Shown: one piece after another, positions 1 through 64,000 of the stretch
How positions within the stretch are numbered: the stretch's first letter is position 1
Layout of the letters: every line of letters begins with the position of its first letter
From: Lytechinus variegatus
Taxonomy: Eukaryota > Echinodermata > Echinoidea > Temnopleuroida > Toxopneustidae
NCBI RefSeq assembly: GCF_018143015.1
Contig: NC_054741.1
Coordinates: forward strand, 57,117,048-57,181,047
DNA: 64,000 bases
Direction: 5' to 3'
Program-made: the position numbers and the translations under genes
The notes under the pieces: model-generated
Database searches by the model: none
Told to the model about the DNA's origin: nothing
The model's input: the letters and a program-made list of their open reading frames with translations, nothing else

Positions 1-291
1 AGACGTATTGTGTCCGCTCTGAGCTCCAATCTCTGATAAGCTGCCATGAACTGTTGACTTGGCTCCTGAAGCCGAGTCTGTAGTGTCAAATTGTAACAGC
101 GCTTCTGGGTCGACATTGGGGCTGACAAAGTTGATAGATGGATGGAGTCTTGAAGGTGTGGAGCTGATAGGCATGTCCATGGAGGAGGGGACCAGGAGAG
201 CATCGTCGCTGTCCTCGATGTCGTCTCTACTCAGAAGGGAAGATGAGTTGGTTTGTACAGGTGCAGGCGATGCTTGTTGAGTAACTTCTTG
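1..291 (-). CDS. RABEP1: Rabaptin exon 10, incomplete at the window edge
   Basis: Acceptor atgcag, then 97 open codons in phase 0 down to base 1. It begins QEVTQQASPAPVQTNSSSLL and continues with RDDIEDSDDALLVPSSMD. It is unstructured and acidic, like the middle linker of rabaptin-5 that carries trafficking-adaptor contacts. Whether base 1 is still exon cannot be decided without the flanking sequence. Confidence 0.85.
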
Positions 292-3200
292 CTGCATGGA
301 TTAAGAACACATAGTAATATTACAGCATAACTATTAAATCCCCCTACCAGATATAACTATCAAATACATATCTCTGACTTACTATACATGAGACCTTCCT
401 GAAATCATTCATCTCTTTTTCTAGTTCTCATGGCAATTTTAATATTCTTTTTAAATGATCTTCACTTTGGAAATTAATAGAGCAAAGCAAGCATGGGGGT
501 TGGACATACAAAGATGATTATTTCATAGGATATGAGTAACATAAAATTACAAATAGTTGTCCCAATTGAGGGTAGGGATTTGTCTGTTGGATGGTCAGCA
601 CTGAAATTAGATCTACCATTTAAGTATGAATAACTAGTTTTGCAATGGATAATAATGCTCCATTGACATGTAGCAGAACCCCCCGAATTGTCAGAAGGGG
701 CAACAGTAATTTGTTCCCAACTTTGTTGACTTAATACACTTTCTCTTTAAATTCCTATTGCATTTTTACAGCTGAGAACATACAGGACTTCCCATTACAT
801 TAATTCAATGAATATTATGTCTTATCACAACCCATTATCTTTACAATTCAGCCATACCCCCAGCCATAGACTGAATCTCAATGAACAAAAGGCAATGCCC
901 TTTGTTCCTTACCTCTGCCGTCTCCTTGGAATGTCTTTTCTCCAGGTTCTCTCGCTTCTCCTTCAGGACTTTGACCTTCTTCTCCTGCTCCTCACGCTCC
1001 TGGTCCTTCTTCAGGAGCTCGGCGATCTGTCTCTGCTGTTCTTCCGTCAGGACGCTCTCCATCCTCCTCATGTCCATCATCTGCAACCTCTGAGATTCTA
1101 GGAACTGATCGTTGGCCATCTGCCAGGTTTGCTGGAGCTGAGAGTGAGCTTGTTTCTCTTGCTCTAGAATACAGCACACTGTTGAAGAAACACATTAAAC
1201 ATGGTCACAATCTTCACATTATCTGCAGTATCCGAGATTCTAGGAACTGATCGTTGGCCATCTGCCAGGTTTGCTGGAGCTGAGAGTGAGCTTGCTTCTC
1301 TTCGTCTAGAATACAGCACACTGTTGAGGAAACACATTAAACATGGTCACAATCTTTACATTATCTGCAGTATCTGAGATTCTAGGAAGTGATTGTTGGC
1401 CATCTGCCAGGTTTGCTACAAGCTGAGAGTGAGCTTGCTTCTCTTGCTCTAGAATACAGCACACTGTTGAGAAAATCATGTGCAACATGGTCACAATCTT
1501 CATATTATCTGCACAGTATCTGAGAATCTAGGATCTCATTGTTGGCCATCTGCCAGGTTAGCTTCAAGCTGAGAGTGAGCTTGCTTCTCTTGCTCTAGAA
1601 TACAGCACACTGTTGAGAAAATCATGTGCAACATGGTCACAATCTTAATATTATCTGCACAGTATTTGAGATTCAAGGATCTGATTGTTGGCCATCTGCC
1701 AGGTTTACTACAAGCTGAGTGTGATTTTGCTTCTCTTGCTCTAGAATACAGCACACTGTTGAAAAATCACATCACACATGGTTACAATCGTCACATTACC
1801 TGCAGTAACTGAGATTCCACGAACAACATTCATAAAGTGCTTGACACAATGTTTCAAAGCTCTGCATACTATCACCCTGGCTTTAGCACGGCTACCATGA
1901 TTAAAAGCTTGAGCCATGGCTACCTTGATCAGGTGCTCAACATTCAAGGAATTCCTTACTACAAGATAATCATTTACTACATCTGGGTGGAGAGTGGCAA
2001 ATGCATAAATAAACACCTTTCCGAAGGACACAAATGCTGCGGTGAGATTTGAACCCTGAACATTGCAGTTCAAAGTCTTGAGACTTATCCATCGAGCCAC
2101 AACAACTCTACAAGAAGTTTAGGAATAAGGAATCAATTCTTACCATCTTTGAGTTCAGTTCTCATCTCATCTCCTTCATCCTGCATGACTTGTTTCTGTT
2201 TGCCAAGCACAGCGACATACAGCTCTAAATCCGTCCTTGCAGCTTTCTCTGTCTCTAACACCTTGTTCAAGTCCTTGATCTGCAGTCATCAAATATAATA
2301 ATTGAGATTACCTTCATTTATTCCTTTCATTTATCACACAATTTAAAAAATCATTGGTTAAAACCATGCAAACACATATTGAATAGTTCTATTAATGAAT
2401 TTCCAAGCTATGCCCATATATGAAGTAATTAAATGTATTCAATAGAAATATATCATGGTTGATGAGTGAAGAAAAAATAAATGAATTGAAACAATACTTC
2501 ATATCAAATATCAAGCGAGAGAATATGAGGGAAAGAAAAAATAAAGGATGATGACAGGAAGAAGAAACAAATAAAAAATAAGGACAGCTACAATGGGTTT
2601 AATTTATTAGATGAAACTACATGTACAAGTGTCTATTGAAATTGAAACTTCTTGAGTCATCAGCTTTTAGCATTTCAGATGTTACTTCATCATCATATGT
2701 ATAAGTGCAAGACTTTAAGCACTTGTATAATATAGTAAAGGAAGCAATCACACTCAAGAAATTATAATGAAGGATTTGAGATATGTTTGTTCCTCTGAAA
2801 TAGAGACCCATGGTTTCACAATGTGACTTGAAGCTAGTCTCCTGTGTAAACCTCTCACTGAAGCTATTAAAAGGGTCTGAATGCGCAGCCTACAACGACT
2901 TTTGTAATGAAGGCCCTCTCACTCAGGTCACAGGTCCTGTGACACAGACCTTAGCGATTGAGCACACAGTTGATTTGAATGCATGATTTCATCTTACGGT
3001 CAGCGTAATAAAAAGCGTAAATATCCACCCTACGATCAAGCGCTAAGCTTTATGTCACAGGCACTGCTGATCTTACCTTCTCATTGAGAATATTAATATC
3101 ATCCTTGGTAACTTCACAGTCATCGGCTGATGGAACTGCATCACTGAAGTCTTTGCTGCCAATAGCTTTCTGTATGTACAAACAACGGAGCATAGGTCAG

Positions 3201-6200
3201 TTCAATGTAAATGCTACTTGTAGTGAACATCTCAAAATCCTATGAAATGACCACCCAATTGTGTACAATTATAAAATTCTTATTCAAAGTGATTCTAGCA
3301 GAAAATGCATACTACTGAGAAATAAGCGAGGCATTCCTGCCAGGTGACAGGTCTATTTCTAAGCACATGGTCCCATATGTGTTTATCTGTGTTGGCCATC
3401 AACTTTGTAGTTAATTTTCAGCTTTATTGATTTCAGGGTTTCATAAAGTAAGGTATACTTAGATCTCTGTTGATATAGTGATGTCTTTTTTTACCACAGG
3501 TAACTGGGAATTAAGTGCAATTTTCAATTACAAGTAAACCCTTTTTTTAACCTACAAGTTTAATATGATATTAGATTTCATTCCACAAAGAGGCAGTTAT
3601 TACAATATTGTTGCATTCTAGGTTGGTTCGTTCAGCCATACTTGTTTATAATAACTAAGATTTCTCCCACATCGACCCGAGATAGTGCTATAACTCTATA
3701 GAGGAGAAATTATGAGTTGCAAACAAACATAACAAATTTGCAATGCTCATATATAATGCAACAAAATGATAATTTTATGGGTCAATAACTTCAAGCAAGT
3801 AAATTGAGATATCCTCCTAGGTAATCTTATTTCCATGATCCCGCTTGGTTTGATTAAAGGTTAGAAATCAAATATCATGTGATAGTTTTAATGTAGATTT
3901 CAAAATACATTTTCTAAACTGGTTGACGTTTCAGTCTTCGGTGAAACTAAATCCTATGTATTTCATTCGTTCACCAGTCTTCACCAGGAAAAAACGATTA
4001 ACAGGCCCAGGTAACAATGAAAAACAATATGACTTGGGCCTGATAACTAGTGTTAAACTCATACATGAAGTTTCTCAAATTATGAAATCCACACCTTTAG
4101 CCTCGCTTGCAGAAGCCTGTTGTCACTGTGTACATCTGATAATTTTTGTTTGAGGCTTTCAATCTCATTTTCCAGGGGAACTACCACGGCTCGAAGCAGC
4201 TCGGTATCTTTCTGTGCCTAGAGAAATATGAAGACACAATAATACTTTGATCGTATACATGGATGGATCTATATGCTGGCATGCAGAGTCAGATGGATAT
4301 TGTGTTTACATTAAACTACAGTAACTGGTAAGTAGTAAGTACAAACGTTCTAGTATAAATCTTCCTTGAGCTCAAATGCTCATTACTCACAATCTTTACA
4401 TACATGTATATAGATACTACTCATGTGAATAGAGGGGGGGGGGGGGTGGGAGGGGAGAGTCAGATAACAAGACAAATAATGGAATGAGAGACCTAGTTTT
4501 TCATATTCAAAGGTTTAATTCATTTATAAGGAGTCATGTCTAGGTGAGCTAATGAATGGACTGACTACCAGATTGTCAAAAAAAAAGGTATTAAGGGTTC
4601 ATCAAAGATTTAATTAAAGTATGTACCCCCTCCCTCCTTTGCTGGAAGGATGTGTTTCTCCTTAAAATTACATTTTTTGAAGTATGATAATGTTATGTTG
4701 TCATTGGGATCTATAGCACTTAAGTTGATGATGATAACAAATAATACATGAATAAGTCTGATGGTGACTATACTCTGAAGATGAAGATAAACTCTGCAAA
4801 CTGATGTAATATAAAATATAAACTCTTCTGTAGCTCTATCTCTAGACCATTCTCAAATCTTAAGTCCAATCTCTATTCTGATTTGGGTTCAGAAGTGAAC
4901 CCCTTTTGTATTGGTCTATTCAAGACTCTTTACAACCAAACAGGTGTTGGTAAACCTTGGACGCTTGGCCTAAACAATCTGTACGTCATAACTTTACTCT
5001 GCATAAGGGGAGTGGACCTTTTAGTAAGAGGCGGGAATGTAGTGAATAAGAAACCCATAACATGTGTGTGCGTCAGAAGTTTAGCTGCAAGAAGAATGAG
5101 TAATTACTTTCTTAATAAGGTTGGAGTTGGTATACTTCATGTAGAAGTATTGATTATGTATTGATATATTATCTAATATGTGAGATATGTCTTATCATCA
5201 CATAACAACAACTTGGTACATGCGTGTGCAAAAGGACGTTATGTACCAGAATATTGTAATTCTAGATAACAAGGGGTTATTACCTTTAACATACTCTGTT
5301 CCAGATTGTCTGATGCTGAAGGGGAGCTTGGGGTCTGGGGTAGAGGGAGCTTTTCTTCCCTGGTAGGAGATGGACTAGTGGTGGCGCTGGTCAAGCTGCG
5401 GAATGATTTCGTCATACTGGTCAAAAGGCCAGCACTGCCTGACGATGTCATTGTTCTACAAACATCAAGAGATGAATTTGAATAATTAGAGTATTATCAA
5501 CACATGCATAATTTGATTGGACAAGTTTTTGAATGAAATTTGAAATTTATGTGAACTATAAGGAAATAGTCAACAAAAGCTGACCAGTTAGCATTTTAAA
5601 CTCTGGACTGTTCAAGAAATAATGTGAAATCACTCATACACATTGTCATTAACAATAAAAGACAAAACACTATACTGTGACCAGTGGTATACCTGGAAAT
5701 TCTCCGCTCCATGACCGCTCCAACAACGCTCGGGCAGTGTGACCATGCCTTAAGTAAAGTAATACCTGGCATAATAAAGTGTTGCCTCTATTTATTGCAA
5801 TTTAATCACGGTCATTTTAAATGTCATAGTCTATTCCTTGATTCCCCTTTTTTTTCAAATGAAACACACAAATCTTGACTTACTTTTCTCCTCCTTGATT
5901 TTGACTGATTTCTTGTAGCTCCTGTGTGAGTTTTTCATTAAGTGCAAGGAGTTTGTCTCTTTCCATCAGATAAGTCATAGCAGTCTCCTCTGCAGTTATT
6001 GCTGCCGTGTCTACAAAGATAAAGGTGTATACAAAGCCAATCAACAGCCAATCAATTTAGTATCAATCAACTTGACTTAAATCCCGGGTTTTTCATTAAA
6101 GGTACATGCATGGAATTAATCTCTGTCCATGTATATGGTTCATGGCATTGTCCTATATAGTTATTGCTGTTGTGCATACAGGGTGTATAAAAATTTCTTT

Positions 6201-9200
6201 ATTATCCCAATTTTGCTTCAATTTCAAAAATTTTAATCCATCAAATTCTAATCTAATCTAAAAACAAAGAAAATGTATGAAAATATTGACTACTGTTTTG
6301 TCATTTTTCTATTTGAAACCATGAATGAAAAAATTATAAAGGTGACACCTGCCAAAAAAAAGAGAAACCGTGAGAATCCACAGTGAAATTTGGTATTGAC
6401 TGTACAAACAATGTTTTTTTAAATGAATTTGCAGATTTTATTACAAATTTAAACCCTTGAATATCAGACTTCAGTTTGCATCTTTTACACAGACAGTAAC
6501 ATCTGACAATACATTAAATTCATTCTTGGATGAAATGAATGATCTCCAGATTTATCACAACTTGACACAGGCAAATTTAAACCCTTGAATCAAATATCGT
6601 GTGCAAGACTGAAGCCCTATATTATTATGGAACTCCATTGCAGATACATGTACAGTACATGCACGCCTTACCCCTCAAAAAACAGATTTATCAAATCAAA
6701 CTTCCTCATTCACAATATCTAAATGAACAGTATCCACATGAAAGTACAGTAAATAAATGGCACAAATGTTTTGAAATGCAAAACTAGAATAATTTCTGTC
6801 AAGGAAAGACCAGATTAGTCTTGTTAGGTCTAGAGATGTAGAGTGATAGGTAAAAATTCTTTCCTGATTTCCTGTGATCTCAGAGGCCTAATCTCTGATT
6901 ACTCATGCCACCTGATGAGATCTATTTTAGGCAATCACATCTAATGTGTGAAACATGAAACATATTCTCATACAATGCACATTGCAACAAAGTTAGATGC
7001 AATTTCATTTGAGATTTCACTATAAAAATACTAGCGGATAAAATTATACATGATTACATAGTACAGTATGTTCTTGCAGTTATTCTGTATACCTGTGAAA
7101 TATGAATTTATAATGAATATTTATTGTTTTTTTTTATTCATTGTTTTTATGTATGTGGCTCCAACCACTGTATATTAGCTCTGTAATTTAGAAAAAAAAC
7201 CCAAGGAAATCAATTCCTACTGCATAACATTGAAAATGTGATCAGTATCGGATAAAAGACGAAATTATGATATCAAAATTTCACTTAAGGGGGAGAAATA
7301 TATTGATTATAAATAGGCTATGGAAAGGTAATGATGTGGAATTATTGTGTCATTTGAAAAAAAAAATGAATTAACCTGTAGTTAAACAACTGAAGTATTT
7401 ATGGGGGAGGGGGGAAAGGGGGATCTGCTTAGAACTGTTTATTCCAAAGTAGCTTTTATATCCACAATGGCTAAATTATAAAATATTATGGGGGCTATTT
7501 TCGACATTTCAGTGACTGAATTTCTGTCAGCTGCCATGCCTCATTAAATGTTAATTATTTCTTTTATTTTTGGCTGAGTTGTACATATCAACCACAAACA
7601 ACAACAAAACATAAAAAACACAGAACAAAAATCCAACTTCCAGTCTTTGCTTCAAAATACTATGATACATGACTTTACAAATTCAGTATAAACATGGAAA
7701 CTTTCAGTTTCAGTACCATTTTTTTAAAGGTCAAGTCCATTTCAATATAAAGTTGATTCAGTTAACAATTTCAATGAATTCAAAAAATAAAAGTAAAATC
7801 ACACAAGTTCAATACTTAACATGTCATCAAAATTGGACAAAAAACAAGAAAAAGTTACATTTCCAAATTTTGCCTATTTTCCCCAAACATTAATAAGCAC
7901 AATATGGGTGATGACGTGCAATCATGAGAGAGCCAATCATATCATACAGTCACTATTTCTTTTGCATTTTAATTTCATGAATTTATGAACGTTCAATTAT
8001 TTACTTGCAGATTTCACAAGGAAATTCACAAAGAAATTCGACATTGATTTACAATATGATATAAAATGGTGATTCCCCATGTTCAGTAAAGGTTTGTTCC
8101 CACTGCACTCACGGATGAAGCGAGGAAAAAGAGTCTTGCCAAAATGTTACATTATGTATCCATTGTGTACTCTTTGCATACGTGTTTCATACGCTATATC
8201 CATCGAGCATCCGTCCACTGTGATTTTATTGTTCGCTCATTTTGTCCATTGTCTGGAGCGGATGAAAACGGATGGAAATTTGCTTGTCAGCTGTATCTGT
8301 TATGAATACTTTTTGTGCCCATCGGTCAGTGGGATTAGGCCTTAAGAAATCAAGCCCTGCATCACATACATGTACTGGGGCCTGTTGCTAAAAGAATTGC
8401 AATAACACAACTTATAAAATTGAATGAAGCATCACTATTAACCCATTAAAAAAGCATATTGGATTGTGCTTGACCTTTAAATTTGTTTGTTTTTTAATTG
8501 TGTTCAAATGCAATTCTTTTTTAAACAAGCCCTAGGAACACAATGGAAAAACATGCATTTTAAAATGTAACTCCTTAATATAGACAGAAAAAAAGAAGTG
8601 GCAATATCTTCGGGAAACATAGACCATACTTACGAGAAACAATTTGTTGGAGTGATGCGACCTCATCGGTCCACTTTTGCTTGATCTGAGCAATTTCCTC
8701 ATCTTTGCTGCTTTCAATGACAGATGCAGCTGCCTTTAGCCCAGCCAATTCCTCACTCAATCTATCCTTTTCCTCTCGGACGTTATCAACCTCCTTGATT
8801 AGTTCCTCTGAAAGGTAACAAAGGATTAACAAAGCAATAGAAATGGTGATTTTAATCAGTACCTGGAATTACATATTCATGAAATTTTGAGTTCAGATGA
8901 GTTCAGATGAATGAGAAAGCAGGAACCTTCATCAAATCCCATGTCACTGTTAATCACTGTATTTCCACAGGGATATACAGTACATGTTTAACCACTATAA
9001 TTAAGTAAAAGAGACTTTTTAATTACACATTAAATTAGACATTGAGATGCCAATGGAAAATTTATGTGTCAAGATTAAAAAGAAATGGCTGACATACATG
9101 TAAATAGGAAGTGGATATAAGGCCAAGTAAAAAAAGAAAGTAGTTGATCGTCCTCGCGCGCATCTATTTTGGCCGCCGCATGGAAATTTTTGATATTTAC

Positions 9201-12200
9201 TATTTTCAAAAATTGGCAAAAAAAAAAAAAAAAATCGTGATGTTCCTTTTTTGATGTTCCCTTTTTCATTGCAGCATCAATTTTCTTGATATTTACTATT
9301 TTTATGGCTGCTGAATAGCGAAAAAATCACAAAATTGGCGAGCGATTTGCTCTCATTTGCTTTGGGATCTCTCGCAACTTCAAAAACAATTGCAAAGTCC
9401 GATATCGCCGTAACTGCAAGAAAGAAAAAAATTCTGATTTGGTTTTCTATTGGAATTTTGAAGATACCATCATAAATTAGCAAGAAAATAAAGTTTGCAA
9501 ACTCGGGGAAGATCACGGATTTCTTCATTTTTAGTGCATTTTCGGGGACCCCGCTTCCTGAATCTGAACTAATCCGTCGCGTGCTTTGGAAATATGGCGC
9601 AGAAAAATCAATTTTAGTGACGTAAATTTGTATTTCGGCGGGTTTTTTGGTGAGTGATAGCACCTCTACTTCGATGTGTGTTACGGTGATTGACTGTGCT
9701 TGTTGTGACTCTGTTGGGTAATGCATGACTTGTGTGCTGGGATGATGATATTGACTGTGCTGGCGCAACATGTGAATTTGTGAAATCAATTGAGTTTTCT
9801 AACGTCAGCAGGCAGTGCATTGAATATTCAAAAAATAAATTCAAGTGGGTTATTCTTTATGAAGATTGAAAATCATTAATGGGATTCCAAGAAGTGCCAA
9901 TTCTGTTCAAAACTTTATTCTTCCTTGAGCTATTCAATTTGATGGAAAATTGTAAAACTAAAAATTAGTTAGAGTTACAAACATGAAATAATAAACATTA
10001 TGTGAACAATTAACAATTAATTCAATCATCATTTAACATTTGATATCAATTAGAAAATGAATAAAAATTGAACAGTATTAAACAACATGTTAATGAATAT
10101 ACAAGCAGCTGGAAAACTGCGATGCGAAACCATGCCCAGAGCTAAAAAGAGATTGGCTCTGGAAAACTAATGATGGCTCCATGGTAATAAAAATGACCCC
10201 ACCCCCATGCTTTTTTCACCTTTACAATATATATAGGCCTATATTAATATAGAATAATGTTTAAATTATTCACTTGACATGAACGTTTTGTTTTACAATA
10301 CAGTACCGGTATACATCAGTATAAATTCATCAATAGATTTTTATCGCATAATACATTTTCCATAGATTTCCAATCAATTGTATGCATGCATACATTTCTA
10401 CTCATTTATTATTAATCTTAAGCATGCATCGATCAAATATTTCGAGCTTGACATGGCCTGACAACCATTACAATAAAAAATAGCAAAAAAATAGTAAATA
10501 GTAAGGACCTCCCTCATCATTGATGTCAAAAATGGGCCGAGAAAATGCCTCCTTGTTTTTTAAAAAAAATAGTAAGATAGCAAATAGTAAGGACCTCCCT
10601 CATCACCGCTCTCAAAAACCCGGATGATCAACTACTTTTTTTTTACTTGGCCTAAAGCATACATGATATTTCCTCTATAATAGTATACATGTACACATAA
10701 TATTGTTTGATAATAAATGCTCCAGGTGTCTTCATTTATTGACCTATTCCCCCCCCCCCCCCCCCCCGAGTACTTCAATACTCTTGCACCTTGTACATGT
10801 AGGTGAGCTCCCATGTACAGGAGTAATATCATTCAAGGAATATAATCCTAATGGATACCTATTTACAAATTATAACTGGTGTATCATTCTGACATTCTCG
10901 GAGTTAAACTGCCAATTTGTCTATTGCCAACTCGTCCACTCCACACATGCTCTACATGTATAGCGTAATGCCATTACGTCCACCAACATTTAGTCAATAA
11001 ACAGCCGTTTGGTCCAACAACCAGTTGGTCCAATAATCACTTTGTGTAATCACCAGTCCGATCTACATGTATGACTATTTTGTCTCATAACCAGTTGGTC
11101 TAATACCCATTTTCTTTTCATTAATATTTCGCCAAATTAACAATTACCGGTAGTCCAATTAGACCAAATGGTATGGACTAAATGGCTATTGAACCAACTA
11201 GCTATTAGACAAAATGGTGAGTGGACGAAATGGCAATTAGACCATGTGGATAGTCACTGATGGTAGACCAAATGATAGTAGACGAGTCAACTGGGAACTG
11301 GACGACTTGGTATTAGACCAATTGGAAATTAAAAAACCCTCCAGGACAGCCAGGAGATATGCAATAGATGAATTACCATGCTTGTGCTATTAGAGTTTTG
11401 CTGTTTTTCATTTTAGGATGCCAAACATTAAAGTACATGTATGATGCATTACAAATCAACAGTTGAATAATAAGGAAATCTTACAGTATTGTTCTTTGAA
11501 TAATTTACAACCTACCATGATGGTCATATGATACACTTATGTGTATAAGACTTTTAAATAAAAGTCATAAAAAATGGGAATTAAAAGGAGGAAACCAGGA
11601 ATGGATAAAGGGGATGCACCCCATAAAATTTCAACCAAAAAAAGAAGGAAAAAAAACAAGATGCCTTCATTTGGGCCAATGATCTTTCCTTTTATTTTAT
11701 TTTTTGCTGGACAATAGTGAACTGTAGGCCTACACTAAAAGCCCATCATTTTTAGTGACAACCTTCTTTTTATTTCTTTGCACCCCTTGAAATAATCCTG
11801 GATCCAAGGCTGGAAACTTGGTTAGGTTTGACATTATTATGGCACTTCCCCTTGGAACCTCGTGAGCTGGATAAGGAATATCTTAGATCTGGGTTTCCTT
11901 GCCCATGATTACACGTACATGCTTTGTCCCCCTATAATTCATTGTGAGATCAGGGGCCCACTGAAGAAAGATTGCAATCAAACGCAACTCTAAAAATCTT
12001 GTGCAACTTGATTTTCAACCAATCAACAGCACACATTGGGGACTTGCAATTGATTCTTTTTTACTTGCGTTTAAGCGGAACTTTTTCTGCAACAGGCCCC
12101 AGGCCATTTTTCTTTAGGGCAAATTCTACATGACAGCAGAAATTGAAATATTTGTAATAAAAAGGGCACAAGAAAATCTCTGCGGACAATAAATATGAAA

Positions 12201-15200
12201 TCCAAGGCCATGGCCTTTGGGGCCAGCCTCGGATGAATTCAAACAATAAGAGATACATGTACAACAGTGATATGTCCTCTACCCTCTCATTTAATTCACA
12301 TAATTCAATATCACAATGACCCCCATTTCGTCTCATCTTATTTCAATGTCCTCTCATCTTTTCAAAAATCTGACCCCCCCCCCCTTCACCTCATTTCCTC
12401 TTCTTTAACATGAATGATGAGACATGATCGTACAGTAGGCCTATTCTGAAATTGACCATTAAAACTTACGTTCTCTGGACAAGTAAAGTTCTTTGAATTT
12501 TGCTCTCTTTTGAGCAAAGTCTTCCTCTTGAAGTTTCTTTTCTTGCAGGACAGCCTGTAGAGAAGACTCCAGATCACCTACCCTTTGCTGGACACTGAGT
12601 ACTTCCCCTGGAAAGGTTTAAAGTTAGATAAATAAATTAAACACCGGCTGCTCTAAGTGTTACAAAGTGGTAAACAAACAGTAAACCCAACATGCATTGA
12701 CTGTACTTGCAAGAGAGACTGTACTGAGAGGGATTGTCGACTCGCCTGACAGACTCTGGCTTCGCCCTCGCCCGTCACTAGTTTGCCCACTAGCCCAACG
12801 CATATCAGATAGGCTATCTAACACTGTGAAATGACTCAAAAAGCTGTAGAGATTAGAAAAACTTGACTTCAGACCAACTCAGCTCAATAGGAGCCAACCA
12901 AAATTCTATGTACAGGAAACAATTTTATCAAAGGGATGGTCTGGACTGAAAGTATTTATAGCTTAATATTTCATCAAAATCGGATAACAAATAACAAAGT
13001 TATTGAATTTTAAAGTTAAGCAATATTTTGTAAAAAGGGTCGTCATGAATATTCAGTAGGTGGGCTGATGATGTTACATCTCCACTTGTTCTTTTGTATT
13101 TTATCATATGAAATTAGGTTTATTCAATTTTTTTCCTCCTAGAACTAGAAAATTAGATTGACAACTGATTTAGTGCATTAGATATTTATTGCTGCAACTT
13201 ATTTCATTATAACGGAGACATATTATTCACACAAGTATGAAATAATGAAAAAAAATGTGATTTTATGTAAAATAACAAAACGGAAAGTGGAGATGTGACA
13301 TCATCAGCCCACCTAATGAATATTCATGATGACTTTTTTCACAATATATTGCTAAACATTAAACTTCAATAACTTTATTATTTGTTATCAGATTTTTATG
13401 AAATTTTCGGCATTTTGATCAGTGAATTCTACTCTATGCATTAAGATATAAATATTTTTAGCCCGGACCACCCCTTTAACCAAAATTGATTAGCATTTTG
13501 TAAGGCTGAAAATTATTTTCTGTACAGTCATAAGTTTAAAAAAAAAATCTGCTACACAAAAGGCCAAAGGGCTATTCCATGGTTACCAACGTTACATTTG
13601 GAGACACCTTGACTCATACTTGGAGCTGTAACTCCATCATTATTGATAGGAACTGAACATCTCTTCATCACAACAAAGTATGCAGTCTGACTATCCTTTG
13701 TATAAGAACAAAACTTGGGAAATTTTATTATGCTCCAGGCAAATCTTTGAAATGTGTCGTTTACTCACGTTACATGATTTGGAAATGCATAAATGAAAAG
13801 TTGACATAAGTGAAAAGTGTCCTCATACAAGGCTTTCATGAAAGTTCATTATATCCATTTCAAAGAAGTTTAAAATAGGGAGACAAACTTTGTATATAAT
13901 TCAAAAAATAAAGAACACATGGTTTTTACTAGGGGTGCAGATAAAGTGGTTACTCACGTTATGGTTACTCATGTTACATTTTGTCAATGTACATGTATGG
14001 GGTCATTCCATGCCAATTCACCCAATGAATGTGCAATTTTGCACCCGACCGTCTCAGAATTCGTTGTAATTTGGTATACATAAAATTCACCATGGCCCAA
14101 GCACAAAACAAAAAAAAATTAGTCCAATCGGTCCATCGGTTCTCGCGCTACGGCCCGTCCTTTTCTCCTTGTTTTGACAAAAATGGGCGTGACCTTCAAC
14201 TTTCAATGACCACTGCGTTGTTACGTGTTGACCAATTTTCATGAAACTGGTACCATTTGATAGGAAATTCAGAGAGGAATCCAAAACATGCATCGAATAA
14301 TGTATTGGAGCAATTTATAAGGTCATGACCTTTGACCTTAAAGTCAACCTGTCCGAAACGACGAGTCTCTCTACTACTCATCATCTCTACTCGCCGACTC
14401 AAAGCATCTCCTCATCAGCTCTACTACTCAAGCTGTTCTCAACTCATCAATCTTTCCTGGTTTACAGTCATTTTCAGGACTACTTTCAAGAAAAAATGCT
14501 CTACTCTCAAATCTCCACTTTCTCGCCTATCCATTTCTTCTCTTCTTCTATCCACTGTTTCTATAACACTCCACATGGTGTACCGGAAACCACATCAGTG
14601 AAAAACAGAGATACATGCACAACTAGGTGAGTCAGGTGCCCATCACTCACTATTTCTTTTGTTTTTTATTGTTGAATTTTAAAATATTTCATTTTTTATA
14701 GATTTGACAATAAGGACCAACTTGACTGAACCATACATGTATAGTATTTAATGCTAATTCCAAATGTTCAGGGAGGAATTAATCTTTGTATCACTTGAAA
14801 ATGAGAAGAAATTGGAATATTTCATATAATAAAATACAAAAGAAATAGTGAGTGGATGACATCAAAGTCCCCTCATTTGCATACCAGCCAGGATGTGCAT
14901 ATTTTAACTTTTTTGTGAAATTAAGCAAAACTATAAATGTCGTAACTTTCTTATTCTACATCCCATTTTGATGAAATTTTCAGTGTTATGCTTGTTGGAT
15001 TTTGCTCTTTTTATTCAAATCAACTTTTTATTAGGGTGGACTTGTCCTTTAAGTAGACAACTTCAGGTGAATATAAGGAAAGGCTTTTCCAGCATGCTCA
15101 CAATAAGGCTCAATATCTACGATTTACAAAAATGCTTGAATTTTCACCCAGAATTCGCAACTGAATAAGTGCCTATGTTGAGTTGACTTCTACTTTACAA

Positions 15201-15991
15201 AAAAAATTAGCATAAAATTTGTAAAAAGAAATAACCCCTTTTCTCAAATTTCAAGCAATAAGTTGTCATTGACATTGAAATTGATAACTCCTTTTCTCAA
15301 ATTTCAACCAATAAATTGTCATTGACATTGCAATTGATTAATCAATTGCAATGTCAATGACAATTTATTGCTTGAATTTGAATTTGAGAAAAGGGGTTAT
15401 TTTTGACAAATTTTATGCTAATTTTTTTTTGTAAAGTAGAAGTCTCTGTGTCTTAACAAAGAGACCCATAGTCAACGGTCTCATTCTCATCTTTTTGGAC
15501 TTGCATTATTTTTGCAACATAAAAGTTCGATTGACATTTCATGTTTTTTTAGAATCAGAAAATGTTTAAATTTAGGCCTGCTCTTTGCTAGTTCAAACAT
15601 TAGGCTTTCTTATTCTCCAAGCATTTAAAGATTATGTAATGTTGCCGTTAGTGTGTCTACATTACAGACCAAAAATGGCAAAATAATGCTGCTGTGACAA
15701 GGGTGTGTGCGTCACAGGACGCACTACTACTACCAGCGCATGAAAACTTGTACGTACACATAGCACATGTCATTAGCACAATTCTGTGATACAATCATAC
15801 GAATCACACAGGAGCTAAATTCCCGATCCCCGGGTACGGCATATGTATGCGCATGATGGGAGTGGGAAGACTGGACAGAGTCAGAGGTGCTCCCGTGATA
15901 TTTCAAAATAATTGACAAGAGGTTACTCCATTAACTCACCTTCGATATCCATGTGGCGAGCTGGAAAAGTATTTTGATCGTGACTGGACAT
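1..15991 (-). CDS. RABEP1: Rabaptin-type Rab GTPase effector, N-terminal ten coding exons (gene continues past the left edge)
   Basis: Ten exons on the minus strand join in one frame: 15991-15940, 12607-12470, 8807-8634, 6010-5884, 5455-5284, 4217-4095, 3169-3077, 2279-2144, 1163-913, 291-1. All junctions are AG/GT and every phase matches, giving 519 codons in the window. Human rabaptin-5 is about 860 residues, so roughly 60% is here. Recognisable blocks are QKRAKFKELYLSRE (exon 2), KWTDEVASLQQ (exon 3), ARTDLELYVAVL (exon 8) and TWQMANDQFLESQRL (exon 9), all close to rabaptin-5. The protein is mostly coiled coil, broken by a Ser/Thr/Pro-rich linker in exon 5 and an acidic, unstructured stretch in exon 10. 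Rabaptins are cytosolic effectors of Rab5/Rab4 that partner rabex-5 in early endosome fusion and recycling. The Rab5/rabex-binding C terminus is not in the window. RABEP1 and RABEP2 cannot be told apart here; a single invertebrate orthologue is likely. Introns hold MITEs and no other gene that I can see. Confidence 0.93.
913..1163 (-). CDS. RABEP1: Rabaptin exon 9
   Basis: 251 nt, acceptor ttctag, donor gtaagg, ending in phase 0. It encodes EQEKQAHSQLQQTWQMANDQ and then FLESQRLQMMDMRRMESVL, the most conserved rabaptin block seen here (about residues 339-380). A basic/acidic stretch with KKDQEREEQEKK follows. The first ~75 nt and the adjoining intron are repeated four more times just upstream (see 1083-1801). 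Confidence 0.96.
1083..1801 (-). repeat. Five tandem ~142-146 bp units copying the 5' half of rabaptin exon 9 plus its acceptor
   Basis: Units begin near 1083, 1225, 1367, 1511 and 1657. On the minus strand each contains a polypyrimidine/TAG acceptor, the codons for QEKQAHSQL and the start of the WQMANDQ block, then diverges. Only the first unit (1083-1224) is the working exon edge. The second keeps the exon frame for a while before a stop. The third to fifth have an extra base after the QL codons that shifts the frame. They are decayed partial-exon duplicates lying in intron 8. Confidence 0.88.
2144..2279 (-). CDS. RABEP1: Rabaptin exon 8
   Basis: 136 nt, acceptor ctgcag, donor gtaag. It encodes IKDLNKVLETEKAARTDLEL and then YVAVLGKQKQVMQDEGDEM. 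This matches SCRTDLEMYVAVLNTQKSVLQED of human rabaptin-5. Confidence 0.94.
3077..3169 (-). CDS. RABEP1: Rabaptin exon 7
   Basis: 93 nt, 31 codons in phase 0, acceptor atacag, donor gtaag. It encodes KAIGSKDFSDAVPSADD and then DDINILNEK, a short acidic break before the coiled coil resumes. Confidence 0.87.
4095..4217 (-). CDS. RABEP1: Rabaptin exon 6
   Basis: 123 nt, exactly 41 codons in phase 0. It encodes AQKDTELLRAVVVPLENEIE and then SLKQKLSDVHSDNRL. This matches the EKLRSVVMPMEKEIAALKDKL region of rabaptin-5. Confidence 0.92.
5284..5455 (-). CDS. RABEP1: Rabaptin exon 5 (Ser/Thr/Pro-rich linker)
   Basis: 172 nt, acceptor tttgtag, donor gtaata. The product is low-complexity and polar, with SLTSATTSPSPTREEK and LPQTPSSPSASDN. 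It contains several SP/TP sites and no coiled coil until the final NLEQSMLK. Vertebrate rabaptins lack an obvious counterpart as far as I recall, so it may be a lineage-specific linker. Confidence 0.88.
5884..6010 (-). CDS. RABEP1: Rabaptin exon 4
   Basis: 127 nt, acceptor tttgtag, donor gtaagt. It encodes TAAITAEETAMTYLMERDKL and then NEKLTQELQEISQ, a heptad-patterned coiled coil. Two trailing bases join the first base of exon 5 to make Lys. Confidence 0.9.
8376..8534. repeat. Short palindromic MITE-like repeat
   Basis: The left end GGGGCCTGTTGCTAAAAGAA and a degraded inverted match at the right (AATTCTTTTTTAAACAAGCC) bracket ~160 bp. It has no coding capacity and lies in rabaptin intron 2. 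The same GGGGCC..TGCAACAGGCCCC type of end recurs at 11951-12100. Confidence 0.45.
8634..8807 (-). CDS. RABEP1: Rabaptin exon 3
   Basis: 174 nt, acceptor tttcag, donor gtaagt. It encodes a charged coiled coil (ELIKEVDNVREEKDRLSEEL) ending in KQKWTDEVASLQQIVS, which corresponds to the RQWREEVASLQAV stretch of rabaptin-5. Phases fit exon 2 and exon 4. Confidence 0.93.
9121..10652. mobile_element. Harbinger-like non-autonomous DNA transposon (TAA target duplication)
   Basis: The ends are GGCCAAGTAAAAAAAG...GTAGTTGATC and its inverse over about 30 bp. The element is flanked on both sides by TAA (9118-9120 and 10653-10655). Three-base TWA duplications are typical of PIF/Harbinger. The 1,532-bp interior is AT-rich with repeated ATTTACTATTTT-type tracts near both ends. 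A 170-codon minus-strand frame at 9277-9789 shows no transposase or DDE signature. I read the element as non-autonomous. It sits in rabaptin intron 2. Confidence 0.65.
10970..11335. repeat. Degenerate 'TTGGTCTAAT' minisatellite that switches strand in mid-array
   Basis: Short units of the form TTGGTCnAATAnCCA occur from about 10970 to 11160. After ~11160 the inverse form ATTAGACnAAATGG takes over. The array is therefore a large imperfect inverted repeat. The same unit family is found at 48160-48418 and 50101-50225. Confidence 0.65.
11951..12100. repeat. Short palindromic MITE (GGGGCC..GGCCCC ends)
   Basis: Starts CAGGGGCCCACTGAAGAAAG and ends TTTTTCTGCAACAGGCCCC; the interior is ~150 bp with partial inverted matches. 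Non-coding, in rabaptin intron 2. Confidence 0.45.
12470..12607 (-). CDS. RABEP1: Rabaptin exon 2
   Basis: 138 nt between a ttccag acceptor and a gtaag donor. It encodes EVLSVQQRVGDLESS and then QKRAKFKELYLSRE, nearly identical to the human N-terminal segment QKRAKFKELYLAKE. It starts with two bases completing a codon and ends with one base. Confidence 0.92.
12928..13479. mobile_element. ~550-bp palindromic MITE with TTAA-type right flank
   Basis: The left end AAAGGGATGGTCTGGACTGA pairs with the right end, whose inverse reads AAAGGGGTGGTCCGGGCTAA. Inverted similarity continues inward, including the block with GTGGGCTGATGATGTTACAT and its mate with GACATCATCAGCCCACC. The arms are therefore ~200 bp. 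TTAA lies at the right edge and a degraded form at the left. Located in rabaptin intron 1. Confidence 0.65.
14640..15052. repeat. MITE-like repeat ending GGTGGACTTGTCCTTTAA
   Basis: The right end at ~15033-15052 is GGTGGACTTGTCCTTTAA. Internal inverted blocks with CTCACTATTTCTTTTG (~14648) and CAAAAGAAATAGTGAGTG (~14838) form a stem. A fragment of the same family with the opposite end (TTTAAAGGTCAAGTCCAT) occurs near 7725. Non-coding, in rabaptin intron 1. Confidence 0.5.
15185..15444. repeat. Large inverted repeat with a perfect 62-bp palindrome at its centre
   Basis: Outer ends GACTTCTACTTTAC and GTAAAGTAGAAGTC pair. The centre at 15309-15370 is a perfect palindrome. The left arm carries one additional tandem copy of the TTTTCTCAAATTTCAA...ATTGTCATTGACATTG block, so the arms differ in length. 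Located in rabaptin intron 1. Confidence 0.85.
15940..15991 (-). CDS. RABEP1: Rabaptin exon 1 (start codon exon)
   Basis: Two in-frame ATGs are possible: the first at 15991 and a second at 15952 (MDIEG). The first gives a 13-residue longer start (MSSHDQNTF...). I use the first AUG, which has G at -3; the second has G at +4. The donor is GAAG|gtgag at 15940/15939. The last base joins the two leading bases of exon 2 to make Gly, followed by EVLSVQQRV, which matches the start of the rabaptin coiled coil. Confidence 0.75.
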
Positions 15992-16149
15992 TGCAACAAC
16001 AGCTACGTTGTACACGACGAGACTCTAAAAAAGAAAATTTGATCACTCCCTTTTTGTCCATCCGGAGTACCGTACCGATAGTCGATACGATACACGAATA
16101 GATAGCGAATGGATAAATCTATGCAGTGCAGTGCTAACTGCCAATTTAT

Positions 16150-16424
16150 TACACTGCAAAAACTCCGGTGTTGATTTAACATCAGCCCGGAATCTATATA
16201 CGTCCACACCAGAGATTATTGAAACAACGCCAGTTTAGAACCAAACCGATGCTGTTTTGATACTAATTGGTGTTGTACAAACGAAACTGGTTTTGTTGAA
16301 CACTTTTATGGTGTGGACATTCCGGGCTGGTGTTAAATCAACACCAGAACTTTTGCAGTGTACTACTACATTTATAGTATCATCCGGGCTGGTGTTAAAT
16401 CAACACCAGAACTTTTGCAGTGTA
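16150..16424. mobile_element. Palindromic MITE with TACACTGCAAAA ends and a duplicated right end
   Basis: The element at 16150-16362 has ends TACACTGCAAAAACTCCGG and its inverse. The inner arms both read through GGTGTTGATTTAACA- and GTGTGGAC-type blocks. A second copy of only the right end (CCGGGCTGGTGTTAAATCAA to GCAGTGTA) follows at 16383-16424. It lies just upstream of the rabaptin 5' end and could overlap its promoter. Confidence 0.65.
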
Positions 16425-16937
16425 CTAGTACATTTTTAGTATCATAAATATCAGAATTTCAGATACATACAAGATATATTCTATTTCTATATCATTTGAA
16501 GTAAAAACTTAAACTAATGTAATAAATTTTCAAAGAAGTTGGTAAATCTTTGATCACTAGCACAAGTTAAATTATTGACTTAGGAGTTTTTCGCAATTGT
16601 ACGTTGCAGTGAATGAAATCCATGTCATCACCAAATTTCGTATAAAGCTACTTCAGCACCTAAATATCGAAAATATGCAAAAATTAATATGGGTTGATGT
16701 GCTTGATTATTTTCTAGTGATGAGCCTTGAAGTTTTTTTCCATTTGAAAGGTCTCGAGATATACGCAATTAAAAATAAATTTACCACAACAAGAACACAG
16801 CGTTGAGTTTAAACTCGCGATCCGTATTACTCAGTCAAAATCTAACATGAACACTGTAATTCGGAATTCTATAGAATAGAATCCACTCATACTGCTATTC
16901 GTTTGGGCTTCAAAGAGTATAGCAGCACTTATATAGC

Positions 16938-18091
16938 CAGTGGTGTAACTACGGGGGGCATGGATGGGCACATGCCCCCACCCCCATCGGATGCCAACCC
17001 CCCCCCCAAAAAAAAAAAAAAAAAAAAAAAAAAACGGGGGAAAGGAGAAAAAGATGGAGAAAGAAAGAGAAACGTAGTGGGGAAGAAGAAATTATTGTAT
17101 TTTTGTTGTGTTATATCAAATTATATATATTACATCATATTACATAAGAATTTTTTTTTTCGTAAATTTATGAAACAAAATTGGCTTAGGGCGTATAGCA
17201 GTATAGAGGGCTAATGTGTTTATGATTTCTGGTGCTTGCATTGTCTGAGTAATGAGATATATAATCCTGTTGTACTAAAACATCCCGTTTTCAAGTCAAT
17301 ATACACCAAATACATTTCCTCGCACTATGAGTATTAAATGTTTTATGTAGTGACATATGTTTTTTAATGACTATTTCATGATTGCCCCCTTTTAAGGTCT
17401 GAATATCAAACATTTCCTGTCCGTATTTGCGTTCGCATTAGTGGATTGGCGAGATGTCTGCTCTTCATATAAAAAAGATCAGCTCGCGCTCGCATCATTT
17501 GATTAGTGAAATACGTATGGTGTTAGTGAATTCCTCCTACAAACGAGCCTTAGAATGCCCCTCTTCAGGTCTGAATTTCAAAAATTTTCAGCTCGCTCTT
17601 CTCGCTCGCAATATTTGATTAGTCAGATATGTATCATATTCATGATTACAATGACTACAAAGGTGTTTCATGGGTTAGGTGTAATTCTAACAAATTCAGC
17701 AAGCGCTTGCAAGGCGCTCGCATTAGAGATGACTATGGTGCGATATGCTCTTTATGAAGCCCCTAAAACATGCAGTCCTTAAAATATCCCTTTTCGGGTA
17801 AATATATACAAAAAACAATCCAGCTTGCGCTTCGCGCTCGCATTGTTTGTTTGGTGAGAGAGGTAAGTATCATGATTACAAAAATTTGGTTATGATATCC
17901 TTTATTAGGTCTGAATATCAAAAATTATTTGATAAATGAGATACATTTCCGTCTAATGGCACCGTCCTTAAAATGTCTCTATTAGGTCAATATACCTGGC
18001 AAATTAGCTCACTTCGCGCGCCCACTAAGTGACTCAACATTTTATGCTGGTGCCCCCCCCCCCCAATGCCATGACCCACGGTACGCCACTG
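16938..18091. mobile_element. hAT-like non-autonomous element, CAGTGGYGTA ends
   Basis: Left end CAGTGGTGTAACTACGGGGG; right end, read inverted, CAGTGGCGTACCGTGGGTCA. Imperfect 8-bp flanks (tatatagc / cttatagc) fit a hAT-type duplication. The interior contains G/C and A homopolymers near the left end and several copies of a block with GCTCGCATnATTTGATTAGT. No transposase is visible. Confidence 0.55.
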
Positions 18092-18099
18092 CTTATAGC

Positions 18100-19790
18100 T
18101 TCAATTAAAAAAATAAGGTGTGAAAGACGACAAGATTTAAACTTGCAGTACTTTATTAAATCTTATCATCATTTTCACCAAACTTCAACCATGGTTATGT
18201 AGACTTGGTAGATAAGGGTATACTAAAAAGATGTGAACATTAACAATTGGGGGTTCATGTGCTTGTATTCAAACTACCGGCACTTTTATTGAAGCAATTG
18301 TGCTTCAGAACACAAAACAGCGGCGTCAACTTGAAAGGCTTGTATCCGAGATAAAGAGAAATTCTGCATCGCTATCCCATTTACCAAACTCGACTGCCTC
18401 ATATTCGTCATATTCAGCACTGCATGCAGAGTAAAGTCCCGGAGTGAAGTAGGGGCTATTGTGAATTGACGTAGAAAAAAATTGGTCCACTATTTTTAGC
18501 TAATAGCTTCATAAAATAACACATTAAGATTTGTTGCAGAATTTTTTAAGTAATTTTGCTCCAACAAAACTAAATTACTGATACTTTTAAAACAAGCACA
18601 TGAACCCCCTATTTTTTAATGTTCACACATCTTTAGTATAGCTTCCTCTACAATCATCCGACATTAATTTGGTGAAAATGACATGGGTATTGAATAAATT
18701 GCAGTATTCATTGTACGTCTTATTTTTTTCCAAATGCATTCAGAATATCCTAGATGTTTTGCCTTCTTTCACACCTCATTTTCAAGATGTAAGATGGACG
18801 GTGGTGATACTGTTTAAAGAGCAAACGAATAGCAATATGAGTGAAAAACTAGTATGTCATTTTGAAATATAATATAAGATTTGGTCACGGTGGAACTTAG
18901 ATGGATTTTGACTGAGCAATAGAGGCATAAGCTCAACGTTGTGATCTCGAGGGGTCTGAAAATACAGAGACCTTTCAAACAGGTGAACTACAAAGCTCGA
19001 AATAGAAAACAGTCAAGCACATGAACCCATTTTTTTTTTTTGGGGGGGGCATATTTAGAATATCTAGCTGCAAAAGTAACTGAGTGCAAAATTTGGTGAA
19101 AATGACTTGGATTTCATTTTAACAGTGAAACATCCTGCATGGGTTCATAGAGATTTCCCATACATAGGGCCTAATGATAATAGTAATAATATAGTGTTAT
19201 TGTTGCTGTTTGAGCTTTACGGCGTTCATTATTTTTATCATTTTAAAAATGAATTTTCCCTATTCCCCACTCAACTCTATTTCTTGGTCACATTGTTATA
19301 GCAGACTAAAGGATGATAATTATTCCTCTGTCTCAAATGCTCCTCCTTGCTTCCATTGCTTCAATGATTGTTTCTATTTATATCTAAATGTGAATTAATG
19401 AAATTTAAATCCATTCTAACATGTTTAATGTTAAATGATAATCATTGTAAACTACATCATCAACCGGTGATGAAATAACCTTTTGGCTATCCCTATATAG
19501 CTTCCCACGAGAGTTGAATGGTCTTTTAATATGAATTTGTTATTTCTTTGCCAGAAATTAAATAAATGAATAAGAAAGAATATTGGTTTGGGTAGACCTA
19601 AAGTTATTTTCAAGTAAAAAAAAAATAAAAGAGAGGCATAACACCCTTCAGTTGGTATCAGGCGTGGATCTTTTTTATTTATTTTTAAAAGTTATTCGGA
19701 ACCGTATATTCCGAACTTATTTGATCGGTGGAATATAAAGAAATTCAGCTCGCAATTAACGCTTGCATTTACTTTTTAGTTATATACCTA
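18100..19790. other. Intergenic repeats, no gene seen
   Basis: Inverted similarity links ~18165-18275 (GGGGGTTCATGTGCTTGT) to ~18590-18700 (ACAAGCACATGAACCCCC), with a third partial copy near 19010-19110. The rest is AT-rich sequence with only short frames and no recognisable domain. Confidence 0.5.
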
Positions 19791-19798
19791 TCCTGGTT

Positions 19799-20073
19799 CA
19801 CTAGCGTACCTAACAGGGGGGGCAGACTGCCCCCCCCCCCTCCCCTGACGAGTCACAACTGATCCATTTATAATGTAAAAATGCAATGAAAACATACCTG
19901 TGCCCCCTCTTTTGAACCTGAAGACCTTTTTTTTTGCTTGTCAATTTTTTCGGGAAAGAAATCCTTTACTTTTGTTGAAGAACTTTTTTTTCTTTTTGCT
20001 TGTCAAATTTTTCGAGGACAAAATCTCCTCCAGAAAGTTTGCCCCCCCTTGGAAAATCCTAGTTACGCCACTG
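19799..20073. mobile_element. 275-bp hAT-like MITE with 8-bp target duplication
   Basis: Begins CACTAGCGTACC and ends GTTACGCCACTG. Flanks are tcctggtt (19791-19798) and tcccggtt (20074-20081), one mismatch. The interior has C- and T-rich runs and two TTTTTGCTTGTCAA motifs shared with the insert at 29259-29573. It is inserted into a repeat of the GCTCGCATTATTTGAT type also seen inside 16938-18091. Confidence 0.65.
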
Positions 20074-20238
20074 TCCCGGTTACAAAAAGAAACTTCTCAT
20101 AGTGTCGAGTTATTGTGCTCGCATTATTTGATTGGTGAGATATGTATCCTTTTCATTAATCATGGAAAACAGTCCGACAGGTCCCTTTTCACAATTTTGA
20201 ATTAAGGTGTTTCATATAAATGTAAACGCTCTCACATT

Positions 20239-20352
20239 CAATGTTTCCGAGGTTTGCACAGAGACTTCTTTCTCACATTTTTTTATCATATAATGTAATA
20301 AAAAAAATATGACAAATAAGTCCATGTGCAAACCTCGGAAACATTGAACGTT
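20239..20352. repeat. Conserved hairpin repeat (also 28186-28290 and 32925-33031)
   Basis: Arms containing TTTCCGAGGTTTGCACA and TGTGCAAACCTCGGAAA flank a short AT-rich loop; the stem is about 30 bp. The same hairpin lies at the left edge of each ~4.7-kb array unit, so it marks the unit boundary. Confidence 0.7.
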
Positions 20353-20744
20353 TATATTTTTATGAAACACCTTAAATCAAAATTGTTTTATAAACTGTCA
20401 GATGTCTCTTTTACAATAACACGTTTTGACCATGATTTACTATTGATCACACCATTCAAAGCGCCCTCTGATATGGATTGTTTGGAATTCATACAGTTTT
20501 GTCATGCTTGTGATCCAAAAACACAAGACAATTTTGTCGTACAAAAGCCTCCCGCCGTTATGATTTTTACGGTATATGTTCTTCTCTCGAAAAGATAGAA
20601 TTAAAGGGGTAATCCAGGCTGAAGTATTACGATTTGAACAGATAAAGAATATCAGACAAACAATACAAGGAAGAATCGGACAAGGGCTGACGAATGACAT
20701 TGATACATTTGTTGAGCGTTCTATTTCATGTAGTATTGTTTTAT

Positions 20745-21405
20745 GATATTTTATTACTTCCTCTTAATATGATTTTACAATTTCAAAAATCACAAAACAA
20801 TATATTCACAAAGTATCGCATATAGAAAACAAATAAGAGCATATAAATTCATATCAAAATTATCTAAAAACAATACAACAGTATAATTTCTTCAAAATAT
20901 TAACACGAAAATATTTTTATGTCAAAATGTATAACTTTTTTTAAAGTGCATGATATAAAAACAAACAAACAAAAAACTGCGGCAATACTTATATCAAATC
21001 AAATTATGACTTTTTTCATGAAACTCTTTATGATCCTCAAGAGGAAGGTTAAAAATTATATTTTTGTTTTAAATAATGTTTTATTTCTTCCTCGTAATAT
21101 GATTTTACAATTCCAAATATCGCGAAACAAGTTAATCACAAAAACAAAAACAAATAAGAGCATATAAATTCATATCAAACTTATCTCAAATCAATATAAC
21201 TACACTAATTTCTTCAAAACATTAAGTTTTAACCCGAATATATATGTTTTTGTTTTGTGTGAAACTCTTATAACTTTTCCCAAAAAAAGTACATAACGTA
21301 GAATAAAATTATTTCAATATTTATATCATGTTAATATCTAAATTATGTCAAATCAAATAAACTACTTTTTCATGAAACTCTATGATCCTTAAGAGGAAGG
21401 TTACA
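20745..21405. repeat. Two tandem ~330-bp AT-rich repeats
   Basis: Blocks with AATATGATTTTACAATT, AAATAAGAGCATATAAATTC and CATGAAACTCTnTATGATCC recur in the same order at ~20755/~21095, ~20830/~21145 and ~21015/~21370. Non-coding. Confidence 0.65.
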
Positions 21406-21479
21406 TATATACATCTTTCACTCACCCACGCACCTCACACTCCCTACCACACACACATACCACCCCAAAACACCAACCT

Positions 21480-22562
21480 TAATATTTCTCACCATACAGC
21501 AGCCTTTTAATCCACATGATTCTCTGAGTTTTAATGAAAACTTCATAATTAGCTACTTTGAGTCCCCCTGCACAATAATCTTGATATATAATTTTCCGTT
21601 TTATTCTGTAATTTACACCCCAAATGAAATTAAAAGAATTTTTTCAATTTCTTTAAAGATATTTCGAGGAACTGAAATAAGAGAAGAAACATAATTTAAT
21701 TTTGAAAATACATGCACTTTTAACAATCTTATTCTACCAAACATTGTCAGATCTCGTTGCTTTCACCATCCAATTAATCTTTTGATTATACTCAAAATAT
21801 TCTTATAATTTAAGTCATCTTCTTTTTTTTGGAGTCTCGTGAAAAATATACCCTTAAAATTTATTATTGCATTCTATGTCCAAACAGAGGTAAAACCGGC
21901 CTATCACATTCTTCCCCCAACCACATAAAATTTGTCTTATCCATGTTTATTTTTAAACCACTCAATTTCTCAAACTGTCCGAAGACTTTCTTCACCCTAT
22001 TAACTGAGTACGTGTCTTTTAGACACAATGTACAATCATGTTTTATTTTTCTTTCACCAAATCCAATCCCTTCAATACCCGGATCATTTCGAATAAAATT
22101 AGTAAGTAATTCAATAACTATACATAATAAATAAATAAATAAGGAGAGAGGGGATCTGCTTGTCTTACTCCTCTTTTAACCTCAAAATATCGAGTTGAGT
22201 GTCCCCCATTTATCACACAGCTACTAGCATCATTATAAAGAATTATAAGCCAAGAGCACAATACATTACCAAATCCAAAATATTCAAATGCTTTAAATAG
22301 AAGTCTACGTGACATACAATCAAATGCTTTTCGAAATCTACAGCAATTACAAATCCTACTGGCTGATATAAGGATTGAATTCCTTGAATTCCATTGTGAA
22401 AATTAGTAACCAAATGATGTTCTAAGTCTTTAACATCCTTTTCTAATTTTTCAACGTTTGCTTTTCTAATTGCTGCTTTTTTATGAGAGAATTTCATAAT
22501 ATATTTTGTAAGTTTCATTTGGAAAAATCCCAAAATTTAATTTTACGATTTATTTGGTCTCA
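21480..22562 (-). mobile_element. L1-like LINE ORF2 fragment, inverted 5' part
   Basis: Reading leftward, the frames (with shifts) give the pre-RT segment MKLTKYIMKFSHKKAAIRKA, then the RT core with RRLLFKAFEYFGFG, VKRGVRQADPLSPYLF, then RDLTMFGRIRLLKV and the post-RT block YCAGGLKVANYEVFIKTQR. This is the order of an L1/Tx1-like ORF2. It is broken by several frameshifts and stops. It faces away from the 3' part at 22726-23800, as expected of a 5'-inverted insertion. Confidence 0.8.
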
Positions 22563-22725
22563 CCAGGTTCCCTCTATTTCAGAAACCTCAATTTTTATCC
22601 CTTCTACCAATTCATGCTCCCCTCCCCGTTCGCGTCTCCCTCTCTCGTTCCCTTTCCTTCTTTTCTTTTCTCTGCCCTTTCCTTTGTATTGCTTATTGTA
22701 TTGTATTTTTGTCTATAAGCGTATC

Positions 22726-23800
22726 ATGCCTGTGATTCATGGGCTGAACTTCACTATCTTAATATATTCGAAGTAACTCAATTTGAAAATGAAATCATAT
22801 GGAATAATTCAAATATAAAACATGAAAACAAGTTACTGTATTTCAGAAAATGGTACGATAAGGGTATAGTTAAAGTACACCATTTAATTGAAAATGGTTC
22901 ATGGAAAAACTCCGAAAGTATTACAGACTTACTGTCGATGAATTCTCTTTGTATCTTATTTCAATATGCTAAAATTAAAACTGCTTTTCCAAAATGTTGG
23001 TTCGATAAATTGAACACTGCTCAGCTTGAAAATCACCATGATCAACCAACGCAAAACGACAAATTTATTCAAATTAAACCTGGTGACTCAATTGACATTA
23101 CAATATCAAAAACAAAGCAATTCTACACATATTTTGTAGATATAAAAAAGAATTTACACCCAACGGTGTTATATTTTTGGCAAGACAGTCTATCACTTGC
23201 AGAAGATTATGATTGGAGTAAATTGCTAAAATTTAAGTTTGGAAAATTATTTAATAACAGAGTTAAACAATATAATTTCAAATTGCTGCATCGGATTTTG
23301 CCGTACAAAGAGAATTTAGTTCGATGGAATATCACATCAGACATGACTTGTAACCATTGTAAACAAATTGAAACTTTAGATCATGTTTTGTTGTATTGTC
23401 CACATGTGAATTTATTTTGGCAAAAACTACGGTATTTTATCAAGATCCAGTTTAATGTCAATATTCGGATTAATGAGAAAACACTATTGATTGGCCACGA
23501 TGTTGAAAATGAAAACATGGCTTTTCTTAATGTAATTTTGGTTTTCGCACAATATACGATTTATAGAGTCTATATATTGGCTCAGTTCACTTCAAAAAAA
23601 TTCAGTTATTTTTCTATGTTGTCAGATTTCAAGAGAGAATTAGTCATTAATTTAAGATTTCTTGAAAAGAGTAATGAGATAAAACTAACAGAAAAACAGT
23701 ACAACGAAATCAAAAGCCTGTGAAATGTGAAACTAATTATATATATATCGTTTGTGTTTTGTTTATTGATTTCAATGTAAAAGAGTAACAATATAAAAAA
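22726..23800 (+). mobile_element. L1-like LINE ORF2 C-terminal part and 3' end
   Basis: An open frame from ~22726 to the stop at 23723 encodes the ORF2 C-terminal region: SWAELHYLNIFEVTQFENEI, then IIWNNSNIKHENK, KWYDKGIVKVHHLIENGSW and the zinc knuckle CNHCKQIETLDHVLLYC (about 23350-23400). It is unusually open for a dead copy. A short A-rich tail follows at ~23795. The C-rich stretch at 22565-22725 between the two halves is unassigned. Confidence 0.82.
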
Positions 23801-25818
23801 AATGCCTGTGATCCAATTACATAAGACAATTTTGTCGTTCAAAAGCCCCCCGTTATGATTTTCGTACAAAACCTCCCGTTATGGTTTTACAGGATGTATT
23901 TTCTCTCGAAAAGACAGAATTAAAAGGGTACTCTAGGCTGAAGATGATATAAACAAACAAACAGTCAAACAATACACGGAAGATCTAATGAAAGTCGGAC
24001 AAGGGCTGACAAATTACATTTTAAAGTATGTCAGTATTTTGGTTATACATGTCTTTCTGAATTTTCAATGAGCAATCTAAGGATATATCCCCACATGTTC
24101 TTTCGTATTTTACATGGAATTAGGTTTATTAATATTATATCATGTCCTCCAAGAAATAAAAGAGATGGATTTATAACTGATGTTATTTCATATGCTGGAT
24201 AAGTTTATGAAATAAAAATGTTTAAAAACTCGTCATTCAATCAAAGTCCCAAAAGTTTCTCAAAGATTAAAGATTCTACGCGGGGGGGGGGTTCCGTTTC
24301 TGATCGCACCAACTTTTCATTAGATAATCTTTAAAGGCCCTTTCTTGGTTTACACAAAGGCTATCTCATCTTACCTTATAAATCTGTACATAAATCACCC
24401 TCATTGTACACATCATCAAGCTCAATTCATTTAAGCATTATCATTTTGTCTTGGGATTGGACCTAGTTAAAATAAGTTTCAGATATAGACTAAATGAAAT
24501 GACCAATTTTAAAGAGGAATCCAACCGGAACGAAAACTTGTTTTTAGAGGGAAAAGAAAAATCAGACAAGCTGACAGGTAAAGGTTAAAAACAATATTAC
24601 ACAAACTGTAAGAAAGTTATGATTTTTTAAAAGTTGTAAATATTGTAAATCACTTTACCCATGGGAACTTCAAATTGGCTGCATATGTGATGTCATAGTG
24701 AAATAAGGCAAGGACTGTTAAAATGGCTAATCGAAAAGAAAAAGAAATTCTAAAAAAAAAAAAACTTGTAATTATGATATTCTTTCATGAGGAAATGAAT
24801 CAACTGTCCCATGCAGGGGAATGGGTACTTAGGAGAAACCAGAATGGGTACTTAGGAGAAACCACAAACCCATGATATTTCAGTACATGGCCTTTGGGAA
24901 AGTCATACCCCTTGTCATAATTAACTTATCCAGTTGAAAATAAATAAATAAATGAATACTTATCCAATTGAAAGGAAATAAAAAATTCTCAAAATTTTTA
25001 CTTGTAATTTTGATTTTCTTTCATGAGAAAATGAATCAACTGTCCCATGCAGGAATGGGTACTTAGGAGAAACCAGAATGGGTACTTAGGAGAAACCACA
25101 AACCCATGATAATTCAGTACATGGCCTTTGGGAAAGTTTTCCTTATATACCCCTTGTCATAATTTACTTATCCCATAACTTTCTTATCCGTTTGTCCGAT
25201 TTTTTTCAACCTTTCACCATCCTGTTTTATTTATTTTTTTTCCTCTCCAACACGACATTTTAGGACCAATTCTAGATTTCCCTTTAGGTTCCCCACACAA
25301 ACTCTTTGGCAGGCATTCCAATCACGTATACATACCCTTGTTCCAAAGCTTTATGTGAATTATTTTGTTCCAAAGACAGGGAAAATCCTACACTAAATAC
25401 ATTATAAACATACTCAAAAAAATCTCTCTTCTGTGTTGAGAGATCAAAGTCCAGATCAAAGGTGAAGTTCAGACTTGGCCCTTTTTAGGCACTCCTATTC
25501 ATGAGCATATCACATTCTATTGATTGAAATACAGCTCAGTAAACGCAGACTTACGATTCTGGATTCAATCAAAACACCAGGTCTGCAGAAGTGTATAACC
25601 TTAAATCTTGATGCGCTATACTGTTATTCTGCTTTAGCTCCGTCAAACAAACTCAGCTCGCTGTAATTATAAGTTGCTTATCTTATTTATGAACATATCA
25701 AAACAGCTGGTCAACTACAAACGGTTTCTTACTAAGAGGGACTAAGGGTTGTCGAAAAAACTGTTGGCTGTGTAATTCTATCAGTTTCCATTTCCGAAAC
25801 AGGTCTTAATCTTCCAAC

Positions 25819-26377
25819 ATGTTTCAAGGTCAACAATGGACAGTGGTGAAGTTTGCATCCATTGCAATAGCATTCATGGCCTTCGTTCTTTACCTTCACC
25901 AGGCAGGTTCTCTTCCATTTATACCAACCAAAAACGCCCCGAAGTCGGATAGCGAGCGTCTGACCTATGCTTTCCGTTGCCTGGCATTTTCTATCCTGCC
26001 CCTCTACATGGGCATCAGAGCTGTTAAAAAACAAACGATTCAGTAACATCGACACCCTCGGGGCAGATCCGACTGCACCGGTCGACCCCGTCAAACATCG
26101 AGACTTCTTGACCCGCCAAAGGAATCTTCAGAATACCTTGGAGCAGACAGTCTTACACATCGGAGCAGTCCTTGCCCTGGCATCAAGTCTCCCACTTGAT
26201 CAACTCTCCGTGATACCCGTCTTGGTCGTCCTCTTCGTCATCGGTCGGATCACCTTCTATATTGGATATCTTTACTTTGATAACCAACTTTACAGAGGGT
26301 TTGGTTTTGGTGTAACATTCATTCCATCTGTAGTTGGCCTTGGTTATGCCCTCTTTATCATAATTTTTCGAAATTAG
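25819..26377 (+). pseudogene. MAPEG/TMEM79-like membrane protein gene, copy 1, frameshifted
   Basis: Same gene as the intact copies 2 and 3. It is open from ATG 25819, but an A-run at 26026-26031 has six bases where the others have five. The frame therefore ends shortly after residue 69 (stop near 26046). The rest, from RFSNIDTLGADPTAPVDP to the stop at 26377, is open in the next frame. Apart from that it differs from copy 2 by only about five residues (for example H for Y at residue 27, VVL for VFF). So little decay means it is either a very recent pseudogene or a base-call error in a homopolymer. A candidate poly(A) signal lies at 27054. Confidence 0.8.
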
Positions 26378-27053
26378 TGTTATAACTAGAACAGGAACTC
26401 TCATTATATTAGTGTGTATGCCGGATGACTCAATGTAGTATAAATCGTATGATTCTTGGCATGATTGTACTCTTACAGCCTCTGATAAGTTAGTTTTTCT
26501 CTTAGAAGGAATATATTTTTAAGTATTGTATCTTCATGTTCCTCAGACATTCCAAACCGTATGTTACTCAAGAATAAGAGAACTATTATCTATTATGATT
26601 CATATGTAAATGTTATACTCAGTGCACCCAGAAACCTGTCTTTTTAATACATTTATATTGATGTTCATTCATTATAGAGATATATATTACAATCGACACC
26701 ATATCTCTCTACAGTCATGACAGTGATACGAAGTACAGTTCTCTCTGTAGATCAATCCTAAATCACTTCTAAAAAAAAGATTTTGTTAGACTGTTTCTTT
26801 TTTTTTTTTTTTTTAAAGAGAAAAGTCCAATATGAAATATAATCCTCATCTATCCTTATGATTATGATCAAAACTTCTGAATACAGTTGATAAGACACCT
26901 TTACCTAAATGAGGAAAAAAAATATTGACATAGAAATATATTCATGGTAACATTAAAATGCGCTAAGAATCATAGTGTTATTCGCATATGAATTACCTGA
27001 CACAAGAAACATAATGTAACATAGATGTGTTTCTTCTGTAGATTAATTGATTG

Positions 27054-27059
27054 AATAAA
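27054..27059 (+). terminator. Candidate poly(A) signal AATAAA, copy 1
   Basis: AATAAA about 680 bp after the stop, in a block (TTGATTGAATAAAATAATAG) conserved in all three units. No transcript evidence. Confidence 0.35.
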
Positions 27060-27479
27060 ATAATAGAGAGATATTATTGCAACTCTAACTAGTCGTTACA
27101 ATCAGGGCTTTCAGTGTATTGCTTGAAAACATGAAAGTATAAAAAAACGAAGGTCCCTTTGTTCCAAGTACAATTTGACAAGCAAAGAAAAATGGGGGAG
27201 GGTCCTCTCACTGGTATATGAACAACATATTCCCATTGGGAATATTTGCTTTGACTCTCAAACGGAGGAAGCGCGGACCGGATATGCCCCCCCCCCGATC
27301 CAAAACTGGGTATTAGCTTACAAGGCTCAGACCTCTCCTTTCATACCCTTCTTCCTTGCTTACTTTCTACGAAGTTTTTACCTAAACCTTCAAAAGAAGT
27401 GATTGTGTGTGTTTATATAAGGATGCACTTCTGGGGAAATTTTCTTACATTTAACATCAGCCTGGGACCTATGATGGAT

Positions 27480-27760
27480 GTTGAAGGGTGAAGATTTATG
27501 TGTGAGGGAGGATTAATGCGGGAGGGCGGGGGTGATTGTGGGGGAATAGGCCTAAGAGAGAGATTGTGAGGGCATAGAGTGTGTGTGTGTAGGTTGGTGG
27601 GGAGTATACCTAAATGGGGACCGGAGGAGTCAGAGCGTGCGTGAGTTCATGTGAGTGGGGGAGGGTTAGCTCAGGAGGATGTAGACCTTTTAATTGTGTG
27701 GGGTTGTACGTAGTTTGAGTGAGGGAGGTGGTATCCGGGTGAGGGTGGGGGAGGGTTTGT
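27480..27760. repeat. G/T-rich low-complexity tract, unit 1
   Basis: Degenerate GTGAGGG/GGGTGAG-type sequence with strong G skew on the plus strand and a short GT run. Any frames through it are by-products of composition. Confidence 0.7.
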
Positions 27761-29258
27761 TTGTTTTATTTCCGAAATCAGATAAAAAATATACAATATA
27801 CAAGAGAGATACATACAATAACGGCGGATCACCCAATTCAGCTGTATTTGCAAAATACTGCTGTTCTTCCTTGGGGTCCTACATTTACCATTCAAAGTAA
27901 TATACCATACAAAGTAATATACACGATTTAAAAAAAGGGTGTGAGCATGTATGTGAGTGCGGAGGGCTGGTGCTGAAGGATACTGTTAAGGTATGGGTGA
28001 GGAGGTTTGCACATGGACTTCTTTCTCACATTTCTTTATTCTCACATATTTTCACACACACCCACCCTCACCCTCAGACACACCCACACACACACATAAG
28101 AAGATAATATGATTTGAACAGATTTAGATTAAGGTAATAAAAATAATTTATTTCACTTTATACACAAAAAACGCCACACATTCAATATTTCCGAGGTTTG
28201 CACATGGACTTCCTTCTCACATTTTTCTAATTATAATGTAATAAAAATATGAGAAATACGTCCATGTGCAAACCTCGGAAACATTGAGCGTTTATATTTT
28301 TATGAAACACCTTAAATCAAAATTATTTTAGAAACTGTCAGACGATATCTCTTTTACAATAACACGTTTTGACCATGATTTACTATTGATCATACCATTC
28401 AAAGCGCCATCTGATATGGATTGTTTTGATTCGTACCTATCATGCATGTGATCCAAAAACACAAGATAATTTTGTCGTGCAAAAGCCACCCGTATATGTT
28501 TTACAGTATATGTTTTTTTCTCTCAAAAAGATAGAACTAAAGGGTACTCCAGGCTGAAATCAGACAAACAATACACGGAAGATTTTATCAACATCGGACA
28601 AGGGCTGATCGACAAATGACATTTTAAAGAATGGCATTATTTTGGTTAAACCGTTTATGTCTACATGAATTTTCAATGAGCAAACTAAGGATATATCCTC
28701 ACAATGTTCTTTCGTATTTTATACATGGAAATAGGTTTATTCATATCATGTCCTCCAAGAAATAAAAGAAATTTATAAACGATTTCATACATGTTTTTAT
28801 GTGCCGGACGAGTTTATGAAATAAAAATGTTTAAAAATTTGTAATTCAATCAAGGTCCCAAAGCTTGTCAAGGATTGAAGAATCTACGTCGGGGGGGGGG
28901 GTCCTTTTCTGATGGCATCAACTTTGCACTAGATAATCTTTAAAGGCACTTTCTTGGTTCACACAAAAGCTATCTCATTTTACCATATAAATCTGTATAT
29001 CACACTCATTGTATACACCATCAAGCTCAATTCATTCAAGCATTATCATTTTGTCTAGGGATTGGACCTTGTTCAAATAAGTTTCAAATATAGACTAAAT
29101 GAAATGACCAGTTTGAAAGAGGAATCCAACTTGTTTTTCGAGGGAAAAGAAAAATCAGACAAGCTGACAGATGAAGGTTAAAAACAATATTACACAAACA
29201 ATAAGAAAGTTATGAATTTTGGAAAGTTGTAAATATTGGTTATCACTTTACACATGGG

Positions 29259-29573
29259 TGGAAATCCCAGAGGGGACGTGTCCCCCCTACTCACAATAGA
29301 ATGGGGGACACAATATCAAATTTCCCCCTACTATTTTGGTCTTTTTATGATCATGATGATGGTAAGAAATACATCATTCAAAATCGAAAAAAACATGTAT
29401 TTTCGGACGAGATGACCTTACTTTTGGATGATAACCCTTTTTTTTTTGCTTGTCAAATCAATTTTCGTCGAAATGACCTTAAATTTGGGGGTGATAACCT
29501 ATTTTTTTTTGCTTGTCACATTTTCCAGCCCCTTATCCCCCTACCTTTGGGAGAGATTTCCGCCCCTGACTTC
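29259..29573. mobile_element. ~315-bp insertion in unit 2
   Basis: Lies between two near-copies of CACATGGG/CCCATGG. Unit 1 has the uninterrupted site (ACCCATGGGAACTTC, ~24659). The interior has the TTTTTTGCTTGTCA motif twice, as in the hAT-like MITE at 19799-20073. No coding capacity. Confidence 0.7.
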
Positions 29574-30537
29574 ACCCATGGACGCTTCGAATTGGCTGCA
29601 TAAGTGGTGTCATAGTGGTATAAGGCAAGGACTGTTCCATGTGGTCCAATGCATAAAATGGCTAATTAAAAAGAAAAAACAATTCTCACAAATTTTACTT
29701 GTATTTATGACTTTCTTTCATGAGAAAATAATTCAATATACAACCAAATTTATATTTAGATTACTGCCCCAGGGGAATGGGTACTTCGGGGAAACCACAA
29801 ATCCATGATAATTCAGTACATGGCCTAAGTGAAAGTTGTCCTTACCCCATGTCATAATTTACTTATCCAGTTGCCAATTTGAAATCTATAGTCTTTTGAA
29901 GCAGCCATAACTTTCTTATTGCTTGTCCGATTTCTTTCAAACTTTTATCATTCTGTTTTATTTATTTTTCTCCTCTCCAACACAACATTTTAGGACCAAT
30001 TCTAGATTTCCCTTTAAGTTCACCAAGCTCTTTGGCATGGCATTCAAGTCACGTACATACCCTTGCTAATTATTTTTTTTAAGACAGGAAATCCTACACT
30101 AAATACATTGTAAACGTACTTGAAAAAAATCTCTCTTCTGTGTTTATAAATCAAAGTCCAGATCAAAGGTAAAGTTCAAACTTGTCCCTTTTTAGGCACT
30201 CCTTTTCATGAGTAAATCACATTCAATTGATTGAAATACAGCTCACCATTAGTAAACGCAGACTTATGATTCTGGATTCAATCAAAACACAAGGTCTGCA
30301 GAAGTGTATAACCTTAAATCTTGATGCGCTATACTGTTATTCTGCTTTAGCTCCGTCGAACAAACTCAGCTCGTTGTAATTATTGTCTTATTTATGAACA
30401 TATCAAAACAGCTGGTCAACTACAAACGGTTTCTTACTAAGAGGGACTAAGACGGGGGACTAAGGGTTGTCGAAAAACTGTTGGCTGTGTAATTCTATCA
30501 GTTTCCATTTCCGAAACAGAAATCTTAATCTTCCAAC

Positions 30538-31095
30538 ATGTTTCAGGGTCAACAATGGACAGTGGTGAAGTTTGCATCCATTGCAATAGCATTCATGGCC
30601 TTCGTTCTTTACCTCTACCAGGCAGGTTCTCTTCCATTTATACCAACCAAAAACGCCCCGAAGTCGGATGGCGAGCGTCTGACCTATGCTTTCCGTTGCC
30701 TGGCATTTTCTATCCTGCCCCTCTACATGGGCATCAGAGCTGTTAAAAACAAACGATTCAGTAACATTGACACCCTCGGGGCAGATCCGACTGCACCGGT
30801 CGACCCCGTCAAACATCGAGACTTCTTGACCCGCCAAAGGAATCTGCAGAATACCTTGGAGCAGACAGTCTTACACATCGGAGCAGTCCTTGCCCTGGCA
30901 TCAAGTCTCCCACTTGATCAACTCTCCGTGATACCCGTCTTGGTCTTCTTCTTCGTCATCGGTCGGATCACCTACTATATTGGATATCTTTACTTTGATA
31001 ACCAACTTTACAGAGCGTTTGGCTTTGGTGTAACATTCATTCCATCTGTAGTTGGCCTTGGTTATGCCCTCTTTATCATAATTTTTCGAAATTAG
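30538..31095 (+). CDS. MAPEG/TMEM79-like four-helix membrane protein, copy 2
   Basis: Intronless 185-codon frame, ATG to TAG. Hydrophobic segments lie at about residues 8-27 (VVKFASIAIAFMAFVLYLY), 48-69 (LTYAFRCLAFSILPLYMGI), 110-150 (two helices, including LSVIPVLVFFFVIGRI) and 160-183 (FGVTFIPSVVGLGYALFII). The loop RQRNLQNTLEQTVLH carries the R..NxxE arrangement of MAPEG proteins (microsomal glutathione transferases and kin). The overall layout recalls TMEM79/mattrin more than a classical MGST. Family placement rests on pattern memory. MAPEG proteins sit in the ER/Golgi membrane as trimers; whether this one is catalytic cannot be judged. An untranslated 5' exon is possible, since 'aaacag' precedes the ATG by 18 bp. 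Confidence 0.85.
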   Translation: MFQGQQWTVVKFASIAIAFMAFVLYLYQAGSLPFIPTKNAPKSDGERLTYAFRCLAFSILPLYMGIRAVKNKRFSNIDTLGADPTAPVDPVKHRDFLTRQRNLQNTLEQTVLHIGAVLALASSLPLDQLSVIPVLVFFFVIGRITYYIGYLYFDNQLYRAFGFGVTFIPSVVGLGYALFIIIFRN

Positions 31096-31769
31096 TGTTA
31101 TAACCAGATCAAGAACTCTCATTATATTAGCGTGTATGCCGGATGACTTAATGTAGTATAAATCGTATGATTCTTGGCATGATTGTACTCTTACAGCCTC
31201 TGATAAGTTAGTTTTTCTCTTAGAAGGAATATATTTTTAAGTATTGTATCTTCATGTTCCTCAGACATTTCAAACCGTATGTTACTCAAGAATAAGAGAA
31301 CTATTATCTATTATGATTCATATGTAAATGTTATACTCAGTGCACCCAGAAACCTGTCTTTTTAATACATTTATATTGATGTTCATTCATTATAGAGATA
31401 TACATTACAATCGGCACCATATCTCTCTACAGTCATGACAGTGATACGAAGTACAGTTCTCTCTGTAGATCAATCCTAAATCACTTCTAAAAAAAGATTT
31501 TGTTAGACTGTTTCTTTTTTTTTCTTTTTTAAAGAGGAGAGTCCAATATGAAATATAATCCTCATCTATCCTTATGATTATGATCAAAATCTCTAAATAC
31601 AGTTGATAAGACACCTTTACCTAAATGAGGAAAAAAAATATTGACATAGAAATATATTCATGTTAACATTAAAATGCGCTAAGAATCATAGTGTTATTCG
31701 CATATGAATTACCTGACACAAGAAACATAATGTAACATAGATGTGTTTCTTCTGTAGATTAATTGATTG

Positions 31770-31775
31770 AATAAA
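31770..31775 (+). terminator. Candidate poly(A) signal AATAAA, copy 2
   Basis: Same conserved position relative to the stop (about 675 bp) as in the other copies. Confidence 0.35.
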
Positions 31776-32189
31776 ATAATAGAGAGATAATATTGCAACT
31801 CTAACTAGCCGTTACAATCAGAGCTTTCAATGTATTGCTTGAAAACATGAAAGTATAAAAAACGAAGGTCCTTTTGTTCCAAGTACAATTTGACAAGCAA
31901 AGAAAAAATGGGGGAGGGTCCTCTCACTGGTGTATGAACAACATATTCCCATTGGGAATATTTGCTTTGACTCTCAAACGGAGGGGGCGCGGACCGGATA
32001 TGCCCCCCCCCCCGATCCAAAACTGGGTACTTAGCTTACAAGGCTCAGACCTCTCCTTTCATACCCTTCTTCCTTGCTTTCTTTCTACGAAGTTTTTACC
32101 TGAAACTTCAAAAGAAATGATTGTGTGTGTTTGTAAGGATGCACTTCTGGGGACATTTTCTTACATTTAACATCAGCCGGGGACGTAGG

Positions 32190-32291
32190 ATGGATGTTGA
32201 AGGGTGAAGATTTATGTGTGAGGGAGGATTAATGCGGGAGGGCGGGGGTGATTGTGGGGGAATAGGCCTAAGAGAGAGATTGTGAGGGCAT

Positions 32292-32327
<36 letters not shown>

Positions 32328-32500
32328 GGTTGGTGGGTGAGTATACCTCAATGGGGACCGGAGGAGTCAGAGCGTGCGTGAGTTCATGTGAGTGGGGGAG
32401 GGTTAGCTCAGGAGGGAGTAGACCTTTCAATTGTGTTGGGTTGTACGTAGTTTGAGTGAGGGAGGTGGTATCCGGGTGAGGGTGGGGGGAGGGTTTGTTT
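32190..32500. repeat. G/T-rich low-complexity tract, unit 2, with expanded (GT)n
   Basis: Matches the unit 1 tract, but the GT run at ~32296-32325 is about 15 repeats against about 5 in unit 1. This is a likely length-variable microsatellite. Confidence 0.75.
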
Positions 32501-33988
32501 GTTTTATTTCCGAAATCAGATAAAAAAATATACAATATACAAGAGAGATACATACAATAACGGGGGATCACCCAATTCAGCTGTATTTGCAAAATACTGC
32601 TGTTCTTCCTTGGGGTCCTACATTTACCATTCAAAGTAATATACCATACAAAGTAATATACACGATTAAAAAAAGGGTGTGAGCATGTATGTGAGTGCGG
32701 AGGGCTGGTGCTGAAGGATACTGTTAAGGTATGGGTGAGGAGGTTTGCACATGGACTTCTTTCTCACATTTCTTTATTCTCACATATTTTCACACACACC
32801 CACCCTCACCCTCAGACACACCCACACACACACATAAGAAGATAATATGATTTGAACAGATTTAGATTAAGATAATAAAAATAATTTATTTCACTTTATA
32901 CACAAAAAAACGCCCACACATTCAATATTTCCGAGGTTTGCACATGGACTTCCTTCTCACATTTTTTTAAATTAAAATGTAATAAATATATGAGAAATAC
33001 GTCCATGTGCAAACCTCGGAAACATTGAGTGTTTATATTTTGATGAAACACCTTAAATCAAAATTATTTAAAAATTGTCTGACGATATCTCTTTTACAAT
33101 AAAACGTTTTTACCATGATTTAGTATTGATCATACCATTCAAAGCGCCATCTGATGTTTTGATTCGTACCTGTCATGCATGTGATCCAAAAACACAAGAT
33201 AATTTTGTCGTGCAAAAGCCACCCGTTATGATTTTACAGTATATGTTTTTTCTCTTGAAAAGATAGAACTACAGGGGTACTCCAGGCTGAAATCAGACAA
33301 ACAATACACGGAAGATTTTATCAACATCGGACAAGGGCTGATCGACAAATGACATTTTAAAGAATGGCATTATTTTGGTTAAACCGTTTATGTCTACATG
33401 AATTTTCAATGAGCAAACTAAGGATATATCCTCACAATGTTCTTTCGTATTTTATACATGGAAATAGGTTTATTCATATCATGTCCTCCAAGAAATAAAA
33501 GAAATTTATAAACGATTTCATACATGTTTTTATGTGCCGGACGAGTTTATGAAATAAAAATGTTTAAAAATTCGTCATTCAATCAAGGTCCCAAAAGCTT
33601 GTCAAGGATTGAAGAATCTACGTCGGGGGGGTCCTTTTCTGATGGCATCAACTTTGCACTAGATAATCTTTAAAGGCACTTTCTTGGTTCACACAAAAGC
33701 TATCTCATTTTACCATATAAATCTGTATATCACACTCATTGTATACACCATCAAGCTCAATTCATTCAAGCATTATCATTTTGTCTAGGGATTGGACCTT
33801 GTTCAAATAAGTTTCAAATATAGACTAAATGAAATGACCAGTTTGAAAGAGGAATCCAACTTGTTTTTCGAGGGAAAAGAAAAATCAGACAAGCTGACAG
33901 ATGAAGGTTAAAAACAATATTACACAAACAATAAGAAAGTTATGAATTTTGGAAAGTTGTAAATATTGGTTATCACTTTACACATGGG

Positions 33989-34303
33989 TGGAAATCCCAG
34001 AGGGGACGTGTCCCCCCTACTCACAATAGAATGGGGGGACACAATATCAAATGTCCCCCTATTATTTTGGTCTTTTATGATCATGATGATGGTAAGAAAT
34101 ACATCATTCAAAATCGAAAAAACATGTATTTTCGGACGAGATGACCTTACTTTTTGGATGATAACCTTTTTTTTTGCTTGTCAAATCAATTTTCGTCGAA
34201 ATGACCTTAAATTTGGGGGTGATAACCTATTTTTTTTTTTGCTTGTCACATTTTCCAGCCCCTTATCCCCCTACCTTTGGGAGAGATTTCCGCCCCTGAC
34301 TTC
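33989..34303. mobile_element. ~315-bp insertion in unit 3 (orthologous to 29259-29573)
   Basis: Same position, same flanks and nearly the same sequence as in unit 2, so it was duplicated with the unit rather than inserted twice. Confidence 0.7.
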
Positions 34304-35272
34304 ACCCATGGACGCTTCAAATTGGCTGCATAAGTGGTGTCATAGTGGTATAAGGCAAGGACTGTTCCATGTGGTCCAATGCATAAAATGGCTAATTAAA
34401 GAGAAAAAACAATTCTCACAAATTTTACTTGTATTTATGACTTTGTTTCATGAGGAAATAATTCAATATACTACCAAATTTATATTTAGATTACTGCCCC
34501 AGGGGAATGGGTACTTCGGGGAAACCACAAATCCATGATAATTCAGTACATGGCCTAAGTGAAAGTTGTCCTTACCCCATGTCATAATTTACTTATCCTG
34601 TTGCCAATTTGAAATCTATAGTCTTTTGAAGCAGCCATAACTTTCTTATTGCTTGTCCGATTTCTTTCAAACTTTTATCATTCTGTTTTATTTATTTTTC
34701 TCCTCTCGATCTCCAACACAACATTTTAGGACCAATTCTAGATTTCCCTTTAAGTTCACCAAGCTCTTTGGCATGGCATTCAAGTCACGTACATACCCTT
34801 GCTAATTGTTTTTTTCAAAGACAGGAAATTCTACACTAAGTACATTGTAAACGTACTTGAAAAAAATCTCTCTTCTGTGTTTATAAATCAAAGTCCAGAT
34901 CAATGGTAAAGTTCAAACTTTGCCCTTTTTAGGCACTCCTTTTCATGAGTAAATCACATTCAATTGATTGAAATACAGCTCAACATTAGTAAACGCAGAC
35001 TTATGATTCTGGATTCAATCAAAACACAAGGTCTGCAGAAGTGTAACCTTATCTTGATACAATCTATACTGCTATTCTGCTTTAGCTCCGTCGAACAAAC
35101 TCAGCTTGTTGTAATTATTGTCTTATTTATGAACATATCAAAACAGCTGATCAACTACAAACGGTTTCTTTCTGAGAGGGACTAAGACCGGGGACTAAGA
35201 GTCGTCGAAAAACCAATAGCTGTGCAATTTTATCAGTTTACACTTCCCAAACAGAAATCTTAATCTTCCAAC

Positions 35273-35830
35273 ATGTTTCAGGGTCAACAATGGACAGTGG
35301 TGAAGTTTGCATCCATTGCAATAGCATTCATGGCCTTCGTTCTTTACCTCTACCAGGCAGGTTCTCTTCCATTTATACCGACCAAAAACGCCCCGAAGTC
35401 GGATGGTGAACGTCTGACCTATGCTTTCCGTTGCCTGGCATTTTCTATCCTGCCCCTCTTCATGGGCATCAGAGCTGTTGGAAACAAACGATTCAGTAAC
35501 ATCGACACCCTCGGGGCAGATCCAACCGCTCCGGTCGACCCCGTCAGACATCGAGACTTCTTGACCCGCCAAAGGAATCTCCAGAATACCTTGGAGCAGA
35601 CAGTCTTACACATCGGAGCAGTCCTAGCCCTGGCATCAAGTCTCCCACTTGATCAACTCTCCGTGATACCCGTCTTGGTCTTCTTCTTCGTCATCGGTCG
35701 GATCACCTACTATATTGGATATCTTTACTTTGATAACCAACTTTACAGAATTTTTGGCTTTAGTGTAACATTGTTTCCATCTGTAGTTGGCCTTGGTTAT
35801 GCCCTCTTTATCATAATTTTTCGAAATTAG
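35273..35830 (+). CDS. MAPEG/TMEM79-like four-helix membrane protein, copy 3
   Basis: Intact 185-codon paralogue of copy 2. Differences include F for Y in the second helix (LPLFMGI), G for K after AV, R for K in VRHRDF, and IFGFSVTLFPS in place of AFGFGVTFIPS. All core motifs (NTLEQTVLH, GRITYYIGYLYFDNQLYR) are kept. Most differences are conservative, which suggests it is still under constraint. A candidate poly(A) signal lies at 36500. Confidence 0.85.
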   Translation: MFQGQQWTVVKFASIAIAFMAFVLYLYQAGSLPFIPTKNAPKSDGERLTYAFRCLAFSILPLFMGIRAVGNKRFSNIDTLGADPTAPVDPVRHRDFLTRQRNLQNTLEQTVLHIGAVLALASSLPLDQLSVIPVLVFFFVIGRITYYIGYLYFDNQLYRIFGFSVTLFPSVVGLGYALFIIIFRN

Positions 35831-36499
35831 TGTTATAACTAGAACAGGAACTCTCATTATATTAGTGTGTATGCCGGATGACTTAATGTAGTATAAATCG
35901 TATGATTCTAGGCATGATTGTACTCTTAAAGCCTCTGATAAGTTAGTTTTTCCTCTTAAAGGTATCCATTTTAAGTATTATTTCTTCATGTTCCTCAGAC
36001 ATTCTAAACCGTATGTTACTCAAGAATACGAGAACTCTTATCTATTATGATTCATATGTAAATGTTAAACTCAGTGCACCCAAAAACTTGACTTTTTAAT
36101 ACATTTCAATTGATCTTTATTCATTATAGAGATCACAATCGACACCTATTAATATACATTCATGACTGTGACACGAAGTACAGTTCTCTCTGTAGATCAA
36201 TCCTAAATCACTTATAAAAAGGAAGAATTTGTTAGACTGTTTCATTTTTTTCTTCTTTTTTTAAAGAGTAGAGTCCAATATGAAATATAATCCCCATATA
36301 TCCTTATGATTATAATAAAAATCTCTGAAAACAGTTGAAAAGACACCTTTACCTAAATGAGGCGAAAAAATATTGACACCGATATAATTCCTTTTGACAT
36401 TATATGCGCTAAGAAGTCTAGTTTTATTCGCATATGATTTACCTGACACAAGAAACATAATGTAACATAGATGTGTTTCTTCTGTAGATTAATTGATCG

Positions 36500-36505
36500 A
36501 ATAAA
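36500..36505 (+). terminator. Candidate poly(A) signal AATAAA, copy 3
   Basis: Same conserved position (about 670 bp after the stop), kept even though the surrounding 3' flank has diverged. Confidence 0.35.
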
Positions 36506-36959
36506 ATAATAGAGAGATAATATTGCAACTCTAACTAGTCGTTACAATCAGGGCTTTCAGTGTATTGCTTGAAAACATGAAAGCATAAAAAACGAAGGTC
36601 ATTTTGTTCCACGTACAATTTCACAAGCAAAAAAAATGGGGGAGGGTCCTCTCACTGGTATATGAACAACATATTCCCATTGGGAATATTTGCTTTGACT
36701 CTCAAACGGAGGGGGTGCGGACCGGATATGCCCCCCCCCCCCCCCCCCCCGATCCAAAACTGGGTATTAGCTTACAAGGCTCAGACCTCTCCTTTCATAC
36801 CCTTCTTCCTTGCTTTCTTTCTACGAAGTTTTTACCTGAAACTTCAAAAGAAAAGATTGTGATTGTGTGTGTTTGTAAGGATGCACTTCTGGGGACATTT
36901 CTTACATTTAACCAATCAACCGGGGACGTTTGTGTTGTTAAGGGTGGATGTTTAAGGGT

Positions 36960-37640
36960 AAAGATTTATGTGTGAGGGAGCATTAATGCGGGAGGGTGTG
37001 GGTGATTGTTGGGAATAGTCCTAAGGGGGGGGTGAGGGCATAGAATGTATGTGATTAATGAAGGTTGGTGGGTGAGTGAGTATACGGGAGTATACGTCAA
37101 TAGGGCCGGAGGGTCAGAGCGTTCATGAGTTCATGTGAGTGGGGGAGGGTTAGCTCAGGAGGGAGTAGACCTTTTAATTGTGTGGGGTTGTACGTAGTTT
37201 GAGTGAGGGAGGTGGTGGCCGGGTGAGGGTGGGGGAGGGAGGGAGTGAGTGAGCATGTATGTAAGTGCGGAAGGCTAATGCTGAAGGATATACTGTTATA
37301 GTCTGTGGGTGAGGAGTTACGGATTGTGGGAGTGTGGTTTAAGTGTGGGATTTAACGCGAGGGATGATGTGTGGTGAGGAGGTGAAGGTGTATTAGTCGA
37401 GGAGCTCATTCGTGCGTGCAAGGAGATGGTATGTGAGGGAGGGTGTGAGTGGAAAGGGCTAATAAAGGAGTGTGTTATGGGTTTTGTCTGCGGGGGTGTA
37501 TTTGTGCGCGGCGGGTGAGGGTGAGTGGGGGTTTATGTGTACGATGTAATGGTGAGGAAGGTGTGTGTATATTGTGTGCGTGGGTGTGTGTGCGTGAAGG
37601 GGTGAATGTCTCAAGAAAGTGGCCAAGTGAGCATGCATGT
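36960..37640. repeat. G/T-rich low-complexity tract, unit 3, extended
   Basis: The same G-skewed sequence, prolonged to ~680 bp with many GTGTG and GAGGG runs. No gene. Confidence 0.7.
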
Positions 37641-37730
37641 GAAAGTGCCTTTTTTTCTCCGTGGGGGTATCATTTGTCTACGACCATGCACGCACGTTGT
37701 GACATACATCCTAATCAAATTGGAGGTGCG

Positions 37731-37880
37731 TAGGTGCTGTGGCTCTTTGGATGGGTCTCCGGGCTTTGGACCATAAGGTCCGGGGTTCAAATCCCACCGC
37801 AGCACTCGTGTTCTTTGGCAGAGTTTCTCTTCATTTGGACTCTCCACCAAGGTGTAGTAAATGGGTACTCGTCATATTCT
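37731..37880 (+). repeat. tRNA-derived SINE
   Basis: The head resembles a tRNA gene: GTGCTG...CAGCAC ends pair like an acceptor stem. A box A-like TGGCTCTTTGGATGG and a good box B GGGGTTCAAATCCC are spaced as in Pol III promoters. The anticodon arm does not fold cleanly, so this is not a working tRNA. A non-tRNA tail with GGTGTAGTAAATGGGTAC follows, as in many marine invertebrate SINEs. Confidence 0.65.
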
Positions 37881-38464
37881 ATTTTTATTCATTTGACTTT
37901 GATCATACGAATTGACACAGCTTATCTTAATAATCCGTCTTTACCTCTCTGTAAATAGGAATGTTGGGGTAAATGATAATCTTCATTTTTCGTTAATCTA
38001 TTCTAAAATATAATCATTCCATCATGGGTAGTAGTGAATTGAATTACACTGATATATCTATCATCGTTTTGTTCTTATGCAATCAAACTTGTTCACAGAA
38101 TTAGTATTACCTTATAACAAGAGCAAGACAATATAGACAAAATGGCAGGCACTAAACTCCAGAGAACCAGATCACAGCAATCATGATGCTAAAATGATAT
38201 TTCGGTCTCCGTCGCACTGGTCACAACGAGTCTAGCCCCATCAACGGTTATCCAAGAAATTATTGAAGCAATGGACAGCGCGCGACGAGGAATGTGAAGG
38301 CGACTGTCTTTGATCTTGTTGAAGGGTCCGTGACTTTCAAAACCAAATTTCGATAATCCCACTGAAATCAAACTGAAAGTACACAACAATTAAATTTTAT
38401 GGTACATTTTATATCAAAAGAATCTCCAATTTCCTTGACGATTTTAATATTTAAGAAAACAGAT
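37881..38464. other. Intergenic stretch, no gene identified
   Basis: A 66-codon minus-strand frame at 38189-38389 is the only candidate. It shows no domain, no splice context I trust and no repeat partner, so I leave it unassigned. Confidence 0.4.
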
Positions 38465-41400
38465 TTTAATTTGATTTGATTTTATTTGATTTTATTGTTT
38501 ACTTCTGCAATTGCATCATTCGTATATAATACATTTTCCATAACATAACAAACATAGTATATTGAGAACTTTTTTGGCATGAATCATAACTAAATGTACT
38601 AAAATTATCATTACAAACAAAACTGATCTCATACCAAATTAGTTAACATTTACAATTTGCAGGAGGATTGTCATCATAAGCAGATTGCTTGAAAAAATGA
38701 CAACCCCAGGTTAAAACTCATTGATTAATATAATACATTAATACAGCAGAATCGATATACAGTACATTTCATGAAAAACAGCAGTAATGTAATTTGAGCA
38801 ATGAAGATGGAGATGATAAGGATGAAGATGATGGTGAAATGGTGAAGATGAAGGCGATGGAGAGGATGATGGTGATGATGCTTTAATGATGACACATTGA
38901 CACAGAAATTTTACTTCAAATATTCTGATATCAACATAGATTTAACGTTTGCCTTAAATGAGTAAAGAGACGTGGATCTTTTTATAGATTCTGATAGAGA
39001 GTTCCACAAATCAGGACCATGGTGTCATATGGATCTCTGCGCAATAAGCAATTTGGGGTTGATTAAATGGAAATTAGAAGAGTTCCGTGTAGGGTATGAA
39101 TGGATAGATGTGTTCATAGTATAAAAATTGTGAAATGAAGGTGGGAGCATGTTATTTACGTATTTGAACATAAGCAGTAAGCTTTGAAATTAATTTATGT
39201 CAAAAATAGTTAGAGTCTTTAGTTTATGGAATAATGGATTTGTGTGTGATAAATATTGCGAATTAGTACAAATTCGAATTGCTTTTTTCTGTAATAAGTA
39301 TATTGTATTAATTTTAGTTTTTGCCCACGTTGCCCAAACTATATTGCAGTACGATATATACGGCAATATTAATGAATTGTATAGTAGAACGAGTGTAGTA
39401 TGAGGAATTATGTTTTTCATTTTGTAAAGTACACCTACGTTTCTGGAGATGTTAGTAGTTATACAACGTATATGTTCATTCCAATTTAAATGTTCATCTA
39501 TTGTGACACCTAAAAAATTTGTTTCTTTTTTCCTTTTGAGTGGAATATTATCTATGCTTATGTCGTATGGAAACTCAGCAATATGTGAACTTGTATGCGT
39601 AAAATACATAAACTTTGTTTTGTCTTAATTAAGTGAGAGCCTATTACATTTAAACCATAAAGATAGTTTAGGTAATTCACGATTAAATGTATCTACTAAA
39701 GTTTCTAAGCTAGTGTTTGAACAAAAAATGTTTGTGTCATCGGCAAATAATACAAATGATAATAAAGGCGTTACAGTAGTCAAATCATTAATATATATAA
39801 GGAAAGGTAAGGGGCCAAGGATCGATCCTTGTGGAACTCCGCATTTTATTGACTGAAAGTTAGAAGAAATATTATTGTGAGTGACATATTGTTTTCTATC
39901 AGACAAATAACTCTCAAACCATGATAGTGCGATTCCCCGAATTCCATAATTTTCAAGTTTATTAAGTAAAATCTGGTGGTCAAGAGTGTCGAATGCTTTG
40001 CTTATATAGGTCCATGAATACTCCTATTATGTGTTCTTTATTTGTCATTGCATTTGTAATTTTATCGTATATTTGTATTAAAGCCTAATCAGTTGAATGC
40101 CCTTTCCTGAATCCATATTGGTTTGAATTTAGAAACTGAAAAGTATCTAGGAACTTATAAAGTCTTTTGTAAATAATCTTCTCTAATATTTTGGATATGC
40201 TGGGGAGAGTAGAAATAGGCCTATAATTTGTTATTTCGTGTGGATTGTCTTTTTTAAAAACAGGATTTACCTTTGCAATTTTTAGGGAATCTGGACATTT
40301 ACTGGTGCTGATCGACAGATTAAAAATATGACACAATGGAGAGACAATATAATGTATGATCTGCTTAAGAAGGAAAGTACTAATTCTATCATATCCCTGT
40401 GATTTGCTGGATTTGAGATTTTTTGTTATTTCAATTATTTCCTGAACATTTGTGGGGTTAAAGAATAGGGAAGAATTGATGGGTGTGGGAAGAAATTTTG
40501 CAAAACTTTGGTTTGGTCTGGCAAGGTTGTTAGCCAAAGAGGGTCCTATGTTAACGAAAAAGGAATTAAAGGTATCAGCTACATCATCTGAATTTATTGC
40601 AGCAGCATGAACTGTGAAATTGTCTTTAGGTAATACTTTGGGTTTCTTGCCAATCAAATCATTGATTATCTCCCATGTGGCTTTCATGTTTGATTTAACT
40701 TTGTTAAGTTTCTGGGAATAAAACAATTAGCGAGAAGCCCGAATTATATTGGTTAGTCTATTTCTATAAGTTTTATATTTATTTTTGTTTTGAATAGAAG
40801 GGTTCTTTAAAAATGTCTTGTATAGTTTATTTCGGGTATGTATGGATCGTAGAATAGCTTTAGTAATCCATGGCATTTTTGCTTTTATTTTTTTGATAGG
40901 TGATAGAGGAAAATATTTATCGTAATATTTCTGCAATTTTCGGTTAAAATTTGTGTAAGCAATATCTGAATTTGACTCATTAAATACATCTAACCATTCC
41001 TCAATCGCAAGATCACTTTTAAACGATTCAATATTGATTGGTGATTCTTTACTATACATTGTAGATTTGGGTGAATTTTCTTTTGAAATATCATTATCAC
41101 ATAATAAAAAAACCGGTAAATGATCAGCTATATCAGATATTATTAATCCGCTGGAAGTATCTCTGTTTAGTATGTTTGAAAATATGTTGTCGATAAGTGT
41201 TAATGAATGGCTATTAATTCTGGTCGGTTGATCTATGTGGGGATAATAACCAAATGAATGCATAGTGTGTAGGAATAAATCGTTTTCATTATTTTGGGAT
41301 AACAGGTCATTGTTAAAATCACCCATTAAATATATTTGTTTATCTTCTTTTGTTATGGTATGAAGGCATGTTTCAAGCTCTTCGCAAAATGAATTTGCAT

Positions 41401-41850
41401 TGCCATGAGGGGGTCTGTATAAAACTAGCCCAATAATTATATTTTTGCCTTTCGGCTTCATGATTTCTAAGAATAAAGTTTCACTTTGTTTTAATTATAT
41501 TTCTTTTCTTATTTTAAACTGCAAGTGTTCATTGATGTAAAATGCTACACCACCTCCTCTTTGATCTTCACGATCTCGCCTTATAAGATTATAGTTTTGC
41601 AAGTTGAATATGTTAGGTGAATTATTATGAAGCCATGTTTCCGTGACACCAATAATGGATAATTTGAAATTATTTAGAGTAAAGAGTAATGATTCCACTG
41701 ATTCAAAGTTTTTGTTCAAACTTCGGGCATTAACGTGAAGCAAACTGAATTTGTGTTCTGTGTCTCTAAATTTAGAAGTAAAATCTTCAGTTGAGTAATA
41801 TTTATTACATGATGCATTGTTTGTATTGAAAATAGAAAAATGTCTATGTC
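38465..41850 (-). mobile_element. Decayed CR1/L2-like LINE (Jockey superfamily), ORF2 from endonuclease to 3' tail
   Basis: On the minus strand: endonuclease with LHVNARSLNKNFE, VTETWLHNNSPNIF, GLVLYRPPHGN, YLMGDFNND and SDIADHLPVF (41743-40950). Then the RT with [39 protein letters not shown] and [11 protein letters not shown] (40330-39730). Then the C-terminal region with TNFLGVTIDEHLNW, YISYCNIVWA and the terminal HGPDLWNSLSESIKR block near 38980. The left end has an A/T-rich TTTGATTTGATTTTATT tail typical of the clade's microsatellite-like 3' ends. In-frame stops lie near 41490, 40735, 40085, 39625, 39190 and 39030, with a frameshift in the RT near 40005. The element is dead. ORF1 is absent, so it is 5' truncated. 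Confidence 0.9.
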
Positions 41851-41936
41851 ATTACTCGTGAAGAAAAAATGATATTACCAAGATTTTAAGATCGAAGATA
41901 TGATAACTGGTTTGTATGTAAACTTTCTGTGCCGTA

Positions 41937-42030
41937 ACAGTATGATGACGGTGGTAATGGTGATGATGATGGTGGTGGTGGTGATGATGATGATGATGAT
42001 GGTGGTGGTGATGATGATGACAATGATAGC
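41937..42030. repeat. (GATGGT)-type trinucleotide microsatellite
   Basis: GAT and GGT triplets in long runs on the plus strand. It creates histidine-rich or serine/proline-rich frames on the other strand, which are not genes. A smaller GAT-rich tract lies at ~38805-38885. Confidence 0.85.
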
Positions 42031-42129
42031 AAATCATACGGGAGGTCAATGAAGTCATAACCTGCGAGCATCTGGCCACCTTTACGTTAACAGAAAGTAG
42101 AACCAGAATTGTTGTAATCACAAAAGTGA

Positions 42130-43560
42130 ATAAAGAAATGAAACCTGTCGAAATAATTCTATAGAAATCTATCGATAAACCTTATTCAAAGAACCAAACA
42201 TGAATTAAAAAGAATAGTAAAAATCGGAATATATACATGCAGTGTAAAATTGCGGGTAACAGATCGATTAAATTCAGTACAGGTATTAAAGAGTATTTCT
42301 TGTTGGATTACAATTAACGAAATTAAGCAAACATGGTGTAAAAGGCTGCACAGCGTCAATATCCACCTAAATAAGAAATGAAGTTTTAATCGTTTGTCAC
42401 ATGAAAAGGTTTAGATCGATTTCCTCTCCAGATAATTCTTTTTCATTACGGATATATATAGAGCATCCATGTATAGCATCTATGTGAAAATCATTTGCCA
42501 TCATCAAGTAATGAAAAGTTAAATTATTCTTTCAATATAAGGGGCCGGGGTTGCTCGCACGTGATGTGTAATTTGATAATTTTAACTTATTAAAATATAC
42601 ACAAAAACGTAAAAAAATACCATCTGGTTGTGATTTTTTTGCATGGCTATCCCCTCACTTTTGGCTCAGCCCCCTCCCCAAGTTTCAAAACCGTTACGCG
42701 GCCCATGTAGCTAGTGCGAAAAAGATAAAATCTACACGTACAAGATACATGCTTTATGTCGGTGCTTTTAATACGTCCATCGTCTTATTGTCGAATTTGA
42801 CTTCGCCCCCCCATTATTTGTTGTTTAAGTGGTGAAAAAAGGCCAATAGAAAAAAATAAAACAAAAGTGAAGAAAAGAGAATAGAAGAGCATTAAATTAG
42901 CAGTGTTACACTATATTCACCTTTTATTCAACTGAGAAGAAATAAGTTTGCCTTGCCCGGTTGCCCCCTATCAAAATGTAATTTCGCAGCCCCTGGTTGA
43001 GGCAATATTTTCAGTGACATCTTTACCTTAAACTCCCCATTTCATCAAATACTCACTAAAGCTGGAAGAATGTTCTCTATTCCTTTTAATAATCGCTTTG
43101 GAAGGTGGATGGAATGGGCCTTTAACAGGGGCCGCGGAACGGTTTTCAAAGTGGGGGGGGGGCTGACCATGCGAAAAATCACAATCCTATGGTCATTTTT
43201 ACTTTTTTGTACACGGTTTTGGAAAAAAGTGGGGGGCTGAAGCCCCCCCCCCACCCCGCTTTAAAAGAGGGTCTTGTCTTTGGGAACATGAAATATCGGA
43301 ATAAACAAGTCAATGTCACCGATAGAATGTGACTTCTGAACTCAGTCGGTACACCATGTTTTCAAACATGATATGTGATATCACGACGTTGTTGGGTGCT
43401 CACATATAACTGCAGCCACACCTAAAACAATCGCGAGTATCATAACACTCGAAAGCTCAAGGGATCGTAAGGTGAGGATCGAATCTTTCAAATTCTGATC
43501 GTTCAGACTGCATGCTCAACGACGAAGTCGATCTCCGAATCCAGCTTCCTGCGATCAATA
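42130..43560. other. Intergenic and 5' flank of the GST gene
   Basis: AT-rich sequence and dispersed repeats with G or C homopolymers (for example ~43150-43260). No gene. The last ~250 bp may hold the GST promoter, but I see no TATA or other element I can defend. Confidence 0.4.
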
Positions 43561-43579
43561 CCCGGGATCAAGATTCACC

Positions 43580-43691
43580 ATGGTTGTCAAGGTGTACGTG
43601 GATTACAGTTCGCAGCCTAGCCGCGCTATTCTCATCTTTCTCAAAAACACCAAAATCCCTTTCGAAATCGAAGAAGTAAACCTGATGGAAG
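43580..43691 (+). CDS. GSTT1: GST theta exon 1
   Basis: ATG in a good context (caccATGG). It encodes MVVKVYVDYSSQPSRAILIF and then LKNTKIPFEIEEVNLMEG. The donor is AAG|gtaagc. The exon is the same length (112 nt) as exon 1 of the downstream paralogue. Confidence 0.95.
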
Positions 43692-46600
43692 GTAAGCACT
43701 ACTGAATTCGAATTAATGGAAACCAATATGAAAACAGACCATGATCTCTCGTAAATGAACATTATCATACATAATGCTTTAGTTAAAGATGGGCGATCTC
43801 GAAACTGTGATCGCTGATTGAATGAATATTCTCCTTCTTTCTTGGACGCAAAAAATTTAGGGGGGGGAGGTGGGGATGGGAGTCCCATGACAGCAAACAC
43901 CACGTCGGTATTTCTAGTGGGAGGGGGGGGGTGTCTTTAAGAGCAAATTGTTTCCTCCTTTCATGGTCGTAAAACTTCTCTTTTTTTGGGGGGGTCCCGT
44001 AAAGGTAAACCCCACGTCTGTATTCCAATGGGAAGGGGGTAGTCCTTAAGACCAATTTTTTTAAGTAATAAGCTTATTTCTTTAAAGTCTAGATAGAAAT
44101 GTTTGAAAAAAAATCCTGAAAATGAGCCATATTTTGAGGACTCTTATCGGATTCATTGTTACTTCCCTTTCATACACTCATTTCAAATTTTAATTCCCCT
44201 TCTTTTGCATGCTCTCCACATATTTTGCATCACATAATTGAATAAAGAAAATTAACAAAAATAAAAAGAAAATTATAAGGGCGGTAAAATAAACGGGACA
44301 CACCATATGTGCTTGGTTGCAGGGTGAGGGAAATTTTAAAAGATAATGCGATGTATAATAAACAGTAACATTTTTCGAAATGAATGGTTTTATTCAATAG
44401 CAATAGACGTAATAAAAAAGTAAGAAAAAAATGTCAATGCTCATCATGCGTAATAGGATGACAATCACTACCATGATGATAATCACCATTATTATTATTA
44501 TTATTGCTACTACTATTACAATAATTTTAATTATTATAATTATTGTTATCATCATCATTGTTATTATTATCATTATTATTATTATTACTGTTGTAATTAT
44601 ACTTGTCGTTTAATTCATGATATTGAAATATTATGTTCGTTATCGGGGGGGGGGGTGACACAGGCCACCCCTAACTGAAATATAGGGAATATATCCCATA
44701 TTAATCTATGGCTTGGAAAGCTTGGAGTGCTCGGGGCTGCGTGTATTATTCTCCAAAGGCAGCACCTCCAGGTATTTTGGAAGATGTGAAAATAAATTGA
44801 AAAATGTAACCAAAATTAGTATAGATGTGATAAATGAATGATATTTAGAATTATAACAAAAAGCTTAATTGGATATTTTTTCTTTGCTAAAAACCAAACA
44901 AAAAACACTATCAATTTTTGTTTAACATTCACAAAACAGCTAATCGTTGATAAATAATGTGTTCATCCACGTATTTGTTCATCTTTCCATTTGTTAATTT
45001 TTTCTCTTACATTTATTAACATTGTGAATTATTTTGTTCAGGAGACCATCAGAAACCTGAGTTTGTAAAAATAACTCCTCTCTGCACTGTACCAGCCATT
45101 CAAGATGGTGACTTCAGCATGGGTGAAACGTAAGTTAGTGTCCCTTGTGTTTAGCTTGAAGGAACAATCACATTATAATATTTCAGAATACATATTTGGG
45201 AATACTTATGTCATAGACTTTGTTGACACTGGCCCGTATTCTTAAGTCGGGTTTAACTTAGACTTTGGTCTAACTCTGTGCTAAAATTATGGGAAGCCAA
45301 CGCTTCGAACTTTTGTTTACATTCATTTTTTTAATGATTCTCGTATTATTCATAATGGTGGAGACAAATGTCATGCTTATCCTTTTCAGGCAGTTAATAA
45401 TGTTTTGGGAGTCAAAATAATGAGCTGATACATTGAACCTGTACTGTTGGAGATTTATGTAATGACATGGCTTTCCACAACTTGAAACCAGAGTTTAAAT
45501 TAAACCCGACTTCAGAATACGGGCCTATTGAGTCATAAGTCAGCATCGTGTGGATTGGATTAGCTGCAGCCTTTTCGATCATTTTCATCTCAAGTCTATT
45601 ATTATTTGTATCTTTGTTATCAGGGTGACCAGATTTCACCAAATGAAATACGGGACAATTGACAAACAGAGATCAACAGAGAAGCCCACACACATTGTTA
45701 GACTTGTGAAAAAATATAAAGAATTGGAAGGAGGGTGAACGAAAGAATAAAGGAGAGAAAGAAAAGAGATGAATCGAGAAGGAAAGAAAATGAAGGCACA
45801 AAAAATAACAGAAAGTTAGAATAAAAAAAGGATGAAAGAAAGAATAAAAGAGTTTTAAAAGGTTTCCGTCATTCTTTGAAATGAATATAGAAAGAAAGAA
45901 GGAAAGAAAGAAAGAAAAAAAGAAAGAAAGGAAGGGAAAATGAGTAAATGTGTGAAAGACAAAGTAAAGGATAGAATTAGAGGGAAAAAAGTAAGAAAAA
46001 GGGGAGGAAAGAAAGAATGGAGAAACAAAATGTGTTTCCTTCATTCTTTGAAAGAAAGAAGAATACAGGAAGGGAGGGAGGAAGGAAGGAAGGAAGAGAA
46101 AAGAAAGAATGAATAAGGGAAAATAAAGAAAGGAAGAAAGAGAGGGAGGGAAGAATGAAGGAAGGAGAGAACGAAAAAAGAGAAAATAATGAAAGGAAAG
46201 AAAGAACGAAAAGAAACAGGAGAGGAAGAGAAAAGGAAGCCAAGGTAATTTTAAGGTTAGAAAGAATGAAGGAATAAACAAGGAAATTTGATAAAGAAAG
46301 AAAGTAAGAGATAGAAGTAAAGAAAGAAAAATGAACAGAAAGCGAGAAAAAATGTTCAGGAAAGAAAGATAGGAAATAAAGATAGATGGAATGAAAAAGG
46401 GCAAGCAGGAAGGATAGGGTAGAAAAGAAAGAAAAGGAAAAAAAGGGAAAACTTCAAGCAAACAAAAAATATCCAATCATCTGAAAAAAATTGTAAGGTT
46501 ATTTGGTGTTTTTTTAATGTATTTCTAAAGATTTCGAAAAGTAAAATGTTTTAGAAATATATAAAATTTCAAAGTGAAACATTGTCAAACTTAAAAATTA

Positions 46601-49600
46601 GATGAAACATTACGGCATCGTACACACCAAGACTCCAAACGAAAGCTGAAACAATATATTTATTGATATAATATATCAATAAATATATTATATGTTATAT
46701 GTTATCTGGTGGCCGTGGCCCCTTTTACAAGCCTTGCTTCTCCGGGGTCACCTTACCATCATTGTAATTTCCATTCATTGTTGTTAATTTGTTTGTATTG
46801 TTTTTGTTTGTGATGGTTAAACAATAAATTGAAAATTGAAATTGAATTGAAATCTATGAAAAGTCAAAATTGTTCCTCTGATTACATCTCCAAATCATTA
46901 ATTTGAGAATCCATGATATCATTATAGGAATTTCCCGCCAATTTTGTGATTATTTTGGTAGAAAAACTGTTTATCATCTGAGATTATTTGCATCATAGAG
47001 AATTTGCTCCGATCCTACATGCCTAGATAGTAGCCTGCCACACAAAGGCCTGAGGCCAGTTCGTTTGCAATGTATTGGGTTAGCAAGAAAATCACCGCAG
47101 AACTTGCAAAATATTAGTTATTGATTTAATTTGTGTCTCTGCTTCGTCATCTGTTGGTTATTCAATGAAAATTCGTCACTTTTAAATGTATTAACTACAT
47201 TTTGTTCAATGTTCTGAAATACGGGACAAATAGGCGTCCCGGAAAAGGTTTGCCGGGACAAAGGAGCAAAATACGGGACAATCCCGGGAAATACGGGACG
47301 TCTGGTCACCGTGTTTGTTATGCCTATTATTGCCATTGTTATCACTTGTTATATTCCTTATATGCCCCCAGGAGGGGCCGTCAAATAAATAAAATCATTG
47401 TCATTGTCATCAATTAGGCCTATATACATGTATTTGTCTTGTACGTTGTTGGTTCTATACCAACCATTCCCACTGGACAGAACACGGTGCACTCTTAAAA
47501 CAAATCAGTCAAATTGACTAGACCAGTAGTCAGCTGGGAGCAACTGATATGGCAATCACTGATATTCACATTTCTGACATAATTATATTCTAGTCAGAAA
47601 TAACTCTTTTCTAGTAAAATATGACTAGAAAATAGTCAAATATGACTAGAATAACAGTTGCTCCCAGCTGACCCTATTAATCAGTCATTTTTAACTGATT
47701 TGTTTTTAGAGTGTGTTTGCCACAGTGTGGACACAATGTGAAATCACATTCAATGTTCATACTGTTAAATTTGAGCATTTTAACGTGTGAACAGTCACAC
47801 TGTCGAGGTATCCAGTGGAAATATCTTCACAGAGATATTTGAGTACTTTTTCAATTGTGTAAATAATTCTACTGTTCTGAGACTGTACATGTTTAATATT
47901 GTATATCCATGTGCAATTTAGTCTTTGTAACTGCGATGCATGACTTGATAAATACCAATCATGGTAAAAATCTAGATACACTATTTTTTTATGCGAGATT
48001 TCGAACTCCGTTTTACAAATTGCAATTGTATATGGGTCCATCAAATAGATGTGTTTCGTATGATTTTTAGTGCTGTGTCACACGAAGAGGTACCACGAGA
48101 CCCTATGGGCAAACTGACATGTTAAAGAAAAAAAACCATACATTTTCATAGGTGAGTTATCGGATGGAGTACCACTTGGTCTACTTATCACTTCGTCCAA
48201 CTTCACATAGTCTAAACTCATTTCGTCTACAACCAGTTCGGCTAATATCCAATTCGTGTAATTCCAACTTGGTGTAACATCCTATTCGTCTCATTTCCAT
48301 CTGGGCTAATAACCAGTTGGGCTAATTCTCACTTGGTCTAATGTCCAATTCGTAGAATTTCCTCTTGGTCTAATAGCCATTTCGTCTATTGACCACTTGG
48401 TCTAATAGCCAAATGGTCCAGGGTGACCAGACGTCCCGTATTTCCCGGGATTGTCCCGTATTTTGCTTCTTTGTCCCGGCGTCCCGACAAACCCTTCCCG
48501 GGACGCTTATTTGTCCCGTATTTCAGAATATTGAGCAAAATGTATTTAAAGGGGAAGTTCACCCTGAAGAAAACTTTATTGTGAAAAAAGCAGAAAAATA
48601 GTAAAAAATATTGGTGAAGGTTTGAGGAAAATCCGTTAAAGAGTAAGAAAGTTATTAAAGTTCAAAATTTTTGATTTGTGACGTCATAAACGAGCAGCTG
48701 CCCCATGTGTTATGTAATATAAAATGTATGAATTTCAAATTTTGTATGGTTCCTGATGACTTAATTTTGTTTTCTTTTCATGATCGGGTGTGAAATGATT
48801 TGTCTATTGATATACAAAAGTTACAGTGAAAACCATTCTCAATTTTCTGAGAAAATGACATTTCATTGATTTTTTACCATTCGCTTTGTAGGAATGCTGC
48901 TCGCATATGACGTCACAAATCAAATAATTGAAATTCTAATAACTTTTTAATTATTTGATGAATTTTTCTCAAACCTTCGGCAATATTTTTTATTATTTTT
49001 TCTGCTATTTTTACAATAAACTTTTTGTCAGGGTGAACTTCCCCTTTAAAAGTGACGAATTTTCATCAAAATAACAAAAAAGATGACGAAGCAGAGACAA
49101 CAATAAAATCGATAAACCTATGTAAGTTCTGCGGTGATTTTCTTGCTAACCCCAATACATCGCAACCGAACCGGCCTCCTGCCATTGTGTGGCAGGCTAT
49201 ATAGCTAGGCATGTTGAATCGGAGCAGATTCTCTCCACCAAACATGCTAAAATAATCACAAAATCGGCGGGAAATTTGTGTAATGATATTATGGTTTCTC
49301 AGATTACTGATTTGGAGATGTGATCGGAGGAACAAGTTCTTGAGTTTTCACTATCTAGTTGTTTAAGCTTTCGTTTTGAGTCTTGTTGTGTATGATGCCG
49401 CGATGTTTTATCTAATTTTTAAGTTAAAAAAAATCACTTTGAAATTTTATTCATTTCTAAAACTTTTTTTTAGTTTTAAAAATATATTTTAAAAACACCA
49501 AATATCAGTATGATTTTTTGTCAGATGGATTTTTTTTGTTTGCTTGAAGTCTGAACTTTTTTCCCTCTTTCTTACTGTTCTATCCTTCTTTCTTCATCCT

Positions 49601-52600
49601 TCTACCCTTCCTGCTTGCCCATTTTTGTTCCATCTATCTTTATTTCCTATTTGTCTTTCCTGATCGTGTTTCTTTCTTTCAAAGAATGAAGGAAACATTT
49701 TTCTTCTCTTCATTTTTTTCTTTCCTCCTCCTTTTTCTTACTTTCTTTTATCTCTCCTTTATTTTGTCTTTCACACAGCCTTTCTTTCGGTATTTCAAAG
49801 AATTTCAAAGAATTCAAAGAATGACAGAAACTTTTTTCGCTTTTTATTCTTTCTTTCATCCCTTTATTCTAATTTTCTTTTATTTTTTATTTTATTTTCC
49901 CCCTTCATTTTCGCCTTCATTTTTTCTTTCTTCTCAATTCATCTTTTTTCTTTCGTCTTTTCTTTCTCTCCTTCATTCTTTCATTCACCCTCCCTTCCAA
50001 TTCTTTATAATTTTTCACAGGTGTAACACTGTGTAGCCTTCTTTGTTGATCCTGTTTGTCGATTGTCCCGTATTTCATTTTGTGAAATCTGGTCACCCTG
50101 AAATGGTCTAATGACCACTTGGTCTAATTGCCAATGATCTAATGCACATTTGGGCTAATCGTCACTTGGTCTAATTTTCATTTAGTCTAATGTCCATTTA
50201 TTCTAATAACATAGCATAATTCATTATTTGATCTAGAAATATGATACGTAGTGGATAAATATCATGCATCAGTTAATACATGTCGTCAGGATTCAGAGGG
50301 GTTGTGGAGCCGTGATATGTGCAAACGCCGGGATATGTGCAAACAACGGTATATGTGCAAAATTTCGCCGGGATTTGTGCAAACAACGGAATTTGTGCAA
50401 ACGCCACGCCGGGAAATGTGCAAATCTGTCAAAATTTATCAACGGCATCTGTGCAAACGTGACGACGGGATATGTGCAAATGAACAATTTTCACGGGAAA
50501 AGTGCAAACCTCCGGGATATGTGCAAATCACTGCATTTATCCATATAAAGGCTATTTCTAATGAAATGTTTCATAAAATTACTGTTAAAAATGAGAAACA
50601 TGCCTGCATAAGGGAGAAGCTATACAGTGACATCGGCAATGAAAAGCTATTCAGAGAGGCAGGGGGGGGGGGGACTGTTGCACCCACAAATGTAATAACG
50701 CCCACAAATGTTAGAACACTTTACCCACAAATGTAATAATTTTTGATCGCCCACAAATGTAATAATACCCACAAATGTTATAAATTTGAAGGGCTTTTTG
50801 GCAAATCCGTTCTTAACTAAAATCCTATAGTAATGCGTTCATATAGCACACAAGTGCAAAGTCTCTTTTCCTGACCCGGTTATTTAACAAATTATGATAT
50901 AAATCCAAAGTCTTTATTCCAGACCCGGTTGTTTCAAAAATAATAATATAAACCCAAAGTCTCTTTTTCCAGACCCGATTGTTTAAAAAATAATGATATA
51001 AATCCAAAGTCTTTTTTCCATACCTTGTTGTTTAAAGAATTATGATATAAATTCCAGTCTTTTTTCCAGACCCGGTTATTTAAAAAATTATAATTTAAAT
51101 CCAAACTAAGATACAATAATGATATTCCAGTGGAATAAAAATGAGAATCGAGCTTAGTTTTTTTTAATTCTTCAGCCGCTAATAGTAAATTGAGAATCAA
51201 GCATAGTCTTTGCTCCAGACCCGGTAACTAAAAGCTGAAACCCTATAGTAATGCATCTATATTGCACAAAAATGCGAAATCTTTTTTCCATACCCGCTTA
51301 ATTCAAATATCATAATATAAGTCCAAAGTCTTTTTTCCAGACCCGGTTATTTCAAAAATTATAATAATTCTAAAAAAACAAAGACCCATGATCCTATTTA
51401 TGTTAAATAACGTTGTTGTTGTTAGCTTGGGTTTTGAGGCGCGTGTCATTCAGATATGAATGTCATTCAGATATGAAAATATAGCGTAGTCTTTTTGTCA
51501 GACCCAGTTATAAAAATCATTAAAAACACAACAATAACAACAAAAGAACGACCCTGCAAACCATAAAAAATAATTTCTTGTATATTCCTTCTTTTTTCTA
51601 TGAAAAAACACAAATAACAGAACTTTTAATACATATGAAAAAACTGAGAAATAAGATATCAGTAACCAATAGGGGGATTACTTCCCAAAAACGATAAGGT
51701 TGTTGATCAACGATCTATGATATAGTATATAAAAGAAAAACATTTGATTAAGAGGGGATAACCATTCCATTCCATGTTTTCATTTGGCAATAAGTCATGA
51801 TTGACTATTTTTGCCACCCACTGTATGAGAAGTAGGGTAACAATTTTAATTAGTGTTATTTTTATTACTTCTTTTTTATCATTATTATTTCTTATATATT
51901 CATTCCTTTTTATTCTATGAAAAAAATAAAACAAAACCTTAAAATATAAAACAAAAAGCTGAGGAATAAGATATCAGCACACAATATGAGGATTACTTCC
52001 CAAAAACGATAAGGTTGTTGATCGACGATCTATGAGATATTATATAAAAGAAAATGATTCTAACAATAGGGGATAACGTTTTAACAAGTTCTTCGGTACT
52101 TTAAATTTTCAGTGGGCAAGCACCATTTGTAATATATTCAGCATTTTTTTTATTAGTTACAATTCCAATAATCTCAGAGGCCTAAGATATATTTTCTGGG
52201 GTTATATTGACCCGTAAAGTAAAGAGAGAGACAGAGAGAGAGGATTTATGTGATCAAGAAGTGATAAGATAGGGAAAAAATGATTTTAAATGACTGAAAG
52301 AGAGACAGGCAAAGAAAGAGGAGCCCCCTCCCACACCCGTACCAGAGTTACGGGGTTAGGCTGTCCCGTCGATGGATTCAGGTCCATCAACATCTTGAGG
52401 TTTGATCTTTCCAGGGGACAAACGTCTTTGCTCTATACCATGTTATTTCAAAATAGGAAATTATTAGAAAGGATAAAAACAGACAAACAACATTAACAAA
52501 GACGCCACAATATCATTAATGTAGAATAACGTTGTTATTTTGGGTTTTTAAGGCGCGTACCATTCAGATCTGAATATTTACGCCTTTTGTTAATTTGTCG

Positions 52601-55600
52601 TTTTTGTGGTATGCGTTATCACAGGTTTTTTATAGTTTGGGAGAGGCTGGTGTCTAAATTTTCCTGATTACTCTTTTGCTTAATTTGTATTTTTAAGAGA
52701 ACTGGGTGTGGGGTAGAGACAACTCTCTAAACCCAAGCATTTTAACTGGGTTTAATTTAAAAAAATTGTCTTAGCTTTGTTTTTTTTTCAATATTTTTTA
52801 TCTTATAAATAACTGGGTCTAGACGAAGTCTAAGCATAATATCCATGTTATTCAACAGGAATAAGAATATGACAAAGTCTAATGTTTTTAAGAATGTTTA
52901 AATTAATTTCTTAATGAGTGGGTCTGTAAAAGAGACAACGCTCTAAACATGTGCTTTTCTACTTGGTCTTAATTTGGAAGATTGTTTGTTCTTAGATTCG
53001 CTGTTGGGGGTTGGGTTTTATTGGTTTTTTTTATTCATGAAATAATTGTGTCTGGAGAAAAGTCTACAATCGATCTCCATGTTATTCCACAGTAGTTAGA
53101 TTATTGGGTATTCGTTTTAGAATATGGGTAAAAACTATTTAAAAAAATAATAATAACAAAGTCTGGAGAAAGGACGTTTGCTATATCCATGCATAATTAC
53201 AATGTTTTGTAGGGGTCTTAGTATTATTATATATAAAAAAAAACTGGGTGTGGGGTAAAGACATATTTTTTTAGTGGGTGTAACTTTTGAAAATTGGTTT
53301 TAGATTTGATTTTCTTTTTTAATTCATTTTTTATATGACCTGGTCTGGAGGAAAGAGAACGTTTTAAAACTTGTGTTATTCCAAAAGAATGTGATAGGGT
53401 CTTATGTTAGAAGATTCTTTTTCGTAATTTTTGTATATAATGATTAGGTCTGGAATAAAGACAACGTTCTAAACTTCTTTTTAAAAACAGGTTCTTAGGT
53501 TCAAGGATTGCTTGGTCTTAGATTTGGAGTTATTTCTAATTTTACTATTAGCGTTATTTTGAAAAACAAATGACTGAGTCTGGCTGAAAGACTACGCTAT
53601 ATGTCCATGTTATCCAGCATTAATAAGATTATGGAGTCTTTATACAGTTTTTGTTGTTGTTGTTTTGTTATTTACAATTTTTGATTAACAGGGTTTGGAG
53701 AAAAGGCTAAGCTCGATTTTGTTTTTTTCCCCACTGGAATATCATTATGGTATCTAAGTTTTGACTTATATTATAATTTTTGAAATAACCGGGTCTTGAA
53801 AAAAACTTTCGACTTATATTATAATTTCTTGAAACTACTGGGTCTGGAAACGAGACTTTGGACTTTTGTGCTATATGAAGGCATTACTAGAGGGTTTCAG
53901 TTTCTAGTTTTAAATAACCGGGTCTGGAGAAAAGACTATGCTTGATTCTCAATTTACTCATGGCGAATATATTCACAATACATTCCGTATAATTCAAAAC
54001 AACAACAAAGACATTGATTCCACCAGTTTTAATTAACTGGGTCTGGAGAGAAGACTAAGCTTGATTCTTATGTTTCTTCCACTGGAACATCATTATCGTA
54101 TCTTAGTTTGGACTTATATCATAATATGTGAAATAACAGGGTCTGGAAAAAAAAGACTTTGGACTTATATTATAATTTTTTAAACAATCGGGTTAGGAAT
54201 AAAGACTTTGGATTTACCTTATAATTTTTTAAACAACCTGGTTTGGAGGAAAGATATTGGACTATATTATAATATTTGAAACAACCGAGTCTGGAATAAA
54301 GACTTTGGATTTATATTATAATCTTCTAAACAACCGGGTCTGGAGAAAAGACTTTGGACTTATATTATTATTTTTTCAACAATCGGGTCTCAAATAAAGA
54401 CTTTGGGCTTATATTATTATTTTTTAAACAATCGGGTCTGGAAAAAAGACTTTGGACTTATATTAGAATTTTTGAAACAACCGGGTCTGGAAAAAAGACT
54501 TTGGACATATATTATAATTTTTGAAACAACCGGGTCTGGAAAAAAGACTTTGGACATATATTATAATTTTTGAAACATCCGGGTCTGGAAAAAAGACTTT
54601 GGACATATATTATTATTTTTGAAACAACCGGGTCTGGAATAAAGACTTTGGATTTATATTATAATTTGTTAAATAACCGGGTCAGGAAAAGAGACTTTGC
54701 ACTTGTGTGCTATATGAACGCATTACTATAGGATTTTAGTTAAGAACGGATTTGCCAAAAAGCCCTTCAAATTTATAACATTTGTGGGTAAAGTCATTAT
54801 TACATTTGTGGGCTATCAAAAATTATTACATTTGTGGGTAAAGTGTTATTACATTTGTGGGCGTTATTACATTTGTGGGTGCAACAGTTCCCCCCCCCTG
54901 CCTCTCTGAATAGCTTTTCATTGCCGATGTCACTGTATAGCTTCTCCCTTATGCAGGCATGTTTCTCATTTTTAACAGTAATTTTATGAAACATTTCATT
55001 AGAAATAGCCTTTATATGGATAAATGCAGTGATTTGCACATATCCCGGAGGTTTGCACTTTTCCCGTGAAAATTGTTCATTTGCACATATCCCGTCGTCA
55101 CGTTTGCACAGATGCCGTTGATAAATTTTGACAGATTTGCACATTTCCCGGCGTGGCGTTTGCACAAATTCCGTTGTTTGCACAAATCCCGGCGAAATTT
55201 TGCACATATACCGTTGTTTGCACATATCCCGGCGTTTGCACATATCACGGCTCCACAGGGGTAGAGCTGGGGTGGGGCGAAAAAAAACCCCTCACCGTGA
55301 AGGACTATCGATGATGAGATAGTTGCTCATCAAATGAATCATTCTAATTAAATACAATTCTTTTAATTAGGCCTTTATATCGATAATAGATGATGATGAA
55401 AACTATATCATACTCATCATTACATCATTGCATGCACATTTACAGAACAATAAGTTGGGGACCTCGTAGCTTATAATGGCCGAATGGCAGGGTTTCATCA
55501 GAATAATATTATGAAGAAAGGAACGAAACTATAATATTGTGTGGATACGTATCAAGTAAACATGTTTATGCCTCTGTTTAAATCATCGTTATGCACCATA

Positions 55601-58600
55601 CGGACAATACTTGAACTTGATGGTAAAATAAGCAATAGCTATGCAGTTTGGGGGATTCCAAAAGTTACAAAGCCATCAGATCATGTAATTTTGTTATGAA
55701 TATTTTAGGTATTTCAATAGCAAGTTTGGAGGCAAATAACAGACCAGTTTGATCCAGTTTGATCACACTATACAGGTTTATTGGGTTAGCTGCGACAACA
55801 TCACAGCGACCATCTTGGTAGAAGCCATATCTCATTCTGACGTAATAACATTACTACGCTTGCAAACCTTTATCAGTTATTACCACAGTAGTCATTAATC
55901 TTATATATCTTCTCATTCTGTATTTTGTTCTAATTCTTCGCCCCCTCCTTAAAATGGTTTGGCAGGAAAATGCCTTAAATGAGGGCATAATGCCTTAAAT
56001 TCCTTAAATGAGGATGAGGGCAAAATCAGGGAATCTTGATCGGCCGAAAAGTCGAAAGAACGGTAGTCAGTCAAACACTGATATATTTTGTTGTATATTA
56101 AAACAACATTCATTGAATGACATTTTATGGTGTTTTTTTTAGTGTAGCCTCTTATACTACAGTACAAGTCGGTACAAGTAGGCCTATACTGAAACATAAT
56201 TAAACAATAATAGGTCTAAAATATAATACAAGTAATTCACTGCAACAACTTAGAAAACATGAGAAACTGGGAATGATTCTAAATAAAAATCAGGGAATTT
56301 TTAAACTTCATCAGAAAAAAATCAGGGATTTTTGTTTTCTTGAAATACTGGGAACCCTGATTGGGTTTAGCAAGCCATTAACTATTTACAATAGATCGTA
56401 TAGTACTACATAGATGTGGATAAATAAAATTCTTACTTGTTTCACCTCTGTAATCGTTTATCAGCGTTCTTTTACAGAAAATTTTATTGTTTTTCACCAA
56501 AACCTTCAAAAGTTCAAACGAGGCCCTCTATCTTGGAAATAGAGGGCTTTAGCCCGTAAAAAAATCGCAACTGCATTGCAATGATCTGCAAATTGAGAGC
56601 GCCCTCGATTGTGTCCTTGGTAAGATATGAATTTTGTATAGATCCTCGGTTGCCATTGTAGGTAATTGCCCAGACACCAACACACACGCACCTCTACCAA
56701 AACCCACACGCACCCTACCCTGTGCTCGAAGTCCCTCTCACACTTTTTCTTCACATCAAGACATTGCTCGGACTACTTTGGCTCCTTTACGTTGAGTCCT
56801 TAACATAGACATTCACACTCACTGAGAAACTCTTTTATAAGCGCCTATGTGGTGGCTCAACGATACAGCCAGTGTCGGTGTGTTTGATTGATTGATTCGT
56901 TAATTCATTCATTATTTATTTGTTACAAATCTTTATCGAGGGTGACAATACCAAGTATTAGACTCACAGTAGAGTATGTCCATATAACTGAACCTACATG
57001 TTATTATTACCATGATGCAGAGTGGCGATCATCAGGTACTTGGCAACAAAGTATGCAGACCTAGTCCCTGACCACTGGTACCCGAAGGATCTAGAGAAAA
57101 GAGCCAGAGTTGATGAATACATGGCATTTCACCATACAGGAACAAGAGGAGGGTGTTGTGGAATCTTCATCAGTGAGGTAATTTGCACCGTATGAACTTT
57201 CCTTTATTCTAGATGTTCGCCAGAAGCGTTATATGAGCATGATATTTTGAGAGGGCCAGGTATGGCGGATGGAGAAAGAATTCTAGGATTTTGACTTTTT
57301 CAATACAAAAAGAAAAAATGTAATATGTCACACTTTCCTCTCATTTTCTGTCCTTTTCTCTCTTTTTTCTCCGGCATGAACCGTTTTTTTTTTAGGATGG
57401 ACCCTTCTCACCCCCATTCTGTACACAAGTGCTGTACATTGACAATGATTCAACTGTTCTTGGGGAGGTTGAAGTTTAATTTTATTTTCATGATTTTGTG
57501 TGTTTCTTTCTGGCTTTAGTGCACAATACTATAAATTAACTTCGTACTGGCACTGCAACGATACCGATTCATATAATAATCTATTTCATGTTTTTTTGTT
57601 TCACTTTGAACCCCCTACCCCGCCCGGTTATGGCTGACACAGGTCACGATGGGTGATTATTTTTTTGAGTCTCATCCTCAAATCAAGGTTAATTGATATA
57701 GATGAAATGTACTCTGCACCTGTTTAGCTGTACTAATGTTCTGCATCTCAAGATTTTTAGTACATCAGTAGTATACTTGCTAGGTCTACATGATCTAGCA
57801 GTGCAAGCTCAACTTCTTGATGGATACCATTAGGTGTCTGTATGTGTTTCCTTTTGAACGCTCCAAGTAGGCAGGGGTCTGGAAAGAATTTTTGAAAAAG
57901 GGGATGCTGGTTTAGATTTTAAAAAAATTGGCTAGCAAAAAAAAGAGGGTTCCGCTCCAAAATGAAGTTGACTTTGGACAGAGAAAAATTGATAAGAAAT
58001 AAAAGTTTTTTTTCTTCAAAATGGTGATTTTATAACTCAATCGTAGCATTACTAGGACAGTACTTGAACTGAATGATGATCCTAAGCACTGTTTGAAGAC
58101 TTTGAAATTTGTGAGATATTTTTTTTTTTTAGCAAGCGCCATGAGCGCCCAGCTGAGGCGGATATCGGCGCTTTGCGAAAACCCATCATCATCATTTTGG
58201 TCAGAACAAATTTGACATGAAAAAAATATTTCATTCTAAAATGAAGGTGGATTTCTGCATTTTAGCATGTGTGTAGTAACGCCCCTTTACAGCACCCCCG
58301 CAACTGAGGGCCATGCACAGAAGCTCTATGGTGCCATGCAATAAGTGAGTCCATAGTCACTCCGCAAATATTAAGTAATAACCTGTTTGGGCGTTGATCT
58401 TCCAGGTTCTCATCCCATTAATTTCAGAAGGAAAGGAGCATGCGTCGGAGGAAACATTGAAGAGAGACGAAGAAAATCTTACCAAGCAGCTTGATAAGCT
58501 GGAGAATGCTTTCTTACAGGACAATGATTGGTTGGCCGGGGATGACATCTCAGTCGCTGATGTGCTGGCTGTTTCTGAGGTAATGCTACTTTTTTTATTC

Positions 58601-59319
58601 ATTCTGTTATTAGAATACATTGAATGATTAATATCTGGAATCTTACTGATTTGTGGTATGCAACGTCCATGTATGTATGGCCCACAACGCTGATTGATAA
58701 ATACTATGATTTGACACATCAGGAGCATGAAGTTAGAAAGAAACGATTCCCACCTCCATGCAATTGCACGGGTCATTGATAACATGCAATCCGAAGAAGC
58801 TGAATTTTGCCCCAATCCCATCACCTCCACGACTTTCCACAACTGCTCGCATACATGACATTTGTCTAATTATGGTGCTAGATGAACTAAACATAATACA
58901 ATACAAATTCAAAGACGTGACACATTTAAAATGAAGGTCGTGTTATTTTCTCCAAACAAAAGAGATAATTTTGCGTTGTCAAAAAAAAGATCCTTTTAAA
59001 AATGTTCATGATGACTGAATTATTTCCAATAGCAGTTTGGGAAGTTCTGTGAATACTTCAAATTGATAAGGGTAGTCTTACAAGTTGAACAGTCAGCACA
59101 TTACAGATTTTCCATTTTCACCCAATGATATAGGCATTTATTTTTTTCTCACGGGAACAGATGATGGAGAATACCCTGAATGGACGAGACGTGACAATGG
59201 GTCGACCTAAACTCAAGGCATTCGTGGACCGCGTCAAGGATCGTCTGAATCCCATCTTTGATGAAATTCACGCAGAGATGTATGCATGGAAGGACAAATA
59301 CTGCAGCGAAATACTCTAA
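43580..59319 (+). CDS. GSTT1: Glutathione S-transferase, theta class, five exons, complete
   Basis: Exons 43580-43691, 45042-45129, 57021-57177, 58406-58579 and 59161-59319 join in frame to 229 residues plus stop. All junctions are AG/GT. The thioredoxin-like N-terminal domain has the catalytic Ser11 in YSSQPSRA, the cis-Pro in CTVPAI (residue 55) and GSH-binding Glu66-Thr67 in MGETVAI (Ser is usual, Thr conservative). The helical C-terminal domain has HWYPKDLEKRARVDEYMAFH, WLAGDDISVADVLAVSE and GRPKLKAFVDRVKDRL, all close to human GSTT1. It ends about 10 residues short of the human protein. Theta GSTs conjugate glutathione to small electrophiles in the cytosol. A second gene of the same kind starts 2.5 kb downstream. 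The symbol denotes the class; orthology with GSTT1 rather than GSTT2 is not claimed. Confidence 0.94.
44480..44600. repeat. (ATT)n microsatellite in GST intron 1
   Basis: Long imperfect ATT/ATC runs. The isoleucine-rich frame through it is compositional. Confidence 0.85.
45042..45129 (+). CDS. GSTT1: GST theta exon 2
   Basis: 88 nt, acceptor tgttcag, donor gtaagt. It encodes DHQKPEFVKITPLCTVPAIQ and then DGDFSMGET, the GSH-site strand and loop. Confidence 0.95.
45231..45525. mobile_element. Palindromic MITE, GGCCCGTATTCT ends
   Basis: The left end GGCCCGTATTCTTAAGTCGG and the right end (inverse GGCCCGTATTCTGAAGTCGG) pair over more than 30 bp, including GGGTTTAA. ~295 bp, non-coding, in GST intron 2. 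Confidence 0.7.
45621..47313 (+). mobile_element. hAT-like non-autonomous element, copy A
   Basis: Begins CAGGGTGACCAGATTTCACC and ends GACGTCTGGTCACCGTG. It is flanked by a perfect 8-bp duplication tttgttat (45613-45620 and 47314-47321), as hAT elements make. ACGGGACAAT-type subterminal motifs occur at both ends. About 750 bp of the interior is GAAAG-rich low-complexity sequence; no transposase. A LINE 3' tail is nested inside (46665-46855). Its inverted sibling is at 48419-50100. Confidence 0.85.
46665..46855 (+). mobile_element. LINE 3'-tail fragment nested in hAT copy A
   Basis: About 190 bp absent from the otherwise matching hAT copy B. It ends in a tail-like AATTGAAAATTGAAATTGAA repeat, preceded by 3'-UTR-like sequence. 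It is too short to name the clade. Confidence 0.6.
47490..47713. mobile_element. Palindromic MITE, CACTCTTAAAACA ends
   Basis: The left end CACTCTTAAAACAAATCAGT pairs with the right end ACTGATTTGTTTTTAGAGTG. Inner arms GTCAGCTGGGAGCAACTG and CAGTTGCTCCCAGCTGAC also pair. It lies between the two hAT copies. Confidence 0.75.
48160..48418. repeat. Degenerate 'TTGGTCTAAT' minisatellite, left part
   Basis: About a dozen units of the form TTGGTCTAATnnCCAnTT, each ~16-22 bp. The array continues at 50101 on the far side of hAT copy B, so copy B landed inside it. Confidence 0.75.
48419..50100 (-). mobile_element. hAT-like non-autonomous element, copy B (opposite orientation to copy A)
   Basis: Begins CAGGGTGACCAGACGTCCCG and ends TGAAATCTGGTCACCCTG. 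It has a perfect 8-bp duplication aaatggtc (48411-48418 and 50101-50108). It is the reverse complement of copy A over most of its length, including the GAAAG/CTTTC-rich core. It carries a private TTAA-flanked MITE (48550-49045). No transposase. Confidence 0.87.
48550..49045. mobile_element. 496-bp MITE with TTAA target duplication, nested in hAT copy B
   Basis: The ends AGGGGAAGTTCACCCTGA and TCAGGGTGAACTTCCCCT are perfect inverses, flanked by TTAA at 48546-48549 and 49046-49049. hAT copy A has the empty site (a single TTAA in ACATTTAAAAGTGACG, inverted). TTAA targeting is typical of piggyBac, but the termini are not the canonical CCC type, so the superfamily is unsure. Confidence 0.8.
50101..50225. 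repeat. Degenerate 'TTGGTCTAAT' minisatellite, right part
   Basis: Continuation of 48160-48418, starting with the duplicated aaatggtc. Confidence 0.75.
50311..50527 (+). repeat. Left outer array of the 15-bp motif CGGGATATGTGCAAA
   Basis: Ten copies with spacers of 3-18 bp; the motif core TGTGCAAA is kept in nine and GTGCAAA in all. The frames through it (repeated MCK or ICAN) arise from the repeat and are not taken as genes. Confidence 0.88.
50857..51105 (-). repeat. Left inner array, about five ~49-bp units
   Basis: Units read CAAAGTCTTTTTTCCAGACC then GGTTGTTTAAAAAATTATAA. Further isolated copies lie near 51210-51350. The orientation is opposite to the right inner array. Confidence 0.8.
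54113..54698 (+). repeat. Right inner array, about twelve ~49-bp units
   Basis: Units read GGGTCTGGAAAAAAGACTTT then GGACATATATTATAATTTTT. Each contains the small inverted pair GTCT...AGAC. Looser copies continue leftward to ~53,680 and beyond. Confidence 0.85.
55033..55249 (-). repeat. Right outer array of the 15-bp motif (mirror of 50311-50527)
   Basis: Exact mirror position: every coordinate pair sums to 105,560 across the array. The conceptual translations of the two arms are identical through this stretch, so the arms are near-identical at the base level. Confidence 0.88.
55263..57020. other. Remainder of GST intron 2, no gene identified
   Basis: AT-rich sequence with short repeat-like segments around 55,950-56,360 (AAATCAGGGA motifs). 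No convincing coding frame or RNA gene. Confidence 0.4.
57021..57177 (+). CDS. GSTT1: GST theta exon 3
   Basis: 157 nt, acceptor atgcag, donor gtaatt. It encodes VAIIRYLATKYADLVPDHWY and then PKDLEKRARVDEYMAFHHTG, ending GGCCGIFISE. It follows an 11.9-kb intron filled with mobile elements. Confidence 0.95.
57178..58405. other. GST intron 3
   Basis: A dispersed-repeat-like stretch at ~57,870-58,200 with T/A runs. Nothing else recognised. Intron 4 (58580-59160) likewise holds no feature I can name. Confidence 0.5.
58406..58579 (+). CDS. GSTT1: GST theta exon 4
   Basis: 174 nt, exactly 58 codons, acceptor ttccag, donor gtaatg. It encodes VLIPLISEGKEHASEETLKR and then LENAFLQDNDWLAGDDISVA, with the N-capping-box-like DDISVADV of the C-terminal domain. 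Confidence 0.95.
59161..59319 (+). CDS. GSTT1: GST theta exon 5 and stop
   Basis: 159 nt including TAA, acceptor ggaacag. It encodes MMENTLNGRDVTMGRPKLKA and then FVDRVKDRLNPIFDEIHAEM, ending YCSEIL. AATAAA at 59418 is a candidate poly(A) signal about 100 bp after the stop. Confidence 0.93.
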   Translation: MMENTLNGRDVTMGRPKLKAFVDRVKDRLNPIFDEIHAEMYAWKDKYCSEIL

Positions 59320-59864
59320 TTGAAAATCGTTTAACAAATGTAGCTTATATATCTCTCTCATCATTATCTGAAAATGCGAAATCGCTTTTTTTCCTCAATA
59401 CTGAGAAAACAAGCAACAAATAAAGATGTGCAACATTAAAATGAAAATTAAAGGGGAAAAAAACACCTGCAATTACACATACACTCACGCTCCCACACCA
59501 ACAATCACACATGAATACAGACCCTTCCGTCCGCAAACAAGTTTTTATAGATTTTCAATGAAATTAAGTCCAGGCTGTACGTCAAAGGTGTTTTTTTTAC
59601 AAAGTGAGGTAAAGTTGTTGCGCAATTTTTGAAAGAAGTAGGAAGCTGATTCCACTCTTACAACGATAAAAGTTAATGAATTTAGAGATGAACAAAGTCT
59701 TACTCTTGATACATGGAAATTATTTTTTGGTCGAGAAGCATTATTTGAGAGGAGACAGACAATAGCATTTCAGTGGGAAAAGCCAATTCTTAATTAAGTA
59801 CATAAGTATTAAAGTATCAAAAGTGAAAACTTCACGTAAAGCCAAAATATGATTTTTTTTCAAT

Positions 59865-60093
59865 CGGGCTTGCCTTCACTTGTAATGTTATACCGAGGTT
59901 TTTTACCTGACTGCTAAGAAAGCACGAATGCCTGTGAGCAAGCAACCAGGGGATCAACGACTTAAGGTCCTCTCCGAGGGATCTGGTAATGAGGATAAAT
60001 GCCTTACCAAATATAGCGCACCACTTGGGAATCGAACCCGGGTCACCGGAATCCAAAACCCCCGCTCTACTGTCTGAGCTATCGCACCTTTGC
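59865..60093 (-). repeat. tRNA-derived SINE, minus strand
   Basis: On the minus strand it starts GGTGCGATAGCTCAGACAGT (box A) and has box B GGGTTCGATTCCC at the right spacing, closing with GTGGTGCGC. The non-tRNA body with GGTAAGGCATTTATCCTCAT, GGAGAGGACCTTAAG and GGTTGCTTGCTCACA follows. The tRNA-like head is clearer than in the SINE at 37731, and the two bodies differ, so these are two families. Confidence 0.75.
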
Positions 60094-60385
60094 ATAATTT
60101 ATATGAGACTAATTATACAGAATATTCTTCTCACTAATTTGATTAGAAATCAGTTTTTTTCGAATGGGATAACTACTTAAAGGTGTTGTGTTCCTCAAAA
60201 TTGATCCCGTTGCTGGAGCTAATCATATTGATACACTGCATGCCAATATAAGTTTAGAAAAAGACCGTGCGTTAGTCCTTTTCGGTTTGAAAGAAAAAAA
60301 ACAACATGTATTTAACAGAATATGTATAGGCCTATTGACTAGAATCTATGCTGATTGAATTGCTCAATGATAGCCTAAGGTGCAG

Positions 60386-61083
60386 GTCAAAATAAACGAT
60401 AAGATGCATAAAAAGTAGTAATTGCTGGGAAGCAGTGGCTTCAAGCCCAAATAATAGCTAACCAAGCAAAAGATCATGCTTCAACAATAATTGCTTTACT
60501 TCATATGCATAACCCTTTGCTAGAGCTTTAACCATTTTACTTAAGATAGCAATTGCTATTGGCATGGACAATAGCGACGTCACGACAAGCTGCACTGGTG
60601 CGAACACGACTCACAGAAAAGGCAGGACTCGAACGCAAAGGTGTGGCAGTGCAAATTAAAATACCGCTTCTTTCATATGATATCTTATTGTACGTGGTGT
60701 CAAAATAACATGTTTTATGATAAATTCATATATTTTGCATTTGGTTTGCACTTTCTAGGAATAAAACATGTACACGCAGGCTACTGTAGACCTTAGGGTT
60801 CTCTCTCAAGTGCATAAACATGATTATAAGACGCAAAAGGACTGACCAAGCAAACGCTCAAGCTGCTCTGACGGAGCTTGAAAAAAAAAGCAAGTGCTTA
60901 AACGCACAAGTGAAATATGTTAGCTTTATGCACACGTTTTTTTTAGCAAGAAAATGCTAGCAGTCAGTAAGCAATTACTTAAACTTAGTCGCAAACACAT
61001 TTGCTTGCTCACTTTTATGCATACGCGGAATACAGCAAGATCCGAGCAAAAGCAATTAAATTGCTACTTTTTATGCATTTGAC
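60386..61083. mobile_element. ~700-bp MITE-like element with TGCATAAAAAGTAG ends
   Basis: The left end contains GATGCATAAAAAGTAGTAAT and the right end, inverted, GTCAAATGCATAAAAAGTAG. The interior is full of GCAAG/AGCAAT words. No coding capacity. It lies between the two GST genes; no clear target duplication. Confidence 0.55.
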
Positions 61084-61791
61084 CCCATATAGTGTCGTGC
61101 TCAGAAAGCATTCAAAGGCATCACGATTCAGGGTTCAAAGTCAACCATTTGAATACACAATGGACTCTCATTGATAGACCTCCAAATATTAATTTATTAT
61201 CAACCTTCGATCTCTGCAAATAATTCGTAAAGAATGAAATTAAAAAATAAAGGTCAGCAAAATTTGGGATACATTCTCCTCTAAGCCGCACCTACCTAGA
61301 TCGAACTCAAACTGAGCGCAAACGATCTGTACTAATCCGTTTTTTTTTATAACGCATAGAGTACACGCTGAAAAACAAAGAGAGATTATTGCTAAACGCT
61401 TAATCTTTAGTTTTTCTTGGGAATAAATGTTGCTTCTTCGCCATCTTTCCCTTGCCCCCCCCCCTCATTTTTGCCTTTTGTAACCCCTGAATGTATAGCG
61501 TCCTATAGGGGCCTAAATACCCTCTTGCCAAGACCTTTGATACGCCATTTAGGATATTATTGTCAATATTTTCCTGTAATTTGTTTACTTTGTAAAGGTC
61601 AATATCGTTCACGAACAGATTTCTCTTAATAAATAACTAATAAATAACTTCATCACTGCGAAAAAGACAAGAGAGTCCAGTGTCATATTTTGGATTTTTT
61701 GTTCTTTTCCGTCCACATTCGATGCCTTGATTGCGAGCAATTGATCCGAAGACACTCAGTTATAGCACTTTTCCGACGATCAAGATCAACC

Positions 61792-61903
61792 ATGGTTGTC
61801 AAGGTTTACGTCGATCTCCTTTCGCAGCCTTGCCGCGCTCTTGTCATCTTCCTCAAGAACAGCAAAATCCCGTTCGAAATTGAGAAAGTAAATTTGAAGG
61901 CTG
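61792..61903 (+). CDS. Second GST theta gene, exon 1 only (gene continues past the right edge)
   Basis: ATG in the context aaccATGG, preceded by the same GATCAAGAT-type leader as the first gene. It encodes MVVKVYVDLLSQPCRALVIF and then LKNSKIPFEIEKVNLKAG, with donor CTG|gtaagc. It is 112 nt, ending in the same phase as exon 1 of the first gene. It keeps the canonical theta motif LLSQPCRA with Ser11, where the first gene has YSSQPSRA. No exon 2-like sequence appears in the remaining 2.1 kb. Confidence 0.9.
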
Positions 61904-62277
61904 GTAAGCATTGTAACTGAAGTTTCTTACGTATTTCCAAGGTACTCTAACCATTTTGTCGACATTTCGATTTCAAAGATACTTCATAAAATGATTAAAG
62001 ATTAAAGATTGTGTTAATCCTAAACATCTCTGGTCAGATGTACCACTTTCTCAGATACATCGATAATCATTCTATTATGATTGTAAGAATCGAAATGGGC
62101 TATTTTATACGTTTCGTATGGGACATTTTGTCAACAATTTCGAGTCTCTCAGCTGATTGCTTGAGCAATGACAAATAAATTTTGGTCAATAATAAAGTTA
62201 TGGTGGGTAGTCATGTGAAAAACTGATTACCGAGAAAAAATATTTGATTATGGCTGAATTAGGGGCGAAAGGGTCGT

Positions 62278-62313
62278 GTGTCGTACGGGACTCAGAATTG
62301 TCCCGTACGACAC
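62278..62313. repeat. Perfect 14-bp hairpin with 8-nt loop
   Basis: GTGTCGTACGGGAC and GTCCCGTACGACAC flank TCAGAATT. It sits in intron 1 of the second GST gene, unusually GC-rich for its surroundings. Confidence 0.85.
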
Positions 62314-62789
62314 GCAACATTTTAACCTATAATTCACCCATGCATGGACATCATATTTTTGTTGGTTGTCATTTTTTCATGTCTACCCAGTAGTACTCTA
62401 TTATTACCACAAAACAAATTGAAGTTCTTCGTTTGTTTGGACAATAGGTTAAAAATTTAGCGAAAATAGCTAATTTTTCTAGCATGAAATCGCCCAAATA
62501 CGAAAGAGTAAACCTGATGTATACATGTAATTTCGCAGTTGATCAAAGCTAGCCTTGTTTCTAATTACAGTATATCTGTGAGTTTGACGTCGCTTTACAT
62601 GGTGTGACTACAACAAACCGAAATAACATTGGTTGTTCTGGCCAGAATTTGGCATCGAATGTGTGGCTGTGTCATTTGCATGATTAGTAAGCAGATGGCA
62701 GAAATGCTTTGGTCATTCCTAGAGAACGGTATAGGACATCGTTGTTGTGATCTGTCCTAGTTGTAAATCTTTTTTTTTCAAGCCATATT

Positions 62790-63620
62790 AAAAAAGGGCC
62801 ATCCATCCCGGGTGGGGGGCACTACTATTGATATGTGGATACCAAATGTTTAAAGCAACCGCGCAAAAATGATATCAATTTCAAGAATCAGGGTATATCA
62901 GAAAAACTCGCATGCTGGGCAAAGGGTATACATCTTGCGGTAACCTACCTGGTTAGGTTTTGATAAACAAGGGTATGAAGGAATTATAATATATTAGAAA
63001 GGGTACCTTTTCGCCAGAATTACGCGTTTAGGTTCCGATTTACCCTGTGATTTACCCCGAGTTGATTTATATTTATTTTCATTTCATTTATTGTTTCTGT
63101 ACCCTTTCAATTTGATACAAATTAACAAAAAAAATACAAGTTTCATTACAAAATACTTAACCATACAAAGTCGTGTTTTCTATTACAAAATGTTTTAAGA
63201 AGGTTGTTGGGGTTGTCACTATAAACTTAGTTAGACTGCGTGGCAACCGAGGAAAACAACCACAAATCATATGTAATTATACAATCTTAATATACATAAT
63301 ATTAGAGTGCCGAATGGGGTTTATTGCGAGTGAAGACTAAGACAGATCAGTGAGGCTCTTTGTTGGGAATGTATATCTTTCTACTGTCTGAAATAAAAAT
63401 TCTTCGTAATTTTTGTTTTAATACTTGATAGGAATAACGTTTCTTACCCAATACTTGTTAAGTTTGGGGTTCTTTAGCTATTGTTAAGGGCGTGGTTTCG
63501 TAACCAATATACTTTTTGAGGGTAGCGTTTCACACTACTATACTTGTAAAGGGTGCGTTTTCAGATCACTGAAAATACTTCTTCAGGGTACGTTTTGAAA
63601 CCCCCAAAGGATATGATGAT
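62790..63620. repeat. Degenerate dispersed repeat interrupted by a LINE-tail-like insert
   Basis: Words such as GGGTACnTTTT and GGGTGCGTTTTCAG recur at irregular spacing. At ~63065-63340 an AT-rich segment beginning TTTATTTTCATTTCATTTAT looks like a LINE 3' end on the minus strand. No gene. Confidence 0.45.
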
Positions 63621-64000
63621 ATCTACTGGCCAATGTATATTGAGAAAGAGAAATGTAAATAATAAAAAAAACCTTGCCATTAAATAGCTGGGGTTTTTTC
63701 TCCCATATTTTACAGCTGTTTTGTAACCTTTTGAAAAAGTGGATCAAATAGGGAAATTTTTGTACACATATGTTTCATAGGGATAAGTACATTAAACAAC
63801 CAAACAAAAACAAATGTCAATTTTTAACAACTGAGCTCACTGCATACTGAAAAGATAAATGGGAATCATTCATGTTAGAATACTGGTGATCCCAATGTTT
63901 CGATTAGTACTGTTCTTGTAACGATATCTACTCGACTTTGCCCTAATCAAGCCAGACATGAATGTGCAACTTAAATTTCTCTTTCCATTCCATTGATTAT

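Follow-up and report, generated by a model that had tools for sequence, protein, structure and literature searches.

The 64,000-nucleotide stretch of Lytechinus variegatus DNA that we analyzed (the window) carries a foldback element at positions 50303–55257, which is one copy within a dispersed family. That this element is a transposon with 5-bp target-site duplications is near certain. It is a non-autonomous foldback, and family ends around an integrase gene elsewhere in the genome suggest that it is probably mobilized in trans by a Ginger-like integrase.

In an inverted-repeat comparison, the two arms (50303–50670 and 54890–55257) were 100% complementary across 368/368 nt with zero indels. 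The initial annotation, which had described about 358 bp of mirrored arms without an indel, bounded by GGGGT, is confirmed: GGGGT is present at 50298–50302 and 55258–55262. The mirroring continues further in with a 96% block (50664–50766 and 54796–54898) and a second block at 93% (50766–50992 and 54564–54790). Long composite inverted arms, tandem arrays, and target duplications, the features of the foldback class, are thus all present. The parts of the element, in window coordinates, are as follows.

50298–50302, no strand: left target-site duplication, GGGGT (sequence and pairing of family ends)
50303–50670, plus strand: left arm (terminal inverted repeat, TIR), first bases TGTGGAGCC, 368 nt, 100% complementary to the right arm
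50309–50528, plus strand: outer array, 10 GTGCAAA-bearing units (TRF rows; limits by eye)
50529–50670, plus strand: left-arm block without repeats, with a G run at its end (limits by eye)
50677–50790, plus strand: second array, left, CCCACAAATGTAATAA-like units (by eye; mirrored in part on the right)
50857–51105, plus strand: inner array, left, 49-bp unit, 5.1 copies (tandem-repeat rows)
51106–54106, no strand: middle; its unique part, element positions 901–3300, is common to 19 fetched window-type copies
54107–54704, minus strand: inner array, right, 49-bp unit, 12.2 copies (tandem-repeat rows)
54773–54879, minus strand: second array, right (tandem-repeat rows)
54890–55257, minus strand: right arm, last bases GGCTCCACA (inverted-repeat comparison)
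55258–55262, no strand: right target-site duplication, GGGGT (sequence and pairing of family ends)

The GTGCAAA units of the outer array begin at arm positions 17 to 219. Within the window, the terminal 12-mer (at most one mismatch) occurs at both element ends only, with a chance expectation of 0.09. The longest reading frame, 151 residues, lies inside an arm, and there is none longer in the whole element.

We searched the genome (869.6 Mb, 33 contigs) for relatives. The arm gave at least 41 matches, and the 24-bp end with up to three mismatches was found at 170 sites (83 forward, 87 reverse) vs. 0 for the reversed control, so the structure is present beyond this locus; confinement to it would have counted against the initial annotation. 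Two pattern searches for perfect matches to the 17-bp end, taken together with 10 bp of flanking sequence, yielded 110 ends (64 + 46). Pairing adjacent plus and minus ends within 20 kb gave 42 pairs, with 3.4 to 17 kb between the paired ends, and left 26 ends single. The 5 bp next to the ends were exactly duplicated in 34 of the 42 pairs, whereas shuffled pairing produced 1.3 exact matches on average and 6 at most; agreement at 6 bp, and likewise at 8 bp, was seen in 0/42. The remaining pairs had one mismatched base (three pairs), two, three, or four (one pair each), or five (two pairs), and the two that differ at all five bases are tandem copies on C5. Copies of the family therefore have common termini (42 adjacent end pairs) and a consistent flank duplication (34 exact pairs), either of which, if lacking, would have refuted the initial annotation.

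Empty sites provided a direct view of the insertion. Using nine joined flank pairs as query, we inspected the best 40 of 2014 candidates. Among these matches, 39/40 cross the junction of one copy, L009 (C17:5881053), which is inserted inside a repeat, and 1/40 crosses the junction of L015; an empty version of the window's own site was not among the best 40 of 2014. In an alignment of four paralogous L009 empty sites, GGGGT appears once in each without gaps, and exact insertion with a 5-bp duplication is thereby shown for L009. For the window copy, precise insertion and duplication rest on its two GGGGT pentamers and on the family. Together, the arms, the 34/42 pairs, and the empty sites support the earlier reading of this locus as a foldback element that duplicates 5 bp of its target.

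The duplicated 5 bp have a GC content of 75% (33 distinct sites) vs. 36% in the flanks of 11 copies. Moreover, G occupies position −4 in 21/33 sites and C position +4 in 23/33, and the target is a GC-rich weak palindrome. Target symmetry of this sort is usual for integrases and is the product of two equivalent active sites.

We compared arms in 20 copies, comprising the window element and 19 of 20 fetched stretches (L018, without a second end, was excluded). Left and right arms diverged by 0.65% inside one copy, and between copies the values were 0.54% (left–left), 0.82% (right–right), and 0.72% (left–right). None of the 36 variable arm sites distinguished left from right. Left and right arms are interchangeable across the 20 copies, and because they are indistinguishable, the arms were probably already alike before the family spread. 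Variants present in both arms of one copy, in L026 at arm positions 170 and 252 and in L025 at 329, suggest occasional arm-to-arm transfer. The initial annotation had attributed the near-identical arms to recent insertion or ongoing conversion, a reading that is supported in part by these results. Middles diverged by 2.1% between copies, and their contrast with the arms (0.5–0.8%) may be partly an effect of selecting copies by arm similarity.

The window's middle is found in 19 fetched copies, in either orientation, and in these 19 we found no transposase frame of the element's own. The longest frame exceeded 152 residues in two of them only, L028 (526) and L020 (270), and both frames were rejected as the element's own genes since, by eye, they resemble LINE ORFs. 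With LINE-like frames as the only long ones, the window-type copies are non-autonomous. Other copies (L029, L031, L033, and L034; the last three known from partial sequence) have the family ends with wholly or partly other middles. L029 is a 10.5-kb element on C1 with an exact target-site duplication, family arms, and a different middle, within which no frame is longer than 113 residues. L031 shares a match of ∼235 bp with L029 only and none with the window, the C1 integrase element described below, or L048, and L032 has a frame resembling a LINE.

An element of 7926 bp at C1:4283897–4291822 has both family ends around an integrase ORF. Its TIRs are 262 bp long and 94.7% alike, perfect for 29 bp only, and its ends match the window arm at 89.7% (369 nt) and 94.6% (258 nt). 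At its flanks, 4/5 bases agree, which is expected in about 9% of random duplication pairs. The ORF matches Pfam rve (E = 4.4e-14), and its best relative among solved structures is the PFV integrase (2.3e-12). This copy has a frame break, with the N-terminal part in another frame, lacks most of the OTU domain, and has Lys at the position of the catalytic Glu of other copies. Among the matches listed in the protein search (the best 119 of 1025 candidates scored), there are two close copies on C14 (C14:2193925 and C14:3574725; L048 and L049), 90–91% identical over the first 198–199 residues. Their ORFs of 671 and 684 residues hold both rve (2e-12) and OTU (PF02338; 3.1e-9 and 5.6e-10, with 2.8e-8 in a distant C3 gene). 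The catalytic residues are kept, and the two carry in-frame deletions that differ between them.

On the right, both C14 copies carry arms in colinear order with the C1 element; these match the window arm at 87% (L048) and 85% (the other copy, with its final 8 bases unaligned); on the left side, the C14 copies have arm pieces oriented as the right arm. At C1:42088928–42089862, a 3′ part (81%) and a right arm (83%) are again colinear, and this relative has no integrase match among the matches listed. Among integrase-linked copies, the C1 copy alone has both family ends.

Comparison of the C1 and C14 integrases gave a dN/dS of 0.25–0.27, which indicates past constraint on the protein. The spacing from the second catalytic Asp to the Glu place is 34 residues in 7/7 measured sequences of this lineage, one residue shorter than the 35 in two Gypsy-type integrases of the genome. 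The Glu place is occupied by Glu in L048, L049, and L041 and by other residues in the C1 copy, L042, L043, and L044. For the H2C2 zinc finger, Pfam searches with a cutoff of E = 1 gave no zinc-binding hit, and no HHCC pattern was seen by eye. A GPY/F motif was not seen by eye in the lineage, the region being deleted in L048 and L049. With the same cutoff of E = 1, nothing in the integrase element matched the 49-bp or second-array units.

Given that family ends surround the integrase gene, the integrase is the likely machinery moving the window element. This mobilization is an inference, since no intact autonomous copy was found among the best 119 of 1025 candidates scored. The initial suggestion that a different transposase moves the element is supported in outline, as a Ginger-like integrase gene has the family ends. 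Integrase-linked arms are about 5–17% diverged from the window arms, so the true source may be an element other than those seen here.

We compared these features with those of known systems. Ginger1 elements are described as having TGTNR ends, TIRs of 40–270 bp, a retroviral/Gypsy-type integrase, and non-autonomous copies, with an OTU or Ulp1 domain, an H2C2 zinc finger, GPY/F and YPYY motifs, and a 4-bp CCGG/CCGT target duplication (PMC2836005). The family studied here resembles them in its TGTNR termini (TGTGG adjoining the duplications), the 262-bp TIRs of the C1 integrase element, the rve DDE integrase core, the OTU C-terminal domain, and the non-autonomous copies. However, its duplication is 5 bp, varied, and GC-rich instead of 4-bp CCGG/CCGT, there is no H2C2 match and, by eye, no clear GPY/F motif, and the arms are of foldback type. 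Ginger2 is reported with TGTNR ends, an AT-rich RTATAY target, and H2C2 (PMC2836005), and Ginger2/Tdd duplications with 4 or 5 bp, TDD-4 and TDD-5 having 5 bp (PMC2836005, PMC10045372). TGTNR ends and a 5-bp duplication like that of TDD-4/5 are shared with our family, which differs in its GC-rich palindrome (duplications 75% GC, 33 sites) and in having no H2C2 match. Since agreement with Ginger1 and with Ginger2/Tdd is mixed, we call the integrase Ginger-like and file it in neither group. We lean toward a third Ginger-type lineage, D(34)E, without H2C2, fused to OTU, and with a 5-bp stagger at a GC-rich palindrome, as the one that powers these foldbacks.

Among foldbacks, most seem to be Mutator elements, with exceptions, and Galileo belongs to the P superfamily (PMC4079207). 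Long TIRs with internal arrays are common to Galileo, FB, other foldbacks, and the present family, whereas it is an integrase that is linked here. A limited search of the open-access literature recognized no link between foldbacks and Ginger. Galileo arrays hold additional transposase sites (PMC4079207), and we propose the outer array of the window element as a candidate transposase-binding array. The spacers between its GTGCAAA cores show no clear loss of conservation relative to the cores (mismatches of 12.0, 14.5, and 17.6%, one arm being misaligned past a deletion).

In the mechanism that we envisage, the Ginger-like integrase would recognize the terminus and probably the 10-unit outer array, and would join the CA ends to the target strands with a 5-bp stagger. 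Repair of the staggered joints would then produce the 5-bp duplication. The longer mirrored arms and the inner arrays may be later expansions of ∼260-bp TIRs, kept alike through descent from few source copies together with occasional arm-to-arm transfer.

Other explanations must be weighed against this mechanism. Mirrored arms alone are compatible with a local inversion duplication next to a chance 5-bp repeat. However, copies scattered over the genome share these ends and have target duplications of their own, one of these copies also has empty counterparts, and the 34/42 exact 5-bp pairs refute a local origin, leaving it practically no probability. Growth of the family by ectopic recombination and conversion only, with no transposase now acting, is very unlikely, although several observations fit it: no intact autonomous copy was among the protein matches scored, the spacer of the tandem C5 copies is flipped, and L014 and L019 occupy identical positions within a repeat, their flanks differing by 11% and their three best element segments by 0–3.6%. 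The 33 distinct duplicated sites and the target preference indicate instead an integrase-type reaction. TU elements of sea urchins combine long, composite inverted repeats with an outer array of 15-bp type and duplicate 8 bp of target. The window element appears to resemble them in its composite arms and its outer array, but a duplication of 5 bp in 34/42 pairs, against 8 bp in TU, makes it improbable that this is the TU family proper (cited as Lieberman 1983 in PMC4079207).

Similarly doubtful is that another transposase duplicating 5 GC-rich bp, of the Transib/RAG-like kind, moves the family and that integrase genes were captured by it or inserted into it. Transib and RAG make 5-bp GC-rich duplications, as this family does, and the integrase copies that we found are broken or deletion-bearing. 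However, Transib termini carry a CAC heptamer, and the ends fixed here by the duplications are TGT...ACA (starting TGTGGAG). Moreover, integrase gene and right arm keep a colinear order in three copies; the pieces that align with the C1 element are ∼70–91% alike, so the association of integrase and arm is old. By eye, the fetched copies and pieces, with several long elements covered in part, contained no further transposase frame, only LINE-like ones. Mobilization by the Ginger-like integrase remains our preferred reading.

For some foldbacks, Tetris among them, no transposase is known. The integrase link points to a specific enzyme, to a 5-bp signature of integration, and to a target logo, all of them testable, and the TU question can be tested directly by end alignment. 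The link also bears on the relation of LTR-retroelement integrases to DNA transposons. If true, it would add an integrase-driven class of foldbacks beside the Mutator- and P-driven ones and could reveal the long-sought transposase of TU-like elements.

Two neighbouring copies of the foldback element, L023 and L024, lie in one orientation on contig C5:

C5:31609479-31619226, L023 and L024, adjacent foldback copies in the same orientation

Only 5 bp, GGGTG, separates them, and the outer flank of each copy is CACCC, so that the spacer is the reverse complement of the sequence on both outer sides. The middles of the two copies differ by 0.5%. This arrangement points to a dimer in which the palindromic junction has inverted its own spacer. 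Another two copies, L014 and L019, occupy the identical position of a repeat in opposite orientations; their flanks are 89% alike, and the best segments of the elements themselves are 96-100% alike. Either one site was hit twice independently or conversion copied the element.

Foldback ends were also found singly or in excess. On C3 (338004/745146) and C4 (6219041/7264005), lone ends lie in opposite orientation, 0.4 and 1.0 Mb apart, respectively, with identical 10-bp flanks within each pair. Both pairs look as if one end had been inversely duplicated, which could have arisen in assembly or by recombination. At C15:1469030-1482356, a single left end is followed by three right ends at intervals of ~2.24 kb, and the first two of these share the same flank; here, the right part is duplicated in tandem.

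The window itself carries other tandem repeats: a 146-bp unit at 1075-1824 (5.2 copies, 89%) and a 17-bp unit, TACCATACAAAGTAATA, at both 27886-27922 and 32625-32661; these two places may be fragments of a repeat.

In the Ginger-like integrases of this genome (the C1 element L035, the C14 integrase-OTU copies L048 and L049, and the relatives L041-L044), 34 residues separate the second Asp from the Glu place, whereas two Gypsy-type integrases from the same genome have 35. At the start of the ORFs of L048 (4185), L049 (4197), and L041, a conserved hydrophobic stretch was recognized by eye; it looks like a signal peptide, an unexpected feature for an integrase. The more distant relatives include the following:

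C15:285860 and C6:42710778, L042 and L043, integrase relative, 45% over ~130 residues
C3:9646996-9648024, reverse strand, L041/L050, distant (37%) INT-OTU gene, 647-residue ORF without interruption

L042 and L043 are 98% alike over 3.4 kb, with OTU matches ~26 kb and ~6 kb away, respectively; the match on C6 contains stops. No TIRs were found within ~4.4 kb of the L041/L050 gene, and this INT-OTU gene could be a domesticated host gene.
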